Shown in pieces: positions 1 to 64,000 of a DNA stretch of 64,000 nucleotides (position 1 is the first letter of the stretch; every line of letters starts with the position of its first letter). Location of the stretch: NCBI RefSeq assembly GCF_900101015.1, contig NZ_FNFZ01000010.1, positions 5,588-69,587 of the forward strand. Direction: 5' to 3'. The notes beneath the pieces are model-generated. The model searched no databases, was not told where the DNA came from, and saw nothing but the letters and a program-made list of their open reading frames with translations. Both the position numbers and the translations under genes were made by a program. Source of the stretch: Sarcina sp. DSM 11001 (lineage in GTDB: Bacteria > Bacillota > Clostridia > Lachnospirales > Lachnospiraceae).

Positions 1-126
1 GGCCAGGCTTTCTCTATCGGCCAGATTTTCTTCGAAGGCCAGGCTTTCTCTATCGGCCAGATTTTCTTCGACGGCCAGATTCTCTTTGGCGGCCAGATTT
101 TCTTCAGCGGCCAGATTCTCTTCGGA
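1..126. repeat. 18-bp tandem repeat, seven units, inside a coding region
   Basis: Seven consecutive 18-bp units fill the first 126 bases. Each begins GGCCAG and alternates between two main versions. Because 18 is a multiple of three, the array encodes a six-residue repeat (ENLA core) on the minus strand without shifting the frame. It continues beyond the left edge, so the full copy number is unknown. Confidence 0.95.
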
Positions 127-282
127 ACCGGTATCATCCGAAACAGGTGAAGCCTGTACAGTAAAGAATCCCGCGGGGATAGAAAAGGCAGAGAAAAAGA
201 GAAGAGAGGAGAATATCAGAAAGCATGTCAGCCGGATCACAATCGATTGAAGGCGGCTTTTAAAGAAAGTCATATAGTGCAT
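1..282 (-). CDS. Secreted or membrane-anchored ENLA hexapeptide-repeat protein, 3' end cut by the window
   Basis: The frame is open from an ATG at 282 to the window edge (94 codons, incomplete). Residues 1-20 are basic and mixed, followed by a hydrophobic stretch at about 18-45 that looks like a signal peptide or membrane anchor. From about residue 54 the protein is a hexapeptide repeat with an ENLA core, rich in Glu and Ala and probably helical. The ATG at 282 was preferred over the one at 273 because a GGGG tract lies 8-12 bases upstream. The gene starts 52 bases after the ExbB-like gene on the same strand, so both are probably co-transcribed. By position it could be a partner of that channel, as ExbD, TolR or MotB are for their families, but no such domain is visible in the part present. 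Confidence 0.7.
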   Translation of the reverse strand, partial: MHYMTFFKSRLQSIVIRLTCFLIFSSLLFFSAFSIPAGFFTVQASPVSDDTGSEENLAAEENLAAKENLAVEENLADRESLAFEENLADRESLA

Positions 283-333
283 TAGATTTTCCCCGGGCCT
301 GTTCAACAGAGCCCTCACATCTTATCTCACATC

Positions 334-996
334 TTATTCTGAATCTTCTGTATCTTTTGGAGACTCCTGCCGGCTCCGGCACTTGTCCACGACGCAGTCC
401 GCCAGTGTCTGCAGATCTGACATATACTGAGCATACCAGCGTCTGCGGATACTTCCTGTGACCAGACAGATCCCGGAGGCGATGAGGCCGAGGACCGTGG
501 TGTCAAAAGCGATGAGGAGAGAACGGGACAGGGTCTGGACATCTCCCGAACCCAGAGCAGTGATGCCGGGCCCCAGGGGAATGAGGGTGCCCAGGAGTCC
601 TGCCATGGGAGCGAGCCTGGCGGTCAGGGCTGTCATGGACAGGATATGGTCATAATGCGCCTGTTCTTTTTCCATGAGGTTGTCAGCCAGGCTCTCAAGC
701 ATGTCCTGTCCGAAGGAGGGATGAGAGGCAAGCTCCAGAAGGATATCCTTATGGCGGGTCAGCAGACCGCTCCCTTTGATCCGGGCCCTGACCCTGTTCG
801 GTTTACAGTCCTGAAGCTCCTCCAGAAGCCCCGGGAGATGGTAATCCAGGTACCGCCTTTCCCCCCAGGCCTCCATGGCTGTCATTCCTATGCTGAAAAG
901 TGAGAAGGCCAGAAAGCAGAAGAGGGCTATGATCACCGGAATGCGGGCGGCGTCCGCAATAGCCCGCATCATCTGTTCCAATATTGTAGAAAACAT
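334..996 (-). CDS. MotA/TolQ/ExbB-family proton channel protein
   Basis: This 220-residue protein has the ExbB/TolQ layout: one N-terminal membrane segment (about 19-40), a long charged cytoplasmic part (about 45-125), then two membrane segments (about 128-148 and 158-181). The family signature around RLAPMAGLLGTLI (127-139) and the Thr-containing AFDTTVLGLIAS segment (163-174) are present. Family members assemble as pentamers around a partner helix and use proton flow to drive work at the envelope. In a Gram-positive cell the target is unknown. The repeat protein immediately downstream is the obvious partner candidate. A promoter, a hairpin and a 17-bp repeat array lie in its 5' region. Confidence 0.85.
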   Translation of the reverse strand: MFSTILEQMMRAIADAARIPVIIALFCFLAFSLFSIGMTAMEAWGERRYLDYHLPGLLEELQDCKPNRVRARIKGSGLLTRHKDILLELASHPSFGQDMLESLADNLMEKEQAHYDHILSMTALTARLAPMAGLLGTLIPLGPGITALGSGDVQTLSRSLLIAFDTTVLGLIASGICLVTGSIRRRWYAQYMSDLQTLADCVVDKCRSRQESPKDTEDSE

Positions 997-1030
997 GAGA
1001 AGTCCTTTTTAGATATCCGTATTTCAGGAG

Positions 1031-1124
1031 CACGAATGTTCCGGGAACACGAATATTCCGGGAACACGAATATTCCGGGAACACAAATATTCCGGGAACA
1101 CAAATATTCCGGGAACACGAATTT
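1031..1124. repeat. 17-bp tandem repeat in the leader of the ExbB-like gene
   Basis: Five units of 17 bp (consensus CACGAATATTCCGGGAA) plus a partial sixth run from 1031 to 1124. The units differ at one or two positions. Each contains the near-palindrome TTCCGGGAA. The array lies between a predicted promoter at 1184-1213 and the ATG at 996, so it would be transcribed into the 5' untranslated region. Confidence 0.95.
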
Positions 1125-1137
1125 GTTAAATGTACAA

Positions 1138-1170
1138 AATGCACACGGATAAACAGTATCCGTGTGCATT
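1138..1170 (-). promoter_or_regulatory. Perfect 14-bp hairpin just downstream of a promoter (attenuator or 5' stem)
   Basis: Positions 1138-1151 and 1157-1170 are exact inverted repeats with a five-base loop. Read on the minus strand the stem is followed by TTTT, so it could act as an intrinsic terminator or attenuator. It begins only a few bases after the expected transcription start of the ExbB-like gene. The stem is not GC-rich, so termination would be weak. Its other possible role is as a terminator for the ATP-grasp gene that ends at 1365. Confidence 0.6.
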
Positions 1171-1183
1171 GAACGTCGCTCAT

Positions 1184-1213
1184 ATTATAGTTTGCGTATA
1201 CGCACACTGTAAA
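1184..1213 (-). promoter_or_regulatory. Sigma-A-type promoter for the ExbB-like gene
   Basis: On the minus strand, TTTACA (1213-1208) is separated by 18 bases from a perfect TATAAT (1189-1184). Transcription would start near 1177, about 180 bases before the ATG at 996. The 1190-1364 stretch upstream holds only AT-rich degenerate repeats with an AGCAAT core. Confidence 0.55.
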
Positions 1214-1364
1214 TGAATTGTAATGATTATAGCAATGAATACCGTAATGCGTATAGCAATGTGTACTGCAATAAGTGTTTAGCAAAGTGCACAGCAATTT
1301 CTATAATAATATATATCGATATGTGTAATGAAATGTGTTATACAGTGCATATTTCAGTGAATAG

Positions 1365-2591
1365 TTATCTGTAATCAGGACCGCTCCCTTCCTTGTATTC
1401 CTGGACGAAGCGGATGTACTCATGGGTGGCTTCTTCGTCGGGGAGGATAGCAGTGTAGTTCATGTTGCCCATCTGATCCCACATGAGCTGGGGCATGCGC
1501 TCGCAGGTGACGATGCAGTTACCGTATTTTTCCATGATCTCCTCGTGGGAGTGGACATATTCGTATTCATCCCGGCGGCCGGCGTAAGCGCAGCACTGTT
1601 CTTTCTCGGCGGCGGGGAAGCGGCGCTCGTCATAGGTGACCATATCCGCCCAGATCTGGTAGACGTCCAGGGAGTGGGCGTAATCCATCATGTCGGGGGT
1701 GTAGCCGCCGGCGGGGCGCATGTTGACTTCCAGGGCGACAAAATCGCCCACTTCGCCGAGGCCTGGTTTGGCCTTGGTCAGGCAGAAAAATTCCATATGG
1801 ACGAAACGTCCTTTGACTTCAAAGGCCTCCACAGCTGCGCGGCCCATTTTGCGCAGGGATTCAGGCATCTCCGCGGCCACATAGTAGGCGAGGTCGAGCC
1901 TGTGGTTGACGATATCCATGATGGAGGGCGGCCAGCAGGTCATGGATTCAAAGAGCGGCTCGCCCTTGGAATTGATGATCGCGTCATAGGAAGCGATATT
2001 GCCGGTGATGAACTCCTCCATGACATAGGGGTGGGCGGGCATATTGGCATAGAAATGCTCGAGGTCGGCATCATTCTCCAGCTTGTAGGTATCCAGGGCG
2101 CCGACGCCGATCTCAGGCTTGACGATGACGGGATATCCGGTCTGCGCGATAAAAGCCTTTGCGGCGGCGAGGCCGGTCTCATCGGCGATCACCTTGTGCT
2201 GGCGGGCAGTGGGAATACCGGCTTTCTCGTACCATTTTTTCATCTGTGCCTTGCTCTTGAACTTCTCTATCTCCTCGGATTTAACACCGCTGGTAATGTT
2301 GAAATCCGTGCGCAGGCGGGCGTCCAGCTCCAGCCAGTACTCATTGTTAGACTCCAGCCAGTCGATCTTTCCGTATTTGAAGGAAAAGAAGGCCACAGCC
2401 CGGAAGACGCCGTCGTAATCCTCCAGAGTAGGAAGATAATAGTACTCTGTCAGGGAATCTTTGACATTCTGTGCCAGATTGTCATAAGGGGAATCGCCGA
2501 TCCCGAGTACATTGACGCCGTTCTTTTTGAGCCTGTCGCAGAAATTCCAGAAGGTCTGCGGAAACTGTGGTGAGATAAATATGAAATTCAT
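1365..2591 (-). CDS. ATP-grasp domain protein
   Basis: This 408-residue protein has the fold order of ATP-grasp carboxylate-amine/thiol ligases. An N-terminal pre-ATP-grasp region (1-105) is followed by the ATP-binding part with YPVIVKPEIGVGA (about 153-165). A metal-binding segment with ALEVNMRPAGG (about 289-299) supplies the Glu and Asn typical of Mg-ATP sites. Family members join a carboxylate to an amine or other nucleophile through an acyl-phosphate; the substrate here cannot be named. It lies downstream of an esterase on the same strand, and the pair is probably one operon. The start at 2591 gives a full N-terminus (MNFIFISPQFP), although the upstream region is pyrimidine/repeat-rich. 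Confidence 0.85.
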   Translation of the reverse strand: MNFIFISPQFPQTFWNFCDRLKKNGVNVLGIGDSPYDNLAQNVKDSLTEYYYLPTLEDYDGVFRAVAFFSFKYGKIDWLESNNEYWLELDARLRTDFNITSGVKSEEIEKFKSKAQMKKWYEKAGIPTARQHKVIADETGLAAAKAFIAQTGYPVIVKPEIGVGALDTYKLENDADLEHFYANMPAHPYVMEEFITGNIASYDAIINSKGEPLFESMTCWPPSIMDIVNHRLDLAYYVAAEMPESLRKMGRAAVEAFEVKGRFVHMEFFCLTKAKPGLGEVGDFVALEVNMRPAGGYTPDMMDYAHSLDVYQIWADMVTYDERRFPAAEKEQCCAYAGRRDEYEYVHSHEEIMEKYGNCIVTCERMPQLMWDQMGNMNYTAILPDEEATHEYIRFVQEYKEGSGPDYR

Positions 2592-2733
2592 TCTTGCCCC
2601 CTTTTCTTTGTATTCCGTTTTCTTTGTTACCGGGAATATTTTTGTATTTTATTCTCTTTGCTACCGGGATTACTTCTTTTCTCTGTATTCTCTCTGTATT
2701 CTGTCTGCTTCTTACCGGTTTTTTACTTTCTTT

Positions 2734-2799
2734 GAATTCTTATATGAATTCTTATATGAATTCTTATATAAATTCTTATATGGATTCTGATTTGAATTC
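2734..2799. repeat. 12-bp tandem repeat between esterase and ATP-grasp genes
   Basis: Units of GAATTCTTATAT start at 2734, 2746 and 2758. A one-base variant starts at 2770, and degenerate units continue to about 2799. Each unit holds an EcoRI-type palindrome. The preceding 2600-2730 stretch is also repetitive, with TACCGGG and TTCTCTGTATTC words. The array lies in the 243-base gap between two same-strand genes and shows no coding content. Confidence 0.9.
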
Positions 2800-2834
2800 C
2801 GTTTTCCTGCTGTCGGATCTTTCTTTGTCTATCC

Positions 2835-3596
2835 TTATGTGTTGCCAATTGCGGATCCGTCCAGGACCTTGGGGAGGAAATAGCGGATCTGTTTTTTCCA
2901 CCAGTACCAGTCGTGGCTGACATCATAGCCCCAGAAGTCGCACCAGGCGTTGATCCCCTTGTCGCGGAAAATGCTGGCCATGAGCAGGAGGGTGCGGATA
3001 CCGTCATTCTCCCAGGCGCCCTGTCCCACACAGAAGATCAGGCTGCGCTGGTTGTAAAGATTGATATAACGATGGTCGCGGGGCATGTTCTGCAGAAAAT
3101 GCACCGGTGAGTTGTCGTACCATTTACTGTTCATCCAGCCGCCTGTAAAATAAGTGGCGTCATAGATACCGGACATGGCGATACAGCCGTCGAACAGGTC
3201 GGGCCGCCGCAGGGCTATGATACCGGCGTGCATTGCGCCGAGACTGCAGCCGACTGCAACAGGACGCCTTCCGGATTTGTTGCGTGAAGCAATGAAAGGA
3301 ACGACCTCATCGACAACATAATGATAATAGTTTTCCTGGACATCTGCGCGGTGAGCCTTGTCGCCGTACAGATCGGACCAGCTTTCCTTATCGACCGTGT
3401 CTACCGTAAAGACCTGGACCTGCCCGCTGTCGATGAAATCCGCAATGGTGTCGATCATGCCGAAATCTTCAAAGTTGGTGCATTTGGAGTCCTGCGTCGG
3501 ATAGACAAGAAGCGGACAGCCCCTGTCGCCGTGGATCAGAATGTGCATATCCCGGTTCAGCCGGCCGCTGTAATGGGTAAAATATTCTCGTTGCAT
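2835..3596 (-). CDS. Alpha/beta-hydrolase, esterase family protein
   Basis: This 253-residue protein contains the nucleophile elbow GCSLGA, with the catalytic Ser at about residue 118. A candidate catalytic His lies in YDVSHDW (about residue 228). This matches the putative-esterase (esterase D-like) family of alpha/beta hydrolases. No signal peptide is seen, so it is cytoplasmic. The start at 3596 has an AGGAGG about 15 bases upstream (complement of 3611-3616). It precedes the ATP-grasp gene on the same strand. The pairing suggests the esterase releases or edits something the ligase makes, but this is inference from position only. Confidence 0.85.
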   Translation of the reverse strand: MQREYFTHYSGRLNRDMHILIHGDRGCPLLVYPTQDSKCTNFEDFGMIDTIADFIDSGQVQVFTVDTVDKESWSDLYGDKAHRADVQENYYHYVVDEVVPFIASRNKSGRRPVAVGCSLGAMHAGIIALRRPDLFDGCIAMSGIYDATYFTGGWMNSKWYDNSPVHFLQNMPRDHRYINLYNQRSLIFCVGQGAWENDGIRTLLLMASIFRDKGINAWCDFWGYDVSHDWYWWKKQIRYFLPKVLDGSAIGNT

Positions 3597-3633
3597 TAAT
3601 GCTTTGATTTCCTCCTGTGTTGATTTAAACTGT

Positions 3634-3780
3634 CAGCTCCTTACGTACGGAAGTGTTTTACCGGGACGCCTCGCGCCTGGTCAGTGGCAATATTCAGCTT
3701 TTTACGTACGGAAGTGTTTTACCGGGACGCCTCGCGCCTGGTCAGTGGTAATGTTCAGCTTTTTACGTACGGGAGCATTT
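3634..3780. repeat. 61-bp tandem repeat upstream of the esterase gene
   Basis: Two near-identical 61-bp units (3634-3694 and 3695-3755) are followed by a partial third to about 3780. Each unit contains TTACGTAC and a GC-rich segment GGGACGCCTCGCGCCTGG. The two full copies differ at only a few positions, which points to recent duplication. The array would lie in the promoter or leader region of the minus-strand esterase. Confidence 0.95.
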
Positions 3781-4175
3781 CCTTTCTGTTTTCAATTAAT
3801 GATGATTTTAATAGATTTATGAGACTATGGTTTTAACCGACTATGATTTCAATACATTATGCGTATCTGCCTGACAGGATGATCGTGATCAACGGCAGTG
3901 GTAAATATTCACAGTTTTTCCATTCAATGAATGTTCAATGACAATCATAGATAATGTTCACACAAAATGAATGTTAATTCAATACAAAAAATAGAAAAAA
4001 TGTATATAATATTCTGGTGAATTACTACAAATGATAATGAATCTGATAATGAATGACAATGAAACCATGGCGGGGAAATTATATCCATGCAACCATTGCC
4101 GGGAATCATGGCAATGAAACCAATTCAGGATAATCATGCCAGGGAAATAAAGCCGGTAAATCAGGAACAAGAACT
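3781..4175. other. AT-rich divergent intergenic region
   Basis: This stretch separates the minus-strand esterase from the plus-strand LRR gene. It holds degenerate repeats of words such as GATAATGAAT and CAATGAAACCA, and a perfect TATAAT at 4005-4010 on the plus strand. No well-spaced -35 box accompanies that TATAAT, so a promoter there is only possible. No gene or structured RNA was recognised. Confidence 0.5.
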
Positions 4176-5147
4176 ATGCCTGAAAATAATTTTGAATTTC
4201 TGATAGAAGAAAAAAGTAAAGGAAGCGGGTCGACACCTGAGCAGGAGGCGGCGATCACCGGCCTGACACAGGAGAGGGTTTACCTGGAGGTGCCTGAATT
4301 TCTGGAAGGCCTTCCTGTCAGAAGGATCGCCCCGCACGCCTTCAGAGAACAGCAGCATCTGCGATCGCTCTCCCTGCCCCGGAATCTGCGTTCTGTAGGG
4401 GCCTTTGCCCTGTACAACTGTCCGGAGCTCGAAGAGGTGGACCTGCACGACGGGATCACTGATTTTCACAATGGAGTATTCCGGCATGATCTGCGTCTGC
4501 GGCGGATCCGGATCCATATCAACGGAGATAATCCCGGGGGAAGCTTCACCGTGATGAAGGATATCCTGTCGGAATCAGACACCCGGCTGCAGTTTTGTCT
4601 GCTTTTCTCCGACGGGGAGGCGCGTCTGACTTTTCCCGGTTATCTATATGCCTTTAATGAAAATACAATGGCCAGAACGATCCAGTTTTCCATCACCGGA
4701 TCAGGCATGGTCTACAGGGAATGCGTGCGGAGAAAGGGAGTCGGCTTTCGGGAGTATGACCGCCTCTTTTCGAGGGTCGTCCTCGATGATCCGCAGGCTG
4801 CTGTCGAAATCGCGGCTGACCGTCTGCTCTTCCCTTACAATCTCGCTCCCGAGCACAGGCAGGCCTACGAAGACCACCTGCGCGTAAATGCCCGGGAGGC
4901 CCTGCTGCAGTTTCTGCAGCAGATGCGCGGCGGGACCTCCCATGCTTTTTCTGAAGAAGGGATCCTGCGGCTGCGCATGATGGCGGACCGCGGCTTTGTC
5001 AGTGCGGACGCAGCCGACGACGCTCTCCGCGAGGCATCTGCCCTCGGCCTGACAGAAGCCTGCAGCATCATTCTGGCGGGAAGAGACAAAACAGAGAAAG
5101 AAAATGAGACTTCCTCTTCAGGGGAATTTACCCTGGATGACTGGTGA
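4176..5147 (+). CDS. Leucine-rich-repeat protein (LRR_5/BspA-like), cytoplasmic
   Basis: This 323-residue protein has no signal peptide. Residues about 50-115 carry BspA-type leucine-rich repeats (VRRIAPHAF, LRSLSLPRNLRSVGAFAL, LEEVDLHDGI). The middle and C-terminal parts (about 120-300) are not recognised. Most LRR_5 proteins are secreted, so a cytoplasmic one in an operon with a VWA protein and an AAA+ ATPase suggests an adaptor or substrate-recognition role; this is inference. CAGGA lies about nine bases before the ATG. It is the first gene of the 4176-9161 group, with an 84-base gap to the next gene. Confidence 0.8.
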   Translation: MPENNFEFLIEEKSKGSGSTPEQEAAITGLTQERVYLEVPEFLEGLPVRRIAPHAFREQQHLRSLSLPRNLRSVGAFALYNCPELEEVDLHDGITDFHNGVFRHDLRLRRIRIHINGDNPGGSFTVMKDILSESDTRLQFCLLFSDGEARLTFPGYLYAFNENTMARTIQFSITGSGMVYRECVRRKGVGFREYDRLFSRVVLDDPQAAVEIAADRLLFPYNLAPEHRQAYEDHLRVNAREALLQFLQQMRGGTSHAFSEEGILRLRMMADRGFVSADAADDALREASALGLTEACSIILAGRDKTEKENETSSSGEFTLDDW

Positions 5148-5231
5148 GGACTGCGTGTCAAAAGCAGGAAAGAAAGTCATAATAACAAGGATACTGTAAC
5201 GGTATTTACAGGAGAGACAGGACTGGCAGGT

Positions 5232-6875
5232 ATGGGAAACAGAGTTGAACTGGACGAAATGGGAAAAAGAATACTGGATGCGTCGAGGACGGAGCTCTAT
5301 CTCTCCATGCGCTTTTTGGGCCCTGCCCTGCACAGCCTGGGATGGATCATGGATCTGTCCACGGCCTTTGTCGGGACGGATGCCGCCATGATCCGCTTTA
5401 ACCCCAATTATCTCTTCCAGCTCTACGTGAACCGCCCGCGGTTTCTGAACCGCACCTATCTGCATATGATCCTCCACTGTGTCTTCCGCCATATGTTCAC
5501 CGCACGGGAAAAGGAGGACAGGGAACTCTGGGATCTGGCCAGCGATATCGCTGTGGATGCGATCATTGATTCGATGGAATACCGGGCAGTGGCGGAGCTG
5601 ACGCCGGAATACCGTCAGAAATGGTACAGCAGACTGGAGGAGGAGATCCATGTTCTGACTGCGGAGCGGATCTACCAGTATTTTATAGAAAGAAAGCGGA
5701 ATTACCTCGAGGAGATGCAGCTCGCGCAGATCTTCGCCTACGATGACCACAGCTTCTGGGAAAGGATGGAGGACGAGGAGGAAAATCCTTCCGGAGAGAA
5801 CTCCAGGCAAAAAGACTCGGATAACAGCCCTTCCGGAAATACTGATTCCAAAAACGATTCCGAAAACGATTCTGAAAACGATTCCGGTCCCGGTAATGAC
5901 GATCCCGACAGTAAGAAAGATTCGCAGACCGGAAATAAAGAAAACAATAAAGAAGAAAACAAGGAAAAGAACAGCGAAAGGAACGCCCGCCGCCAACGGC
6001 CTTCCGGCAGGCAGGATGAAGGCGGCAACAAAGATTCCGACAGAAGAAATGGCGATGAAAAAAACGATGAAAAAAACGGTGAAAAAAACACTCATGAGAA
6101 GTCTGTCCGGAAACTAAAGAAGATAGAAAATCTGAACAGGCAGTGGAAGGAAACCTCCGAGCGCATGGAAGCGGAGCTTCTGGCCTCGGGGAAGGAGGCA
6201 TCCCAGGACCGCGGGAGTCTGGACCGGATCCTGTCCATCTCCAACCGCCGCAGGACAGACTACCGGGAATTTCTGCGGAAGTTTGCCATCCTGCGCGAGG
6301 TGACGACGATCGATCCGGATTCCTTTGATTATGGCTTTTATAATTACGGACTTGAGGTTTACGGGAACATGCCTCTGATCGAGGAGAACGAATACCGGGA
6401 GATGAACCGGATCCGGACCCTGGCGATCGCCATTGATACTTCGGCCTCCTGCCAGGAGATCCTCGTGCAGCGGTTCCTCAATGAGACCGCGGCAGTCCTT
6501 CGCAACATCGGTCAGTTTTTCAGTTCCAGCGAGGTGCATATCATCGAATGCGATGAGCACGTTCAGGATGAGATCGTAGTCCGCGATATCTCTGATCTGG
6601 AAAAATATGCCGAATCCTTCCATGTGAAGGGAGGATTCGGCACGGATTTCCGCCCGGTCTTTTCTTACATCGAGGAAAAGAGACGGACGGGTGAGATCAG
6701 GGATATGGAAGCCCTGATGTATTTTACAGACGGTATGGGGATCTATCCGGAGAAGCCGACGGACTACGACACGGCCTTTGTCTTTTTCAACGATGAAGAA
6801 CTGGATGACTCGAAGGTCCCGGACTGGGCAATGAAGCTGTATATCAGGGGAGAAAAGCTTGTCAGCAGTTCCTGA
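5232..6875 (+). CDS. VWA-like protein with degenerate DUF2201-type metallopeptidase domain
   Basis: This 547-residue protein has an N-terminal domain (about 10-170) resembling the putative metallopeptidase domain of DUF2201 proteins. The HExxH signature is altered to HMILH (78-82), with a further His at 87, so the catalytic Glu is missing. A low-complexity Asn/Asp/Lys/Glu linker follows (about 180-300). The C-terminal von Willebrand A domain carries an intact MIDAS start, DTSAS, at about 402, and a later FTDG segment near 500. DUF2201 proteins are typically encoded beside MoxR AAA+ ATPases, as here, with the ATPase gene 40 bases downstream. By analogy with RavA-ViaA the pair may act as a chaperone for metal-cofactor or complex assembly. 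Confidence 0.85.
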   Translation: MGNRVELDEMGKRILDASRTELYLSMRFLGPALHSLGWIMDLSTAFVGTDAAMIRFNPNYLFQLYVNRPRFLNRTYLHMILHCVFRHMFTAREKEDRELWDLASDIAVDAIIDSMEYRAVAELTPEYRQKWYSRLEEEIHVLTAERIYQYFIERKRNYLEEMQLAQIFAYDDHSFWERMEDEEENPSGENSRQKDSDNSPSGNTDSKNDSENDSENDSGPGNDDPDSKKDSQTGNKENNKEENKEKNSERNARRQRPSGRQDEGGNKDSDRRNGDEKNDEKNGEKNTHEKSVRKLKKIENLNRQWKETSERMEAELLASGKEASQDRGSLDRILSISNRRRTDYREFLRKFAILREVTTIDPDSFDYGFYNYGLEVYGNMPLIEENEYREMNRIRTLAIAIDTSASCQEILVQRFLNETAAVLRNIGQFFSSSEVHIIECDEHVQDEIVVRDISDLEKYAESFHVKGGFGTDFRPVFSYIEEKRRTGEIRDMEALMYFTDGMGIYPEKPTDYDTAFVFFNDEELDDSKVPDWAMKLYIRGEKLVSSS

Positions 6876-6915
6876 CAGCGGCAGCTAAAGAGATTAGGCA
6901 GGAGGAGTCGCACAT

Positions 6916-8613
6916 ATGAATATAAAAGAAGCAAAAGAAGTGATCATCCACACCGTACAGGCTTATCTGGACAAGGACGAGACAGGAGTATATACGATCC
7001 CAACGGAAAAGCAGCGCCCGATTCTTCTGATGGGGCCTCCAGGGATCGGCAAGACGGCGATCATGGAACAGGTCGCCGAGGAGTGCGGTATCGGCCTGGT
7101 CTCTTATACCATCACCCACCACACCAGACAGAGCGCCATCGGTCTTCCTTTTATTTCCAGGAAAAACTATGGCGGCAGGGAGTACTCCGTGACAGAGTAC
7201 ACCATGAGCGAGATCATCGCGGCGGTCTATGACCAGATCGAAGCCTCCGGAGTGAAGGAGGGGATCCTGTTTCTGGATGAGATCAACTGTGTCTCCGAGA
7301 CGCTGGCTCCCACGATGCTGCAGTTCCTGCAGTACAAGACCTTTGGCGCGCACCGGGTCCCGGACGGGTTCATCATCGTGACAGCGGGCAATCCTCCCCA
7401 GTACAATAAGTCCGTCCGTGATTTTGACATTGTCACTCTCGACAGGCTGCGCCGGATCGACATAGAGGAAGACTTTGCTTCCTTCAGGGAATATGCTTCC
7501 CGGGCGGGGATCCACGGATCGATCATGGCCTATCTCGGTATCCGGAACAATCATTTTTACTCTATCCGCACTGAGGTCGAGGGAAGACATTTCGTGACTG
7601 CCCGCGGCTGGGAGGACCTGTCCAGGACCATTCAGGTACATGAAAAAAGAAATCTGCCTGTGAATGAGGGCCTTGCCGTTCAGTTCCTGCAGGATCCCGA
7701 GATCTCCCGCAGCTTTGCCGTTTATTATGAGCTCTATAAAAAATACGGGGATATTTACCGTGTGCCGGATATCCTGGCGGGCCGGTTTACCGGAACGGAG
7801 GGAGGGGAGAAGCTGGAGCTTGATCCTGTCCGCATCCGGGAGATGAAAGTCGCTCCCTTTGATGAAAAACTGAGCCTGATCAGCCTTCTGATCGAGGCCC
7901 TCAGTCAGGCCTTTGCCGCCTGTGCGCGGGACAAGGCTGTGCAGGAGCTTCTCATGCGGGAGATGTCGCAGGTGAGACAGGTCCTGAAGTCTGCTGAGAA
8001 TAAGTCTGTTGAAAATCAGTCTGCTGAAAATACAGGAGAAGGAGATTCTGCATCCTCACAGGGATCTGCAGAGACTAAGCTCCCGGGATCTTCCGGCCGG
8101 CAGTCAGCGAAAGAGGAACAGCCTGGCAGGGCTGTGCAGAACATTGCGGCTGAAGCGATCCATGAAAGAAGCGGGAGCCTGCTGCGGGAGCTTCGCAGAA
8201 AAAAGGAGGCGGGTATTCCCGTGGAGCGCGAACAGGAACGCGTCCTCAGGACTGCCTGCAGGGAAATGGACGTGCTCCGGGAACAGCTCCTGGAAAAGAG
8301 CATCTCACAGCCCCTGCCGCCCAGGATGCAGTACGCCCTGATCCGCGACTGGTTTTCCGCGCGTGAGCAGGCAAGGCAGACTGCGGTAAAAGAGGCGGAC
8401 ACAAGCCTGACCAATGCCTTCCGCTTCCTCTCCCATGTATACGGAGACGGCCAGGAGATGGTGCTCTTTTTGACCGAACTGTCCTCAGGCTATTACAGCC
8501 TGAAATTTATCAATGAACATGGGAATGAGGAATACTTCAGATACAACCGCATGCTCCTTCTGCGTGAGAGACGGGATGCCCTTCGCGACGAGGTCCTGCG
8601 CCTGATGGAATGA
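6916..8613 (+). CDS. MoxR-like AAA+ ATPase
   Basis: This 565-residue protein shows Walker A GPPGIGKT (40-47), Walker B LFLDE (118-122), a sensor-1 Asn in TAGNPP (about 159) and an arginine pair at DRLRR (176-180). This is typical of MoxR ATPases. A long C-terminal extension (about 300-565) contains a low-complexity segment at about 355-400 with a repeated SAEN word, then a helical region. AGGAGGAG lies 9-16 bases before the ATG. Family members remodel or activate protein complexes together with VWA partners. The upstream VWA gene is the expected partner. Confidence 0.9.
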   Translation: MNIKEAKEVIIHTVQAYLDKDETGVYTIPTEKQRPILLMGPPGIGKTAIMEQVAEECGIGLVSYTITHHTRQSAIGLPFISRKNYGGREYSVTEYTMSEIIAAVYDQIEASGVKEGILFLDEINCVSETLAPTMLQFLQYKTFGAHRVPDGFIIVTAGNPPQYNKSVRDFDIVTLDRLRRIDIEEDFASFREYASRAGIHGSIMAYLGIRNNHFYSIRTEVEGRHFVTARGWEDLSRTIQVHEKRNLPVNEGLAVQFLQDPEISRSFAVYYELYKKYGDIYRVPDILAGRFTGTEGGEKLELDPVRIREMKVAPFDEKLSLISLLIEALSQAFAACARDKAVQELLMREMSQVRQVLKSAENKSVENQSAENTGEGDSASSQGSAETKLPGSSGRQSAKEEQPGRAVQNIAAEAIHERSGSLLRELRRKKEAGIPVEREQERVLRTACREMDVLREQLLEKSISQPLPPRMQYALIRDWFSAREQARQTAVKEADTSLTNAFRFLSHVYGDGQEMVLFLTELSSGYYSLKFINEHGNEEYFRYNRMLLLRERRDALRDEVLRLME

Positions 8614-8651
8614 GAGTGACGTTTGACGGATGACAGTTCAGGCTATATAGT

Positions 8652-8670
8652 ATTAACTGCGTCAGTTAAT
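8652..8670. promoter_or_regulatory. Small palindrome ATTAACTG-CGT-CAGTTAAT
   Basis: An exact inverted repeat of 8 bases with a 3-base spacer lies between the AAA+ gene and the small gene at 8811. It is not followed by a T tract, so it is more like an operator or a mild mRNA hairpin than a terminator. Confidence 0.4.
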
Positions 8671-8810
8671 AATCTCGATTTTCTGCCTGCCTGAATTCCT
8701 CTCGGTTTCGTTATCATCATTTCGCCGGCAAATGCTTGCACAGGCCGGCCCCGGTAAGGCTGCGGAATCGTCATCCATCATTCAATATAGAAGAGGAGAT
8801 AGATACCAAT

Positions 8811-9161
8811 ATGGAAATTTTCAAAATCAGACCCCTGCTGAAAGATGCCCTGATCGATGATCCCCGCGCGGATTTTAAACGCGCAGTCACGGTCGAACAA
8901 TACAAAGCGGGCGAAGAGGCGGTTTATTTCCCTGACGGCCTGAACTGGAATTATCTGCCTTACAGAGAGCTAAAGGCGGTGATCCGGGCAAAATCCCTCG
9001 ATTCAACGGACCGCTGGCTGGTCAAATATGCTGTTGAGAAACCTTCGATCCGTCTGCTGTTCAGAGACAGCTTCAAGATCATGATCATGGATAAGGACAG
9101 GAACGCGGACACACTCGCCAGCCTGCTCAAGGATTATCGAAACGAGGTGCAGGGAAGATAA
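8811..9161 (+). CDS. Small conserved-looking protein of unknown function
   Basis: This 116-residue protein was not recognised. The ATG at 8811 was chosen over an in-frame one at 8736 because GAGGAG lies about 12 bases before it and the extra 25 residues look non-coding. The protein is mixed alpha/beta by appearance, with aromatic residues in WNYLPYRELKAVI and a hydrophobic FKIMIMDKD strand near the C-terminus, somewhat like PH-type small domains. No signal or membrane segment is present. It follows the AAA+ gene by 197 bases and may belong to that operon. Confidence 0.65.
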   Translation: MEIFKIRPLLKDALIDDPRADFKRAVTVEQYKAGEEAVYFPDGLNWNYLPYRELKAVIRAKSLDSTDRWLVKYAVEKPSIRLLFRDSFKIMIMDKDRNADTLASLLKDYRNEVQGR

Positions 9162-9290
9162 AATAAGAGGATCAGTAACTCGTTCATCAATTTACTCTGA
9201 ATCCCGCAGCGTTTTTCGGCGCAGCGGTTTCCGGAGTGCAGAGTTCCTCTGGAGACTTATAGTTCCTCGAGAGATTTAAAGAGGAGGATC

Positions 9291-10043
9291 ATGACCAGAA
9301 ATTTTAAAATGGTGGTCAGCTATGACGGGACCAGGTATTTCGGCTGGGAGCATCAGCAGGAGACAGATCTGACCATTCAGGGGAGGCTGGAGACTGTCCT
9401 GACCAGAATGACGGGCCGGGATCCGGGAGATCCTGTGACAGTGATCGGCGCAGGTCGGACCGACGCCGGTGTGCATGCCCGCGCGATGACCTGCAATGTC
9501 CTGCTCGACACGGAGATGACGGAACAGGAGATCCAGGCTTATATGAACCGCTATCTGCCGGAAGATATCAGTGTCAATGCTGTCAGTGTCTGTGCGGACC
9601 GGTTTCACAGCAGATTCAAGGCGCGCGGCAAGACCTACCGCTATACCTGCTGGTATGGAAATGCCAAGCCGGTTTTTGACCGCCGCTATGTGTACTGTCT
9701 CGACCGGAAGCCGGACCTGGAAAAAATGCGGGATGCGGCCCAGTATATGATCGGCATGCATGATTTCAGGAGTTTCTGCGGAAACTCGAAGATGAAAAAA
9801 CCTACAATCCGGGTCGTGGATGTGATCAGGATCGAAGAGAGCGGTTCCTATATCCGCTTTTACGTACACGGCAACGGGTTTCTCCAGCATATGGTCAGGA
9901 TCATGGTGGGGACTCTGCTGCAGGTCGGTTTCGGCGAGATCGAACCGGAACAGACAGGGCATATCATAGAGGCTAAGGACAGGAGGACAGCAGGTCCTAC
10001 GGCCCCGGCCAGGGGCCTGTGCCTGATGAAGGTTGATTACTGA
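9291..10043 (+). CDS. truA: tRNA pseudouridine(38-40) synthase TruA
   Basis: This 250-residue protein contains the catalytic motif GAGRTDAGVHA with the nucleophilic Asp at residue 58. It also has the family segments YDGTRYFGWEHQ (11-22), KTYRYTC and FLQHMVRIMVGTL. Its length is normal for TruA. The enzyme isomerises uridines at positions 38-40 of the tRNA anticodon arm. A GAGGAGG lies just before the ATG. The downstream HAD gene starts 25 bases after its stop and may be co-transcribed. Confidence 0.97.
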   Translation: MTRNFKMVVSYDGTRYFGWEHQQETDLTIQGRLETVLTRMTGRDPGDPVTVIGAGRTDAGVHARAMTCNVLLDTEMTEQEIQAYMNRYLPEDISVNAVSVCADRFHSRFKARGKTYRYTCWYGNAKPVFDRRYVYCLDRKPDLEKMRDAAQYMIGMHDFRSFCGNSKMKKPTIRVVDVIRIEESGSYIRFYVHGNGFLQHMVRIMVGTLLQVGFGEIEPEQTGHIIEAKDRRTAGPTAPARGLCLMKVDY

Positions 10044-10068
10044 AAAAAGCTGATGGAAATAAAAACAT

Positions 10069-10857
10069 ATGGAAATAAAAAGGAACGATACAGACAGAGC
10101 AGCTGATACAGCCGGACCTTCTTTTGGCCGGGCAGCAGCAAGTGATTTTGACAATACCTTATATTTTATGGGAGATGAAGAACCCCTGCGGGCAGCGGAT
10201 ATTTTTTCCATCCTTTATTATCAGCAGAGGGGCGGTCTCTTCGGGATCTGTACCGGCAGGTCCCTGGTGGGTGTCAGGGAAGTGATCGGAAGGTGGATCC
10301 GCCCGGATTTCTATATTCTGGCGAGCGGGGCCCTGGTACTGGACGGAGAGGAAAATGTGCTCTACAGAAAATGTGTACCGCTCAGTACGGTTGAGGCCAT
10401 TTACAAAAGGTACGCTTCTACCATGAGAGCCGTGATCCAGGCAAACGATACGGTTTATATTTTTTCTGAAACAACTTATCTGCAGACCCATATTGATTCC
10501 TTTGAGGATCTCAAAGGCGGACATATATACGGGATCTCCATGGCTGCGCCGGATGAAAAAACCGCTTCGGAGGCGGCGGCGGAGATCAACGAAGTGTATG
10601 GGGAGGAAGTGACTGCTTTTCAGAATATGACCCATATAGATGTCGTGCCGGCGGGATGCTCGAAGGGCATCGGGGTCGAGGTCGTCAGAAAAGCCTTTGG
10701 AGTCAAAGAGATGTACGGGATCGGAGATTCCTACAATGACCTCCCGCTTTTGGAGAGCGTGGACCATCCCTATACCCTCAACCATGCCCCGCAGCAGATC
10801 AAGGATGCAGCGGAAGGCGTTGTGAGAAGCGTGAGTGAACTGCTGGACCGGATCTGA
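10069..10857 (+). CDS. Cof-type HAD-superfamily phosphatase
   Basis: This 262-residue protein has HAD motif I as DFDNT (26-30; most Cof proteins have DxDGT) and motif IV as IGDSYNDLPLL (about 220-230). Its large cap inserted between motifs II and III marks the IIB (Cof) class. These enzymes dephosphorylate sugar phosphates or flavin/pyridoxal phosphates; the substrate is unknown. The first 24 residues are polar and precede the fold. No clear Shine-Dalgarno sequence was seen, so translation may depend on coupling to truA. Confidence 0.85.
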   Translation: MEIKRNDTDRAADTAGPSFGRAAASDFDNTLYFMGDEEPLRAADIFSILYYQQRGGLFGICTGRSLVGVREVIGRWIRPDFYILASGALVLDGEENVLYRKCVPLSTVEAIYKRYASTMRAVIQANDTVYIFSETTYLQTHIDSFEDLKGGHIYGISMAAPDEKTASEAAAEINEVYGEEVTAFQNMTHIDVVPAGCSKGIGVEVVRKAFGVKEMYGIGDSYNDLPLLESVDHPYTLNHAPQQIKDAAEGVVRSVSELLDRI

Positions 10858-10896
10858 TGTTTCCGGTCACAGTCCGGATATTTTTGGTCATACTTC

Positions 10897-10970
10897 GGGC
10901 ATTTTCAAACATACCCCGGGCATTTTCAATCATATCCCGGGCATTTTCAATCATATCCCGGGCGTTTTTA
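10897..10970. repeat. 21-bp tandem repeat upstream of proC
   Basis: GGGCATTTTCAAnCATAnCCC units start at 10897, 10918 and 10939. A fourth, variant unit starts at 10960. The period is exactly 21 bp and each junction forms CCCGGG. The array lies just before the predicted proC promoter. Confidence 0.95.
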
Positions 10971-10979
10971 ACAGCATTT

Positions 10980-11009
10980 TTTACACAGCATTCATTTAGT
11001 TTATAGAAT
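10980..11009 (+). promoter_or_regulatory. Promoter for proC
   Basis: TTTACA (10980-10985) and TAGAAT (11004-11009) are separated by 18 bases. Transcription would begin near 11016. An AAGGAGG at about 11015-11021 is too far from either candidate proC start to serve it directly. Confidence 0.5.
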
Positions 11010-11089
11010 TATGGAAGGAGGACGGCTCTCTCTTTTGACGGAAGTCTCTTCTAATGACTGAGGTCACGAGGTCTACAGGCCGGAAAAAT

Positions 11090-11887
11090 ATGAAACTTGG
11101 ATTTATCGGTTGCGGAAACATGGCAGGTGCCATCATAAGGGGGATCATTGCGTCGGGCGTTGTCGCTCCTGATGAGATCATCGGTGCGGACCTGTCTGAA
11201 CAGGCGCGGGAAAAAATCAGCCGGGAGAGCGGGATTCTGGTTACAGCGGACAATGAGGAGGTCGTCAGGAAGGCGCAGATCGTCTTTTTGACGGTGAAGC
11301 CCCAGTATCTGGAGCAGGTGATCTTCGGGATCCGGGGCTGTGCTTCCAGGGAGCAGCTGTTTGTCAGTATTGCGGCCGGCAGGTCCGTCTCATGGATCGA
11401 AGAACGCTTCGGCGAGTACCCGGTCCGCCTTGTCCGTCTGATGCCCAACACTCCCGCCCTGGTGGGGGAGGGCATGACCGCTGCCTGCGCCAACAGCAGG
11501 GTCAGACCCGAAGAGATGGAAGAGGTCTGCGGTCTCTGCGGTGCCTTCGGAGAGGTGGAACAGGTTTCCGAAAGCCTCTTTGACGTCGTCACCGCGGTCA
11601 GCGGCAGTTCTCCCGCCTATGTATTTATGTTCATCGAAGCGATGGCGGACGCGGCTGTCCTGGGCGGGATGCCCCGTTCCATGGCTTATAAATTCGCTTC
11701 CCAGGCAGTGCTCGGCAGTGCTAAAATGGTCCTGGAGACCGGGAAACATCCGGGAGAGCTCAAGGATATGGTCACTTCCCCGGCAGGAACGACGATCGAG
11801 GCAGTCCGTGTCCTTGAGGAAAAAGGATTCAGGAGCTCGGTATTTGAGTGCGTTAAGGCTTGCGCGGAAAAGTCCGCATCGTTGTGA
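11090..11887 (+). CDS. proC: Pyrroline-5-carboxylate reductase
   Basis: From the ATG at 11090 the protein is 265 residues, the usual ProC length. It begins MKLGFIGCGNMAGAI, the Rossmann dinucleotide-binding motif. The family C-terminal signature SSPAYVFMFIEAMADAAV and the DMVTSPAGTTIEAVRVLE segment are present. It reduces pyrroline-5-carboxylate to proline with NAD(P)H. An in-frame ATG at 11054 would add 12 residues; it overlaps the stop of a 16-codon mini-frame (11011-11061), so translational coupling from that start is possible. The family length favours 11090. Confidence 0.95.
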   Translation: MKLGFIGCGNMAGAIIRGIIASGVVAPDEIIGADLSEQAREKISRESGILVTADNEEVVRKAQIVFLTVKPQYLEQVIFGIRGCASREQLFVSIAAGRSVSWIEERFGEYPVRLVRLMPNTPALVGEGMTAACANSRVRPEEMEEVCGLCGAFGEVEQVSESLFDVVTAVSGSSPAYVFMFIEAMADAAVLGGMPRSMAYKFASQAVLGSAKMVLETGKHPGELKDMVTSPAGTTIEAVRVLEEKGFRSSVFECVKACAEKSASL

Positions 11888-12004
11888 GACGCATTACTGG
11901 CATTAATGGTATTGCAGAGACGCTGCTCCGGCAGTATAGGAGTAATAGTTACTGGTGTTTCTGGTCACTTGCTGACCGGTTTCGAGATGTTTCATGATCA
12001 CACC

Positions 12005-12023
12005 CCGGTCAGAGTGTGACCGG
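12005..12023. promoter_or_regulatory. Seven-base inverted repeat before metY
   Basis: CCGGTCA and TGACCGG flank a five-base spacer, about 38 bases before the metY start. It may be an operator or a leader hairpin. The surrounding 11888-12060 gap shows no S-box or T-box hallmark sequence. Confidence 0.35.
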
Positions 12024-12060
12024 AAACGAGCAATAACAGTTAAAAAAAGGAGGTCTGAAA

Positions 12061-13335
12061 ATGGAACGTGATACAATGTGCATACAGGCGGGATATGAGC
12101 CGAAAAACGGAGAATCCAGGATGATTCCCATTATCCAGAGCACGACGTTCAAATATGATACGAGCGAGGATATGGGAAAGCTGTTCGATCTGGAGGCGCC
12201 GGGCTATTTCTATACCAGGCTCCAGAACCCCACGAATGACATGGTCGCGGCCAAGATCTGTGCGCTGGAGGGCGGAACAGCTGCCATGCTGACATCCTCC
12301 GGACAGGCGGCTTCCTTCTTCTCTGTCTTTAACCTTGCCGGCTGCGGAGACCATGTCGTCGCGTCCTCCACGATTTACGGAGGGACTTTTAATCTGTTTA
12401 ATGTGACCATGCGCCGCATGGGCATTGAGTTTACTTTTGTGGATCCCGACTGTTCCGATGAAGAGCTCGAAGCTGCTTTCAGGCCCAATACCAAAGCGGT
12501 TTTCGGAGAGACTCTTGCCAATCCCGCTCTGATCGTATTTGATATAGAGCGCTTTGCCAACGCAGCCCACGCCCACGGCGTACCGCTCATCATCGACAAC
12601 ACATTTGCTACTCCGATCAACTGCAGGCCTTTTGAGTGGGGCGCTGACATTGTCGTCCATTCCACGACCAAGTATCTGGACGGACACGACGCCGCAGTCG
12701 GCGGCTGTATCGTGGACAGCGGGAATTTCGACTGGTTTGCCCACGCGGACAAGTTCCCGGGCCTGACCACACCGGATGAGTCCTATCACGGAATCACCTA
12801 TGCAGAGAAATTCGGTCAGGGCGGCGCCTACATCACCAAGGCGACTGCGCAGCTGATGCGCGACCTGGGATCCATCCAGGCGCCGATGAATGCCTTTTAT
12901 CTGAACCTGGGGATCGAGTCCCTGGCGGTCCGCATGCCCAGGCACTGCGAGAATGCCCAGAAGGCAGCTGAATTCCTCGAAAAGCATGAGAAGGTCGCCT
13001 GGGTCAATTACCCCGGCCTTCCTTCCAACAAATACTTTGAGCGGGCGAAGAAATATATGCCTGACGGCACCTGCGGTGTGATCTCCTTCGGTGTCAAGGG
13101 CGGACGTTCTGCAGCTGAGGAGTTTATGAAACACCTCAAGGTCGGTATGATCGCCACTCACGTGGCGGATGCCCATACCTGCGTGCTCCATCCCGCCTCC
13201 TCTACTCATCGTCAGCTCACAGATGAAGAGCTCAAGGCCGGCGGTGTGACACCCGACCTGATCAGGCTGTCCTGCGGCCTGGAGAGCGCAAAGGATATTC
13301 TGGCAGATCTGGATCAGGCACTTTCCTTTATCTGA
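12061..13335 (+). CDS. metY: O-acetylhomoserine sulfhydrylase (aminocarboxypropyltransferase)
   Basis: This 424-residue protein has the Cys/Met-metabolism PLP-enzyme fold. The PLP lysine is K204 in HSTTKYLDGH, with the upstream signatures YTRLQNPTND and SSGQAA. The length and the ESLAVRMPRHCENA segment fit MetY better than the shorter cystathionine enzymes. It makes homocysteine from O-acetylhomoserine and sulfide. A strong AGGAGGT lies eight bases before the ATG. It appears to be a single-gene unit. Confidence 0.95.
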   Translation: MERDTMCIQAGYEPKNGESRMIPIIQSTTFKYDTSEDMGKLFDLEAPGYFYTRLQNPTNDMVAAKICALEGGTAAMLTSSGQAASFFSVFNLAGCGDHVVASSTIYGGTFNLFNVTMRRMGIEFTFVDPDCSDEELEAAFRPNTKAVFGETLANPALIVFDIERFANAAHAHGVPLIIDNTFATPINCRPFEWGADIVVHSTTKYLDGHDAAVGGCIVDSGNFDWFAHADKFPGLTTPDESYHGITYAEKFGQGGAYITKATAQLMRDLGSIQAPMNAFYLNLGIESLAVRMPRHCENAQKAAEFLEKHEKVAWVNYPGLPSNKYFERAKKYMPDGTCGVISFGVKGGRSAAEEFMKHLKVGMIATHVADAHTCVLHPASSTHRQLTDEELKAGGVTPDLIRLSCGLESAKDILADLDQALSFI

Positions 13336-13448
13336 TCAGCCGGATTCAGATGAAGAATAAGTTTTTCGCGGCTTTTTCGATAAGGCGGGCTCTGATAAAC
13401 TGAACCCGGATGCCGCAAAAAGACTTTCCGCGCAGACTGGAGAAAAGA

Positions 13449-14084
13449 GTGGATAAAAAATACTGTATTATGGACATGGACGGCACTCTGGTGGATTCCA
13501 TGCGCTACTGGGACAGACTCAGCCCCGAATATCTGATCAGCCGGGGGATCAATGAGGACACGGATGAGCTCATGGAGCGCATCAAGACAATGACCATGCC
13601 GGAAGCCTGTGCCGTGCTTAAACAGACATTCGACCTTCCGGAGACACCGCAGGAGATCGCCGATGAACTGGGCGAGGTCATGCGGGGACATTACGAAAAG
13701 GATATCCCCCTGAAAGAGGGTGTCAGGGAATATCTTGAAAAACTCCGGTCAGAGGGCGTCACTCTCTGTGTTGTCACTTCGACAGCCCCTCCTCTGGTGA
13801 AGGTCTGTCTGGAACGACTCGGGATATGGAATCTGTTTTCTTTTATCATGAGCTGTGAAGAGGTCGGAAGAGGAAAGGATTATCCTGACGCTTTTCTGGA
13901 AGCGGCCAGGCGGCTCGGTGCCCGGCCCGACGAGATCGCTGTTTTTGAAGATGCCTTCACAGCGGTCCGCACTGCGAAAGAAGCAGGGTTTTATGCCGTC
14001 GCAGTTTATGAGCCCTTCTCCGGTAAGTGGGAAGAGACCCTGGAGATCGCGGATGAAGTGATCCTCGACTGGCGGGAAGCATAG
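13449..14084 (+). CDS. HAD-superfamily hydrolase (beta-phosphoglucomutase/phosphatase-like, IA class)
   Basis: The start is taken as GTG at 13449, where GGAG lies about seven bases upstream; an ATG at 13410 lacks a binding site. From there the protein is 211 residues. Motif I is DMDGTLVDS near residues 8-16, with a helical cap, motif II in VVTSTAPP and motif IV in FEDAFTAV. This is the usual subfamily IA order. The substrate is unknown. Its stop lies seven bases from the stop of the convergent minus-strand gene. Confidence 0.85.
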   Translation: MDKKYCIMDMDGTLVDSMRYWDRLSPEYLISRGINEDTDELMERIKTMTMPEACAVLKQTFDLPETPQEIADELGEVMRGHYEKDIPLKEGVREYLEKLRSEGVTLCVVTSTAPPLVKVCLERLGIWNLFSFIMSCEEVGRGKDYPDAFLEAARRLGARPDEIAVFEDAFTAVRTAKEAGFYAVAVYEPFSGKWEETLEIADEVILDWREA

Positions 14085-14090
14085 AATGCT

Positions 14091-14729
14091 TTACCCGGTC
14101 ATGCGCCGCATCAGGTGCTTTCCTTCCGTTTTTAACCATTTTTCATAAGTCTTATATTCAGGGATGATCCGTTCCACCTCGGCCCAGAACCGGGGGGAAT
14201 GGTTCATCTCTTTTCTATGGCAGAGTTCATGGACGACGACATAATCCTGAACGGCAGCGGGAGCCAGCATCAGGAGACAGTTGAAATTAAGATTACCCTT
14301 CGATGAGCAGCTCCCCCATCTGGTCTTTTGATTGCGGATCGTGATCCGGCCGTAGGTGACACCGACGAGAGGGGCAAAATGAGACACTCTGGCGGGGAGA
14401 ACACGCATTGCTTCGTCTGCCAGGGACCTAATCTCTTCCATGGTGAGAGGCTGTACCGGATGCTGGTCTTCTTCCTCCTTTTCTTTCTGGACGGCAGCAA
14501 GATGTTTGGCCAGCCAGGACCTGTTTTTTTGGATAAAGGCGTTGATCTCTTTCAGAGAAGCATGAAGAGGAGCCCGGACGATCACTTCACCTCCTCTTCG
14601 GACCTGAAGGGAGAGTGTCCTGCGGCTGCTCCGGATGATGCGGATGGAGACCTCATCGGGGATGCTGCCCTCAGGAGCCTGAGTCCTGCCGATGTGGTCA
14701 GGGGTTGTTTTATCCATAAATACTTCCAT
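14091..14729 (-). CDS. SprT/YgjP-family zinc metallopeptidase (DUF45)
   Basis: This 212-residue protein contains HELCH (zinc-binding HExxH), followed by the third ligand region in MNHSPRFWAEVERIIPEY and the family KTRWGSCSSKGNLNFN segment. This is characteristic of YgjP/DUF45 proteins, which are related to SprT and WSS1 proteases. No signal peptide is present, so it is cytoplasmic. The ATG at 14729 is preceded by AAAGGAAG. Confidence 0.9.
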   Translation of the reverse strand: MEVFMDKTTPDHIGRTQAPEGSIPDEVSIRIIRSSRRTLSLQVRRGGEVIVRAPLHASLKEINAFIQKNRSWLAKHLAAVQKEKEEEDQHPVQPLTMEEIRSLADEAMRVLPARVSHFAPLVGVTYGRITIRNQKTRWGSCSSKGNLNFNCLLMLAPAAVQDYVVVHELCHRKEMNHSPRFWAEVERIIPEYKTYEKWLKTEGKHLMRRMTG

Positions 14730-14783
14730 AAAAACTTCCTTTAACTGTAAGTAATTGTAAGCTTTCTGTTATTTTCTGTTATT

Positions 14784-14880
14784 CAAGACTCGCTTGTGAG
14801 TCTTGGCCGATGAAGCGGCTTTCACTTTTTGCGTGTGGATATCATGTCTGAAGGCACGGGTATTAAGCCATGAAGAATTT
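14784..14880. mobile_element. Possible IS200/IS605-derived non-coding remnant, copy A
   Basis: This roughly 95-bp sequence aligns over its length with 32269-32375. Shared blocks include GAGTCTT, CGATGAAGC, CTTTTTGCG, CTGAAG followed by CACGGGT, and GATGAAGAA. A hairpin with 8-base arms (14784-14791 and 14798-14805) opens it. The CTGAAG...CACGGG block resembles the subterminal hairpins of IS605-type elements. No transposase is present. The family assignment is inference; the dispersed repeat itself is visible. Confidence 0.45.
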
Positions 14881-14895
14881 AAAAATAAAGAAAGA

Positions 14896-14927
14896 CGGCA
14901 GGTAAAGTGCTTGCGCATTACCTGCCG
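14896..14927 (-). terminator. Rho-independent terminator of the FN3-like gene
   Basis: A ten-base perfect stem (14896-14905 with 14918-14927) continues inward with four more pairs. On the minus strand it is followed by a T-rich run. It lies 69 bases after the stop of the gene at 14996-15703. Confidence 0.85.
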
Positions 14928-14995
14928 CCTGCGGTTCAGCTATACTGCAGGAGACCTGATGAAACTGGAAACAGGCTCCTTTTCAGCGGGGGTCA

Positions 14996-15703
14996 TCAGT
15001 TGTACTTCATGCTCACATACAGATAGAACCTTCCGGAATAGTATCCGTCATAAGGAGTGGGAACGGAGACAAAGGAACCGTTCTGTTTGCGCCTTGTGAC
15101 GATCCTGAAATAGTAGTTCTGATATGTTTTGAGCTTGGAACCGCTGTATTTCTTGACATGTGCGGAAGTAGCTGTAGCAGTAGTGTCAGTGGACTGGTTC
15201 CATCTCCATGTTCCGTTGGGGTTCGTGGCGAGGAAGACATTGTAGCCGCTGCTTCCGGAGATCTTATTCCATGAAAGCCTGACATCGGACTCACCCTTGA
15301 GCGAACCCTTTATGCTGCGGGGCCAGGGTGTAATATACACGCTGTTGGACCAGCTGCTCTTGTCCGTGATCACATCGCCGTTCATCCGGAGTGATCTCAC
15401 CTGTGCCTTGTAAACATGGTTATAGTCAAGACCGGTGATGTCGATGTAGTTGTAGGAATTGTACTGGTAGCGGTGATTCCAGTGAGAGCCGTCCGTGTAT
15501 GTCCACACGATCTCATAATAATCCGCGCCTGAGACTGTGTTCCATGCGATCCGGCATGATGTGAACTTGGAGTTGTTCCATTTTACGAAACGGGCGTTAC
15601 CGGGCTTAGGCAGCGCAGCTTCTGCATTTGTGACGGAAAAGGTACCGACGAGAAGGACTGCGATGAGTAAACCTGCTGCGAAGCGTTTGATAGAATTGAT
15701 CAT
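14996..15703 (-). CDS. Secreted fibronectin type III-like protein
   Basis: This 235-residue protein begins with a clear signal peptide (1-30, cleavage near AEA). Two beta-sandwich repeats follow, at about 34-128 and 130-235. Each has the FN3-like pattern of a Trp strand (RIAWNTVSGADYYEIVW; RLSWNKISGSSGYNVFL) and a later Tyr-x-Val/Ile strand (HVYKAQVRSL; YYFRIVTRR). No catalytic or anchoring domain is visible, so it is probably released or bound non-covalently at the surface. AGGAGGT lies seven bases before the ATG. It has its own promoter and terminator and is a single-gene unit. Confidence 0.85.
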   Translation of the reverse strand: MINSIKRFAAGLLIAVLLVGTFSVTNAEAALPKPGNARFVKWNNSKFTSCRIAWNTVSGADYYEIVWTYTDGSHWNHRYQYNSYNYIDITGLDYNHVYKAQVRSLRMNGDVITDKSSWSNSVYITPWPRSIKGSLKGESDVRLSWNKISGSSGYNVFLATNPNGTWRWNQSTDTTATATSAHVKKYSGSKLKTYQNYYFRIVTRRKQNGSFVSVPTPYDGYYSGRFYLYVSMKYN

Positions 15704-15768
15704 AGAGATACCTCCTTGACAAATTTCCGTTGCAGGATTGAAAGAAAAATGATTATTTTTACATATTT

Positions 15769-15797
15769 ATTATAAACTGTTCATGAAAAAAACACAA
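15769..15797 (-). promoter_or_regulatory. Promoter of the FN3-like gene
   Basis: On the minus strand TTGTGT (15797-15792) is spaced 17 bases from a perfect TATAAT (15774-15769). It gives a leader of about 60 bases before the ATG at 15703. Confidence 0.6.
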
Positions 15798-16072
15798 TGA
15801 GATACTGCAGGTATTTTGTGGCGTTTTACTGTTTTCCTAAGCCCGTTTTCCTGATTGTCTTCCTTATTTTCTTCTGATCTTTCTCCAGTCGTTACTTCTG
15901 TTTCTTCTCCAATCGTTGTCCTGTCCTTTCCCGTTTTCTTATCACTATTATTACATGATCGGCAATTATTGATCCGGAATGGCGATTTTTCTGCTGGACA
16001 CGTCAGGAAAGATGTGCTAACATAAATTCCGTTCAGCAGTCCAAAGGGACTGTCAGTGACAATTTGATAACT
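15798..16072. other. Intergenic region before tRNA-Arg
   Basis: The first half is pyrimidine-rich with repeated TTCTTCTC/CCGTTTTC words. A short hairpin CAGTCC-AAAG-GGACTG lies near 16040. No clear tRNA promoter with correct spacing was found, and no gene is visible. Confidence 0.4.
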
Positions 16073-16144
16073 GCACTCGTAGTCTAATGGATAGAACGGA
16101 GGCCTCCGACGCCTTTAATGCAGGTTCGATTCCTGTCGAGTGCA
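16073..16144 (+). tRNA. tRNA-Arg (anticodon CCG)
   Basis: A complete cloverleaf can be drawn. The acceptor stem pairs GCACTCG (16073-16079) with CGAGTGC (16137-16143), with discriminator A at 16144. The anticodon stem is GAGGC/GCCTT and the anticodon CCG is at 16106-16108. The T arm is GCAGG-TTCGATT-CCTGT. The D stem has one weak pair. CCA is not encoded. It reads the arginine codon CGG. Confidence 0.95.
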
Positions 16145-16149
16145 TTTTC

Positions 16150-16181
16150 CGGTGCAGGGTGGTCTCTGCACCGTTTTTTTT
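16150..16181 (+). terminator. Rho-independent terminator after tRNA-Arg
   Basis: CGGTGCAG (16150-16157) pairs exactly with CTGCACCG (16166-16173) around an eight-base loop and is followed by eight T residues. Confidence 0.92.
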
Positions 16182-16186
16182 ACGCT

Positions 16187-16352
16187 GTTAAAACACACGC
16201 CCTGTCGAGGGCGTGTAACTGCAGCTTGCGAAAATCACATTCCAAATCGTTCCAAATCGCTTCGCGATTGGATTTTCGCCGTAAAACTGAGGCTTTTCGC
16301 GAAAAACCCGCGAAAAACGCCTCGAATTTCGAGGGGGTCTGTACGGTAACAC
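16187..16352 (+). repeat. Dispersed three-hairpin repeat, copy 1 (short form)
   Basis: This element matches 33461-33621, 33622-33800 and 41481-41655 in the same orientation. It contains stem 1 (ACACGCCCT-GTCG-AGGGCGTGT), stem 2 around GCGAAAAT...ATTTTCGC, and stem 3 around TTTTCGCG...CGCGAAAA followed by CTCGAATTTCGAG. It ends with GTCTGTACGGTAAC. Copies 1 and 2 lack a roughly 20-bp hairpin insert found in copies 3 and 4. It lies between the tRNA terminator and the gap promoter. Confidence 0.92.
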
Positions 16353-16390
16353 AACACTACATATTTAACAATTATTTCCCAGAATACTAT

Positions 16391-16419
16391 TTGCTTTTAC
16401 TATCAAAATACTGTACAAT
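16391..16419 (+). promoter_or_regulatory. Promoter of gap
   Basis: TTGCTT (16391-16396) and TACAAT (16414-16419) are 17 bases apart. The expected start near 16426 gives a leader of about 90 bases. A TTGACA at 16425-16430 has no correctly spaced -10 box. Confidence 0.55.
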
Positions 16420-16514
16420 GATTTTTGACAAAAACCGGATGGCATAATAACGACTCGGAATTACAGGTGCACCGGTTGTTGAAAAATTTTCAAGTTAATT
16501 CAGGAGGAATGAAC

Positions 16515-17534
16515 ATGGCAGTAAAAGTTGCAATTAACGGTTTCGGTCGTATTGGTCGTCTGGCATTCCGTCAGATGTTCGGCGCTGAGGGTTTTGAGAT
16601 TGTTGCAATCAACGATTTGACCTCTCCCGAGATGCTTGCACATCTGCTGAAATATGACAGCACACAGGGCAGATATGAGAAGGCCGATACCGTAACCTTC
16701 GGTGAGGATTCCATCACTGTCGACGGCAAAGAGATCAAGATTTATGCTAAGGCTGACGCAGCTGAGCTTCCCTGGGGCGAGATCGGCGTAGATGTCGTTC
16801 TGGAGTGCACAGGTTTCTATACCTCCAAAGGAAAAGCACAGGCACACATCGATGCGGGCGCCAAGCATGTCATCATTTCCGCTCCCGCGGGCAATGATCT
16901 TCCCACCATCGTTTATAATGTAAACCATCAGTCCCTGACCAGCGAAGACAAGATCATCTCCGCTGCATCCTGCACAACCAACTGCCTGGCTCCTATGGCC
17001 AAGGCTCTTAATGACCTCGCTCCCATCAAGTCCGGTATCATGTGCACGATCCATGCTTACACCGGCGACCAGATGACTCTTGACGGCCCTCAGAGGAAGG
17101 GTGACAAGAGGCGTTCCCGCGCTGCAGCCATCAACATCGTTCCCAACAGCACCGGCGCTGCAAAGGCTATCGGCCTTGTTATCCCCGAGCTGAACGGCAA
17201 ACTGATCGGCGCTGCCCAGCGTGTTCCCACCCCTACAGGCTCCACCACCATCCTGACCGCTGTCGTCGAAGGCAATGTGACCAAGGATCAGATCAATGCA
17301 GCCATGAAGGCAGCCAAGACCGAGTCCTTCGGCTACAATGAGGACGAGATCGTCTCCAGCGATATCATCGGCATGCGCTACGGCTCCCTGTTCGATGCTA
17401 CCCAGACCATGGTTCTGCCTCTTGACAACGGCACGACCCAGGTCCAGGTTGTTTCCTGGTATGACAATGAGAATTCCTACACCAGCCAGATGGTCCGCAC
17501 CATTAAGCACTTCGGCAGCCTGCTCGGCGCATAA
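16515..17534 (+). CDS. gap: Glyceraldehyde-3-phosphate dehydrogenase
   Basis: From the ATG at 16515 this is a 339-residue class I GAPDH. It shows the NAD-binding start [14 protein letters not shown], the catalytic Cys153 in SAASCTTNC and His180 in [10 protein letters not shown], with the C-terminal WYDNENSY segment. AGGAGG lies seven bases before this start, which rules out upstream in-frame codons. It oxidises glyceraldehyde-3-phosphate to 1,3-bisphosphoglycerate in glycolysis. Codon use is strongly biased, as expected for a highly expressed gene. It has its own terminator before pgk. Confidence 0.98.
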
Positions 17535-17632
17535 TGAATGTGCATTCCGGGATTTCAGCCGGACAGGATCAGGCTCTGCCTGCCAATAGCGCTGCAGCAG
17601 TTCCCGGGATATTTGACCTGAGTATTTGAGAA

Positions 17633-17664
17633 GGGTCCGGTCTGTTATGGACCGGACCCTTTTT
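17633..17664 (+). terminator. Rho-independent terminator between gap and pgk
   Basis: GGGTCCGGTC (17633-17642) pairs perfectly with GACCGGACCC (17650-17659) and is followed by TTTTT. It separates gap from pgk, so pgk needs read-through or its own start of transcription. Confidence 0.92.
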
Positions 17665-17700
17665 ACAACAGGATTCATTCAGAATTTAGGAGGAAATAGT

Positions 17701-18909
17701 ATGGGACTGAACAAAAAATCGGTTGATGATATTAACGTGAAGGGCAAACGCGTTCTTTGCCGCTGCGATTTCAACGTGCCGCTCAAGGCAGGACAGATCA
17801 CGGATGACAACCGTATTGTCGCGGCTCTTCCCACGATCAAAAAGCTGATCGCGGACGGCGGCAAGGTGATCCTCTGCTCCCACCTGGGCAAGCCGAAGGG
17901 CGAGCCCAAGCCCGAGCTGTCTCTTGCTCCCGTGGCAAAGAGGCTGAGCGAGCTTCTCGGCCAGGAAGTCGTCTTTGCAAAAGATGACAACGTGGTAGGC
18001 GAGAACGCAAAGGCAGCTGTCGCGGCTATGAAGGACGGCGATGTTGTCCTGCTCGAGAACACCCGCTATCGCAAGGAAGAGACCAAGAACGGTGAGGAGT
18101 TCTCCAAAGACCTTGCCTCCCTGGCGGATGTCTTCGTCAACGATGCATTCGGTACCGCTCACCGCGCACACTGCTCCAACGTCGGCGTGACCCAGTATCT
18201 GGATACGGCTGTTGTCGGCTATCTGATGCAGAAAGAGATCGACTTCCTCGGCAAAGCCGTTGAAGATCCGGTTCGTCCTTTTGTCGCGATCCTGGGCGGC
18301 GCGAAGGTCGCTGACAAGCTCGCAGTCATCAACAACCTGCTGGAGAAGTGCGATACTCTCATCATCGGCGGCGGCATGGCTTATACCTTTGCAAAGGCCA
18401 AAGGCTATGAGATCGGCAAGTCCCTTCTGGACGAAACCAAGGTCGACTACTGTGCAGAGATGATCAAGAAGGCGGAGAGCCTGGGCAAGAGCCTGCTTCT
18501 GCCTGTTGATGCTGTTATCACTTCAGAGTTCCCGGATCCGATCGATGCTGAGATCCCGACTGAAATCGTGGATATCGACAAGATCCCCGCTGACAAGATG
18601 GGCATGGACATCGGTCCGAAGACCATTGAGATCTTCTCCAACGCGGTCAAGACTGCCAAGACTGTTGTCTGGAACGGCCCGATGGGCGTCTTTGAGAACC
18701 CGATCCTGTCCAAGGGCACAAAGGCTGTTGCCCAGGCTATGGCAGATACAGATGCTACCACCATTATCGGCGGCGGCGACAGCGCTGCGGCAGCCAATCA
18801 GATGGGCTTCCATGACAAGATGAGCCACATTTCCACTGGCGGCGGCGCTTCCCTTGAATTCCTCGAGGGCAAGGATCTTCCCGGTGTTGCGGCTGCAAAC
18901 GACAAGTAA
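17701..18909 (+). CDS. pgk: Phosphoglycerate kinase
   Basis: From the ATG at 17701 the protein is 402 residues, typical for PGK. It contains the N-terminal signature [14 protein letters not shown], the substrate-binding SHLGKPKG region, [11 protein letters not shown], and the nucleotide-binding GGG(D/A)S segment near the C-terminus. AGGAGG lies eight bases before the start. It transfers phosphate from 1,3-bisphosphoglycerate to ADP. tpiA follows after a 123-base gap, and the three genes form a glycolytic cluster. Confidence 0.98.
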
Positions 18910-19032
18910 TAGATAATAAAAAATACCCCGGCGCAGCGCCTGTGGACGACAGATGATCAGAAGCTGAACGTGCTATAAGGGATACGGAGACAATTAGCAG
19001 TATTTTTATCATTTATGATTAGGAGAAAAGAC

Positions 19033-19785
19033 ATGGCAAGAAGGAAAATCATAGCCGGTAACTGGAAAATGAACAAGACCCCCTCTGAGGCAAAAGCTCT
19101 TGTCGAGCTTCTGGCTCCTCTTGTAAAGAATGACGATGTGGACGTCGTTTATTGCGTGCCTGCCATTGACATCGTTCCCGTGGCAGAGGCTGTAAAGGGC
19201 TCCAACGTGGCTGTTGGCGCAGAGAACCTCTCCGACAAGGACAGCGGCGCTTTCACCGGTGAAGTCTCCGGTGCGATGCTTGTTGATGCAGGTGTCAAGT
19301 ATGTCATCATCGGTCACTCTGAAAGAAGAGAGTATTACAAAGAGGATGACGCTTTCCTGAACAGAAAAGTACTCAAGGCATTTGAGTATGGTCTGATCCC
19401 GATCCTCTGCTGCGGCGAGACACTTGAGCAGCGTGAGATGGGGGTTACGATCGACTGGATCCGTCTGCAGCTCAAGAGCGATCTCGTGGGCGTCACGAAG
19501 GAGCAGGCTGCTTCTATGGTCATTGCTTATGAGCCGATCTGGGCGATCGGAACCGGCAAGGTTGCAACTACAGAACAGGCACAGGAAGTCTGCCATGCGA
19601 TCCGTGAACTCATCGCCGAGATTTATGACGCAGATACAGCTGAGAAGATCCGCATCCAGTACGGCGGCTCCGTCAAGGGTTCCTCCGCTCCCGAGCTGTT
19701 TGCTCAGCCCGATATCGACGGCGGCCTGATCGGCGGCGCAGCCCTCACTGAGGACTTTGGAAAGATCGTCAACTACAACAAGTGA
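19033..19785 (+). CDS. tpiA: Triosephosphate isomerase
   Basis: From the ATG at 19033 the protein is 250 residues. Lys12 in GNWKMN, the catalytic His in [10 protein letters not shown] and the catalytic Glu in [12 protein letters not shown] are all present, with the phosphate-binding YGGSVK and GLIGGAAL segments. AGGAG lies eight bases upstream. It interconverts dihydroxyacetone phosphate and glyceraldehyde-3-phosphate. It is the last gene before a terminator. Confidence 0.98.
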
Positions 19786-19882
19786 TCGGTCCCGACATAA
19801 AAGATAACTGTCTCCGGTTATTGCGTTCAGGTGACTTTTCCGGGATCTCCCGTGAACCGGGGATCCTTTAAGCAGAATTAAG

Positions 19883-19923
19883 GGGCAGCCTGCCGCGCTC
19901 AGATGCGCAGCCGGCTGCCCTTT
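19883..19923. terminator. Terminator between convergent tpiA and the SIMPL gene
   Basis: GGGCAGCC (19883-19890) pairs with GGCTGCCC (19913-19920), with further GCGC pairing inside, followed by TTTATT on the plus strand. The position between two converging genes suggests it may serve both, although the minus-strand T run is weaker. Confidence 0.7.
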
Positions 19924-19954
19924 ATTCCGCTTCCTATACCTTTCGGCAAGTGTA

Positions 19955-20788
19955 TCACTTCAATTCATAGGTCACGGTCACATTTGCCGTGATCTCTGCT
20001 TCACCGGGCATGAAGCCTGCGGCGCTGCTCTCCGGGCCGGCGCCTTTTCCGGCATCCATAGCCGCCATTGTCTTCATATTGGCTTCATAGGTCGTATCCT
20101 GCCAGCCCTCCGTGATGGACCTGACCGGTCCCAGGGAACGTCCGGCGGCTGCCGCAAGGACAGAAGCCTTTTCTTTTGAGGCTTCCACTGCTTTTTGCTG
20201 TGCCTCGCTGTAAAAGGCTGCATACTGCGAGCAGCTGTAGCTGACACCATTGAATTCGTTCGCGCCTGCTTCGGTACAGGCAGAGATGAGACCTCCCGCT
20301 TCTTTGATCGCGACACCTTTTACTGACAGACTGGTGCTGACACTGTATCCGGTGATCGTATCCCCGTTGCCGGTGTTCCAGTCGTATTGGGGACTTACAT
20401 CATACCAGGTGGTCTGGATGTTGTCCTCGCTGACCCCATTGTCTTTGAGGGCTTTGATGACGGAATCCACACCGCTGCTGTTGGCGCTTTGCGCTTCTGC
20501 CGCAGTCTCTGCCTGGGTTCGGACACCGAAACGAAGTTCGGCCAGATCAGGCACTGCGTAAACGCTGCCTTTCGAAGTGACGGTAACGGTGTCGGATGGA
20601 CTTGCTGCCTGGGCGGTGTCTGCGGTCTGGGCAGCATTCACACGGACGACGGTGCCTCCGGTCCCTGCGTCTGATGTGGAAGCACTGCAGCCGGTCAGCG
20701 CCAGGGATGCGGCGCATACCGCAGCCAGAGCCAGAGAGCACAGAGTCCGGGAGTGCATCCTGCAGTTCATTTTGTTTCTTTTTTTCAT
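19955..20788 (-). CDS. SIMPL-domain (DUF541) lipoprotein
   Basis: This 277-residue protein has a signal peptide ending in the lipobox LTGC (about 31-34), so it is predicted to be a membrane-anchored lipoprotein. Residues about 60-277 match the SIMPL/DUF541 domain: VTSKGSVYAVPDLAELRFGV at the start, then GVSEDNIQTTWYDVSPQY and a final ITANVTVTYELK strand. SIMPL proteins have been linked to stress tolerance, but their molecular role is unclear. GAGGAAAAG precedes the ATG. It is divergent from the glycoside hydrolase gene. Confidence 0.88.
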   Translation of the reverse strand: MKKRNKMNCRMHSRTLCSLALAAVCAASLALTGCSASTSDAGTGGTVVRVNAAQTADTAQAASPSDTVTVTSKGSVYAVPDLAELRFGVRTQAETAAEAQSANSSGVDSVIKALKDNGVSEDNIQTTWYDVSPQYDWNTGNGDTITGYSVSTSLSVKGVAIKEAGGLISACTEAGANEFNGVSYSCSQYAAFYSEAQQKAVEASKEKASVLAAAAGRSLGPVRSITEGWQDTTYEANMKTMAAMDAGKGAGPESSAAGFMPGEAEITANVTVTYELK

Positions 20789-20936
20789 GGCTTTTCCTCA
20801 CAGATAGAAATGTTAATGTTCGTAGTGCTTCAGGACGACTGTAATGCGGCGGCGGGAAAGAGACTCAGAAAATATTGTCCCTGCCTTGTTACAGTCCTCC
20901 TGTTTTTTGCTGCGGCAGGGGATGCCTTTACGGCAG

Positions 20937-20965
20937 TTGCTTTATATCCGAACTGACGATAAAAT
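20937..20965 (+). promoter_or_regulatory. Promoter of the family 3 glycoside hydrolase gene
   Basis: TTGCTT (20937-20942) and TAAAAT (20960-20965) are spaced by 17 bases, about 80 bases before the start codon. Confidence 0.5.
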
Positions 20966-21045
20966 AATAGACGGCGTTACTGCCTCTACTTAGAGATTTT
21001 ATTAAGTTTTTACTATGATTTTTACCAGGAAAGGAAGGAATGGAA

Positions 21046-23055
21046 ATGGCTGCAAAAAACAGGAGAGCAGGCAGACTGGCAGTGATTATGCTCAGCTTTG
21101 CGCTGATTATTCAGATCTTTGGGGCGAAAGGTTCCATAACAGCCTATGCCACTCCGGAATCAGCCGGCGTCTCAGAGGAAAAGGGAAACAATACAGCGGC
21201 GGAAGTGGACGCCGTGATGGAAAAAATGACGCTCCGGGAAAAGGTCGGTCAGATGCTGATCCCGGCTTTCAGGACCTGGAATGACGATCCGGATCATGAG
21301 GATGAAGGAGCAGTTCCCTTTACCAGGATGAATGAAACGGTGCGCGAGACGATCGCGAAGAGCCGCCTCGGAGGCGTGATCCTTTTTAGTGAGAACTGTT
21401 CCGGAAGCTTGAGCGACACTATGCGCCTGATCAGTGATCTGCAGTCGGCGAATCAGGATACAGACAGGGAATGCAGAATACCCCTGTTGATCTCGGTGGA
21501 TCAGGAAGGGGGAATTGTCAACCGCCTGTCGCAGGCCACGGGCTGGCCGGGAAATATGGCGCTCGCGGCAGCCGGGGATCCGGATCTGGCGGGAGCAGCC
21601 GGGACTTCCATAGGAGAGGAACTGTCCCTCATAGGCTTCAACACGGACTTTGCCCCGGTGATGGATGTCAATAGTGATCCCAAGAACCCGGTCATTGGTG
21701 TGCGCTCTTTTTCCGATGATCCCGGGACTGTGTCTCAGTACGGCAGAGCCTTTCTGAAAGGCCTGTCGGAAAGCGGCACGATCGCCTGCCTGAAACATTT
21801 CTCCGGTCATGGTGATACAGATACAGACAGTCATGTGGGACTGCCCTGTGTAAACAAAACTCTGGAGGAACTTAGAGAATGCGAGCTGATTCCTTTCAGG
21901 GAAGCTATCGATGCCGGTGCGGAGATGATCATGACCGCTCATATCCAGCATCCCGCGATCGAAAAGAAAACCAGTGTTTCAAAGCAGACCGGGGAAGAAA
22001 TCTTTCTGCCGGACACCCTGTCGGGTACAATCCTCACGGACCTTCTGCGCGGAGAACTGGGGTTTGAGGGCGTCGTGGTTACAGATGCTCTCGAGATGGA
22101 TGCGATCAGCAGCCACTTTGAGGAAAAGGATGTCTGGAGACTGTCGATCAACGCCGGCGCAGATATGCTTCTGATGCCGGTCTCTGTCAAGGATGCGGAC
22201 ACTGCCGCCAGACTGCCTGAAGTCATCGACGAGATCACAGAGATGGCTGAAAAAGGCATCATCAGTCGGGAAAGGATCGATGAATCTGTGCGCCGGATCC
22301 TTACTCTGAAGGCAAAGCACGGCCTGCTGCAGCCCCGGGATTTCGGGATTTCTGAGGAACAGATCAATGAAATAAAGCCCCGGGTCGGCAGCAGGGAAGA
22401 GGCTGAAAAAGCCTGGGAGACAGCTGAGCGTTCCCTGACGCTTATAGAAAATAAAGAAGATACCCTTCCCTGCAGACTTGGGCAGAATGAGAAGGTCCTG
22501 GTCCTGTATCCCGGAGAGAACAGGAAGCTGACTGCTGAATTCGCGAAAAAGCATCTGGAATCAGAGAAAAAGATTCCGGACAACACAGAGTGGAAGGCAC
22601 TTGTCTACGGGCCGGACAACATTGAAGAATGCCTGGAGGCTGCGCGGGAGGCCGACCATGTGGCTGCCGTCTCCCTTATGTTTTCCGCGCCGGAGCTGGA
22701 TCCCCGGACAGAGGACGGAGAATCCGGAATGGCTCTGGACAAAATCATCGCAGGCGTTCACAAAGACGGCGGCAGGATCACTGTGATCAGTGCCTGGCTG
22801 CCCTATGATGCCGCCAGATATCAGGAGGCGGATGCGGTCATAGCCTGTTACGGGTCAACCGGGATGAATAACCTGCCTGAGGAGGGACAGGCTTTTAATC
22901 CCAGCCTTCCCGCTGCCATCTGCGCTGTTTTTGGCGGTTCTGAACCGGAGGGGACACTCCCTGTGAACCTGATGAAGCTGGATAAGGAGTACCATTTTAC
23001 CGATGAGGTCCTCTACCCGAGGGGATATTCCTGGAAAAAGCAGCAGACACCGTGA
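21046..23055 (+). CDS. Secreted family 3 glycoside hydrolase (beta-N-acetylhexosaminidase-like)
   Basis: The start at 21046 gives good spacing to AAGGAAGG; an ATG two codons earlier is also possible. The roughly 669-residue protein has an N-terminal signal peptide ending near residue 35. The catalytic domain carries KHFSGHGDTDTDSH (about 250-263), which matches the NagZ-type motif whose His/Asp act as acid/base. The nucleophile region is VVTDALEMDAI (about 345-355). A C-terminal alpha/beta domain follows (about 450-665). NagZ relatives release N-acetylglucosamine from peptidoglycan; a secreted version fits cell-wall turnover or recycling. Confidence 0.9.
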   Translation: MAAKNRRAGRLAVIMLSFALIIQIFGAKGSITAYATPESAGVSEEKGNNTAAEVDAVMEKMTLREKVGQMLIPAFRTWNDDPDHEDEGAVPFTRMNETVRETIAKSRLGGVILFSENCSGSLSDTMRLISDLQSANQDTDRECRIPLLISVDQEGGIVNRLSQATGWPGNMALAAAGDPDLAGAAGTSIGEELSLIGFNTDFAPVMDVNSDPKNPVIGVRSFSDDPGTVSQYGRAFLKGLSESGTIACLKHFSGHGDTDTDSHVGLPCVNKTLEELRECELIPFREAIDAGAEMIMTAHIQHPAIEKKTSVSKQTGEEIFLPDTLSGTILTDLLRGELGFEGVVVTDALEMDAISSHFEEKDVWRLSINAGADMLLMPVSVKDADTAARLPEVIDEITEMAEKGIISRERIDESVRRILTLKAKHGLLQPRDFGISEEQINEIKPRVGSREEAEKAWETAERSLTLIENKEDTLPCRLGQNEKVLVLYPGENRKLTAEFAKKHLESEKKIPDNTEWKALVYGPDNIEECLEAAREADHVAAVSLMFSAPELDPRTEDGESGMALDKIIAGVHKDGGRITVISAWLPYDAARYQEADAVIACYGSTGMNNLPEEGQAFNPSLPAAICAVFGGSEPEGTLPVNLMKLDKEYHFTDEVLYPRGYSWKKQQTP

Positions 23056-23107
23056 CAGAACGAAAGATGCGAAAAACCGTCTTAACATGAAGGAGTATCA
23101 GTAGACA

Positions 23108-23824
23108 ATGCTGCGGGAAGAGGGAATAGAAGAAATCTATGACGGACGCTTTTACTCACCGGACGATCTGGTACCGGTGGGCTGTTCCGGCTGTGAGGGA
23201 TGTTCTGACTGCTGCCGGAACACAGGCGATACGATCATCCTGGATCCCTACGATATGTACCTGCTGCAGACCGGGACCGGCAGGACCTTTGAGGAGATGA
23301 TCGAGCTCCAGATCGAGATCCGGCTGGTGGAAGGCCTGATCCTGCCCAACCTGATGCAGCATCATGAAGGAGAATCCGGAGGCAATAATGGATTGCAGCA
23401 GGACTGCTGTCCCTTTCTCTCAGAGTCCGGCCGGTGTACGATCCATCCCTGGCGTCCCGGTTTCTGCCGGCTCTATCCCATGGGCAGATACTATGAGGGA
23501 GACAGGTTTTATTATATCGTTCAGAAAAATGAATGCACAGGAAGGGAAAAGACGCCGGTCCTGCTCAGAGACTGGCTGGGGGTCGAGGACCTGCCCCGGT
23601 ATGAAGCCTTTATCAGCAGTTGGCACAGCTTCAGGAAAAGGGCGGAAAACGCCCTCGCCTTCCTGACAGAAAAAAGCCGGTCCTCTGTCGCCCGCTATAT
23701 CCTGCAGCTGTTTTTTGTCCATCCATACCTGACTGAAATGGAGTTTTACCCTCAGTACGAGGCCAGGATGGAAATCTGCATGGGCGCCCTCGGGGATGCT
23801 TTCCGCGCAGCGGAAGGAAGATAA
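23108..23824 (+). CDS. YkgJ-family cysteine-cluster protein
   Basis: This 238-residue protein has an N-terminal Cys cluster (C26, C29, C32, C35, C36). A second group lies at about residues 98-120, in CCPFLSESGRCTIHPWRPGFCRLYP. This two-part pattern is typical of the YkgJ/CxxCxxCC family, thought to bind zinc or an iron-sulfur cluster; its function is not established. No signal peptide is present. AAGGAG lies about 13 bases before the ATG. It follows the glycoside hydrolase by 52 bases and could be co-transcribed. Confidence 0.88.
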   Translation: MLREEGIEEIYDGRFYSPDDLVPVGCSGCEGCSDCCRNTGDTIILDPYDMYLLQTGTGRTFEEMIELQIEIRLVEGLILPNLMQHHEGESGGNNGLQQDCCPFLSESGRCTIHPWRPGFCRLYPMGRYYEGDRFYYIVQKNECTGREKTPVLLRDWLGVEDLPRYEAFISSWHSFRKRAENALAFLTEKSRSSVARYILQLFFVHPYLTEMEFYPQYEARMEICMGALGDAFRAAEGR

Positions 23825-23848
23825 GGACCTTTCACTGCACCGGGAAGC

Positions 23849-23914
23849 ATCATGGAAATATCATGGAAGTATCAGGAAAGTATCGTGAAAGTATAACGGA
23901 AATATCATGGAAGT
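23849..23914. repeat. 11-bp tandem repeat supplying the BaiN-gene ribosome binding site
   Basis: Six consecutive 11-bp units (consensus ATCATGGAAGT) run from 23849 to 23914. The last unit contains GGAAG at 23909-23913, seven bases before the ATG at 23921, so the repeat itself provides the only visible Shine-Dalgarno sequence. Confidence 0.88.
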
Positions 23915-23920
23915 GACCGG

Positions 23921-25294
23921 ATGGAAAAAACAGTCATTGTAATCGGTGCCGGCGCGGCCGGGCTGATGGCCGCCGCTGCGGCGGCGGAAAAAGGGCACAG
24001 GGTGATCGTGCTGGAAAAAAATGAAAAGGCGGGAAAAAAGATCTATATCACCGGGAAGGGAAGATGCAATCTGACCAATGATTGTGACACGGAGGAGTTT
24101 TTCAGCCATGTTGTGCGAAACCCCAAGTTTTTGTACAGCGCCGTCTATGGCTTTGACCACGGGATGGTCAAGGACTTCTTTGAAAAAAACGGATGTGCGG
24201 TCAAAGTGGAGCGCGGCAGCCGTGTTTTTCCCGTCTCTGATCACGCCTCCGATGTGACGGCGGCTCTTGTCAGGTTTTTGAAGAAGCACGATGTGGATAT
24301 ATGCTGCCATTCGCCTGTAGAGGATATTCTGACAGAAGATCTGTTTCCGGAGGGCGGATCGGGCACAGAAGCAGGGGACGGGAAACATAATGATCCCCGG
24401 AGCAGGAAAAAGGGTCCTGACCTCTGTGTGCGGGGAGTGCGTCTGAAGAACGGGAAGATGATCCCGGCGGATGCGGTGATCCTGTGCACCGGCGGCCTGT
24501 CCTATCCGTCGACAGGCTCGACCGGGGACGGTCTGAAAATCGCCCGGCGGCTCGGCCTGAAGACAACTCCGACAGCCCCCTCCCTTGTCCCCTTCGAGAC
24601 CCGGGACCAGTGGTGTCGGGACCTGCAGGGTCTTGCCCTTAAAAATGTCTCCGTGCGGATCTTTCCTCTGGAAAAGACCAGTGAAACGGAAGGCGGGGAA
24701 GCTCCGCAGGGCAGAAAAAAGGCGAAGCCTGTCTACGAAGCTTTCGGGGAGCTGCTCTTTACCCATTTCGGCCTGAGCGGACCGATCATTCTCACGGCAT
24801 CCTGCAGCTGTGACTTTGAGAAATATCCGGAGGGGTTCCGCCTCTTCCTGGATCTCAAGCCTGCCCTGTCACAGCAGCAGCTGGAGGAGAGGATCGCCAG
24901 AGAGTTTGCCGCTTCACCCGGAAAACACCTGCCCGCCGCGATCAGGCCCCTGTTTCCTGCCCGTCTCGCAGAGGCCGTGACAGAGCTCTCCGGCTTCGGG
25001 TCTGAACAGCGGGCTGCCGCCTTTTCTCCTTCCAGGATCAGGGAGCTCGCCAGCCTGATTAAAAACATCCCTGTCACGGTGACCGGCACCAGGGGGTATA
25101 CAGAGGCGATCATCACAAGAGGGGGGATCAGTGTAAAAGAGATCAACCCTTCCACGATGGAGGCGAAAAAGATCGCAGGATTGTATATTGCCGGAGAGAT
25201 CCTGGATGTGGACGCGCACACCGGCGGATTCAATCTCCAGATCGCCTGGTCGACAGGCCATCTGGCAGGCAGCAGTATCCCGGTGGAATCCTGA
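23921..25294 (+). CDS. BaiN/RdsA-family NAD(P)/FAD-dependent oxidoreductase (HI0933-like)
   Basis: This 457-residue protein begins with the dinucleotide motif VIGAGAAG (7-14). It has the family signature KIYITGKGRCNLTN (about 41-54) and the C-terminal GGISVKEINPSTMEAKKIAGLYIAGEILDVDAHTGGFN stretch, in two parts. This marks HI0933/YhiN flavoproteins, some of which reduce bile-acid intermediates (BaiN). The substrate is not predictable. A low-complexity insert at about 140-167 is not typical of the family. It precedes the MBL gene, cmk, ispH and rpsA in the same direction. Confidence 0.9.
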   Translation: MEKTVIVIGAGAAGLMAAAAAAEKGHRVIVLEKNEKAGKKIYITGKGRCNLTNDCDTEEFFSHVVRNPKFLYSAVYGFDHGMVKDFFEKNGCAVKVERGSRVFPVSDHASDVTAALVRFLKKHDVDICCHSPVEDILTEDLFPEGGSGTEAGDGKHNDPRSRKKGPDLCVRGVRLKNGKMIPADAVILCTGGLSYPSTGSTGDGLKIARRLGLKTTPTAPSLVPFETRDQWCRDLQGLALKNVSVRIFPLEKTSETEGGEAPQGRKKAKPVYEAFGELLFTHFGLSGPIILTASCSCDFEKYPEGFRLFLDLKPALSQQQLEERIAREFAASPGKHLPAAIRPLFPARLAEAVTELSGFGSEQRAAAFSPSRIRELASLIKNIPVTVTGTRGYTEAIITRGGISVKEINPSTMEAKKIAGLYIAGEILDVDAHTGGFNLQIAWSTGHLAGSSIPVES

Positions 25295-25381
25295 GAAACG
25301 GGGGCGGGCCCCAGCTGCTGTCGTCATTTTCGTCTGCGCATGGTCTCATTACCAGGCAAAAATTATGATCAGAGAGGAAAT

Positions 25382-27052
25382 ATGAGATTGTTAACTGAGA
25401 AAAAGATGAAAAAGAAAAGCCACAGGACAGAGTCTGAGCGCAGAGGAGGAAAGAGTGCCCGCACAGGGCTTTGCACTGCGTTTGTGACGGGATTTATGAT
25501 CGTGACAGGGCTGATCGGGACAGCCGCCGGCTGTCTGGCCTCCGGGGCGGACCTGCCGGCGGATCCCTGCAGCCTCTTTATTAAGACGGTACAGGCCGGA
25601 ACAGTATCCGCAAAGGCAGCTGAACCCTACATGAAGATTACCGTGATCGATTACGGCTCAGGCAGTTCTGTCTACGGGGACGCGACACTTCTGGAATCAG
25701 GCGGACAATATCTGCTCATCGACACCGGAGCCAGAGATCCCAACAATACAGTCATCAAATATCTGAAAAAGAAAGGTATAAGGAATCTGAGCCTGTATAT
25801 CTCTCATTTTCACGAAGACCACTGTTACTATGCCGCCAGTATCATAGGTGATTCCTGGTTTAAGCTGAAAAAGGTCTATCTGGCCAACCCCGACAGTGCA
25901 AAGCACTATCTGACCAGCTACAGCAAAAACCACAGAAGAAAGTTTTACGACGCATGCAAAAATGCGGTGAACTATTACAACAAGATCCTCGCGGCAGCCC
26001 GCCGCAAAAAGATCCCGGTCAAAGGACTCAGGAAGGGTGACACCTTCTCGATCGGGGCCGTGAACGCCAAAGTTCTCTGGGACCGCAACCAGCGGCCGGT
26101 GGAGGTCTTTGACCCCTACGATGTGACCGGTACAGGATATATCAACAACAGCTCACTGGTGACGAAATTTACCTTCCGGAAACGGAGCTTTCTCACCGCC
26201 GGAGATATTGAGTGCTCCACTGAGAGAGACCTGCTTGCCTCGGGCGCGGACCTTTCCGCCGATATTTTCAAGCTCAACCACCACGGGATCTGGAGCGCCA
26301 ATACAGAGGCCTTCCTCAGGGCGGTCAATCCCTGTTATGTCTACTACGCCTATAAAAAGAATGGTTCAGATCCCGAGTACAGGAGATTCGGCGCTGCCGC
26401 CGATGTGTCGGCGACCATGAGAAAGCTCGCGCCCAAGTATAATATACTGGGAAACCGCTACAATGGAACCATCACCTACAAGGTGCAGTTCAATACGATC
26501 ACTGTCAGCGCGGAACGCCACATCAAGAAAAAGAGTATTCAGGTCCGCAACGACTGGAACGGAAAGATCCGCACCCAGACGCTGGTCTATAATGACGCAC
26601 AGAGTCTTCATCTGGACAAGCGGATGCTTTTTTCCGGGACAAAGCTGGTGACTGGAACAGCTGCTGATCCCTCAAAAACCTATAACGGCTGGGTGAAGGA
26701 TTCCAAAGGCTGGAGATACCGGACGAAAAAAGGAAAATGGCTGGCGGGCGGATGGAAGACGATCGGCTCCAGTACCTATTATTTTACCAATAACGGCTAC
26801 CGTCACGAGGGCTGGCTCAAGCTCAATGGCAAAATGTACTTCATGAGCCGGGTCGGAGTCCGGCAGCTGGGCTGGCAGATGATCGACGGCAAGGTGTACT
26901 ATTTCCTGAAAAACGGCACCATGGCAACCGGAAAAACCTGGATCGGGGGGAAGGTCTGGCCGCTTCGTTCAAACGGGAGCCTTGACCTGTCCAAAATGAA
27001 AGCTCCCGGCATCGGGATCCTGACCGTGGAGCACCGCCATACTACCAAATAA
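25382..27052 (+). CDS. Secreted MBL-fold hydrolase with C-terminal cell-wall-binding repeats
   Basis: The start at 25382 has AGAGGAAAT directly upstream; this gives 556 residues. A signal peptide or membrane anchor lies at about 30-60. The metallo-beta-lactamase fold carries HFHEDH (142-147) and a later LNHHG segment (about 298-302), as in ComEC-type competence-like MBL domains. Residues about 435-540 hold choline-binding-type repeats rich in GW and YYF (GWVKDSKGWRYRTKKGKW, GWKTIGSSTYYFTNNGYRH, GWQMIDGKVYYFLKNG). The protein is probably held at the cell wall. The substrate is unknown; ComEC relatives cut DNA. Confidence 0.88.
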   Translation: MRLLTEKKMKKKSHRTESERRGGKSARTGLCTAFVTGFMIVTGLIGTAAGCLASGADLPADPCSLFIKTVQAGTVSAKAAEPYMKITVIDYGSGSSVYGDATLLESGGQYLLIDTGARDPNNTVIKYLKKKGIRNLSLYISHFHEDHCYYAASIIGDSWFKLKKVYLANPDSAKHYLTSYSKNHRRKFYDACKNAVNYYNKILAAARRKKIPVKGLRKGDTFSIGAVNAKVLWDRNQRPVEVFDPYDVTGTGYINNSSLVTKFTFRKRSFLTAGDIECSTERDLLASGADLSADIFKLNHHGIWSANTEAFLRAVNPCYVYYAYKKNGSDPEYRRFGAAADVSATMRKLAPKYNILGNRYNGTITYKVQFNTITVSAERHIKKKSIQVRNDWNGKIRTQTLVYNDAQSLHLDKRMLFSGTKLVTGTAADPSKTYNGWVKDSKGWRYRTKKGKWLAGGWKTIGSSTYYFTNNGYRHEGWLKLNGKMYFMSRVGVRQLGWQMIDGKVYYFLKNGTMATGKTWIGGKVWPLRSNGSLDLSKMKAPGIGILTVEHRHTTK

Positions 27053-27076
27053 GATACCGACAAGGAGGCCTGCATT

Positions 27077-27739
27077 ATGATAAACATCGCGATCGATGGA
27101 CCGGCAGGGGCCGGAAAGAGCACCATCGCAAAGAGAGTGGCAAAAGAATTGTCCTATATTTATGTGGATACAGGTGCTATGTACAGGGCTATGGCGCTCT
27201 ATCTGCACCGCCTCGGGATCAGCGCCGAGGATACAGAGAAAATCGCCGAATCCTGTTCAGGGGCGGAAATCTCGATCGAGTATATTGACGGCGAACAGGT
27301 CGTCCTGCTCGGCGGTGAAAACGTGAACCCCCTTCTCCGCACCAGGGAGGTCAGCGAAATGGCCTCCAAAAGCAGCGCAGTCCCGCAGGTGAGGACAAGA
27401 CTGGTACAGCTCCAGCAGGAGCTCGGAAAAAAGCAGAACGTTGTCATGGACGGCCGGGATATCGGGACGGTGGTCCTTCCGGACGCTCAGGTCAAGATCT
27501 ACCTGACAGCCAGTGTGGACGTCAGGGCAAGACGCCGCTGGCTGGAACTGAAGGAAAAAGGAGAGGATCCGGTCTTTGAGGAGATCGCCCGGGAGATTGA
27601 GGAGCGGGACAACAGGGATATGACCCGGGAGGTCTCCCCCCTGAGGATCGCGGATGACGCTGTTCTGGTGGACAGCTCCGCCATGACCATAGAAGAAGTG
27701 GCCGAGTATATCCTGAAGATCGTCCACAGCCGGGTATGA
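27077..27739 (+). CDS. cmk: Cytidylate kinase
   Basis: This 220-residue protein begins INIAIDGPAGAGKSTIAK with P-loop GPAGAGKS (8-15). It has the CMP-binding YVDTGAMYRA, the DGRDIGTVVLP motif and a final DSSAMTIEEV segment. It phosphorylates CMP and dCMP. AGGAGG lies upstream. cmk followed by ispH and rpsA is a recurrent order in Clostridia. Confidence 0.97.
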   Translation: MINIAIDGPAGAGKSTIAKRVAKELSYIYVDTGAMYRAMALYLHRLGISAEDTEKIAESCSGAEISIEYIDGEQVVLLGGENVNPLLRTREVSEMASKSSAVPQVRTRLVQLQQELGKKQNVVMDGRDIGTVVLPDAQVKIYLTASVDVRARRRWLELKEKGEDPVFEEIAREIEERDNRDMTREVSPLRIADDAVLVDSSAMTIEEVAEYILKIVHSRV

Positions 27740-27766
27740 ACCCCGTCTCCTGATCATTTGATTTAC

Positions 27767-27850
27767 GTTATTTGATCTGATCATTATTGATCTGATTATT
27801 ATTGATTTGATTATTATTTGATCTGATCATTATTTGATCTGATTATTTGA
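27767..27850. repeat. 15-16-bp tandem repeat between cmk and ispH
   Basis: About five units of ATTATTTGATCTGATC/T, 15 or 16 bp long, run to within about 14 bases of the ispH start. The array is AT-rich and non-coding. Each unit contains a TGATC core. Confidence 0.88.
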
Positions 27851-27863
27851 AAGGAACAGACAT

Positions 27864-28721
27864 TTGAGCAAACCTGAAATCATCCTTGCCCGCAGCGCGG
27901 GGTTCTGCTTTGGAGTGCAGCGCGCGGTCAGCAAAGTATATGACGAGACGGACAGGGGAGGCGACATTTATACCTACGGCCCCATCATCCACAACACAGA
28001 AGTGGTTGCCGATCTGGAAAAGCGCGGAGTCCATGTCGTCGAATCGGCCGAGGAGATCAGTTCCCTGAAGCGGGGGACGGTCATCATCCGGTCCCATGGC
28101 GTGTCAAGAGAGATCGATACCCTGATCAGGGAGAGCGGGCTCAGGTGCATAGACGCCACCTGCCCCTTTGTCAAGAGGATCCACAGGACTGTGGAAGCAG
28201 CGAGCGCGGAGGGAAAAAAGATCGTCATCATCGGAAACCCCGTCCATCCGGAGGTGATGGGGATCATGGGGTGGTCCTCGACACCCGTCACGGTCATCCA
28301 GACAGCACAGGAAGCTGCTGAATTTGAGGCTCCCGAGGAAGCGGAGATCTGCGTAGTGGCTCAGACCACTTTTAACGCAAATAAATTTAAAGATTTAGTT
28401 GATATTTTGAAGAAAAATAGGTACAATGTTCTTTGTGTGAATACAATCTGTAATGCGACGCACGAGCGGCAGTCGGAAGCAAAGGCCATTGCCGGCCGCG
28501 CGGACATTATGATTGTAATCGGAGACCGGAGCAGCTCCAATTCGGCAAAGCTTTACGAGATCTGCAGAAAGGAGTGCCCGAACACCCATTTCATACAAAC
28601 GTGGAACGACTTACATCTTACTCTGACTGGTGCAGAAAAGGTGATAGGCATTACCGCGGGGGCTTCGACCCCAAAGAATATCATTGAGGAGGTTTATAAC
28701 CATGTCAGAGCAGACCTTTGA
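27864..28721 (+). CDS. ispH: 4-hydroxy-3-methylbut-2-enyl diphosphate reductase
   Basis: This 285-residue protein starts at TTG (27864) with AAAGGAAC about eight bases upstream. The three iron-sulfur-ligand cysteines are C15 (SAGFCFGVQRA), C100 (IDATCPFV) and C196 (VNTICNATHERQ). It catalyses the last step of the MEP isoprenoid pathway, making IPP and DMAPP. In many Clostridia IspH is fused to ribosomal protein S1. Here the genes are separate but overlap by 20 bases, so translation is probably coupled. Confidence 0.97.
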   Translation: MSKPEIILARSAGFCFGVQRAVSKVYDETDRGGDIYTYGPIIHNTEVVADLEKRGVHVVESAEEISSLKRGTVIIRSHGVSREIDTLIRESGLRCIDATCPFVKRIHRTVEAASAEGKKIVIIGNPVHPEVMGIMGWSSTPVTVIQTAQEAAEFEAPEEAEICVVAQTTFNANKFKDLVDILKKNRYNVLCVNTICNATHERQSEAKAIAGRADIMIVIGDRSSSNSAKLYEICRKECPNTHFIQTWNDLHLTLTGAEKVIGITAGASTPKNIIEEVYNHVRADL

Positions 28722-29865
28722 ACAAATGTTGGACGAATCGTTCAAGACCATTCACACCGGAGAGGTAGTCGAGGGACAGATCATCGACGTCAAGCCCGAT
28801 GAGGCGATCCTGAATATCGGCGCAAAGTCGGACGGCATTCTCACCAGGAATGAGTACACGAACGATCATTCTGTTGATCTCACAGAAGTCCTGCACGTAG
28901 GCGACAAACTTGAAGTCAAGATTCTGAAAGTGAATGACGGAGACGGCCAGGTCGTCCTTTCCTACAAGCGCCTCGCGGCAGACCGCGGCAACAAGCGCAT
29001 TGAGGAAGCGTACAACAACAAGGAAGTTCTCACTGCCAAGGTCACACAGGTCCTTTCCGGCGGTCTGAGCGTTGTTGTTGAGGAAGTCAGAGTATTCATC
29101 CCTGCAAGCCTTGTCTCCGATACTTATGAGAGAGACCTGAGCAAGTATCTCGGACAGGATATTGAGTTCGTGATCACCGAGTACAATCCGCACAGGCGCA
29201 GATATATTGGTGACCGCAAGCAGCTTCTCGTTGCAAAGCGCCAGGAAATGCAGCGTAAGCTCTTCGAGACCATCCACCCCGGCGATACAGTCGAGGGTAC
29301 TGTCAAGAATATCACAGATTTCGGTGCTTTCATCGATCTGGGCGGTGCAGACGGACTGCTGCACATTTCCGAGATGAGCTGGGGCCGCGTCGAGAATCCC
29401 AAGAAGGTCTTCAAGGTCGGCGAGCAGCTCCGCGTCCTGATCAAGGACATCCAGGGAACAAAGATCGCCCTTTCCCTGAAGTTCCCGGAGGAGAATCCCT
29501 GGGTCGGTGCTGCTGAGAAGTATGCAGCCGGCACGATCGTCACCGGCAAAGTTGCCAGGATGACCGATTTTGGCGCGTTTGTTGAGCTTGAGCCCGGCAT
29601 CGATGCCCTGCTTCATGTCTCCCAGATCGCCCGCGAGCACATCGACAAGCCTTCGGATGTCCTCAAGACCGGACAGGAAGTCACAGCCAAGATCGTGGAC
29701 TTCAACGAAGACAGCAACAAGATCAGCCTGAGCGTCAAACAGCTCCTCATCGACAAGGAGCGTGAGAGACGTGCTGCTGAGCGCGCAAATGCCGATGCTG
29801 ACACCGAGACCGTTGATGTCGACGCTTTTGTGAATGCTCAGAGAGATAAAGAGGACGCTGAATAA
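28702..29865 (+). CDS. rpsA: 30S ribosomal protein S1-like protein, four S1 domains
   Basis: From the ATG at 28702 the protein is 387 residues. AGGAGG lies at about 28686-28691, inside the end of ispH. Four S1/OB domains are seen, starting at about residues 18, 105, 190 and 275. The third and fourth carry clear signatures such as VKNITDFGAFIDLGGADGLLHISEMSWGR (two parts) and MTDFGAFVELEPGIDALLHVSQI. Four repeats are usual for Firmicute S1 homologues, against six in E. coli. It binds mRNA on the ribosome. A strong terminator follows. Confidence 0.95.
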   Translation: MSEQTFEQMLDESFKTIHTGEVVEGQIIDVKPDEAILNIGAKSDGILTRNEYTNDHSVDLTEVLHVGDKLEVKILKVNDGDGQVVLSYKRLAADRGNKRIEEAYNNKEVLTAKVTQVLSGGLSVVVEEVRVFIPASLVSDTYERDLSKYLGQDIEFVITEYNPHRRRYIGDRKQLLVAKRQEMQRKLFETIHPGDTVEGTVKNITDFGAFIDLGGADGLLHISEMSWGRVENPKKVFKVGEQLRVLIKDIQGTKIALSLKFPEENPWVGAAEKYAAGTIVTGKVARMTDFGAFVELEPGIDALLHVSQIAREHIDKPSDVLKTGQEVTAKIVDFNEDSNKISLSVKQLLIDKERERRAAERANADADTETVDVDAFVNAQRDKEDAE

Positions 29866-29958
29866 TTTTCCGGGATCTTATGGTTCCGAAAAAAGCGACA
29901 CGGAATAATCTGATTGTGCAGAGTGTGTTTACAGGCACCTGAATGATTCTGATTTTCG

Positions 29959-29988
29959 GGCCGGAATCCCTGCGGGTTCCGGCCTTTT
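29959..29988 (+). terminator. Rho-independent terminator after rpsA
   Basis: GGCCGGAA (29959-29966) pairs with TTCCGGCC (29977-29984) around a ten-base loop and is followed by TTTT. Confidence 0.88.
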
Positions 29989-30098
29989 CCTTTCGGATCC
30001 GGCTCACGCGTACCTGACGCGGGCAGATGAATGAAGGCGGCTTTGTCTCCCCTTTTATTCGCATATCGGAATCCGGGGCACATTTCCAGGAGATCGTT

Positions 30099-31199
30099 AT
30101 GGATTTGACGGAAAATACTGCAGTGAAAACTACTGAAGCGAATACTGTTCTTAATACTGTTCTTATAGAAGATATTGAAAGGACACTGAAACTCCCCCTC
30201 CTGAAGGAGCTTTGTGGAAAGACTGTCCTCATTACCGGCGCGACCGGTCTGATCGGGCAGACTCTGACCAGGGTACTTCTGCAGTACGGAGCCGGAGAGG
30301 GACCTGAAAAAAAGATCCATGTCATCGCCTGTGTCCGGGACAGGGAGAAGGCAGACCGCCTCTTCGAGGGCTTTGCCAGCGGCAATCTCACTTACCTGGT
30401 CTGCGATATTGCATCCCTGCACACAAAGAAGGCTGAACGCAAAGTCGACTACATGATCCATGCGGCGAGCCAGACATCCAGCAGGGCCTTTGTCGAACAG
30501 CCTGTGGAAACGATTTTTACCGCTGTGAACGGAACGAGGAGCGCCCTGGAATTTGCCCGCCAAAATGAGGTGCAGTGCTTTGTTTACCTGTCCACGATGG
30601 AGGTATACGGAGCTCCCGTCGATGATGAAAAGATCGATGAAAAACACGGGACAAATCTGGACACCATGCATCCAAGAAGCTGTTACCCCGAATCCAAGAG
30701 ACTGTGCGAGGTCCTCTGCGCTTCCTGGCAGAAGGAGTACGGTGTCCCTGTCCGCGTCCTGCGCCTGACCCAGACCTTCGGACCGGGAGTGCGCTATGAC
30801 GACGGCCGCGTCTTTGCGGAGTTTGCCCGCTGTGTTATCGAAGGCCGGGACATCGTCCTGAAGACAGAAGGACTGACCTGCCGTTCTTACCTCTATACCG
30901 CAGACGCGGTCTCCGCGATCCTGACCGTCCTGCTCCGGGGCAGCGACGGAGAGGCGTATAATGCCGCCAATGAAGAGACCTACTGCAGTATCAGGGAGAT
31001 GGCGGATCTGGCTGCCCGGGAATGCGCGGAGGGAAAGATCAAAGTCCGGATCGAGGCGGACAGGGATCCCTCGGTGTTCGGCTATGCCCCCACCCTCCAC
31101 ATGAATCTGGACACTTCAAAGCTTCGCACGCTGGGATGGCACCCCTCCTGCGGCCTTGCGGAGGCGTATCGGAGAATGATTAAATCGATGCAGCCGTGA
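30099..31199 (+). CDS. NAD-dependent epimerase/dehydratase family protein
   Basis: The start at 30099 has AGGAG six bases upstream; the protein is 366 residues. It shows the extended-SDR pattern: VLITGATGLIGQT near residue 45, a Ser/Thr-containing YLSTMEVYG region, the catalytic Tyr196 and Lys200 (YPESK), and a C-terminal sugar-binding part. Relatives convert nucleotide sugars as epimerases, 4,6-dehydratases or decarboxylases; which reaction cannot be decided. A glycosyltransferase gene follows after 62 bases, consistent with a small glycan operon. Confidence 0.88.
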   Translation: MDLTENTAVKTTEANTVLNTVLIEDIERTLKLPLLKELCGKTVLITGATGLIGQTLTRVLLQYGAGEGPEKKIHVIACVRDREKADRLFEGFASGNLTYLVCDIASLHTKKAERKVDYMIHAASQTSSRAFVEQPVETIFTAVNGTRSALEFARQNEVQCFVYLSTMEVYGAPVDDEKIDEKHGTNLDTMHPRSCYPESKRLCEVLCASWQKEYGVPVRVLRLTQTFGPGVRYDDGRVFAEFARCVIEGRDIVLKTEGLTCRSYLYTADAVSAILTVLLRGSDGEAYNAANEETYCSIREMADLAARECAEGKIKVRIEADRDPSVFGYAPTLHMNLDTSKLRTLGWHPSCGLAEAYRRMIKSMQP

Positions 31200-31261
31200 A
31201 ACAAGGAACCTGTAATACCTTTCTCTGAAACCGCAGACAACCACCTGGGAGAATCAATTCT

Positions 31262-32254
31262 ATGGAAAAAATACTGAGCGTATCGATCGCCTCCTACAAT
31301 GTCGAAAACTACATCAAAAGAGCCCTGGACTCCTGCTGTATCCCGGAGATCATGGACAGGCTGGAAGTGATCGTCGTAAACGACGGTTCCACAGACCACA
31401 CTCTGGAGATCGCGAAGGAATATGAGGAAAAATATCCTGAGACCTTCCGCGTGATCGACAAGGAAAACGGAGGCTACGGATCCACTGTAAATGCCTCGAT
31501 CCGGGCCGCGCGGGGGAAATATTTCCGCCTGCTGGACGGGGATGACTGGTTTGACAGAGAAGGGCTTACAGCTTTTGTAGACGAGCTTACAGATGCTCAG
31601 GAGGATATGGTCATTGCCCGATTCAAGAGGGTCTTTGAGGAGGACGGGCACGAGGAGGTCCGGGACGAAGCGGAGGATATCAGTGAGAAAGTGGTGCGCT
31701 TCGATGATCTGGGCTGCCATGACTGGTTTACCATGCATGCCGTCACCTACAGGACCAGGATCCTGCAGGAGAACAACATCCGGCTGACAGAGCACTGCTT
31801 CTACACAGACCAGGAATACGATCTCCTTCCCCTGCCCTGGGTGGATACTGTCCGGATCTTCCCCCAGGTAGTCTACTGCTACAGGATCGGCCGGGGGGAA
31901 CAGAGCGTCAGTCCGGAGGGCCTGGAAAAACACTACAATGACCAGACCGTGGTTTTGAAAAGGCTCTATACGGTATACCCGGATGTCGGGCTGAAGAAGA
32001 CAGCAAAGGACACCTACATTTTTAACTATTTTGTCCTGCGCACCTTCCTGCAGATCAAGGTCTACCTTGTGATCTCTCAGTCCAATCTCCACAAACAGGA
32101 GCTCATCAATTTCCTTGACTACTTGAAGAGGGAACAGCCGCTCATTTACAAGGAACTGAGGCGTACCAGCAAGATCCTGAATATCTTACTGCTGACCCGG
32201 TACCGTGCCTACGGGATCCTTCACAAAAGGATGCAGAAGGAGTACAGATACTGA
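31262..32254 (+). CDS. Family 2 glycosyltransferase
   Basis: This 330-residue protein begins with the GT-A signature LSVSIASYNVENYIKRAL. It has the nucleotide-binding VIVVNDGSTDHT (about 37-48) and the metal-binding DGDDW (92-96). The C-terminal part (about 230-330) is helical and unrecognised. No membrane segment is clear. It transfers a sugar from a nucleotide donor to an unknown acceptor. It follows the epimerase gene on the same strand. Confidence 0.9.
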   Translation: MEKILSVSIASYNVENYIKRALDSCCIPEIMDRLEVIVVNDGSTDHTLEIAKEYEEKYPETFRVIDKENGGYGSTVNASIRAARGKYFRLLDGDDWFDREGLTAFVDELTDAQEDMVIARFKRVFEEDGHEEVRDEAEDISEKVVRFDDLGCHDWFTMHAVTYRTRILQENNIRLTEHCFYTDQEYDLLPLPWVDTVRIFPQVVYCYRIGRGEQSVSPEGLEKHYNDQTVVLKRLYTVYPDVGLKKTAKDTYIFNYFVLRTFLQIKVYLVISQSNLHKQELINFLDYLKREQPLIYKELRRTSKILNILLLTRYRAYGILHKRMQKEYRY

Positions 32255-32268
32255 TCCAGGACCCGCCT

Positions 32269-32375
32269 CCGAGTCTTACGCGATGAAGCAGGTTTCCCTT
32301 GATGAAGCAGGTTTCCCTTTTTGCGCGCGTATCCCACGACTGAAGCCACGGGTCTTGCGCGATGAAGAAAATGAA
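32269..32375. mobile_element. Possible IS200/IS605-derived non-coding remnant, copy B
   Basis: This copy aligns with 14784-14880 but has a duplicated GATGAAGCAGGTTTCCCTT segment. It contains the near-palindrome CCCACGACTGAAGCCACGGG, much like IS605-type subterminal hairpins. GTCTT followed by CGCGATGAAG occurs at both ends of the element. No transposase is nearby. It sits directly before a bidirectional terminator. Confidence 0.45.
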
Positions 32376-32381
32376 GAATAA

Positions 32382-32421
32382 AAAGCCCCGCCGGATACCT
32401 GATCTGTACCGGCGGGGCTTT
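32382..32421. terminator. Bidirectional terminator between convergent genes
   Basis: A 13-base stem (AAAGCCCCGCCGG at 32382-32394 with CCGGCGGGGCTTT at 32409-32421) has an A run on the left arm and a T run on the right. It can stop transcription from both the glycosyltransferase gene and the minus-strand kinase-like gene. Confidence 0.92.
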
Positions 32422-32526
32422 CTATTTGATCCATATTAATATCAATGCTGATTAATACACATTTCGGGAGTCCCTGCCTGCAGACCGGGAATCCCTGTCC
32501 TCGTTCAGGAATCAGAGGAAGTACGC

Positions 32527-33108
32527 TCAGTCGTCTTTGACCATAAACTCTATGATATCGACGACCCTGTCAATGCCCATCTCGGAATTGAAGCAGGCGT
32601 CGTAATTTCTGTAATCACCGAATTTATAGCTTGTGAAGTGGTTGTAGTAATCTCTGCGTTCCTGATCTTTACGCTTGATCAGGTTCGGGAATGCAGCCAG
32701 ATCGTCGCCGTAGACTTCCAGCGCACGTTTTGCGCGCGCCTCCTTCGGAGCGTAAATGAAGAATTTCTTGATGTTGTCGCGGTCTTTCAGGATATAGTCT
32801 CCGCAGCTGCCTACGATGACACAGCTTCCCTTGTCGGCGATGTCATTGAGGACTTTTCTGCGGGCGCCGAAAATACGATCCGGAATCGGGATGATGCCTC
32901 TGGCGGCGTTGATGCCGTAGAAATAACCGGATACTTCTTTTTCTGCCCAATTCTTGATCGTCTGCTCATCAAGACCGCTTTCCTGTGCGAGCATGGTGAT
33001 GATTTCCTTGTCATAGAAATCGATTCCCAGCCGCTTGGCCAGCTCCTCTCCGATCTGGCGGCCTCCTGAACCATACTCTCTGCTGATTGTGATGATCTTG
33101 TTCCCCAT
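32527..33108 (-). CDS. Cytidylate kinase-like family protein
   Basis: The start at 33108 has AGGGAGGT about seven bases upstream, giving 193 residues (MGNKIITISREYGSGG). The glycine-rich GSGGRQIGEELAKRLG region takes the place of the P-loop, as in the cytidylate-kinase-like family. DYILKDRDNIKKFFIYAP and the RKDQERRDYYNHFT segment also fit it. The true substrate of this family is not established. It is distinct from the genuine cmk at 27077. Confidence 0.88.
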   Translation of the reverse strand: MGNKIITISREYGSGGRQIGEELAKRLGIDFYDKEIITMLAQESGLDEQTIKNWAEKEVSGYFYGINAARGIIPIPDRIFGARRKVLNDIADKGSCVIVGSCGDYILKDRDNIKKFFIYAPKEARAKRALEVYGDDLAAFPNLIKRKDQERRDYYNHFTSYKFGDYRNYDACFNSEMGIDRVVDIIEFMVKDD

Positions 33109-33460
33109 TGCGTTACCTCCCTCTGGATAAAATATGTCTGCCTGCAATCAATGAAAACTTGCAGCCGAAGAAGCAACGTTCCGCGCCGCTGCAGGTTATC
33201 TGCTGCCCGGCCGCGTTTTTTAAGGACGCAGCCGGACAGGATCCTGTCCATAAATCAGGCTTATGAACAATCTTCTTAATAACCATACATACTGTGTCCG
33301 TACTCAGAAAGTACTGTTTGATAACACATCTTCATGTAACACATTTTCCCATGTCGCGACGGCAATCAGCCTGATTAATTGTCTCGCAACTTACCTAAAT
33401 TCTACAATGAAATTAGAAAAATGTCAATTTTTATACAAAAGTGAGGCTCTGTTAATCATT
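33109..33460. other. Intergenic region upstream of the kinase-like gene
   Basis: The first 150 bases are GC-rich and the rest is AT-rich, as expected for a promoter region of the minus-strand gene. No well-spaced promoter pair, gene or RNA structure was identified. Confidence 0.4.
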
Positions 33461-33621
33461 TAACGTGCTACAGTACACGCCCTATCGAGGGCGTGTACTG
33501 TAGCTTGCGAAAATCCCATTCCAAATCGCTTCGCGATGGGATTTTCGCCGTAAAACTCGGGTTTTTCGCGAAAAAGCCGCGAAAAACACCTCGAGTTTCG
33601 AGGGAGTCTGTACTGTAACTT
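33461..33621 (+). repeat. Dispersed three-hairpin repeat, copy 2 (short form)
   Basis: Stem 1 is a perfect 16-base inverted repeat with loop ATCG, running from CTACAGTACACGCCCT to AGGGCGTGTACTGTAG. Stem 2 pairs GCGAAAATCCCAT with ATGGGATTTTCGC. Stem 3 pairs TTTTTCGCG with CGCGAAAAA and is followed by CTCGAGTTTCGAG. It is directly followed, head to tail, by copy 3. Confidence 0.95.
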
Positions 33622-33800
33622 TAACGTAACTACACACGCCCTATTGAGGGCGTGTATAGTAACGTGCGAAAATCCCATTCCAACAATGCGAAGCTTTGTT
33701 ATCGCCGCGCGATGGGGATTTTCGTCATAAAACTCGGGTTTTTCGCGAAAAGCGCGCGAAAAACTCCTCGAATTTCGTGCCGGTCTGAAAAGTAACCATT
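33622..33800 (+). repeat. Dispersed three-hairpin repeat, copy 3 (long form)
   Basis: This copy has the same three stems as copy 2. The outer arm of stem 1 is changed on both sides (ACTACACACGCCCT with AGGGCGTGTATAGT), so most pairing is kept. Inside stem 2 it carries an extra segment, AATGCGAAGCTTTGTTATCG, which forms its own small hairpin and is shared with copy 4. The end is more degenerate than in other copies. Confidence 0.93.
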
Positions 33801-33934
33801 TAACTGGTAACAGACCTGCCTGTAGGGAGGCAGGGGAGGGAGACAGGGGACGGTCTGTACGGTGGCATTAACTGTACAGTCTGAAACGGATTTCAGTCTG
33901 AGAGCAGGGAAGAAAACGCAGCTGTACCGGAGAA
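33801..33934. other. Structured trailer between repeat copy 3 and the YprB-like gene
   Basis: ACAGACC (33810-33816) can pair with GGTCTGT (33852-33858), enclosing a hairpin with arms TGCCT and AGGCA. CTGTAC/GTACAG and CTGAAA/TTTCAG form two further short stems downstream. No T tract follows on the minus strand, so this is not an obvious terminator. Confidence 0.4.
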
Positions 33935-35059
33935 TCACGGCTTCCGGAAAATAATATGCCGCAGTACATAGTCCGCATAGTCTGAGAGGGCTGCGCGGTC
34001 TTTTTTCATGTCGTCGGAGAACTCGAAAAAGATATCCTTGTCCTCAAAACCGCGTTTGAAAAAAGGAGTGCGGTAGAGGTCCCACTGGGGCAGATAGGAG
34101 GCGGTTTTGCGGGTATAGCAGGTCTCCGGCCTGGCCTGGATGCGCCGGTCCGGAGCCACAAAGGAGGCAATATATTTGTGGATCGCCATGTCTTCCGCAG
34201 GCAGATAGTAGTAGTCTTTGTAATTGGCGTAAAAATACTTCATTTCCTCGGTGTAGAGCGGGATCTTGAGCACGCCGTTTTCTCCCTCGATCTTGAGATA
34301 GCAGTGGTCCGCGCCGGCATAGATCCGGGCAGGGAGAAGGAAATCCAGTGAAAAGCGAACGAGGAGTTCCTCCGCCTGCTTTCCCTCGTGGTCAGTGTAG
34401 TAGTTGGCCTGGGCCCGGGTGACAGTCACATTCATCTCTTCCAGGCGGGAAAAGGCGGAGAGGGACAAAAGCCCCAGGAGCCCCTCCACGTTGGCGGCGT
34501 TATGCCCGACCAGGCGGTCCAGCATTTCCCTCGAGGGGAGGAGAAGGTATTTTTTGTAGGCGTCGATCATCGCTTTTCCGTCTTCATTTTCTGTGCGCCC
34601 GGTCCCGATACAGAACTCCACAGTCTGCTGCCGGTAGTCCGGCAGGCCCAGAAGATGCCGGTAGGGAGCGATGTAGCCGTACAGATCGACGGATTCCATC
34701 GACAAAAAGGAAGAGGCGGCGGATCCTTCCTTCAGCAGACCGTTTGCCTCCATGCGCGCGCGAAGGAAGGGAAGATCAAAGCGGTTGCCATTGTAATTGA
34801 CCACATACCTGTATTTTTCGCAAAAGATCAGGAAGGAAGAGAGGAGCATTTTTTCATCTGTCCCTGTGTCGTCGAACCACTGGGTCAGCTGCCACCCCTC
34901 CGGCTGCATGCAGATGCAGCCGATCAGATAGACCGCGCTTTTTTCGCGGCTGATGCCGGTGGTCTCGATATCCAGAAACAGGACATCCAGTGCTCCGGCA
35001 GGCACGTCGGGAAGGGAAAACTCAGTATCCAGACCAACAGGTTTGCTGATGATGCGCAT
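33935..35059 (-). CDS. YprB-like ribonuclease H-like (exonuclease-fold) protein
   Basis: The start at 35059 has AAAGGAAC five bases upstream; an ATG at 35101 has none. The 374-residue protein has the DEDD-type exonuclease signature: LDVLFLDIETTGIS near residue 24, VVNYNGNRFDLPFLRARM (about 80-100), and a later Asp region in GHNAANVEGLLGL. This matches the RNase_H_2/YprB family. The C-terminal 170 residues are a family-specific domain of unknown role. No signal peptide is present; it is presumably a cytoplasmic nuclease. Confidence 0.88.
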   Translation of the reverse strand: MRIISKPVGLDTEFSLPDVPAGALDVLFLDIETTGISREKSAVYLIGCICMQPEGWQLTQWFDDTGTDEKMLLSSFLIFCEKYRYVVNYNGNRFDLPFLRARMEANGLLKEGSAASSFLSMESVDLYGYIAPYRHLLGLPDYRQQTVEFCIGTGRTENEDGKAMIDAYKKYLLLPSREMLDRLVGHNAANVEGLLGLLSLSAFSRLEEMNVTVTRAQANYYTDHEGKQAEELLVRFSLDFLLPARIYAGADHCYLKIEGENGVLKIPLYTEEMKYFYANYKDYYYLPAEDMAIHKYIASFVAPDRRIQARPETCYTRKTASYLPQWDLYRTPFFKRGFEDKDIFFEFSDDMKKDRAALSDYADYVLRHIIFRKP

Positions 35060-35398
35060 GGCGTTCCTTTCATCGTTTTGAAAACGGAAATCTATTTTCA
35101 TTACAGCTGAGCAGCTAAAAAACAGTTTACCACAGGAAATAAATGGCGCAAGGAGATATTGGCAGGGAATACTCCAATATTCCTGTATGCTCCGGTAAAT
35201 GAACCTTGTATGCAGTCAGCAGCCCCAGAGGGTCACTCATATTCACACCCCGGCCGGGGGATGAATAATCTGCCCGGGGAATGACCATGAAATGAAAGGT
35301 TTCCATGGAATTTTTTTGACTTTAACAGGTTTCAAATGTAAATATCTATGAACATATTATAATAGATTAAGCAGCAAGTCCCGGTCAGTCATTCTGAT
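35060..35398. other. Divergent intergenic region upstream of fbp
   Basis: A perfect TATAAT lies at 35358-35363 and a TTGACT at 35316-35321 on the plus strand, but their spacing (36) is wrong for one promoter. TTGACT has a weak TAAATA at 17 bases. A TTCCATGGAA palindrome lies just upstream. The fbp promoter is probably here but cannot be fixed. Confidence 0.4.
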
Positions 35399-35540
35399 CT
35401 GAATCGTAGAGAAGTTCCGGATTAAGGCACGGTATATATTCTTTTCTGAATCGATGAGAAGTTCTTGATTTTTGCGCGGTATAAATACTTTTCTGAGTCG
35501 ACGGGAAGTTCCGGATTTTCGATATGGTATGAATTTTTTA
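35399..35540. repeat. 47-bp imperfect tandem repeat upstream of fbp
   Basis: Units beginning CTGAATCG/CTGAGTCG start at 35399, 35446 and 35493, exactly 47 bases apart. Each contains GAAGTTC and a TATA/TATG-rich end. They differ at several positions, so the expansion is older than the 61-bp array at 3634. Confidence 0.88.
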
Positions 35541-35625
35541 CGGAATCAAAATGACCGTAAATACATAATAACCTCAGGCATAAAATGACCGGAATCAGGA
35601 AGAAATCAGACGTCAGGAGAAGAAT

Positions 35626-37521
35626 ATGAAAACATCATCGGAATACAGAAAAGTACTGGAATTGTTGGCCCAGGATTATCCGAACCGTCGGGCAGCCTTC
35701 GCAGAGATCATCAACCTGCAGGCGATCATGAACCTTCCCAAGGGGACAGAGCATTTTCTGAGTGACCCTCACGGAGAATATGAGGCTTTCAAACACATTT
35801 TGAACAACTGCTCCGGTGTGATCCGGGAGAAGGTGCAGCTGGTCTTTGGAGATACGATGACGGCGGGCGAGCAGGCGGAGCTCTGCACCCTGATCTATTA
35901 TCCCCGGGAGGAACTGGCGCGGATGCATGCCAGGGGCAGGATCTACCGGGAGCAGTATAAGCAGATCCTTGACCGGCTGATAGAATTGACAAGATATCTG
36001 TCCTCCAAATACACCCGTTCCAGAGTCAGAAAAGCCATGCCGGAGGAGTTTGCTTTTATTATCGATGAGCTTCTGCACGCCCAGAAGGACGAGGATGACA
36101 ACCGGACGCTCTACCACGCCAGGATCTATGATTCCATCCTGGATACGGAAAGCGCGGATTATTTTATCATAGCCCTCTGTGAGCTGGCGAAGCGTCTGAC
36201 AGTAGACAGGCTGCACATTCTGGGCGATATCTTTGACCGGGGTGAACACGCGGACAAGATCATGGACCTGCTCAGGGAGTACAAGAATGAGCTCGACATC
36301 CAGTGGGGCAACCACGATGCCCTGTGGATGGGCGCCGCTGCAGGCAATCTCTGCAGCATCATGAACTGTATTAATAACAACGTCAAATATGGAAACTATG
36401 AAGTGCTGGAGAACGGCTACGGGATCAGCATGCGGTCCCTGGTGCTGTTCGCGGAGAAGACTTATCTGTCGGACGATGTTATGGACCCTCTTAAAAAGGC
36501 CATCTCCGTGCTGATGTTCAAGACAGAGGGACAGCTGCTCCACCGCCATCCGGAGTACCGGATGGACGACCGCAATCTCTTTGAAAAAATAGACTGGAAG
36601 AACTACACGGTGGAGATTGAGGGCGTAACCTATCCGCTGAAGACAAAGGACTTCCCTACGGTCGATCCGGAGGATCCCCTGCGCCTGACCGCAGAGGAGG
36701 AGCAGGTCCTGGAGGAACTCCGCCACGCGTTCATGAATTCCGTGCGCCTGCGCCATCACATGGACTTCCTGTTTTCCCACGGCTCCATGTATCTCTGCGT
36801 CAATGAAAACCTGCTCTTCCACGGCTGCATCCCGCTGGATGAGGACGGAAATTTCGAACAGGTGGATTTCTGGGACGAACCGGTACACGGAAAAGCCCTC
36901 CTCGACAAGGTGGATGAGGTGGCCCGCTATGCCTGGAGCACAGGCAGTCCCGACAGCGTGGACTATTTATGGTATATGTGGTGCGGCTATAATTCCCCCT
37001 TGTTCGGCAAGATCATCAAGACCTTCGAGCGCACCTACATCGTCGACGAGTCGACCTGGAAGGAACCCAGGAACACCTATTACACGTTCAACCGCGAAAA
37101 AAGAACTGCAAAGATGATCCTGCATGAATTCGGCCTTTACTCCGACCGCAGCCATATCATCAACGGCCATACCCCGGTCAATCTGAAAAAGGGAGAGAAG
37201 CCTGTCCGCGCGGAAGGCTGCCTGTATGTCATCGACGGCGGCTTCTGCAAGGCTTATCAGAAGACTACCGGCATTGCCGGCTATACACTGATCTTTAACT
37301 CCCATGGACTCAAGCTCAAGACCCACCAGCCTTTTGAGAGTCTCGAAAAAGCCCTGGAGGAAAACGTGGATATTCACTCCGACACGGAGATCGTGGAGGT
37401 CGAAGACCGCCGCGTCATGGTCGCTGACACCGACGACGGCATCCGGCTCCGCGAGAGGATCGGAGATCTCAAGAATCTCCTGAGAGCCTACCGCAGCGGT
37501 ACTCTCCGCGAGAGGAATTAA
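35626..37521 (+). CDS. fbp: Fructose-1,6-bisphosphatase, class III
   Basis: This 631-residue protein contains the calcineurin-like phosphoesterase motifs SDPHGEYEAF (about 46-55), GDIFDRGEHADK (about 200-211) and GNHDALWMGAAAGN (about 227-240). It also has the class III-specific C-terminal half with NGHTPVNLKKGEKP. Length and motifs are typical of Firmicute class III FBPases. It hydrolyses fructose-1,6-bisphosphate in gluconeogenesis. AGGAG lies about eight bases upstream of the ATG. It is a single-gene unit ended by a terminator. Confidence 0.97.
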   Translation: MKTSSEYRKVLELLAQDYPNRRAAFAEIINLQAIMNLPKGTEHFLSDPHGEYEAFKHILNNCSGVIREKVQLVFGDTMTAGEQAELCTLIYYPREELARMHARGRIYREQYKQILDRLIELTRYLSSKYTRSRVRKAMPEEFAFIIDELLHAQKDEDDNRTLYHARIYDSILDTESADYFIIALCELAKRLTVDRLHILGDIFDRGEHADKIMDLLREYKNELDIQWGNHDALWMGAAAGNLCSIMNCINNNVKYGNYEVLENGYGISMRSLVLFAEKTYLSDDVMDPLKKAISVLMFKTEGQLLHRHPEYRMDDRNLFEKIDWKNYTVEIEGVTYPLKTKDFPTVDPEDPLRLTAEEEQVLEELRHAFMNSVRLRHHMDFLFSHGSMYLCVNENLLFHGCIPLDEDGNFEQVDFWDEPVHGKALLDKVDEVARYAWSTGSPDSVDYLWYMWCGYNSPLFGKIIKTFERTYIVDESTWKEPRNTYYTFNREKRTAKMILHEFGLYSDRSHIINGHTPVNLKKGEKPVRAEGCLYVIDGGFCKAYQKTTGIAGYTLIFNSHGLKLKTHQPFESLEKALEENVDIHSDTEIVEVEDRRVMVADTDDGIRLRERIGDLKNLLRAYRSGTLRERN

Positions 37522-37655
37522 GGAACTGTTTCTTAAATAACAGCCGGCACATTCCCTGTCACTTCATCCTGTCACTTTATTCTGTCGCTTTACTAAAGTG
37601 AATGCTGGAGCAGAAAAGTGCCTGGAATGCGCGCGGTATAATGATCTGCATTAAG

Positions 37656-37699
37656 ATCAGGTCCGGCAGGCCAATGTCCAGCCGGGCCTGATTGTTTTT
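37656..37699 (+). terminator. Rho-independent terminator after fbp
   Basis: A 12-pair stem with one wobble (ATCAGGTCCGGC at 37656-37667 with GCCGGGCCTGAT at 37681-37692) is followed by TG and a run of seven T residues. It lies about 135 bases after the fbp stop. Confidence 0.88.
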
Positions 37700-37703
37700 T
37701 TCT

Positions 37704-37732
37704 TTGTGTTATTCCCTGTTTTATGATATAGT
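37704..37732 (+). promoter_or_regulatory. Promoter of thrC
   Basis: TTGTGT (37704-37709) and TATAGT (37727-37732) are 17 bases apart. The leader would be about 205 bases and includes the 16-bp repeat array. Confidence 0.5.
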
Positions 37733-37814
37733 GTATGTTTGTCCGGAAAATGTCCTGCGACGGACCCCGGGAGGCGTTCTGTTTTTTCTTTACAGGGACG
37801 CGCTGCCGGATGCA

Positions 37815-37940
37815 GATATCAACGGTACGGATATCATTAACTGCAGATATCATCATCCGCGGATATCATTATCTACAGATATCATTGGGTACAGATATCT
37901 TTGGGTAAAGGTATCATTGGGTAAAGATATCAATGAGGAG
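37815..37940. repeat. 16-bp tandem repeat, eight GATATC-containing units, in the thrC leader
   Basis: GATATC (one GGTATC) starts at 37815, 37830, 37846, 37862, 37878, 37894, 37910 and 37926, a steady 16-bp period after the first step of 15. Later units share ATTGGGTA. The array ends at the AGGAGG just before the thrC ATG. Confidence 0.95.
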
Positions 37941-37945
37941 GAAGT

Positions 37946-39433
37946 ATGAAGGAGATCTTATATAAGAGTACGCGGTCGGACAGCGCGCCTGTCTCTGCTT
38001 CAAAAGCGATCCTGATGGGCCTGGCCCAGGACGGCGGTCTGTTTGTCCCTACACAGATTCCGGCATTTGATAAAACACTTTCGGAGCTGGCAGGGATGGA
38101 TTATCGCGGCGTCGCCTATGAAGTGATGAAGCTGCTGCTCACCGATTTTACGGAAGAAGAGCTGAAGGGATGCATTGAGCGTGCTTACGGGGACAATTTC
38201 GATGTGAAGGAGATCGTCCCGCTGCATAATGCGGACGGCGCTTACCTCCTCGAACTCTTCCATGGCCCGACGATCGCGTTCAAGGACATGGCTCTCCAGA
38301 TCCTGCCGCATCTGATGACCACTTCGATGAAAAAGAACCGGGAGGACAAGGAAGTTGTCATCCTGACAGCGACCAGCGGAGATACCGGCAAGGCTGCCAT
38401 GGCCGGCTTTGCGGATGTCGCCGGCACGCGGATCATGGTCTTTTATCCCAAGGACGGCGTCTCCTCCATCCAGGAGCGTCAGATGGTGACCCAGAAGGGT
38501 GACAATACCCGTGTGGTCGGCATCCGGGGGAATTTTGACGACGCACAGAGCGAAGTAAAGCGCATTTTTGGAGATGCCGCTCTGCGCGGGGAGATGGCGG
38601 AAAAAGGGTTTGCCTTCTCCTCGGCCAACTCGATCAACATCGGACGTCTCGTCCCCCAGATCGTCTATTATGTCTTCGCCTATACCAGACTCCTGAAGGA
38701 CGGTGTGATCCGCGAAGGGGAAAAGATCAATATCGTAGTCCCGACCGGAAATTTCGGCAATATCCTGGCGGCTTATTATGCTTCAGGGATGGGGCTGCCG
38801 GTCGCGAAGCTCCTGTGCGCTTCCAATTCCAATAAAGTCCTGTTTGATTTCTTTACTACAGGTACCTATGACCGGAACCGCGACTTCATCCTGACCAGCT
38901 CGCCGTCTATGGACATCCTGATCTCCTCGAATCTGGAGCGTCTGATCTATCACATCAGCGGAAACGATTCGGCAGCTACGGCGGCTCTTATGAAGGACCT
39001 CAGTGAAAAGGGCTCTTATGCCATCACTGATCAGATGAAGGAAGGACTCTCCCTGTTTGAAGGCGGTTATGCCACGGAGGAGGAGACGGCTGCCGCGATC
39101 CGCAGGCTCTATGAGGCAGACGGATATGTCATCGATCCTCACACAGCCGTCGCTGTCCATGTCTATGACGCTTACCGCAGTAAGACAGGGGACACCACCC
39201 CTGCGGTCATTGCATCAACGGCAAGCCCCTTCAAATTTGAGAACAGCGTTATGCGTGCCCTGGGTGAGCCTGCAGAACTGCCTGATCTCGAGCTTGCGGA
39301 CCGCCTGAGCGAAAAGGCCGGTGTGCCGGTGCCGGAAGCCGTCAACGTACTCAGGACCGCCCCTGTACGCCATAACATCGTGTGCGGACAGGAGGGTATG
39401 AAGGAGGAAGTGCGGAGATTTCTCGGGTTATAA
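37946..39433 (+). CDS. thrC: Threonine synthase
   Basis: This 495-residue protein has the PLP lysine K113 in HGPTIAFKDMA. It also has the N-terminal YKSTRSDS and GLAQDGGLFVP segments and the phosphate-binding TATSGDTGKAAM region. The length fits the long (E. coli-type) ThrC class. It converts O-phosphohomoserine to threonine. GAGGAGG lies a few bases upstream of the ATG. Its leader carries the 16-bp repeat array. Confidence 0.96.
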   Translation: MKEILYKSTRSDSAPVSASKAILMGLAQDGGLFVPTQIPAFDKTLSELAGMDYRGVAYEVMKLLLTDFTEEELKGCIERAYGDNFDVKEIVPLHNADGAYLLELFHGPTIAFKDMALQILPHLMTTSMKKNREDKEVVILTATSGDTGKAAMAGFADVAGTRIMVFYPKDGVSSIQERQMVTQKGDNTRVVGIRGNFDDAQSEVKRIFGDAALRGEMAEKGFAFSSANSINIGRLVPQIVYYVFAYTRLLKDGVIREGEKINIVVPTGNFGNILAAYYASGMGLPVAKLLCASNSNKVLFDFFTTGTYDRNRDFILTSSPSMDILISSNLERLIYHISGNDSAATAALMKDLSEKGSYAITDQMKEGLSLFEGGYATEEETAAAIRRLYEADGYVIDPHTAVAVHVYDAYRSKTGDTTPAVIASTASPFKFENSVMRALGEPAELPDLELADRLSEKAGVPVPEAVNVLRTAPVRHNIVCGQEGMKEEVRRFLGL

Positions 39434-39440
39434 ACCTGAT

Positions 39441-39496
39441 TCTGTCCTATTAAGGAGTGTTATGGAAATCTGTCCTCTTGAGGAGTGTTATGGAAA
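39441..39496 (+). repeat. 28-bp direct repeat duplicating the pepP translation start
   Basis: A 28-bp segment (39441-39468) is repeated with two changes at 39469-39496. Each copy contains an AGGAGTGTTATGGAAA start site. The second copy starts pepP. The first starts a 13-codon frame (ATG at 39462, stop at 39503) that overlaps the pepP start in another frame. Confidence 0.85.
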
Positions 39497-41445
39497 ACAG
39501 TAAGATCAAGTCCAGACTGTCGCTGCTGAGGGAAAAAATGTCCCGCCTGGGGATCGATTATTTCCTGATCCCGACAGCGGACTTTCACAACTCGGAATAT
39601 GTGGCTCCCTATTTTCAGACAAGAGCATATTTCTGCGGATTTACCGGTTCCAACGGAACCCTGGTCGTCGGCATGGAGGAAGCCGGGCTCTGGACAGACG
39701 GCCGGTATTTTATCCAGGCGGAAAAAGAACTCCGGGGTACCGGTGTGGATCTGTACAGAGAGGGAGAAGAGGGCGTCCCCACAGCAGCTCAATGGCTCGC
39801 GGACCGGTTTGGCAGGGCTGCGAAAGCACAGGACAATGGGGAGAAATCCCGGGCTCTCGCTCTGGGCTTTGACGGGCGCTGTGTCAATGTTGCGCAGAAG
39901 AGGCAGTTTCAGAAAAAGCTCTCTGCGTTCGGAGTGCGGTTTGTCACAGACACGGACCCCGCGGAGGGGATCTGGACAGACAGGCCTGCGAGACCGGCAG
40001 CTCCCGCATTTGTCCTCGAGGAGAAATACGCCGGGGAGAGTGCTCCTTCCAAGCTGGAACGTCTTCGCGGGAAGATGCGCGGGGCGGGAGCCGGGATCTA
40101 TGTAGAGAACAGGCTCGAAAACCTGATGTGGCTGTTCAATCTCCGCGGCAGGGATGTGGAGTGTACACCGGTTTCGCTCTGCTTTGGCGTCATCACGATG
40201 AAGGATCAGGTCCTCTTTATTCAGGAGAGTGCCGTGACCGGCCAGGTGCAGGCCTATGCGGACCGGATCGGCCTGGAGCTCCACCCCTATGATGATGTGT
40301 TCAATTATCTGGAGCAGCCCGGGCTTTACAGTCAGGAACAGGGAGCGGTCTGCCGGGTCCTTTTTAATCCTGCATCGCTCAGCGTCAGGCTCCGGGAAGC
40401 TGTGCTAAAGGGCCGTCAGGCTCTGATTGACAGCACGGAGATCACCGGGATGTCTCAGACTGCAGGCAGGGGGAATAGACCGGGATTCCCCGGGCGCCAT
40501 TTTGATGTGGAGAAAAGAAGCCCTGTCGAGGACTTTAAGGCAGTCAAGAACGCAGCCGAGCTGAAAAACATCCGGGACTGTTACCGGGAGGACTCCGCAG
40601 CAGTCTGCCGGTTCCTTTTCTGGCTGCACAAAAATAAGGAAGACGGGAAGATCGGCAGCCTGACCGAGATGGACGCGGCGGCAAAAATGGATTCCCTTCG
40701 CGCGCAGATCAGCGATTATGTCGACCTGTCCTTCGGTACGATCTCAGCTTACGGGCCCAATGCCGCAATGATGCATTATACGGCAAAAGAAGGGGAATGC
40801 GCACAGCTGCAGCCGGAGGGGATGCTCCTTGTGGACTGCGGAGGTCAATACCTGCGCGGGACTACGGATGTGACGCGCACCATGGCCCTGGGACCTGTCA
40901 CGCAGGATATGCGGAAACACTATACACTGACTGCTGTCGGAAACCTTCAGCTTCTGGACGCGGTCTTCCTCTACGGCTGTACCGGCCGGAATGTGGACAT
41001 CCTGGCAAGGCAGCCGCTCTGGCGCACCTTCGTGGATTATAAATGCGGGACAGGGCACGGGATCGGATATCTTCTGAGTGTCCATGAGGGTCCCCAGAAC
41101 ATTCGCTGGCGTTTTATCGGAGGCATGGAGGAGGCTGTACTGGAACCCGGTATGATCGTCTCCGACGAACCCGGTGTCTACATTGAGGGGCAGTACGGGA
41201 TCCGGATCGAAACGATCCTCGAAGTCGTCGAAGCGGCGAAAAACGGCGACGGGAGATTCCTGCGCTTTGAGCCCCTGACCCTGGTGCCGCTCGACCCGGC
41301 GCTCATTGATCCCGCATATCTGACCCCTCAGACCACAGAGGTCCTCAACCGGTATCACGCGAGGGTCTATGAAGAGATCGCGCCTCTGCTGACGCAGGAG
41401 GAGAGTGAGTGGCTGTACACCCAGACCAGACCGGTCACATGCTGA
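39490..41445 (+). CDS. pepP: Aminopeptidase P-family (M24) Xaa-Pro peptidase
   Basis: From the ATG at 39490 the protein is 651 residues, the long three-domain form. It has two creatinase-like N-terminal domains (about 1-150 and 180-330). The M24 pita-bread domain carries the metal ligands: Asp in LVDCGGQYLRGTTDVTRT, His in GTGHGIGY, and Glu in SDEPGVYIEGQYGIRIE. A C-terminal M24 tail follows. It removes N-terminal residues ahead of proline. No signal peptide is seen. The GAGGAG of the duplicated start region lies six bases upstream. Confidence 0.92.
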   Translation: MENSKIKSRLSLLREKMSRLGIDYFLIPTADFHNSEYVAPYFQTRAYFCGFTGSNGTLVVGMEEAGLWTDGRYFIQAEKELRGTGVDLYREGEEGVPTAAQWLADRFGRAAKAQDNGEKSRALALGFDGRCVNVAQKRQFQKKLSAFGVRFVTDTDPAEGIWTDRPARPAAPAFVLEEKYAGESAPSKLERLRGKMRGAGAGIYVENRLENLMWLFNLRGRDVECTPVSLCFGVITMKDQVLFIQESAVTGQVQAYADRIGLELHPYDDVFNYLEQPGLYSQEQGAVCRVLFNPASLSVRLREAVLKGRQALIDSTEITGMSQTAGRGNRPGFPGRHFDVEKRSPVEDFKAVKNAAELKNIRDCYREDSAAVCRFLFWLHKNKEDGKIGSLTEMDAAAKMDSLRAQISDYVDLSFGTISAYGPNAAMMHYTAKEGECAQLQPEGMLLVDCGGQYLRGTTDVTRTMALGPVTQDMRKHYTLTAVGNLQLLDAVFLYGCTGRNVDILARQPLWRTFVDYKCGTGHGIGYLLSVHEGPQNIRWRFIGGMEEAVLEPGMIVSDEPGVYIEGQYGIRIETILEVVEAAKNGDGRFLRFEPLTLVPLDPALIDPAYLTPQTTEVLNRYHARVYEEIAPLLTQEESEWLYTQTRPVTC

Positions 41446-41480
41446 CCGGCGGGTGAACCGAAACATATTGGCTGACATAT

Positions 41481-41655
41481 TAGCTGCTGCACACGCCCTG
41501 TCGAGGGCGTGCACTGCAGCTTGAGAAAATCCCATTCCACCAATGCGAAGCTTTGTTATCGCCTCGCGATGGGATTTTCGCCGTAAAACCCGGGTTTTCC
41601 GCGAAAAGCTGCGAAAACCGCCTCGAATTTCGAGGGGATCTGTACGGTAACACAT
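41481..41655 (+). repeat. Dispersed three-hairpin repeat, copy 4 (long form)
   Basis: This copy matches copy 3 in carrying the AATGCGAAGCTTTGTTATCG insert within stem 2. Stem 1 is GCACACGCCCT with AGGGCGTGCAC, stem 2 AAAATCCCAT with ATGGGATTTT, and stem 3 is weakened (TTTTCCGCG). It ends CGAGGGGATCTGTACGGTAACAC, almost as in copy 1. It lies between pepP and the 6S-like RNA promoter. Confidence 0.93.
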
Positions 41656-41689
41656 ATTGTTCCATATCTATACAATATCTATACAACAG

Positions 41690-41719
41690 TTGTCATCCGG
41701 CAGGTAAGTGTGGTATAAT
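41690..41719 (+). promoter_or_regulatory. Strong promoter of the 6S-like RNA
   Basis: TTGTCA (41690-41695) is 18 bases from a perfect TATAAT (41714-41719), which is preceded by TGG, an extended -10 element. The expected start, near 41726, coincides with the first base of the closing stem of the RNA. Confidence 0.75.
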
Positions 41720-41725
41720 AATCTC

Positions 41726-41915
41726 ACCTGAGATGCCAGTCATCTGCCATTTTGAACCTACAATTACTTTAAACGGGACTCTCATATTGCTGTGTCGATG
41801 TCAGGCCTTCCGTGCTCTTGCACCGGCAGAGGAAGATTGAAGCACATGCTGCGGACACCCACCTGGCATGCGTGCTAGGAGTCAAAATGCAGGTTCGGCG
41901 TTTCAGGTTTTTTTT
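41726..41915 (+). ncRNA. ssrS: Structured small RNA, 6S RNA-like
   Basis: The 5' end (41726-41737) pairs over 12 positions with the 3' end (41897-41908), which is followed by eight T residues. Inside it a second long helix pairs about 41744-41757 with 41781-side bases 41881-41892, with one or two bulges. Further inside, 41798-41805 pairs with 41862-41869. The remaining central region is largely unpaired, and a short GTGC-TCTT-GCAC hairpin lies near 41812-41823. A rod of about 190 nt with an open centre, a strong promoter and an intrinsic end is the 6S RNA plan. No protein frame fits. The family name is inference. Confidence 0.6.
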
Positions 41916-42001
41916 GTGCCCTGAAGGTACTGAATGGACTGAAAGCGCTGATTATAAAGCACTGATTGTAAAAGCACGGATTGTAGAAATACGGAATATA
42001 T

Positions 42002-42106
42002 CTGAAAGTGTTGAATGGATCTGAAAGTGTTGAATGGATCGGAAAGTGTTGAATGGATCTGAAAGTACTGAATATATCTGAAAGCACTGAATGGATCTGA
42101 AAGGAT
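42002..42106. repeat. 19-bp tandem repeat upstream of pheS
   Basis: Units of CTGAAAGTGTTGAATGGAT start at 42002, 42021, 42040, 42059 and 42078, exactly 19 bp apart, followed by a shortened unit. Degenerate versions extend back to about 41930. A perfect TATAAT at 42121-42126 follows and may be the pheS -10 box, with no good -35. A small hairpin AGGCC/GGCCT lies at 42140-42157. Confidence 0.93.
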
Positions 42107-42201
42107 CCTGAGAGGATCTGTATAATATTCATGCATATGAGGCCTCCCCGAAGGCCTTGAATGATAGAAGCATATTATTTCAGCAAGAAGGATTTAGGAA
42201 A

Positions 42202-43224
42202 ATGTTTAAGGAAGAACTGGAGAAGATCAGAAAAGAGGCGCAGCAGCGTCTCGAGCAGAGTGATTCGCTGGACAAGATCAATGAGATCCGCGTCGGCGTC
42301 CTCGGAAAGAAAGGAAGCCTCAAGGACATCCTCAAGGGGATGAAGAATGTGCCTGCGGAGGAACGTCCGAAGGTCGGTCAGATGGTCAATGATGTCCGCG
42401 TGGAGATCGAAGAAGCCATCGCGAAGGCTCAGAAGACCATCGAGCGCAAGGTGCAGGAGCAGCGGCTCGCGGCGGAGACCATTGATGTCACCCTGCCCGC
42501 CAAACGCATGGCGAGAGGCCACAGCCACCCCAATGTGATCGCCCTCAAGGAGATGGAACGCATTTTTGTCGGTATGGGCTACGAGGTCATCGAAGGCCCT
42601 GAGGTTGAGCGTGATTATTACAATTTCGAGGCACTGAATATTCCTGCGGACCATCCCGCAAAGGACGAACAGGATACCTTCTATATCAACGGGGATATCC
42701 TTCTGCGCACACAGACCTCCTCCACACAGATCCACGCGATGGAGAGCGGCCGGATCCCGATCCGCATGATCGCGCCCGGAAGAGTCTACCGCTCCGACGC
42801 TGTCGATGCTACCCATTCCCCGACCTTCCACCAGGTAGAGGGGCTTGTAGTCGACAAGGGCATCACTTTCGCGGACCTGAAGGGAACACTGGACGAATTT
42901 GCCAAAAAGCTGTTTGGCGAAGAGACCAGGACCCGCTTCCGTCCCCACCATTTCCCTTTCACCGAGCCCAGCGCGGAAATGGATGTCAGCTGCTTCAAGT
43001 GCGGCGGCAAAGGCTGCAGTTTCTGCAAGGGTGAAGGCTGGATCGAGATCCTCGGCTGCGGCATGGTGCACCCGCACGTGCTGGAGATGAGCGGCATCGA
43101 TCCCGACGTATACAGCGGTTTCGCCTTCGGCGTAGGTCTGGAGAGGATCGCCCTTCTCAACTATGAGATCGACGACATGAGGCTGCTGTATGAAAACGAC
43201 ATCCGGTTCCTGAATCAGTTCTGA
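42202..43224 (+). CDS. pheS: Phenylalanine-tRNA ligase, alpha subunit
   Basis: From the ATG at 42202 the protein is 340 residues, the usual length. An N-terminal coiled-coil (1-85) binds tRNA. The class II catalytic core contains [21 protein letters not shown], the [12 protein letters not shown] segment, and motif 2/3 parts [18 protein letters not shown] and [14 protein letters not shown]. It forms an alpha2-beta2 enzyme with PheT, encoded 253 bases downstream. AGGA lies close to the ATG. No T-box leader was recognised. Confidence 0.97.
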
Positions 43225-43477
43225 GACTGAAACATATCTGGCGGAAAGAACTGTTATTTATCTTATTTATCAGATTCTTATTTTGGCAGAGATGATTCAG
43301 CGGAACAGTAAAAATACTGTGTTGACAGAACTGTGTTGAAGGAAAGCAGCAGAGGCTTTTTGCTGTTTCCCGAAAACAGACTTTGAGAAAAGGGTTAATC
43401 GTTTTTTCAAAACGGATGTTGTAAAGCTCCCGGACCGGTTCCGGGAAAAGAAAGGGAATAAAAAGGGTTTAGTTAGA

Positions 43478-45985
43478 ATGAATACACCGATTTCATGGCT
43501 GAAAGCATATGTACCGGGGCTGGAATGCACCGATAAGGAATACAATGACCGGATGACGATGACCGGCACCAAGGTGGACGGCGTCGAGCGTCTGGACAAA
43601 AATCTGGAAAAAATCGTGGTGGGCAGGGTCCTGTCCATCGAGAAGCACCCTGATGCGGACAAACTGGTCGTCTGCCAGGTGGATGTGGGAGAAGAGACTG
43701 TGCAGATCGTCACAGGTGCCCCCAACGTCTTTGAGGGCGCGCTGGTTCCCGTGGTCCTGGACGGCGGCCGTGTGGCCGGCGGACATGACGGCGGCCCCCT
43801 CCCTGAGAACGGGATCAAGATCAAGGCCGGCAAGCTCCGCGGCGTTCCGTCCGCAGGCATGATGTGCGCCATCGAGGAGCTGGGAAGCGACCACAACGCC
43901 TATCCCGAGGCTCCTGAGAACGGCATCTATATCTTCCCCGAGGCCCTCGGCCCCGTGACAGAGGCGGAGACCTGTGCGCTGGCGGCTGCCGGAAAGCTGG
44001 ACAGCGAGGAAGCCCGCGCAATGAACCCCGTGAAACCCGGTATGGATGCCCTGGAGCTCCTGGGTCTGAGGGATACAGTTTTTGAATATGAGATCACATC
44101 CAACCGCGTGGACTGCTACAGCCTTCTGGGCGTGGCGCGCGAAGCGGCAGTTACTTTTGGAAAGCCTTTTGAAGAGCCTGATGTGACCCCCGCAGCCGAC
44201 GAGCAAGGAGATGTAAATGATTATATTTCCATCGAGGTAAAGGATCCCGACCTGTGCAGCCGCTATACAGCCCGTGTCTGCAAGGATGTAAAGATCGGCC
44301 CCTCCCCTTGGTGGATGCAGAGAAGGCTCTCTGCCTGCGGGATCCGTCCCATCAACAATCTGGTCGACATCACCAACTATGTCATGGTCGAATACGGCCA
44401 GCCCATGCACGCCTTTGACCTCGATACGGTCGAGGGACACAAGATCGTCGTGCGCCGCGCGCAGGACGGAGACATGTTCCAGACCCTGGACGGCCAGATG
44501 CGCCGGATGGACCACGATGTCCTGATGATCTGCGACGCTGAAAAGGAGATCGGTATTGCAGGTATCATGGGCGGTGAGAACTCCAAGATCACGGACGAAG
44601 TGAAGACCGTTCTTTTCGAGTCCGCGACCTTCAACGGTCCCAATATCCGCAAGTCCGCCAAGAGGATCGGCCTCCGCACCGATGCGTCCGGTATTTTTGA
44701 AAAGGGACTTCATCCCACCAACGCCGAGGCGGCGGTCAACCGCGCCTGCCAGCTGATGCGGGAGCTGGGCTGCGGTGTCCCCGTAAAGGGCCTTGCCGAT
44801 GTCTGCGAGCCCATCCCGGACCGCGTCCGCATCCCCTTCAATGCAGGTGATATCAATGCCTTCCTCGGCACTGATTACGATGAGAAGACCATGCTCGACA
44901 TTTTCGCGAAGCTGGAGATGGACTATGACTCTGAGAAAAAAGAAGTCGTCGTCCCTTATTTCCGCCAGGATGTCAAAGCCATGTGCGACTTGGCCGAGGA
45001 AGTAGCCCGTTTCACCGGTTATGAAAATATCCCGATGACCCTGCCGGGCGGCGAATCCATGATGGGAGGCCTGACCTACAAGATGCGCGTCCAGGACAAG
45101 GCCCGTGAGATCGCCATGTTCAACGGATTCTCCGAGGCCATGACCTATTCCTTCGAGAGCCCGAAGGTCTTTGACCGTCTGCTCTTTGCGGAGGATGCCC
45201 CCGAGCGTCAGGCGATCCGCATCGCGAATCCCCTGGGCGAGGACTTTTCCATGATGCGCACGACTCCTCTCAATGGCATGCTGACCAGTCTTGCGACCAA
45301 CTACAACCGCCGCAATAAGGATGCCCGTCTGTTTGAGCTCGCCAACGTCTACATCCCGAAGGCTCTGCCTCTCACCGAGCTCCCCGACGAGCGTTCCATG
45401 TTCACCCTGGGCATGTATGGAGAAGGCGACTTCTTCACCATGAAGGGCGTGATCGAGGAGTTCTTCCAGTCTGTCGGCATGAAGGAAAAAATGGTCTGCG
45501 ACCCGAAGGCAGGTCGACCCTTCCTGCATCCCGGCCGCCAGGCCCTGATCCGCTACAAGGATGAGATCCTGGGATACTTCGGTGAGGTCCACCCTGATAC
45601 GGCAGGTGCCTATGGAATCGGCGGGCGTGCGATCATCGCGGTCATAGACCTGCAGAGCGTCATTCCTCACACTGCTTTTGATTATCATTATACCGGAATC
45701 GCCAAGTATCCGGCAGTTTCCAGGGACATCAGTATGCTGGTGCCCAAGGCTGTGACGGCAGGAGAGATCGAAGCGATTATCGCCCAGCGCGGCGGAAAGA
45801 TCCTTGAGTCCTACGGCCTCTTCGATATTTACGAGGGTGCCCAGGTCCGTCCCGGCTTCAAATCCATGGCCTATAACCTCGTTTTCCGCCACAAGGAAAA
45901 GACCCTTGAGGAAGCCGAGATCACTGCGGCCATGAAGAAGATCCTGAACGGCCTGGAGAGCCTGGGGATCGAGCTCCGCAGCTGA
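43478..45985 (+). CDS. pheT: Phenylalanine-tRNA ligase, beta subunit
   Basis: This 835-residue protein shows the full bacterial PheT domain order. An N-terminal EMAP-like tRNA-binding domain (about 40-150, KIVVGRVLSIEKHPDADKL in part) is followed by the B3/B4 editing domain (about 210-400). The B5 domain (about 405-480), the catalytic-like core (from about 490) and the C-terminal ferredoxin-fold anticodon-binding domain (about 740-835, KYPAVSRDISMLV) complete it. With PheS it charges tRNA-Phe. The 43225-43477 gap before it holds a CCCGGA/TCCGGG hairpin (43429-43445) of unknown role. Confidence 0.97.
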   Translation: MNTPISWLKAYVPGLECTDKEYNDRMTMTGTKVDGVERLDKNLEKIVVGRVLSIEKHPDADKLVVCQVDVGEETVQIVTGAPNVFEGALVPVVLDGGRVAGGHDGGPLPENGIKIKAGKLRGVPSAGMMCAIEELGSDHNAYPEAPENGIYIFPEALGPVTEAETCALAAAGKLDSEEARAMNPVKPGMDALELLGLRDTVFEYEITSNRVDCYSLLGVAREAAVTFGKPFEEPDVTPAADEQGDVNDYISIEVKDPDLCSRYTARVCKDVKIGPSPWWMQRRLSACGIRPINNLVDITNYVMVEYGQPMHAFDLDTVEGHKIVVRRAQDGDMFQTLDGQMRRMDHDVLMICDAEKEIGIAGIMGGENSKITDEVKTVLFESATFNGPNIRKSAKRIGLRTDASGIFEKGLHPTNAEAAVNRACQLMRELGCGVPVKGLADVCEPIPDRVRIPFNAGDINAFLGTDYDEKTMLDIFAKLEMDYDSEKKEVVVPYFRQDVKAMCDLAEEVARFTGYENIPMTLPGGESMMGGLTYKMRVQDKAREIAMFNGFSEAMTYSFESPKVFDRLLFAEDAPERQAIRIANPLGEDFSMMRTTPLNGMLTSLATNYNRRNKDARLFELANVYIPKALPLTELPDERSMFTLGMYGEGDFFTMKGVIEEFFQSVGMKEKMVCDPKAGRPFLHPGRQALIRYKDEILGYFGEVHPDTAGAYGIGGRAIIAVIDLQSVIPHTAFDYHYTGIAKYPAVSRDISMLVPKAVTAGEIEAIIAQRGGKILESYGLFDIYEGAQVRPGFKSMAYNLVFRHKEKTLEEAEITAAMKKILNGLESLGIELRS

Positions 45986-46100
45986 TCAGGATAACAGGAG
46001 GCCTGAACATCAGGTTTTCCCGGAGTCCGATCTCCGGAAACTACAGATGTCAATATTCGGAACCTGAATATCGCGGGATGAAACTGAGCACGCGTATATG

Positions 46101-46140
46101 CAGGCCGGGGAGAATACACAGGTCTTCCCGGCCTGTTTTT
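46101..46140 (+). terminator. Rho-independent terminator after pheT
   Basis: CAGGCCGGG (46101-46109) pairs with CCCGGCCTG (46127-46135) and is followed by five T residues. Confidence 0.9.
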
Positions 46141-46151
46141 ACAGTTTCTAT

Positions 46152-46230
46152 TTGAAACTGTATATATTTTGAAATAGAATAGATTTAACATTATATTGTA
46201 TTTTGAAATAACAGCTAATAATTCTATAAC
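46152..46230 (+). promoter_or_regulatory. Three stacked promoter-like elements before the M18 aminopeptidase gene
   Basis: Three TTGAAA boxes start at 46152, 46169 and 46203. Each has a -10-like box at normal spacing: TAGAAT at 46175 (17), TATATT at 46192 (17) and TATAAC at 46225 (16). The TTTTGAAATA word is repeated with periods of 17 and 34, so the promoter set looks like a tandem duplication. Confidence 0.5.
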
Positions 46231-46263
46231 TAAGTATTTATATTTTTAACCTCAGGAGACATT

Positions 46264-47718
46264 ATGGAACGATTAAACGCATGGAATACTTATGATCTCG
46301 CTGCGCAGGATGCCTGCATGACATTTGCGGAAGGCTACAAGAGCTTTCTGGATGAAGGCAAGACAGAGCGCGAGTGTGTTGATTACTTCGTAGAAGAAGC
46401 GGAAAAGAACGGTTACATTGAGCTCGGGCGCGCGATCGCGGAAGGAAAAGAGCTGAAAGCGGGCGACTGTGTCTATAGTGTGTGGATGAACAAGTCCATG
46501 GCCCTCTTCAGGATCGGCGAGAAGCCCTTCGAAGAAGGAATGAATATTCTCGGTGCCCACATCGATTCCCCCCGTCTGGATGTCAAGCAGAATCCTCTCT
46601 ATGAGGACGGCGGGATCGGTTATCTGGATACCCACTATTACGGCGGGATAAAAAAATACCAGTATGTGACACTTCCTCTGGCCCTTCACGGTGTCGTGGT
46701 CAAAAAGAGCGGGGAGACCATCCTCGTAAATATCGGTGAAGAGGACGACGATCCGGTCTTTTTCGTGTCGGACCTGCTTCCCCACCTTGCCCAGGACCAG
46801 ATGAAAAAGAACGCTTCCACCTTTATCGAGGGTGAAGTCCTGGATCTGATCATCGGCAGCCAGCCTGTGGTGATCGATGCCGACACAAAGCCCGTGAAAA
46901 AGGGAGAAAAGGATGAAACGGCGGATAAAAAAGCCTCTGAAAAGAGCACAGTGACCAAAGCCCTCCTCAAGATCCTCAAGGACGTCTATGGGATTGAGGA
47001 AGAGGACTTCATCTCTGCGGAACTGGAAATCGTTCCCGCAGGAAAGGCCAGAGATGCCGGCCTGGACCGCAGCATGGTGCTTGCCTACGGGCAGGACGAC
47101 CGCGTCTGCGCCTACCCCTCCTTCCGCGCCCAGATGGAAGTAACGGATATTGCCCGCACGAGCTGTACCCTGCTCGTGGACAAGGAGGAGATCGGCAGCG
47201 TCGGCGCGACCGGCATGCAGTCCCGCTTTTTTGAGAATGCCCTCGCAGAGGTCATGTCTCTCTGCGGCCAGTATTCCGAGCTTGCTCTCCGCCGGACCCT
47301 TGCCAACAGCGCTATGCTCTCCTCTGATGTGAGCGCTGCTTTCGACCCTTCCTATGCGGCTGCTTTTGAAAAGAAAAACGCCTGCTTCCTGGGCTGTGGT
47401 ATGGTTTTTAACAAATTCACCGGCGCCCGCGGCAAATCCGGTTCCAACGACGCGAACGCGGAATACCTCGGCGCCCTGCGCAAGGTCATGGACGACGCCA
47501 GTGTCCTTTACCAGACGGCGGAGCTCGGCAGGGTCGACCTGGGCGGCGGCGGCACCATTGCCTATATCCTTGCCCTTTACGGCATGAACGTCATCGACAG
47601 CGGTGTGGCAGTGCTCAGCATGCACGCTCCCTGGGAGGCGACCAGCAAGGCGGACATTTACGAAGCCTATAAGGGGTACAAGGCATTTCTGCAGAAAATG
47701 GATATGAGGAATATGTGA
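46264..47718 (+). CDS. M18-family aminopeptidase
   Basis: This 484-residue protein matches M18 metallopeptidases. The first metal ligand is His in NILGAHIDSPRLD (about 96-108), with HYYGG downstream. The acidic ligands are in LLVDKEEIGS (about 306-315) and LSSDVSAAFDP, and the C-terminal His is in VLSMHAPWE (about 455-463). A Lys/Glu-rich insert at about 215-235 is typical of the longer members. It cleaves N-terminal residues, acidic ones in the best-known relatives. AGGAG lies upstream of the ATG. The preference here is not determined. Confidence 0.92.
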   Translation: MERLNAWNTYDLAAQDACMTFAEGYKSFLDEGKTERECVDYFVEEAEKNGYIELGRAIAEGKELKAGDCVYSVWMNKSMALFRIGEKPFEEGMNILGAHIDSPRLDVKQNPLYEDGGIGYLDTHYYGGIKKYQYVTLPLALHGVVVKKSGETILVNIGEEDDDPVFFVSDLLPHLAQDQMKKNASTFIEGEVLDLIIGSQPVVIDADTKPVKKGEKDETADKKASEKSTVTKALLKILKDVYGIEEEDFISAELEIVPAGKARDAGLDRSMVLAYGQDDRVCAYPSFRAQMEVTDIARTSCTLLVDKEEIGSVGATGMQSRFFENALAEVMSLCGQYSELALRRTLANSAMLSSDVSAAFDPSYAAAFEKKNACFLGCGMVFNKFTGARGKSGSNDANAEYLGALRKVMDDASVLYQTAELGRVDLGGGGTIAYILALYGMNVIDSGVAVLSMHAPWEATSKADIYEAYKGYKAFLQKMDMRNM

Positions 47719-47745
47719 TAAGGCGGATTTTTCAGGACCAACAAA

Positions 47746-48840
47746 ATGAACACTACACAAACACCTTCCCCTGCGGTGCCCGTCGGGCACCGCACGGCGG
47801 ATTACTATTTTGAGCTGCCCCAGGAACTGATCGCCCAGGATCCGCTTGAGGACCGATCCTCCTCCCGGCTCCTGGTCATGGACAGGAACACCGGAGAGGT
47901 CACACATGGCACTTTTCGGGATATCCTTCGATATCTTCACCCGGGGGACGCGCTGATCCTCAATGACACGAAGGTGATCCCGGCGAGACTTCTGGGCGAA
48001 AGGGAGGGCACCGGCGCCTCTATAGAGATCCTGCTTTTAAAGCGCATGGAAAAGGATGTCTGGGAGTGCCTCGTGCGGCCAGGCAAAAAGCTCAGGCCCG
48101 GTGCCCGGGCAGTATTCGGCGACGGGAGCCTGAAGGCTGAGATCCTGGAGGTCGTGGAGGGCGGCAACCGCCTGGTGCGTTTTGAATTTGAGGGGATTTT
48201 CGAGGAGGTCCTGGACCGGCTCGGAGAGATGCCTCTGCCTCCCTATATAACACATAAGCTTAAAGACCGCGGCCGCTATCAGACAGTCTATGCGAGATAC
48301 GAGGGATCCGCGGCTGCTCCCACAGCCGGTCTGCATTTCACACCGGAATTACTGGATGAGGTGCGTGCGCTTGGGGTTCAGACAGGCTTTGTGACCCTGC
48401 ATGTCGGCTTAGGTACCTTCCGGCCGGTCAAGGTGGACGATGTGGAGCAGCATACCATGCATACCGAGTGGTACAACGTGCCGGAGGAAACCGCGGACCT
48501 CATCAACCGCACGCACCAGGCAGGCGGCCGCGTCATCTGCGTCGGCACGACCAGCTGCCGCACTGTTGAGAGCGCGGCGGATGAGAACGGGATCGTCCAC
48601 GCCGGCAGCGACGACACTTCGATTTTTATTTATCCGGGTTATCATTTTAAGACGATGGACGGCCTGATCACAAATTTCCACCTGCCGGAATCCACCCTGA
48701 TCATGCTGGTCAGCGCCTTCGCAGGCAGGGAGCATGTGCTGAAGGCTTATGAAGAAGCTGTGAGAGAAAGATACAGATTTTTTAGTTTTGGTGATGCCAT
48801 GTTCATCGCGGATCATACAAAAATCGAAACTGTTTCTTAA
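47746..48840 (+). CDS. queA: S-adenosylmethionine:tRNA ribosyltransferase-isomerase
   Basis: This 364-residue protein has the QueA signatures: [25 protein letters not shown] in part near the N-terminus, [20 protein letters not shown], and later [29 protein letters not shown] and [20 protein letters not shown] in part. It transfers and isomerises the ribosyl part of SAM onto preQ1 in tRNA, making epoxyqueuosine. An 18-residue N-terminal extension is present. AGGA lies eight bases upstream. It follows the M18 gene by 27 bases and may be co-transcribed. Confidence 0.96.
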
Positions 48841-48910
48841 ATGATTTTCAAATAACATGTGCAACTTTCAAAAGTAATTACGGTCAGCGCCTGAACCGGG
48901 GGAAGCGGAT

Positions 48911-50419
48911 ATGAAAAACAAGACTTTTCGGACACATCTGAATACTCTGGGTACTATTGAGATCTCCGTCATCATCCCTGCCCACAATGCGGAAAAAACG
49001 CTTAGACGGGCTGTGGAGAGTGCCTGCAGGGAACTGGGGCTGCTGTCAGGAAAGTCAGGGGCATCTCCGGAGGCAGGCAGCAGAGCGGGTGAAGGGAACC
49101 CGGCGGATGCTGTGCATCTCAGAGAGCCGGAACGGGTGCCTGAGACAAAGGGCGAACAGACCGCGAATCCGGAACAGGTGCCTGAGACAAAGGGCGAACA
49201 GACCGCGAATCCGGAACAGGTGCCTGAGACAAGGGGAGAACAGGCCTGGAATCCGGAGAGGGAGCCTGCCCGGACCAGTGACAGGGCTGATGCTCCTGCT
49301 TCCCGCTATGAGGTGCTGATCGTAGAAAACGGGTCGGAAGACGGAACAGAATTCCTTGCCAGGACACTGGAACTGGAGCATCCGGGGGCAGTCCGCTTTC
49401 TGCGTTCTGAAAAGGGTGTTTCCAATGCCCGCAACAGGGGGCTGAAAGAGGCAAGGGGGACCTGGGTCCTGTTTCTGGACGCCGATGATTATCTCCTTGA
49501 GGGGGCAGGAACTGTGCTCCTTGATGACCTGCACTTTACGGGGACTGACCTGATCGTCCACAGCTATGAGGCGGGAAACCGCAGGGTTCATGTCTGCGGG
49601 CCGGAGGGTGAGCGGTATACGGGAAAACCGGTCAGAACCGGAGCGCAGGGGAAACTTTCAGGAACCCGGGATATTACAGGAAAAACTGCAGGTAAAACTG
49701 CAGGAAAAACTGTAGGAAATACTGCAGGAAATACTGCTGGGGATTCTGCCGGTGCAGTCTCCGGAAAGAAGCTGTTCTCCGGAAAACAAAATGTCGATGA
49801 TGATCAGTCACAGACCGGGCCAATCGAAGAGATTATTGTACGTATGATCGAGGATCCCACACGGTATACGGCGGTATGGTCCAAGCTCTTCAGGCGGGAG
49901 AGGATCGAATATGGCAGGCTGAGGTTTGACCCGAACCTGAGACTCTCCGAGGACAGCCATTTCCTGATCCGCTATCTCTTTTTATGCAGGCGGATCCGTC
50001 TTTCTGACCGGCCTGTCTATCATTATTCAACGGATAATGTTTCTGTGGTCCGGAAATGGGACGGAAAAAAGGAGGAGGGATACAGAGACTCTCTGATCGC
50101 TGTCAGGGCTTGCCTGCAGACACAGCCCCTGTCCGTCCGGCAGGCTTTTTCAGCATACGGATTGATGCAGTTCAATCTGCTCATGGTCCGGGAGGTCTTT
50201 TCCCTGGACAGTCCTGAAAAATTTCTGCAGAAGATCCGCAGGATGAAGGAGATCAGGGAAGACGGACCCTTTGCGGAAGCCTTCCTCGGATTTGACGCCA
50301 GGCGCCACAAGGGGGCGAGATTTCTTCCTATCCGCCTGATCAAAAGCGGCCTGTATCCCGCTGCTGCCGCTGTTTACGAAGCGCGGGTCATGCAGAACGC
50401 GAAAAAAGAACGGTCTTAA
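48911..50419 (+). CDS. Family 2 glycosyltransferase split by two repetitive inserts
   Basis: This 502-residue protein starts as a normal GT-A enzyme (ISVIIPAHNAEKTLRRAV, 18-35). It is then interrupted at about 44-132 by a Glu/Pro/Thr-rich insert with 14-residue repeats (EQVPETKGEQTANP). The fold resumes with YEVLIVENGSEDGT (133-146), FLDADD (188-193) and the later sugar-binding region. A second insert at about 238-300 holds a four-residue GKTA/GNTA repeat. Both inserts keep the frame and fall at loop positions. The donor and acceptor are unknown. It opens the polysaccharide region. Confidence 0.87.
   Translation: MKNKTFRTHLNTLGTIEISVIIPAHNAEKTLRRAVESACRELGLLSGKSGASPEAGSRAGEGNPADAVHLREPERVPETKGEQTANPEQVPETKGEQTANPEQVPETRGEQAWNPEREPARTSDRADAPASRYEVLIVENGSEDGTEFLARTLELEHPGAVRFLRSEKGVSNARNRGLKEARGTWVLFLDADDYLLEGAGTVLLDDLHFTGTDLIVHSYEAGNRRVHVCGPEGERYTGKPVRTGAQGKLSGTRDITGKTAGKTAGKTVGNTAGNTAGDSAGAVSGKKLFSGKQNVDDDQSQTGPIEEIIVRMIEDPTRYTAVWSKLFRRERIEYGRLRFDPNLRLSEDSHFLIRYLFLCRRIRLSDRPVYHYSTDNVSVVRKWDGKKEEGYRDSLIAVRACLQTQPLSVRQAFSAYGLMQFNLLMVREVFSLDSPEKFLQKIRRMKEIREDGPFAEAFLGFDARRHKGARFLPIRLIKSGLYPAAAAVYEARVMQNAKKERS
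49130..49253 (+). repeat. 42-bp in-frame tandem repeat inside the glycosyltransferase gene
   Basis: Units start at 49130, 49172 and 49214. The first two are nearly identical and the third diverges at its end. Each encodes 14 residues, and the period is a multiple of three. Confidence 0.95.
49676..49735 (+). repeat. 12-bp in-frame tandem repeat inside the glycosyltransferase gene
   Basis: Five 12-bp units of the type GCAGGAAAAACT run from 49676 to 49735, encoding a Gly-Lys/Asn-Thr-Ala/Val repeat. This is the second repetitive insert of the same gene. Confidence 0.93.
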
Positions 50420-50596
50420 CCCCTCACGCTGCCGGTCACCCATTGACCAGACCCGCCACAATTATGAAAAATATGAAGTATCTTCACGTTTCATGGTCAT
50501 ACTGCGGCTCAGCCTGATCGACCGGAAACACTGTCTGCTCTGTTTGTGGATATTTCTCCTTTGGCCGCTGATCTGCCGGCGGCAGGGTGTGCAAGA

Positions 50597-53500
50597 ATGA
50601 TAAAAAGATGTGGAAAAATTATCAACTGTATCCTGATATTCTTTGTTCTGCTCCAGTTGACGGCCGCTGTGGCGCGCGGGAACAGCGAAGTGCCGCAGGA
50701 GACCCTGAATGCCTCGGGGAATCTGAACGTTGATTCGTCTGTCGACCCTGTCGGACTCAAAGAAGGGTATTCGGCGGTGCTGTACGACAGTATGAACGGT
50801 CTTCCTACTTCCGAGGCAAACGCCATCGCGGAGACAGAAGAGGGATTTATCTGGATCGGCAGTTACAGCGGGCTGATCCGTTTTGACGGGAATACTTTTG
50901 AACGCATGGACTCCTCCACCGGGATCGCAAGTGTGAAGTGCCTCTATGTGGACCGGGAAAACCGCCTGTGGATCGGTACCAATGAGAGCGGCGTCTTTTT
51001 GATGGAGCGGGGAGAGTTCCGCTGCTGGGATGAGAAGGCCGGACTTAAATCCACATCGATCCGTTCTATTCTGCAGAGAGGGGACGGTCTGATTTATATA
51101 GCGACTACGGACGGGATCGCGTCGGTCGATCAGAAAATGAATTTCCGCGTTCTGGATGATCTGGAGCTTAAGGATTCCTTTATACACGAACTCAGAAAAG
51201 GAGCGGACGGCACTGTCTACGGTCTGGATAACAGCGGAGATATCTTTATTCTGGAGAATGAAAAAACAGTCCGTTATCTGCAGTTTAAAGACAAGAAGGC
51301 CGGGAGGATCAACTGTATACTTCCGGATCCCGCTGATCCCGGAAATATTTATATGGCAACGGGGGATTCCAGTATCTACTCCTGCAGTGTCGGAGATTCT
51401 CTGAAAGTGCTGAAAAAAACGGACATTTCACCGCTGTCCCAGGTCCAGCAGTTTGAATACATCGACGGCGATCTCTGGATCTGTACCAGAAACGGGATCG
51501 GGGTCATGGATGAAAAAGGCTTTCACAAACTGGAAAACATTCCCATGGACAATTCCATCGGTCACGTCATGACAGATTATGAAGGCAACCTGTGGTTTAC
51601 CTCCACGCGGCAGGGCGTTATGAAGATTGTGCCCAATCAGTTTTCCAATATCTTTGAGCGCTTCAAACTGCCGGAGGCGGTGGTCAATTCCACCTGCAGG
51701 TATGGAAACCGGCTCTTCATTGCCACAGATACAGGGCTGACAGTCCTGGATGAAAAAGGAGTCGTTTCCTCAATTCCACTTACCAAAGCCGTGACTGCTT
51801 CCGGTGTTCCTCTGGAGGCAGCTGATCTTGTGGAACTTTTGGACGGCTGCCGTATCCGGTCCATCATACAGGACAGCCTGGGACGCCTGTGGATCAGCAC
51901 CTGGAGGAGCCATGGTCTCCTCAGGTATGATAAGGGGAAACTGACTGCTTTTACGGTGGAGGACGGCCTCTTCTCCGATCAGGTGAGGATCGTTTACGAG
52001 TGCAGGGACGGTTCCATGCTCGTCGCCTGCACAGGCGGTGTAAATGTCATTGAGAAGGATCGTGTGACCCGGAGCTACGGTGAACAGGACGGTATTACCA
52101 ATACGGAGGTCCTGACTGTAGCAGAGACAGACAAGGGGGATATTCTCATCGGAACCGACGGAGGAGGTATCTTTGTCTTCAGCGGAGAAAAGATGGTCCG
52201 TCAGATCAGACGCGCGCAGGGCCTGACCTCGGAAGCGGTCATGCGTATCAAGCCGGATTCGAAGGATAAAATCTACTGGATCGTAACAGGCAATTCCCTT
52301 GCCGTTATGGATGAAGATTATCAGATCACGACTCTGAATAATTTCCCTTACTCCAACAATTTTGACCTCTATGAGAACTCAGCCGGGGAGTTCTGGATCC
52401 TGAGCAGTAACGGAATTTATGTTCTGCGCAGAGAAGAACTACTGAGGAACGGAAAAATGGATCCCCAGCATTACGGAAGGTCGGACGGGATGCCCTGTAT
52501 CACGACCGCAAACTCCTACAGCGAGCTCACCGGCACAGGAGACCTGTATATCGCGGGGACGACCGGTGTTGCCAAAGTCAATATCGAAAAGCCTTTTGAA
52601 AACGTCAACAGGCTGAAGGTCGCCGTCCCCTATATTGACGCGGACGGTGTCAGGATCTATCCCGATGAAAAGGGCGCTTTTACTGTCTCTTCCAAAGCCA
52701 GGAAACTGACGGTCTACAGCTATGTCTATAATTATTCACTGGTAAATCCCCTGGTGACCTATTATCTGGAGGGCTTTGACCAGTCTGAAAACACAGTCAG
52801 CCGGAGCAATCTGGGACCGGTCGATTATACAAACCTGCCCGGCAGGACCTACCGGTTCGTGATGGAGCTCAAGGATTCCATGGGCCGCGGAAACCGGTCG
52901 TTTTCCTTTCAGATCGTCAAGGAAAAGGCTCTGTATGAGAACGCCTGGTTTATACTTCTGACAGCCCTTCTGGCCGTTTTTCTTGTCGCGCAGGCCGTCA
53001 GTATGTATTTCCGCCGGAAAATGACTGACCTGGAGAAAAAACACCGGGAGGAGGAGGAAAAACGACGGATCAGCAGGGAGCTGAAAATGGCCTCTGAACT
53101 TCAGGAAAGTATGCTGCCCTATGAATTTCCGCCGTTTCCTCTTCGGCAGGAATTTGATATTTACGCGTCCATGAATCCGGCCAAAGAGGTGGGCGGCGAT
53201 TTCTATGACTTTTATCTGATCGATGACGATCATCTGTGCCTGGCCATTGCGGATGTCTCGGGAAAAGGGATTCCTGCCGCTTTGTTTATGATGATCTCCA
53301 AAGCGATCCTGCAGAATACTGCCATGCTGGAAAATAATCCTTCGGAGATTCTGACCATGACCAATGAGGCGCTCTGCTCCAACAATAAGCTGGAGATGTT
53401 TGTCACAATCTGGGTCGGGATCCTGGAAATCAGCACCGGGATCATTCGTGCGGCAAATGCCGGTCATGAATATCCTGCCGTGATGAAAGATGGAAAATTT

Positions 53501-53824
53501 ACCCTGCTGAAAGGCAGACACGGCCTTGTCATCGGCGGCCTGGAGGGCATAAAGTACCCGGAATATGAGATTCGTCTTGAACCTGGAGACAAGCTGTTTT
53601 TATACACTGACGGAGTGACTGAGGCGACGGATTCCGATAAGAAGCTTTTCGGCACAGAACGTCTGGTGGATGCTCTGAACATAGATCCTGATGCGCCGCC
53701 GCAGCAGATCCTGAAAAATGTGCGGGGAGCCGTGGACAGATTTGTAAAGAATGAGGAGCAGTTTGATGATCTCACCATGCTCTGTCTGGAATACAGAGGA
53801 CCGTTGTCTGACAGCAGTACCTGA
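50597..53824 (+). CDS. Membrane sensor with beta-propeller, Y_Y_Y domain and SpoIIE/PP2C-type phosphatase
   Basis: The start is taken as ATG 50597 (1,075 residues), which begins a signal/anchor MIKRCGKIINCILIFFVLLQ. Residues about 60-690 hold two-component-regulator propeller repeats with the recurring pattern of a FIWIGS/RLWIGT strand and GLIRFDG turns. A Y_Y_Y domain follows (about 715-780), then a membrane helix (about 785-806) and a coiled coil. The SpoIIE-type PP2C domain (about 830-1070) has the metal-binding EVGGDFYD and ADVSGKG motifs and DDLTMLCL. It is a sensor-linked Ser/Thr phosphatase with an extracellular sensor. An upstream GTG at 50546 has no binding site. Confidence 0.9.
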   Translation: MIKRCGKIINCILIFFVLLQLTAAVARGNSEVPQETLNASGNLNVDSSVDPVGLKEGYSAVLYDSMNGLPTSEANAIAETEEGFIWIGSYSGLIRFDGNTFERMDSSTGIASVKCLYVDRENRLWIGTNESGVFLMERGEFRCWDEKAGLKSTSIRSILQRGDGLIYIATTDGIASVDQKMNFRVLDDLELKDSFIHELRKGADGTVYGLDNSGDIFILENEKTVRYLQFKDKKAGRINCILPDPADPGNIYMATGDSSIYSCSVGDSLKVLKKTDISPLSQVQQFEYIDGDLWICTRNGIGVMDEKGFHKLENIPMDNSIGHVMTDYEGNLWFTSTRQGVMKIVPNQFSNIFERFKLPEAVVNSTCRYGNRLFIATDTGLTVLDEKGVVSSIPLTKAVTASGVPLEAADLVELLDGCRIRSIIQDSLGRLWISTWRSHGLLRYDKGKLTAFTVEDGLFSDQVRIVYECRDGSMLVACTGGVNVIEKDRVTRSYGEQDGITNTEVLTVAETDKGDILIGTDGGGIFVFSGEKMVRQIRRAQGLTSEAVMRIKPDSKDKIYWIVTGNSLAVMDEDYQITTLNNFPYSNNFDLYENSAGEFWILSSNGIYVLRREELLRNGKMDPQHYGRSDGMPCITTANSYSELTGTGDLYIAGTTGVAKVNIEKPFENVNRLKVAVPYIDADGVRIYPDEKGAFTVSSKARKLTVYSYVYNYSLVNPLVTYYLEGFDQSENTVSRSNLGPVDYTNLPGRTYRFVMELKDSMGRGNRSFSFQIVKEKALYENAWFILLTALLAVFLVAQAVSMYFRRKMTDLEKKHREEEEKRRISRELKMASELQESMLPYEFPPFPLRQEFDIYASMNPAKEVGGDFYDFYLIDDDHLCLAIADVSGKGIPAALFMMISKAILQNTAMLENNPSEILTMTNEALCSNNKLEMFVTIWVGILEISTGIIRAANAGHEYPAVMKDGKFTLLKGRHGLVIGGLEGIKYPEYEIRLEPGDKLFLYTDGVTEATDSDKKLFGTERLVDALNIDPDAPPQQILKNVRGAVDRFVKNEEQFDDLTMLCLEYRGPLSDSST

Positions 53825-54116
53825 ATGAAGAGACAGGCAAAATGAGCGGAATCCGAGTGGCTGGAACGATGCGAGAGCGCCCGTGGCGCGGAGCAGCGCG
53901 TAGTTTATTCCTACAGATTTGCGGGCACCCGCCCATGACCAGAAACATGAAATTCGGGCATGACCCTATTCATAATCATAAAAGCACCGTGTTGTGGTAA
54001 AATAGACAGGACGAAGATCTGCGGCGGGGCTGTGCTGTCCGGGGCGCCGGGCCATTTGAAGAATGTGTCATAGAGAATGAGTCCCGGATCATGCAGGGGC
54101 TGCGGATCAGGGTTGA
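53825..54116. other. Intergenic region after the phosphatase gene
   Basis: A GC-rich stretch (about 53860-53935) contains small inverted repeats such as GCGCCCGTGGCGC and GCGGGCACCCGC. A TGGTAAAAT (TAAAAT at 53998-54003) may be an extended -10 promoter element without a clear -35. No protein gene was recognised. Confidence 0.4.
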
Positions 54117-54216
54117 GAACTGAAGGAAAGCTGCGTTGGCTGTAGAAATGCTGCGTGAACTGAAGGAAAGCTGCGTGAACTGAAGGAAAGCTGTGTGAAC
54201 TGAAGGAAGGCTGTGT
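54117..54216. repeat. 20-bp tandem repeat upstream of the GT4 gene
   Basis: Five 20-bp units with consensus GAACTGAAGGAAAGCTGCGT start at 54117, 54137, 54157, 54177 and 54197. The second is degenerate. The array ends 31 bases before the start codon at 54248. Confidence 0.93.
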
Positions 54217-54247
54217 GAATATCCCACCAGCTCCCCGGGAGGCAGGT

Positions 54248-55399
54248 ATGTATAATGTGCTTGTATTTGGAATGACAGAAAACCCCGGCGGGGTCGAGAG
54301 TTTTCTGATGAATTATTACCGGCGGATCGACCTGGAGCGGTTTCACTTTGATTTTCTGTGCAATTCCTACGATCCGGTCGCCTTTGAGGATGAGATCCAC
54401 CGGATGGGAGGCCGCACGATCCATTTTACGTCAAGACGCCGGAACCCCCTGCGGTTTAAAAGGGAGCTGGAAAGCTTTTTCGTGAAGCATGCCGGGGAAT
54501 ATCAGGCGATCTGGGTGAATGTGAACAGCCTGGCCAATATAGACTATCTGAAACTGGCCGTAAAATACGGGATCCCGAAGCGGATCATCCACAGTCATAA
54601 CGCTCAGAACATGGACACAAAGCTCCGCGGTATGCTCCATGAGGCAAACCGTTCTAAGCTGGGAAAGTATGCCACAGACTTCTGGGCATGCTCCGACTAT
54701 GCGGCGAAATGGTTTTACGCCGGGCGCGGCGGCAAGGGTGAGCTGCGGCATCCCGCGGTCGTGATCCGCAATGCTATCGACGTGGAAAAGATCCAGGCCG
54801 GGATCGTTTTGAGAAAAGAAATCCGGGCGAAACTCGGCTGGGAGGATGCCTGTATTCTTACTTGTATAGGACGCCTGCATTTCCAGAAAAACCAGAAATT
54901 CGCGGTCGATGTCCTGGCGGAGCTTCTGCCCCGGATGCCGCAGGCGAGGCTCCTGCTGGTGGGGCAGGGAGAGGATGAGACTATGCTGCGCGCCCATGTA
55001 CGGGACAGGGGCATCGAGAGTCGGGTCTGCTTTGCAGGTGTCGCGGAGGATGTCTCCGGATATCTGGGCGCTTCGGATTTCTTCCTCTTTCCTTCTGTTT
55101 TTGAGGGACTGGGGATCGCCGGGCTCGAAGCCCAGGCGGCGGGACTGCCGACGCTTGCTTCCGCCAACGTGATTCCTGAGGATATCGCGGTCACAGACCT
55201 TTTACACTTTGTACCGCTTGAAGAGGGACCTGCTGCCTGGGCGGACCGGGTCCTGAGTATGCTAAAAGAAGCAGAGCCCCGGCCGGAGAGCTTACAGGAC
55301 CCTCTGTTTAAACGGATCCTTGACGAATTTACGGAAAAGGGCTATAACAGTGCGGCGGAAGTAAAGAGACTGGAGCAGCTGCTGGCGGGGGAGAAATGA
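54248..55399 (+). CDS. Family 4 (GT-B) glycosyltransferase
   Basis: The start at 54248 has GGGAGG six bases upstream; the protein is 383 residues. It has an N-terminal acceptor domain (GMTENPGGVESFL), and the GT4 C-terminal domain contains ILTCIGRLHFQKNQKF, LLLVGQGEDE and the donor-binding SVFEGLGIAGLEAQAAGLPTLAS in part (about 285-310). The pattern is typical of capsule or exopolysaccharide glycosyltransferases. The next gene, LicD, follows after 136 bases in the same direction. Confidence 0.92.
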   Translation: MYNVLVFGMTENPGGVESFLMNYYRRIDLERFHFDFLCNSYDPVAFEDEIHRMGGRTIHFTSRRRNPLRFKRELESFFVKHAGEYQAIWVNVNSLANIDYLKLAVKYGIPKRIIHSHNAQNMDTKLRGMLHEANRSKLGKYATDFWACSDYAAKWFYAGRGGKGELRHPAVVIRNAIDVEKIQAGIVLRKEIRAKLGWEDACILTCIGRLHFQKNQKFAVDVLAELLPRMPQARLLLVGQGEDETMLRAHVRDRGIESRVCFAGVAEDVSGYLGASDFFLFPSVFEGLGIAGLEAQAAGLPTLASANVIPEDIAVTDLLHFVPLEEGPAAWADRVLSMLKEAEPRPESLQDPLFKRILDEFTEKGYNSAAEVKRLEQLLAGEK

Positions 55400-55535
55400 A
55401 GCTTTTTCCGCGCCGGCTGTGTACCGGCAGCGGGAGTTCACAGCAGCATAGCAGAGGACAGATCCTGCGGGGATCCGTCTTCGCGTCGACAATTCTTTTT
55501 CAAGCAATCATTACTTACAAATCACAGGAGCAAAA

Positions 55536-56387
55536 ATGAAAAAACTGACACTGGATGAGATCCGCGGTCTGGAGCTGGAACTGCTGGACGCTTTCAAGGC
55601 ACTGTGCGACCGGAATAACATTTATTTTACGCTGGGCGGAGGGACGCTGCTTGGCGCGATCCGCCACCAGGGCTTTATTCCCTGGGACGATGACATTGAT
55701 GTCATGATGCCCAGGCCTGATTATGAGCGTCTGTTCCATCCGGAGGAGCTGGATCTGACCGGTTTCCCGGAGTATATGAAAATTTTGAGCTATCGGGACG
55801 GGAGTCTGAGGTATCCCTTTATCAAGCTGGTGGATACCCGGACCTTTGTTGATTTTCCCTACTATGACAGCGCGGAGAATATCAGCCAGATCTGGATGGA
55901 TATTTTCCCGATCGACGGCAATCCTGTTGACAAGACTGCTAACCGCCGCGTCTATGAAAAGTCCCTCAGGCTCCGGAAGCTGATCTTTGTCAAGATCGCG
56001 AAAAAGGGCGAGGGAAAGACAGCCCTTAAGCGTCTGTTCAAGCCTGCTGTGATCGGTGCGCTGAAGGTCCTGTACCCCATGCCCAGGCTCCTGAAGGATA
56101 TCGATGACCTGTCAAGTGCGATCCCCTATGAGAGCACCCCCTATGTGGGCTGTATCATGTGGGGGTACGGTCCCCGGGAACGGATGTCCAGAAAGAAATT
56201 CGGGAAAGCCGTAATGGTGCCTTTTGAGGGAAGACAGATGCCTGCCCCGTCCAATTACCATCACTATCTGACCGGTCTGTATCACGATTACATGCAGCTT
56301 CCGTCCGAGGAGAAGCGTATCATGCATGGCATGGACGCCTGGCTTCTGGAGGAGGGCGAGACACCGGAGGATATAAAACGGACCTGA
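55536..56387 (+). CDS. LicD-family phosphotransferase
   Basis: This 283-residue protein has the LicD nucleotidyltransferase-fold signature GGGTLLGAIRHQGFIPWDDDID, given here in parts: GGGTLLGAIRHQ (about 31-42) and PWDDDIDV (about 46-53). LicD-type proteins transfer phosphocholine or other phospho-groups onto surface glycans such as teichoic acids. The acceptor is probably the glycan made by this locus. CAGGAG lies upstream of the ATG. It is followed after 43 bases by the large membrane protein gene. Confidence 0.9.
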   Translation: MKKLTLDEIRGLELELLDAFKALCDRNNIYFTLGGGTLLGAIRHQGFIPWDDDIDVMMPRPDYERLFHPEELDLTGFPEYMKILSYRDGSLRYPFIKLVDTRTFVDFPYYDSAENISQIWMDIFPIDGNPVDKTANRRVYEKSLRLRKLIFVKIAKKGEGKTALKRLFKPAVIGALKVLYPMPRLLKDIDDLSSAIPYESTPYVGCIMWGYGPRERMSRKKFGKAVMVPFEGRQMPAPSNYHHYLTGLYHDYMQLPSEEKRIMHGMDAWLLEEGETPEDIKRT

Positions 56388-56430
56388 GCCTATTCAGAAA
56401 AGCTGGTACAGACCAGCCTGGAGTTATCCT

Positions 56431-59331
56431 ATGATTTTTGACAGTAGAGCTGCAAGAGTGCGGATCCCGCAGGAAGCACCGCGGGTCCGGCTGGACGAGC
56501 TCATGACCTTTACCGGCCTCATCCTGTGGGTGGTGCAGGCTTATATAGAAGACAGCGGCTTCGCTGTGATTTTTGGTACGGAACTGGGCAAGCTGATCCG
56601 CTATTTCTGCCTGCTTCTCTTCCTTGTCAGGATCCTGCTCTCGGACATGCATCTGGCAGCCCGGGCTTTTTCTGTTGCCGCCGTCTTTTTCTGTTATCTA
56701 ATGATGATCCAGAAAATGGCGGGCTCCGGGATCACCTTTCTGCAGCTGTTTGTCATGATGATGGCAGTGAAGGACATTTCTTTTAAAAAAATCTGCAAGG
56801 TCATGTTCTGGACCTGTCTGACCTGTTATCTGGGAGTCCTGTTATTTGATAAAATCGGGCTCATCTGGAGACCGCCGCTGATCGACGGCGACAGGGTCCG
56901 GGACTATATGGGCTTCCGCTTTGTCTCTTTCCCGTCTTTTTATATTTTTAATCTGTTTTTCTGCGGCGCTTATGCCTATACGGGGTCTCTCGATGAAGTC
57001 CGCAGGATCCGCCTGAACAGGCAATGCCCGCCCAGGCTGCCGCTCTGGTCTCTGGCTGTCCTGGAAGGAATCAATCTCCTTGTCTACATCAGGACCAACA
57101 CCAATATCCCGTTCCTGATCACAACCTTCTTTGTCTTTCTTTATCTGGTCAGTTTCTATGGCGGGATCGACCTGTTTCCCGACTGCGGACTGATGCGGTT
57201 TCTCGCGGGCGCATGTTATCCGGTGCTGGCGTTTCTTACTTATCAGGTGGTTTCCCGCTACAACGGGAATAACAAGAAGTGGCTGAAGATCGATGACAAG
57301 CTGACCCATTTCCGCATCCGTCATGCGGCAGAGGGACTAAAGAGGTACGGCATCCATCCCTTCGGTCAGGTCGTCTACCAGAACGGAGACCTGCAGTCCC
57401 CCAATTATTTTTATATCGACAGCGCCTATATGAAGGTGCTGATCAACTACGGCCTGATCTTTGCAGTCATCCTGTTTGGCATTTACGCCATGATCTCAGT
57501 CGCTGCTGTAAAGAACAGGGACACTGTTCTGTGTATCTGGATGGTGTGCATCGCCGGCTACAGTCTGATGAACAACGTCCTCATGGATCCGGAACAGTGC
57601 TGCAGCCTGTTCGCCTTCTGGTACGCCCTGGATGTCATGAGACGGGGCCGGCGCGGCGGCGGGAGAAACATCTTTACCGGAGCGCCTCCGGGAAACGGTC
57701 CTCAGCCGGGATTGGGCACAAAGAAAAGTATATTAGAAACAGAACCGCAATCTGATCCGGGACCACAGAAAGCTGCACCGGAAACTAATCAACAATCTGA
57801 TCCGGAGCTTCAGAAAGCCATACCGGAAATGGATCCGCAGCCGGATCAGGGACCACAGAAAAAGGATGGCGGCAGTCAGCCGAGCGTACGCCTTAATTTT
57901 GTCCTGAGCATGGCCTATCAGGTCCTGATCGTTATCCTTCCCATGATCACAGCGCCCTATCTGGCGCGGGTCCTGGGGGCGGCAAAAAACGGGATCTACA
58001 GCTTCACCGCTTCCTATCAGACCTATTTCTCCATGTTCGCGGCACTCGGCACGGTCTCTTACGGATCAAGGGAGATCGCCCGCAACAGAAAGGACAGGCC
58101 GCTGCGCTCTAAGCTTTTCTGGGAGATCGAGCTCATGACAGTGGTGACCTCGACTCTGTCCATCATCGCCTTCCTGCTGTTTATTTATACGAGGGACCGG
58201 TACAGGATCTACTATATTCCGCAGATCATGGCGGTTCTGGCGGTCATGTTCGATATCTCCTGGTTCTTTACAGGAATAGAGGAGTTCCGATATACGGTGA
58301 CCAAGAACGCGCTTTTCAAACTCGCGGGCGTCATATTGATCTTCCTGTTCGTGCATAAGCCGGAAGATCTGATGATCTATATCATTATCCTGTCAGCGAG
58401 TACGCTTCTGGGAAATCTGTCCATGTGGCTCTACATGCCGCGCTTTCTGGACCCGGTGGACTTCAGGACCCTCCGGATCCGGCGCCACCTGAAGGAGACG
58501 ATGGTCTATTTCATTCCCTCGATCGCGACTTCGGTCTATACCGTTCTGGACAAGACCCTGATCGGAGAGATTACCCGCAACGAAGCGGAAAACGGTTATT
58601 ACGACAGTGTTGTCAAGCTGATCAACATCATGAAGGCACTGACGTTTACGGCGCTGAACAGTGTGCTGGGAGCCCGGATCTCCTTCCTGTTTGCGGAGAA
58701 AAAATATGACGAGATCCGCCGCAGGATCGAGACCTCGATCAATTACATCCTTTTCATGGGACTTGCGATCTGCTTCGGTCTCTCGGGTGTGGCACCCAGG
58801 TTCATCCCCTGGTTTCTGGGACCCGGTTATGAAAGATCCATCACCATGCTGATCCTGATGAGCCCGATCGTCGTGATCATAGGCGTCAGCAACTGTCTGG
58901 GTTCGCAGTATTATACCCCGTCGGGAAAGCGGGCTCAGAGTGCCCGGTTTATTATTATGGGCTCCTGTGTGAATCTGGTGCTCAACCTGTTCCTGATCCC
59001 GAGATACTGGGGTTATGGAGCGATCGCGGCCTCGATCATCGCCGAGCTGGTGATCACGATCCTGTATGTGGCTTTCTCCGGAGAATCCTTTCATCCCATT
59101 GTCCTCGTGCGGGACGGCTGGAAAAAACTCCTGGCGGCAGTGCTCATGTTTGGAGCGGTCCGTCTCATCGATCCGTTTTTCCACGCGAATTTCCCGGCCC
59201 TGGTCTGCGAAGTCGTTCTGGGGGCAGCTGTGTACACGGGTGCCCTGTTTATCCTGCGGGACAGCTTCATGACAGGCTTCTGTATGGATCTGGTCAGGAA
59301 AACAATATTTAAGAAAAGACTGCGGTCCTGA
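56431..59331 (+). CDS. Fused Wzy-like polymerase and Wzx-type flippase
   Basis: One uninterrupted frame of 966 residues carries two membrane proteins. Residues 1-409 hold about ten membrane segments, typical of O-antigen/capsule polymerases (Wzy/EpsG-like), although no diagnostic motif was seen. Residues about 410-487 are a hydrophilic linker with three degenerate 14-15-residue repeats rich in Pro, Gln and Asp. Residues about 488-966 match Wzx/polysaccharide flippases, from LNFVLSMAYQVLIVILPMITAPYLARVLG in part through GTVSYGSREIARNR and a dozen membrane segments. Polymerase and flippase are normally separate. No stop or frameshift was seen between them, and no binding site that would start the second half alone. 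Confidence 0.82.
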   Translation: MIFDSRAARVRIPQEAPRVRLDELMTFTGLILWVVQAYIEDSGFAVIFGTELGKLIRYFCLLLFLVRILLSDMHLAARAFSVAAVFFCYLMMIQKMAGSGITFLQLFVMMMAVKDISFKKICKVMFWTCLTCYLGVLLFDKIGLIWRPPLIDGDRVRDYMGFRFVSFPSFYIFNLFFCGAYAYTGSLDEVRRIRLNRQCPPRLPLWSLAVLEGINLLVYIRTNTNIPFLITTFFVFLYLVSFYGGIDLFPDCGLMRFLAGACYPVLAFLTYQVVSRYNGNNKKWLKIDDKLTHFRIRHAAEGLKRYGIHPFGQVVYQNGDLQSPNYFYIDSAYMKVLINYGLIFAVILFGIYAMISVAAVKNRDTVLCIWMVCIAGYSLMNNVLMDPEQCCSLFAFWYALDVMRRGRRGGGRNIFTGAPPGNGPQPGLGTKKSILETEPQSDPGPQKAAPETNQQSDPELQKAIPEMDPQPDQGPQKKDGGSQPSVRLNFVLSMAYQVLIVILPMITAPYLARVLGAAKNGIYSFTASYQTYFSMFAALGTVSYGSREIARNRKDRPLRSKLFWEIELMTVVTSTLSIIAFLLFIYTRDRYRIYYIPQIMAVLAVMFDISWFFTGIEEFRYTVTKNALFKLAGVILIFLFVHKPEDLMIYIIILSASTLLGNLSMWLYMPRFLDPVDFRTLRIRRHLKETMVYFIPSIATSVYTVLDKTLIGEITRNEAENGYYDSVVKLINIMKALTFTALNSVLGARISFLFAEKKYDEIRRRIETSINYILFMGLAICFGLSGVAPRFIPWFLGPGYERSITMLILMSPIVVIIGVSNCLGSQYYTPSGKRAQSARFIIMGSCVNLVLNLFLIPRYWGYGAIAASIIAELVITILYVAFSGESFHPIVLVRDGWKKLLAAVLMFGAVRLIDPFFHANFPALVCEVVLGAAVYTGALFILRDSFMTGFCMDLVRKTIFKKRLRS

Positions 59332-59403
59332 TGCTGACATGATGACCAGAAAGTACATTTTTCAAGATTACTGTCACGATTTCGGAGCGCATGGTCATTA
59401 AGT

Positions 59404-59456
59404 GCATATAAACGGCGCATAAAAACTGCGCATAAAAACGGAGCATGAAAACTGAT
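59404..59456. repeat. 13-bp tandem repeat before the Wzz-like gene
   Basis: GCAT starts at 59404, 59417, 59430 and 59443, a regular 13-bp period with unit GCGCATAAAAACG. The array lies upstream of the promoter at 59480. Confidence 0.88.
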
Positions 59457-59479
59457 GCTGCAGTTCCGGACGTACTTCT

Positions 59480-59508
59480 TTGCACTGGATGCGGCACTAT
59501 GCTATAAT
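59480..59508 (+). promoter_or_regulatory. Promoter of the Wzz-like gene
   Basis: TTGCAC (59480-59485) and a perfect TATAAT (59503-59508) are 17 bases apart. It is the clearest promoter in the polysaccharide region and suggests that the Wzz-like and CotH genes are transcribed separately from the upstream genes. Confidence 0.75.
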
Positions 59509-59540
59509 GAACGCAGGTTCTTAGATTTGGGAGGATTGCA

Positions 59541-60989
59541 TTGAATAATCAGAATTATACAAACCGAAACCATCCGGCCACTCCGATGAGGGAGGTGAGC
59601 CTTCCGAGACTTCTGCTTCTGACACTGCGGCACTGGCGCAGCATGTTCCTCTTCGGCCTGATCCTTGCGGTCCTGCTCGCCGGCATGAAGGTCCTGCGTG
59701 AGTACAAAAACAGGGGAGTTTCCAATGTCGCCCACGAGGAATACCTCGCTGCGATGGAGATTTACAATGCCTCCGTCGAAGCCTATTCCGGAGCGATCGA
59801 GAAGTTTCAGACCAAGATCGACAATAAGCAGAAATACTTTAATGAATCACTGCTGATGCAGATCGACCCTCACAATGAGTGTGTCTCCACGATTTCCATG
59901 GTAGTGAAGACTCCCGGGATGGAAGAAGCCGACACTTCTGCCGCGCAGGCCGGACAGACACAGAGTCCGGCTATCGTCAATGCCAGCAATGTCGTCCATG
60001 CCTATACGGATTTTATCAGCTCCAACATTTCCTTTGACAAGATCGCTGCGGAAGCGGGTGTCACGGAACAGAGCGTGCGGGAACTGGTGCTTGTCACAAC
60101 GGATCAGTATCATTTCAGCAGCGTGTTCAAGGTGCAGGCCCGCAGTATGGACATGGATCTTTCCAAAAAGATCATGGACCATATTCTGGAGGAGATCGAT
60201 CAGAACAGGGATGCCTTCAAGAGCACTCTGGGAGAGTATGACCTTGAGCTGGTGAGCCGGAGCGAAGAGACCGCGGTCGATACCGCCCTCCTGCAGCAGC
60301 AGACGGAGCTTCAGAATTCGATCGCCACCCTTCAGAAAAACCTCCAGACGTCGCAGACAAGTCTGAAGGAACTCATTAAGCCCACGGAAGCTACAGGCGC
60401 ATCCATGAAGACGATCCTGAAAAACGGTATTAAATACGGCATCGTCGGTATGGCAGGAGGAATCTTCCTGATGGTCCTTTTCTGGGCAGTCAGGATCCTG
60501 CTGTCAGGAAAGATCCTGACAGATGATGAGATCAACGTCGGATACGGACTCAGAAATCTCATGACTTTCTCCGCAGGAGCCGCAGGGAGGAGAAAACGCT
60601 TCCCGGTTGACAGACTGGTGGATAAGATCGTAAGCGGCGCCCCCAATATGCCCTTTGTCTCTGCCTGCGATGTACTCATTGCCAGAGTGGAAGCCCTGAC
60701 TGATCCCGGGGAATCGTGTCATGTAATTCTTGTCAGTTCTTTAGGAGGAAACCGGATCGATAATCTGGCCAGGACTCTGAGCTCCCGTGCCCAGGAAGCC
60801 GGCATCAATGTGACTTTTGAGGCCTCAAAGGATCTGGAGAAAAACGCTTCTGCCATCCGGGCGCTCAGGAACGCGAACGCCTGTGTCGTTGTCGAGAGAG
60901 TGGGAGAGTCTGTTTACAGGACTGCCGCCGAGGAAGTAGAACTGCTCCTGGCTTCCGGAAAGGAAATACTGGGAACTGTATATCTGTAA
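59541..60989 (+). CDS. Wzz-like chain-length protein with degenerate BY-kinase-like C-terminal domain
   Basis: The start is TTG at 59541 with GGGAGGA six bases upstream, giving 482 residues. Two membrane helices (about 34-52 and 300-322) flank an extracytoplasmic part with coiled-coil character, the Wzz/CpsC layout. A cytoplasmic domain (about 370-482) resembles CpsD/CapB tyrosine kinases in order: VILVSSLGGNRIDNLARTLSS lies where Walker A should be, and ACVVVERVGES...ILGTVYL ends the domain. The P-loop GxxGxGKS/T is absent. It probably controls chain length without kinase activity. The CotH gene follows. Confidence 0.82.
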   Translation: MNNQNYTNRNHPATPMREVSLPRLLLLTLRHWRSMFLFGLILAVLLAGMKVLREYKNRGVSNVAHEEYLAAMEIYNASVEAYSGAIEKFQTKIDNKQKYFNESLLMQIDPHNECVSTISMVVKTPGMEEADTSAAQAGQTQSPAIVNASNVVHAYTDFISSNISFDKIAAEAGVTEQSVRELVLVTTDQYHFSSVFKVQARSMDMDLSKKIMDHILEEIDQNRDAFKSTLGEYDLELVSRSEETAVDTALLQQQTELQNSIATLQKNLQTSQTSLKELIKPTEATGASMKTILKNGIKYGIVGMAGGIFLMVLFWAVRILLSGKILTDDEINVGYGLRNLMTFSAGAAGRRKRFPVDRLVDKIVSGAPNMPFVSACDVLIARVEALTDPGESCHVILVSSLGGNRIDNLARTLSSRAQEAGINVTFEASKDLEKNASAIRALRNANACVVVERVGESVYRTAAEEVELLLASGKEILGTVYL

Positions 60990-60993
60990 AGTA

Positions 60994-61035
60994 TTTTAAA
61001 GGTAAGGGTCCGGCAGTGGATCCTTACCTTTAAAA
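60994..61035 (+). promoter_or_regulatory. Long hairpin between the Wzz-like and CotH genes
   Basis: TTTTAAAGGTAAGG (60994-61007) pairs perfectly with CCTTACCTTTAAAA (61022-61035), and four inner pairs extend it around a short loop. It fills almost the whole 62-base gap and ends 16 bases before the next start. It could limit or stabilise the message. A plain terminator role is less likely because the T run is inside the stem. Confidence 0.6.
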
Positions 61036-61051
61036 CACTTTGGGAGTGATT

Positions 61052-62716
61052 ATGAGGATCATCAGACCGTTTTTACTGGTCTTTACCTGCCTTCTGGCAA
61101 TAGCGGCGCTTCTGCTCAGGCTGCCGGATTCCGGCGGCGGGAAAAGCGGGAGGACCGGGGAATTTGTCTCCGCCAGAAAATTTGAACAGCTGGAGAGGGG
61201 AACGCAGGAGGAGGATTTTGATCCCTCCGCCCTTTTATGGGAGGGAGGGCCTGTTCCCTGTGATGCACCGTCCACGACAGTCTTTATTCCCTGTGACCTT
61301 CAGACTGTTCAGGGGACAGGTCAGACCGGAAACTGCAAAGATCTGGCCGCCGGTCTATCCGGTTCTGAAGAAAACGCCTCTGTGTTCCTGCTGACAGATG
61401 ACTGGACAGGGGTACCGGAAGAGGCAGTCAGGGAAAGCCATCCCTTCCGCGCCGTCCTTGTCTCGGGCAAAAAAAGGATGTCCTTCCAGGTTGTCCTGAC
61501 CGGCCTTCCTGCCGTCTGTCTGCACAGGACGGACCAGGAGGAAATAGTCCGGAAAGAGGTTCACGAGGGCCGGATCAGGATCATAACCGGCGCGGGATCA
61601 GGGACAGAAAACGATCCGGGCGATGCCGGAAAAGAATTCCGCTGCACCTTCCATGTCCGCGGGAATGTATCCTCCACTCTGGATAAGAAACCTTATAAGA
61701 TCTCCCTGGTGGATGAAAGAGGGGAGAAGACGGATGCCTCCTGGCTGGGACTCCGCCGGGATGACGACTGGATCCTGAACCCTCTTTTTACAGACAGCAC
61801 CAGAGTGCGGGAGATGACAGCCTATGAGCTGTGGGAGGAGACTGCCTCCTGCACCCCCGGGCCTGAAGCCTCTTCTCATATGGAATACACAGAGGTCTTC
61901 CTGGACAATGAATACCAGGGGATCTACACTTTGATGGAACCTGTGGACAGGAAGCAGCTGGGGCTCAAGCGGGGGGATATCCTTTATAAAATCGACCGGT
62001 GGGACTGGGAATATCCCTATCTGGACCTTTATGAGGAAAAAGAGGGGGAAGAGGTACTGGAGATCCTCAATGATCATGGACTGCCCTGCGTGGAGATCCG
62101 CTACCCCCTCGCCTGGGACAGCACTGCCACATGGAAACCCATGGAGGCCTTTCACAGCTTCTGCTTCAGGACAAAGGATCCTGAGACCCTCACTGACGCC
62201 GGGCTCAGCGCGGATCTGGACAGTGTGGTCAGGATGGATCTGTTCTGCACACTGATCCACGGAATGGACAACAACTGGAAGAATACCTTTCTGATAGCCA
62301 GGAATACTCCTGAAGGCTACTCTTTGTACCGCACGATCTGGGACATGAATTATTCCTTCGGTGATGTTTTTATTTACCAGCCGGAAGAAAATTATGTCAT
62401 TTTTGACCCGGATACCGCCCGGAGCCTGAAGTCCAGGGAGGACAGTACCTTTGATTATGCTGCCTTTCTGGAGACTGACCCGGAGCTGGAGGACTCCCTG
62501 AGAAAGCTCTGGACATCCTGGAGACAGGCCGGAATCAGTGCTTCCTCTGTCTGCGGGATGGCGGAAAGAAACAGAGAGATCCTCGAGAGCAGCGGAGCCA
62601 TGATAAGAGAAGCTGAACGCTGGCCGCTGGAGACAGGAGGCCGGGAGGAGATGGAAGAGATGGAAGAGTGGATCCGCCGCAGGTTTGCTTTTCTGGATGC
62701 ATATTTTAATTTCTGA
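61052..62716 (+). CDS. CotH-type kinase-fold protein, membrane-anchored
   Basis: The start at 61052 has GGGAG five bases upstream; the protein is 554 residues. An N-terminal signal/anchor (about 1-25) places it outside the membrane. The CotH pattern is present: HVRGNVSSTLDKKPYKISL (about 205-223), DDDWILNPLFTDSTRVREMTAYELW in part, EVFLDNEYQGIYTLMEPVD (about 280-298) and the metal-binding IWDMNYSFGD (about 430-440). CotH proteins are atypical kinases that phosphorylate spore-coat or other secreted proteins. Its place beside a chain-length gene suggests a surface substrate linked to glycan assembly. Confidence 0.88.
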   Translation: MRIIRPFLLVFTCLLAIAALLLRLPDSGGGKSGRTGEFVSARKFEQLERGTQEEDFDPSALLWEGGPVPCDAPSTTVFIPCDLQTVQGTGQTGNCKDLAAGLSGSEENASVFLLTDDWTGVPEEAVRESHPFRAVLVSGKKRMSFQVVLTGLPAVCLHRTDQEEIVRKEVHEGRIRIITGAGSGTENDPGDAGKEFRCTFHVRGNVSSTLDKKPYKISLVDERGEKTDASWLGLRRDDDWILNPLFTDSTRVREMTAYELWEETASCTPGPEASSHMEYTEVFLDNEYQGIYTLMEPVDRKQLGLKRGDILYKIDRWDWEYPYLDLYEEKEGEEVLEILNDHGLPCVEIRYPLAWDSTATWKPMEAFHSFCFRTKDPETLTDAGLSADLDSVVRMDLFCTLIHGMDNNWKNTFLIARNTPEGYSLYRTIWDMNYSFGDVFIYQPEENYVIFDPDTARSLKSREDSTFDYAAFLETDPELEDSLRKLWTSWRQAGISASSVCGMAERNREILESSGAMIREAERWPLETGGREEMEEMEEWIRRRFAFLDAYFNF

Positions 62717-62975
62717 GTCTTGTCTGCCGCGCCCCGACAGGGAGTGAATTGTAAAAAAAGGCCTGGAAGCTGAGCGGATGATCTTTATAGCCCGCCGCTT
62801 TGGATCCTGTAGCGATACCCTGTGGCGATTGACGGCTGAATTGTACTAAAAAAGGAACAGTTTTTTTAATTCTGTACACAATTCGGGCAGACAGGAAATT
62901 CACTTCTGGTTTATAATATATTAGATGTGCTTAGGTTCTGTTTTGCATCTTTATTTGCTGACAGTTCCTTCAACA
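62717..62975. other. Intergenic region before rnfC
   Basis: This gap holds a perfect TATAAT at 62912-62917 on the plus strand, with no convincing -35 partner. An AATTGTAC/GTACACAATT partial inverted repeat lies near 62838-62884. No gene is recognised. Confidence 0.4.
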
Positions 62976-63048
62976 GGAAAACCGGGACCGCAGCCGGCTG
63001 CTCTGCACCAGATCGGGCAGGGCATGAGGGACTGCCTGACGGTTTTCC
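62976..63048 (+). promoter_or_regulatory. Structured leader candidate upstream of rnfC
   Basis: GGAAAACCG (62976-62984) pairs exactly with CGGTTTTCC (63040-63048). The enclosed part holds two hairpins: GCAG-CCGG-CTGC and CGGGCAG (63014-63020) with CTGCCTG (63032-63038). This gives a three-way-junction-like RNA in the rnfC leader. It does not match a riboswitch class I know. Confidence 0.45.
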
Positions 63049-63151
63049 CGAAATGAAAATGGAACAATCTGTCCTGGATCCGCACTGTGGGGGTGTGTGT
63101 GATAAGGACGGTGTTCATATGTCACATTTGGAGAAAGGGAGGAGCTAACTT

Positions 63152-64000
63152 ATGTTTTTCAAATCAAGGCATTTGAACAGCATTAACGCCGGCCATCATA
63201 AGCACACGGCCGGATGTGCGACAGAGATCATGCCGGTTCCTGCTACTGTCAGGATCTCCATGTCGCAGAACATTGGTGCGCCCTGTAAGCCCCTTGTCAA
63301 AAAGGGGGACACGGTCCTGGTGGGCCAGAAGATCGGCGACACGGATGCGTTTCTGCATGTGCCTGTCCACGCCAGTGTTTCCGGTAAGGTGACCGGTATT
63401 GAAACACAGCGTAACGCCATGGGCGGTATGGACACGATGGTTGTCATCGAGTCCGACGGACAGCAGACAATGGATCCTGAGATCAAACCGCCGGTCGTCA
63501 CAAACCACAAGGAATTCGTGGAAGCTGTCAAGGAAAGCGGCCTGGTAGGCCTGGGCGGCGCATCTTTCCCGACCTGGCTCAAATTCAATCCCAAGGACAT
63601 GAACAGCGTCAAGACGCTGATCATCAACGGTGCGGAGTGTGAGCCTTTCATTACGTCGGACCACAGGACAATGCTGGAGGATGCCCAAAACGTGATCGAC
63701 GGCGCGCTTGCCGTCATGAAGTACCTTGAACTCGATGAGTGCTATATCGGTATCGAGGACAATAAGCAGGATGCCATCGATAACTTTGATATGATGTTCT
63801 CACAGCAGGGCATCAACAATATGTACACATTCCCGCTCAAGGCAAGCTATCCGAAGGGCGCGGAGCGTGTCCTGATCTATGAGGTGCTTGGCAAGGTCTG
63901 TGACGCAGGCGTTCTGCCGGCGGATCTGGGATGCATCGTTTCCAACGTCACTTCGATCGCTTTCCTGGGCCAGTATCTGAAGGACGGTATTCCGCTCATT
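63152..64000 (+). CDS. rnfC: Rnf electron-transport complex subunit C, 3' end cut by the window
   Basis: The frame is open from the ATG at 63152 to the window edge (283 codons). GGGAGGAG lies about ten bases upstream. The N-terminal barrel-like region (about 25-115) is followed by the flavin/NADH-binding signature GLVGLGGASFPTWLK (about 130-145), TLIINGAECEPF (about 152-163) and YPKGAERVLIYEVLG. The four-cysteine iron-sulfur motifs expected at the C-terminus lie beyond the window. RnfC accepts or donates NADH electrons in the membrane Rnf complex, which couples ferredoxin oxidation to ion transport. rnfC is commonly the first gene of the operon in Clostridia. Confidence 0.95.
   Translation, partial: MFFKSRHLNSINAGHHKHTAGCATEIMPVPATVRISMSQNIGAPCKPLVKKGDTVLVGQKIGDTDAFLHVPVHASVSGKVTGIETQRNAMGGMDTMVVIESDGQQTMDPEIKPPVVTNHKEFVEAVKESGLVGLGGASFPTWLKFNPKDMNSVKTLIINGAECEPFITSDHRTMLEDAQNVIDGALAVMKYLELDECYIGIEDNKQDAIDNFDMMFSQQGINNMYTFPLKASYPKGAERVLIYEVLGKVCDAGVLPADLGCIVSNVTSIAFLGQYLKDGIPLI

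Follow-up and report, generated by a model that had tools for sequence, protein, structure and literature searches.

A dispersed, hairpin-bearing MITE family in Sarcina sp. DSM 11001 and some of its relatives, probably mobilized by an IS66-family transposase of the ISBst12 type

INTRODUCTION

Among described mobile elements, those closest to the repeats reported here are insertion sequences of the ISBst12 group of the IS66 family, which have GTAACTGNTCAG-type ends, generate an 8-bp target duplication, and encode an IS66 transposase; one member, ISDge4, which has been seen to transpose, carries GTGACTACTCAGCA/GTAACTGCTCAGCA at its ends and a direct repeat of 8 bp (available text of PMC12898284). 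The repeats of this study have ends of that type and the same duplication length, and the mover that we propose is likewise an IS66 transposase, but they differ in being MITEs without a transposase gene.

Similarly, bacterial MITEs such as QMITE1, QMITE2, and Chunjie are short and gene-less, with inverted ends, target duplications, and size variants (39 to 400 bp for QMITE1), as described in the available text of a MITE review that, to that extent, mentions neither IS66 nor hairpins (PMC10969869). Unlike bacterial MITEs generally, the present elements contain separate hairpins, have internal arms that covary between subfamilies, and possess a palindromic left end. MITEPye1 of Paracoccus yeei is comparable in being a MITE with direct repeats and predicted RNA-level stem-loops, but its authors tied it to the IS1182 family and it has only one to three chromosomal copies (available text of PMC11578231). 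Short repeated DNA with stem loops is also represented by REPINs and by the IS605-linked stem loops of Borrelia (PMC3116915, PMC2674063, and PMC2775950). Within the available open-access literature (i.e., outside ISfinder and subscription papers), we found no MITE linked to IS66 or ISBst12, and none in these bacteria; more specifically, neither this family nor an IS66/ISBst12-linked MITE appears in the available text of PMC9769881, PMC3189936, PMC12888890, PMC8024623, or PMC2229807.

RESULTS

Copies in the window and nested insertion

The window, i.e., the whole stretch of 64,000 nucleotides analyzed, belongs to a 4.15-Mb draft genome in 76 contigs (98.57% complete; labeled G000). We ran a covariance model built from 31 aligned family members over the entire window and obtained four strong matches, all on the plus strand (copies 1 to 4 in Table 1), together with four much weaker minus-strand matches (33507-33663, 33423-33504, 16239-16355, and 41409-41520) that overlap the copies and are taken for palindrome echoes. 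An earlier note on this DNA had described four near-identical elements in one orientation, two of them head to tail. The four copies and their shared orientation were recovered, with boundaries a few bases away from those first given, whereas "near-identical" proved too strong, as copies 1, 4, and 3 are 85%, 79%, and 76% identical to copy 2, respectively. The list was also incomplete, as it had overlooked a 60-bp relative immediately beyond copy 3. Reading the flanks of copy 1 by eye, we recognized no target duplication.

Table 1. Coordinates of the MITE copies, the related element, and the target duplications in the window
Feature	Position	Strand	Remarks
Copy 1 of MITE, 164 bp	16187..16350	+	Left terminal repeat degraded; downstream of tRNA gene
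Copy 3, left target duplication (8 bp), CATTTAAC	33457..33464		Copy 2 now lies between it and copy 3
Copy 2, left target duplication (8 bp), TTTAACGT	33459..33466		
Copy 2 of MITE, 153 bp	33467..33619	+	Has hairpin 1 (terminal), the bulged hairpin 2, hairpin 3, and the right terminal repeat
Copy 2, right target duplication (8 bp), TTTAACGT	33620..33627		Final two bases are the first two of copy 3
Copy 3 of MITE, 171 bp	33626..33796	+	Left end invaded by copy 2
Copy 3, right target duplication (8 bp), CATTTAAC	33797..33804		
Third nested element, 60 bp	33807..33866		Related ends GTAACAGACC ... GGTCTGTACGGTGGC; target duplication TTTAACTG/ATTAACTG, 7/8
Copy 4 of MITE, 169 bp	41483..41651	+	Target duplication ACATATTA/ACATATTG, 7/8

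Copies 2 and 3 do adjoin, as the earlier note had stated, but by nested insertion rather than tandem duplication. In silico removal of copy 2 along with one TTTAACGT restored copy 3 at its full 171 bp, flanked by a perfect 8-bp duplication (CATTTAAC), and subsequent removal of copy 3 left the 60-bp relative with its flanks TTTAACTG/ATTAACTG. The most fitting reading of the head-to-tail arrangement is therefore a series of three insertions at a single spot.

Downstream of copy 4 lies a pheS-like gene (42157-43224), and a promoter-like TTGTCA-N18-TATAAT sequence was noted by eye after this copy, within positions 41483-42157.

Copy number and distribution

With copy 2 as a 153-base query, a DNA search of the same genome returned 41 matches at E ≤3e-20, the four of the window included; weaker matches were mostly palindromes matching themselves, plus fragments. 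The covariance model matched all 49 scored candidates in this genome (of 925 candidates), at least 40 of them among the matches listed, at E ≤1e-24, and the matches beyond those 40 may include palindrome echoes. In a second genome of the genus (G008), 49 model matches were obtained, 39 among the matches listed. Across the genus, the model found the family in 11 of 62 genomes (the window's own included) and a 14-base end pattern occurred in 8 of 62, with the reversed control pattern present in none of the 62. A separate DNA search matched 8 of 61 genomes, all of the genus. A draw from the whole order yielded, under strict filters, a single genome with a model match out of 246, namely, that of the window. 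A core pattern was present in 14 stretches of a genome collection, all from Lachnospiraceae or Eubacteriales MAGs and one from sheep duodenum; two bear RUG names, which we take to denote rumen genomes. The refuting outcome named in the earlier note, a covariance search with these copies only and no compensatory changes, did not arise within the genomes searched: many further copies exist, and compensatory changes are abundant. The copies of the window belong to a dispersed, high-copy MITE family found in some members of the genus, and a chance origin of the family likeness is excluded. A phage or plasmid origin was rejected, as a query offset by 3 bases from the element had no match in either collection.

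Ends, target duplications, and lengths

The 153-bp copies carry an 11-bp terminal inverted repeat, GYTACAGTACA...TGTACTGTAAC, at both ends, and many copies lie between 8-bp direct repeats whose sequence changes with the site (e.g., AATTTGTC, CTGTATTT, CATAGCTG, ACGGCTGC, and TCGGATTC). At the loci of the window's own genome, 38 end pairs had an 8-bp duplication with at most one mismatch, while shifted flanks gave an expectation of 2.8. Two of these pairs repeat places already counted, as the loci L002 and L023 overlap, and a few are poor-ended and chance-like. When the relatives' loci were added, there were 70 distinct pairs with an 8-bp duplication versus 9.4 expected, low-scoring and poor-ended chance pairs included. 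The elements fall into length classes of 38 to 40, 52 to 60, and 131 to 192 bp (core), plus a 207-bp one of another family. The 38- to 40-bp elements (L038, L041, and L056) are essentially the left-end hairpin alone, each with an exact 8-bp duplication. In the 153-bp copy, one of the six reading frames is free of stops (50 codons) and two others stay open up to the last codon; these predicted frames are too short for a transposase, and no plausible gene is apparent. Being short, gene-less, and of high copy number, with inverted ends and a constant 8-bp duplication, the elements are MITEs, in line with the short nonautonomous mobile element that the earlier note had offered as one of two readings and which the nested insertion also supports.

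One of the minimal elements (40 bp; L056:628-667, i.e., G000:C50:26127-26166) lies, in frame together with its 8-bp duplication (48 bp), inside a gene for an FAD-dependent protein. In the only empty-site alignment attempted, which covered eight orthologues of this gene, the insertion site coincided with a hypervariable linker and no separate-strain empty site was found.

Two pairs of facing terminal repeats ~4.3 kb apart (G000:C51 and G010:C75) were considered as large autonomous transposons and rejected: by eye, the ORFs between them did not look transposase-like, and of the four ends, at least three are parts of separate small elements.

Complete IS66-type elements in the genus

We scanned 61 loci of the genus with PF03050 (DDE_Tnp_IS66) or PF01609 (DDE_Tnp_1) transposases (part of all matches), plus nine larger regions, for inverted ends with 8-bp duplications. 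Complete IS66-type elements with exact 8-bp duplications were present at L115, L117, L118, L120, L121, L161, L165, L166, and L167 (twice at the last). All of them have PF03050 matches, and their ends are of the GTTAC/GTAAC kind, GTTAC(A/T)(G/A)TTCA or GTAACTGTTCAG; those of L115 and L117 are nearly of the ISBst12 type. At most other transposase loci scanned, part of them lying at contig ends, no such element was detected, looser pairs with inexact flanks being disregarded. In a Pfam check of four transposases (L115, L118, L120, and L161), all scored above the cut-off for PF03050, the match of L161 to IS66 families being weak, and only L115 reached the NF033517 cut-off. At L167:2904-8397 (G069), two IS66-type elements stand head to tail; CAGAATTG flanks each of them, and another PF03050 match lies just before them.

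The L161 element, located in G008, is 2628 bp long, with the ends GTTACAGTTCAGGCCCTACTGAAA and GTTACAGTTCAGACCCATCTGAAA and an 8-bp duplication; whereas ISBst12-group elements have a single ORF (available text of PMC12898284), it has an extra small upstream ORF of 124 aa. Its right end, GTTACAGTTCAGACCCATCTGAAA, agrees with a MITE end from the same genome (L064) at 24 of 26 bases, relative to a background best of 18 among 172 GTTAC starts. When the MITE model was run over the nine partner-element loci, it found only a MITE 13 bp outside the left end of the L161 element and one 12.3-bit match (E 0.095) at the right end of that element. Since the model is nearly silent in these loci, the MITE is not, by this comparison, a simple internal deletion of the partner IS66 elements.

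Relatives of the G008 transposase occurred in 4 of the 11 genomes with the MITE and in 7 of the 51 without it, a loose co-occurrence that is only suggestive. No such relative was detected at E 1e-6 in the window's own genome, as represented by the draft of 76 contigs and 98.57% completeness, and PF03050 was absent from three other MITE-bearing genomes (G010, G018, and G076). The sole PF03050 gene of the window's genome (C37) was rejected as a partner: a GTAAGCG sequence was seen by eye on one side, but our scans found no matching inverted ends. The genome may have lost its IS66 transposase, or the assembly may lack it.

Covariation and conserved shape of the hairpins

Orientation was assigned to 52 elements of 130 to 200 bp and failed for five; we selected 34 representatives and dropped L052, L083, and L182 before alignment, which left 31 aligned members. 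Four measures of pairing exceeded the shuffled expectation in this set, none of 500 shuffles reaching the observed value in any of them: paired cells (88.0% versus 81.4% in shuffles), double-changed cells (102 versus 39.0), pairs with a double change (14 versus 9.1), and covariation score (0.172 versus 0.066). A fifth, the number of further pair types, was not above shuffles (29 versus 29.7; 379 of 500). All six slid controls were lower, with at most 54.8% paired, 38 double-changed cells, 9 such pairs, and a score of 0.075. More specifically, columns 68-71 pair with columns 119-122, each showing two or three pair types, and a single cell among them all is unpaired. The arms of stem 2 vary among the listed members with matching partners (GCGAAAATCCC, GCGCGCGGCG, GCGTTCGCCC, GCGTTTGGCG, and GCGTTCGACG), and near relatives differ by compensated changes of single pairs in the outer helix (L024 versus L028, L030 versus L028, and L072 versus L001).

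As for the window copies themselves, stem 1 was said in the earlier note to keep its pairing largely between copies 2 and 3; this holds for copy 3, where two pairs are broken in the model alignment. The extra stem 2 element ascribed to copies 3 and 4 is borne out as a 17-nt insert present in both, at the place of which copy 1 has a different, 10-nt insert in the model alignment. At position 9 of the left end, the base of 27 of 30 members can pair within its own palindrome, as against 15 of 30 for pairing with the right terminal repeat; from this preference, the left hairpin seems to be kept for itself.

When the hairpin 2 region was folded individually, 25 of the 31 members had a one-sided bulge of 7 to 8 nt (no base facing it in 22, one base in 3) while the arms change; the remaining six did not show the bulge. 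The RNA fold of the first 138 nt of copy 2 had a z-score of -11.2, with none of 200 shuffles as stable, and the six members folded ranged from -6.3 to -11.2. At the Rfam gathering score, only tRNA was found in the window; matches in positions 33400-33900 were all below threshold (best E 0.027), as were those in five loci that carry other members (best E 0.0023, at a position not within the element). Hence, the elements match no named RNA family at the Rfam cut-offs, and the other refuting outcome of the earlier note, membership in an already named repeat family, did not arise within Rfam.

The covariation and the retained bulge suggest that a folded strand is under selection. Compensatory changes could arise without selection, through template-switch repair of palindromes, but such repair would tend to erase the one-sided bulge of hairpin 2.

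DISCUSSION

Judged from its ends, its duplication length, and the complete elements of the genus, the mover is probably an IS66-family element of the ISBst12 type, and we put the probability that the MITE is moved in trans by an ISBst12-type IS66 transposase at roughly 0.84. The covariation and the conserved one-sided bulge would also suit the other reading of the earlier note, a multi-copy RNA, here a regulatory or noncoding one that spread by duplication, with mobility secondary or absent, and the very stable folds of the six members would fit as well. We consider this improbable in light of the inverted ends and 8-bp duplications at many sites, the nested insertion, the 38- to 60-bp relatives that share the ends and are too short for internal hairpins, and the lack of an Rfam family at cut-off. 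Bulged hairpins are a feature of REP and IS200/IS605 hairpins, and hairpin 2, an imperfect palindrome with a bulge on one side, would be at home in a REP/REPIN-like element moved by an HUH (RAYT/IS200) transposase. HUH-type mobilization proceeds by single-strand transposition, which is not known to leave a target duplication, whereas 8-bp duplications are frequent in this family, its ends are of the IS66 type, and the genus has complete IS66-type elements with similar ends and an equal duplication length, which makes this the remotest of the explanations weighed here.

An additional candidate is some other transposase that generates 8-bp duplications (such as ISL3 or IS1595) and shares its end sequence with IS66 elements by chance. 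The window's own genome, having no matching IS66 gene, would be in keeping with such a mover. Against it, IS256 (PF00872) was rejected as a partner, being found in none of eight MITE-bearing genomes searched, and among 30 PF01609 loci (of 43 matches) L156 alone had GTTAC-type ends together with an exact 8-bp flank, its transposase gene lying inside a MITE; a few looser pairs, whose flanks were inexact, were disregarded in that scan. We regard this candidate as very unlikely.

If mobilization by the ISBst12-type transposase is accepted, that enzyme would bind the GTTACAGTNCA ends in trans and move the element. The left end would act as a hairpin that bears the terminal repeat twice, so that the 38- to 40-bp elements, which are essentially this hairpin, could be mobile too, although they would be very small for IS66-type mobility. 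Within this MITE/IS66 reading, it is fairly likely that the hairpins are under selection. Hairpins 2 and 3 would then be maintained through selection on the folded strand, which may be read-through RNA from neighboring genes or single-stranded DNA during transposition, with the bulged hairpin 2 as the likeliest part to be recognized by a protein. A more ambitious proposal, that of a structured-nucleic-acid transposon, joins two statements: (i) hairpins 2 and 3, and chiefly the strand-specific bulge of 7 to 8 nt (mostly ATTCCAA-like), would be a recognized RNA or single-stranded DNA motif selected across subfamilies with differing arms; and (ii) the left palindrome would be an independent transposable unit of 38 to 40 bp, near the minimum for two transposase-binding ends. 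We advance this joint claim tentatively and think it rather doubtful as a whole. If the hairpins are indeed selected, the family would exemplify a selfish element whose folded motif is conserved despite free turnover of its arms, and a role in transposition, element protection, or host regulation would be directly testable.

Additional observations

A second MITE family of ~158 to 208 nt, with the same terminal repeat and a different interior, occurs in G014 and G010 (L084:977-1184, L091:2747-2904, and L082:5679-5885). At L156:968-3132 (G009:C506), a PF01609-type transposase gene divided between two frames lies inside a MITE, with GTTCACACC repeated at the junctions.

Regarding orientation, a bias with respect to the replication strand was considered and rejected, as the window's own genome gave 18 versus 21 and adjacent pairs overall gave 24 versus 16 (P = 0.13; 150 listed matches). 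In G008, pairs of MITEs on one contig were mostly on one strand (16 versus 2 among the listed matches). The ORFs neighboring 35 elements of the window's own genome (loci among L001-L063), assigned with a crude ORF caller and counted by hand, were divergent in 16 cases and convergent in 4.
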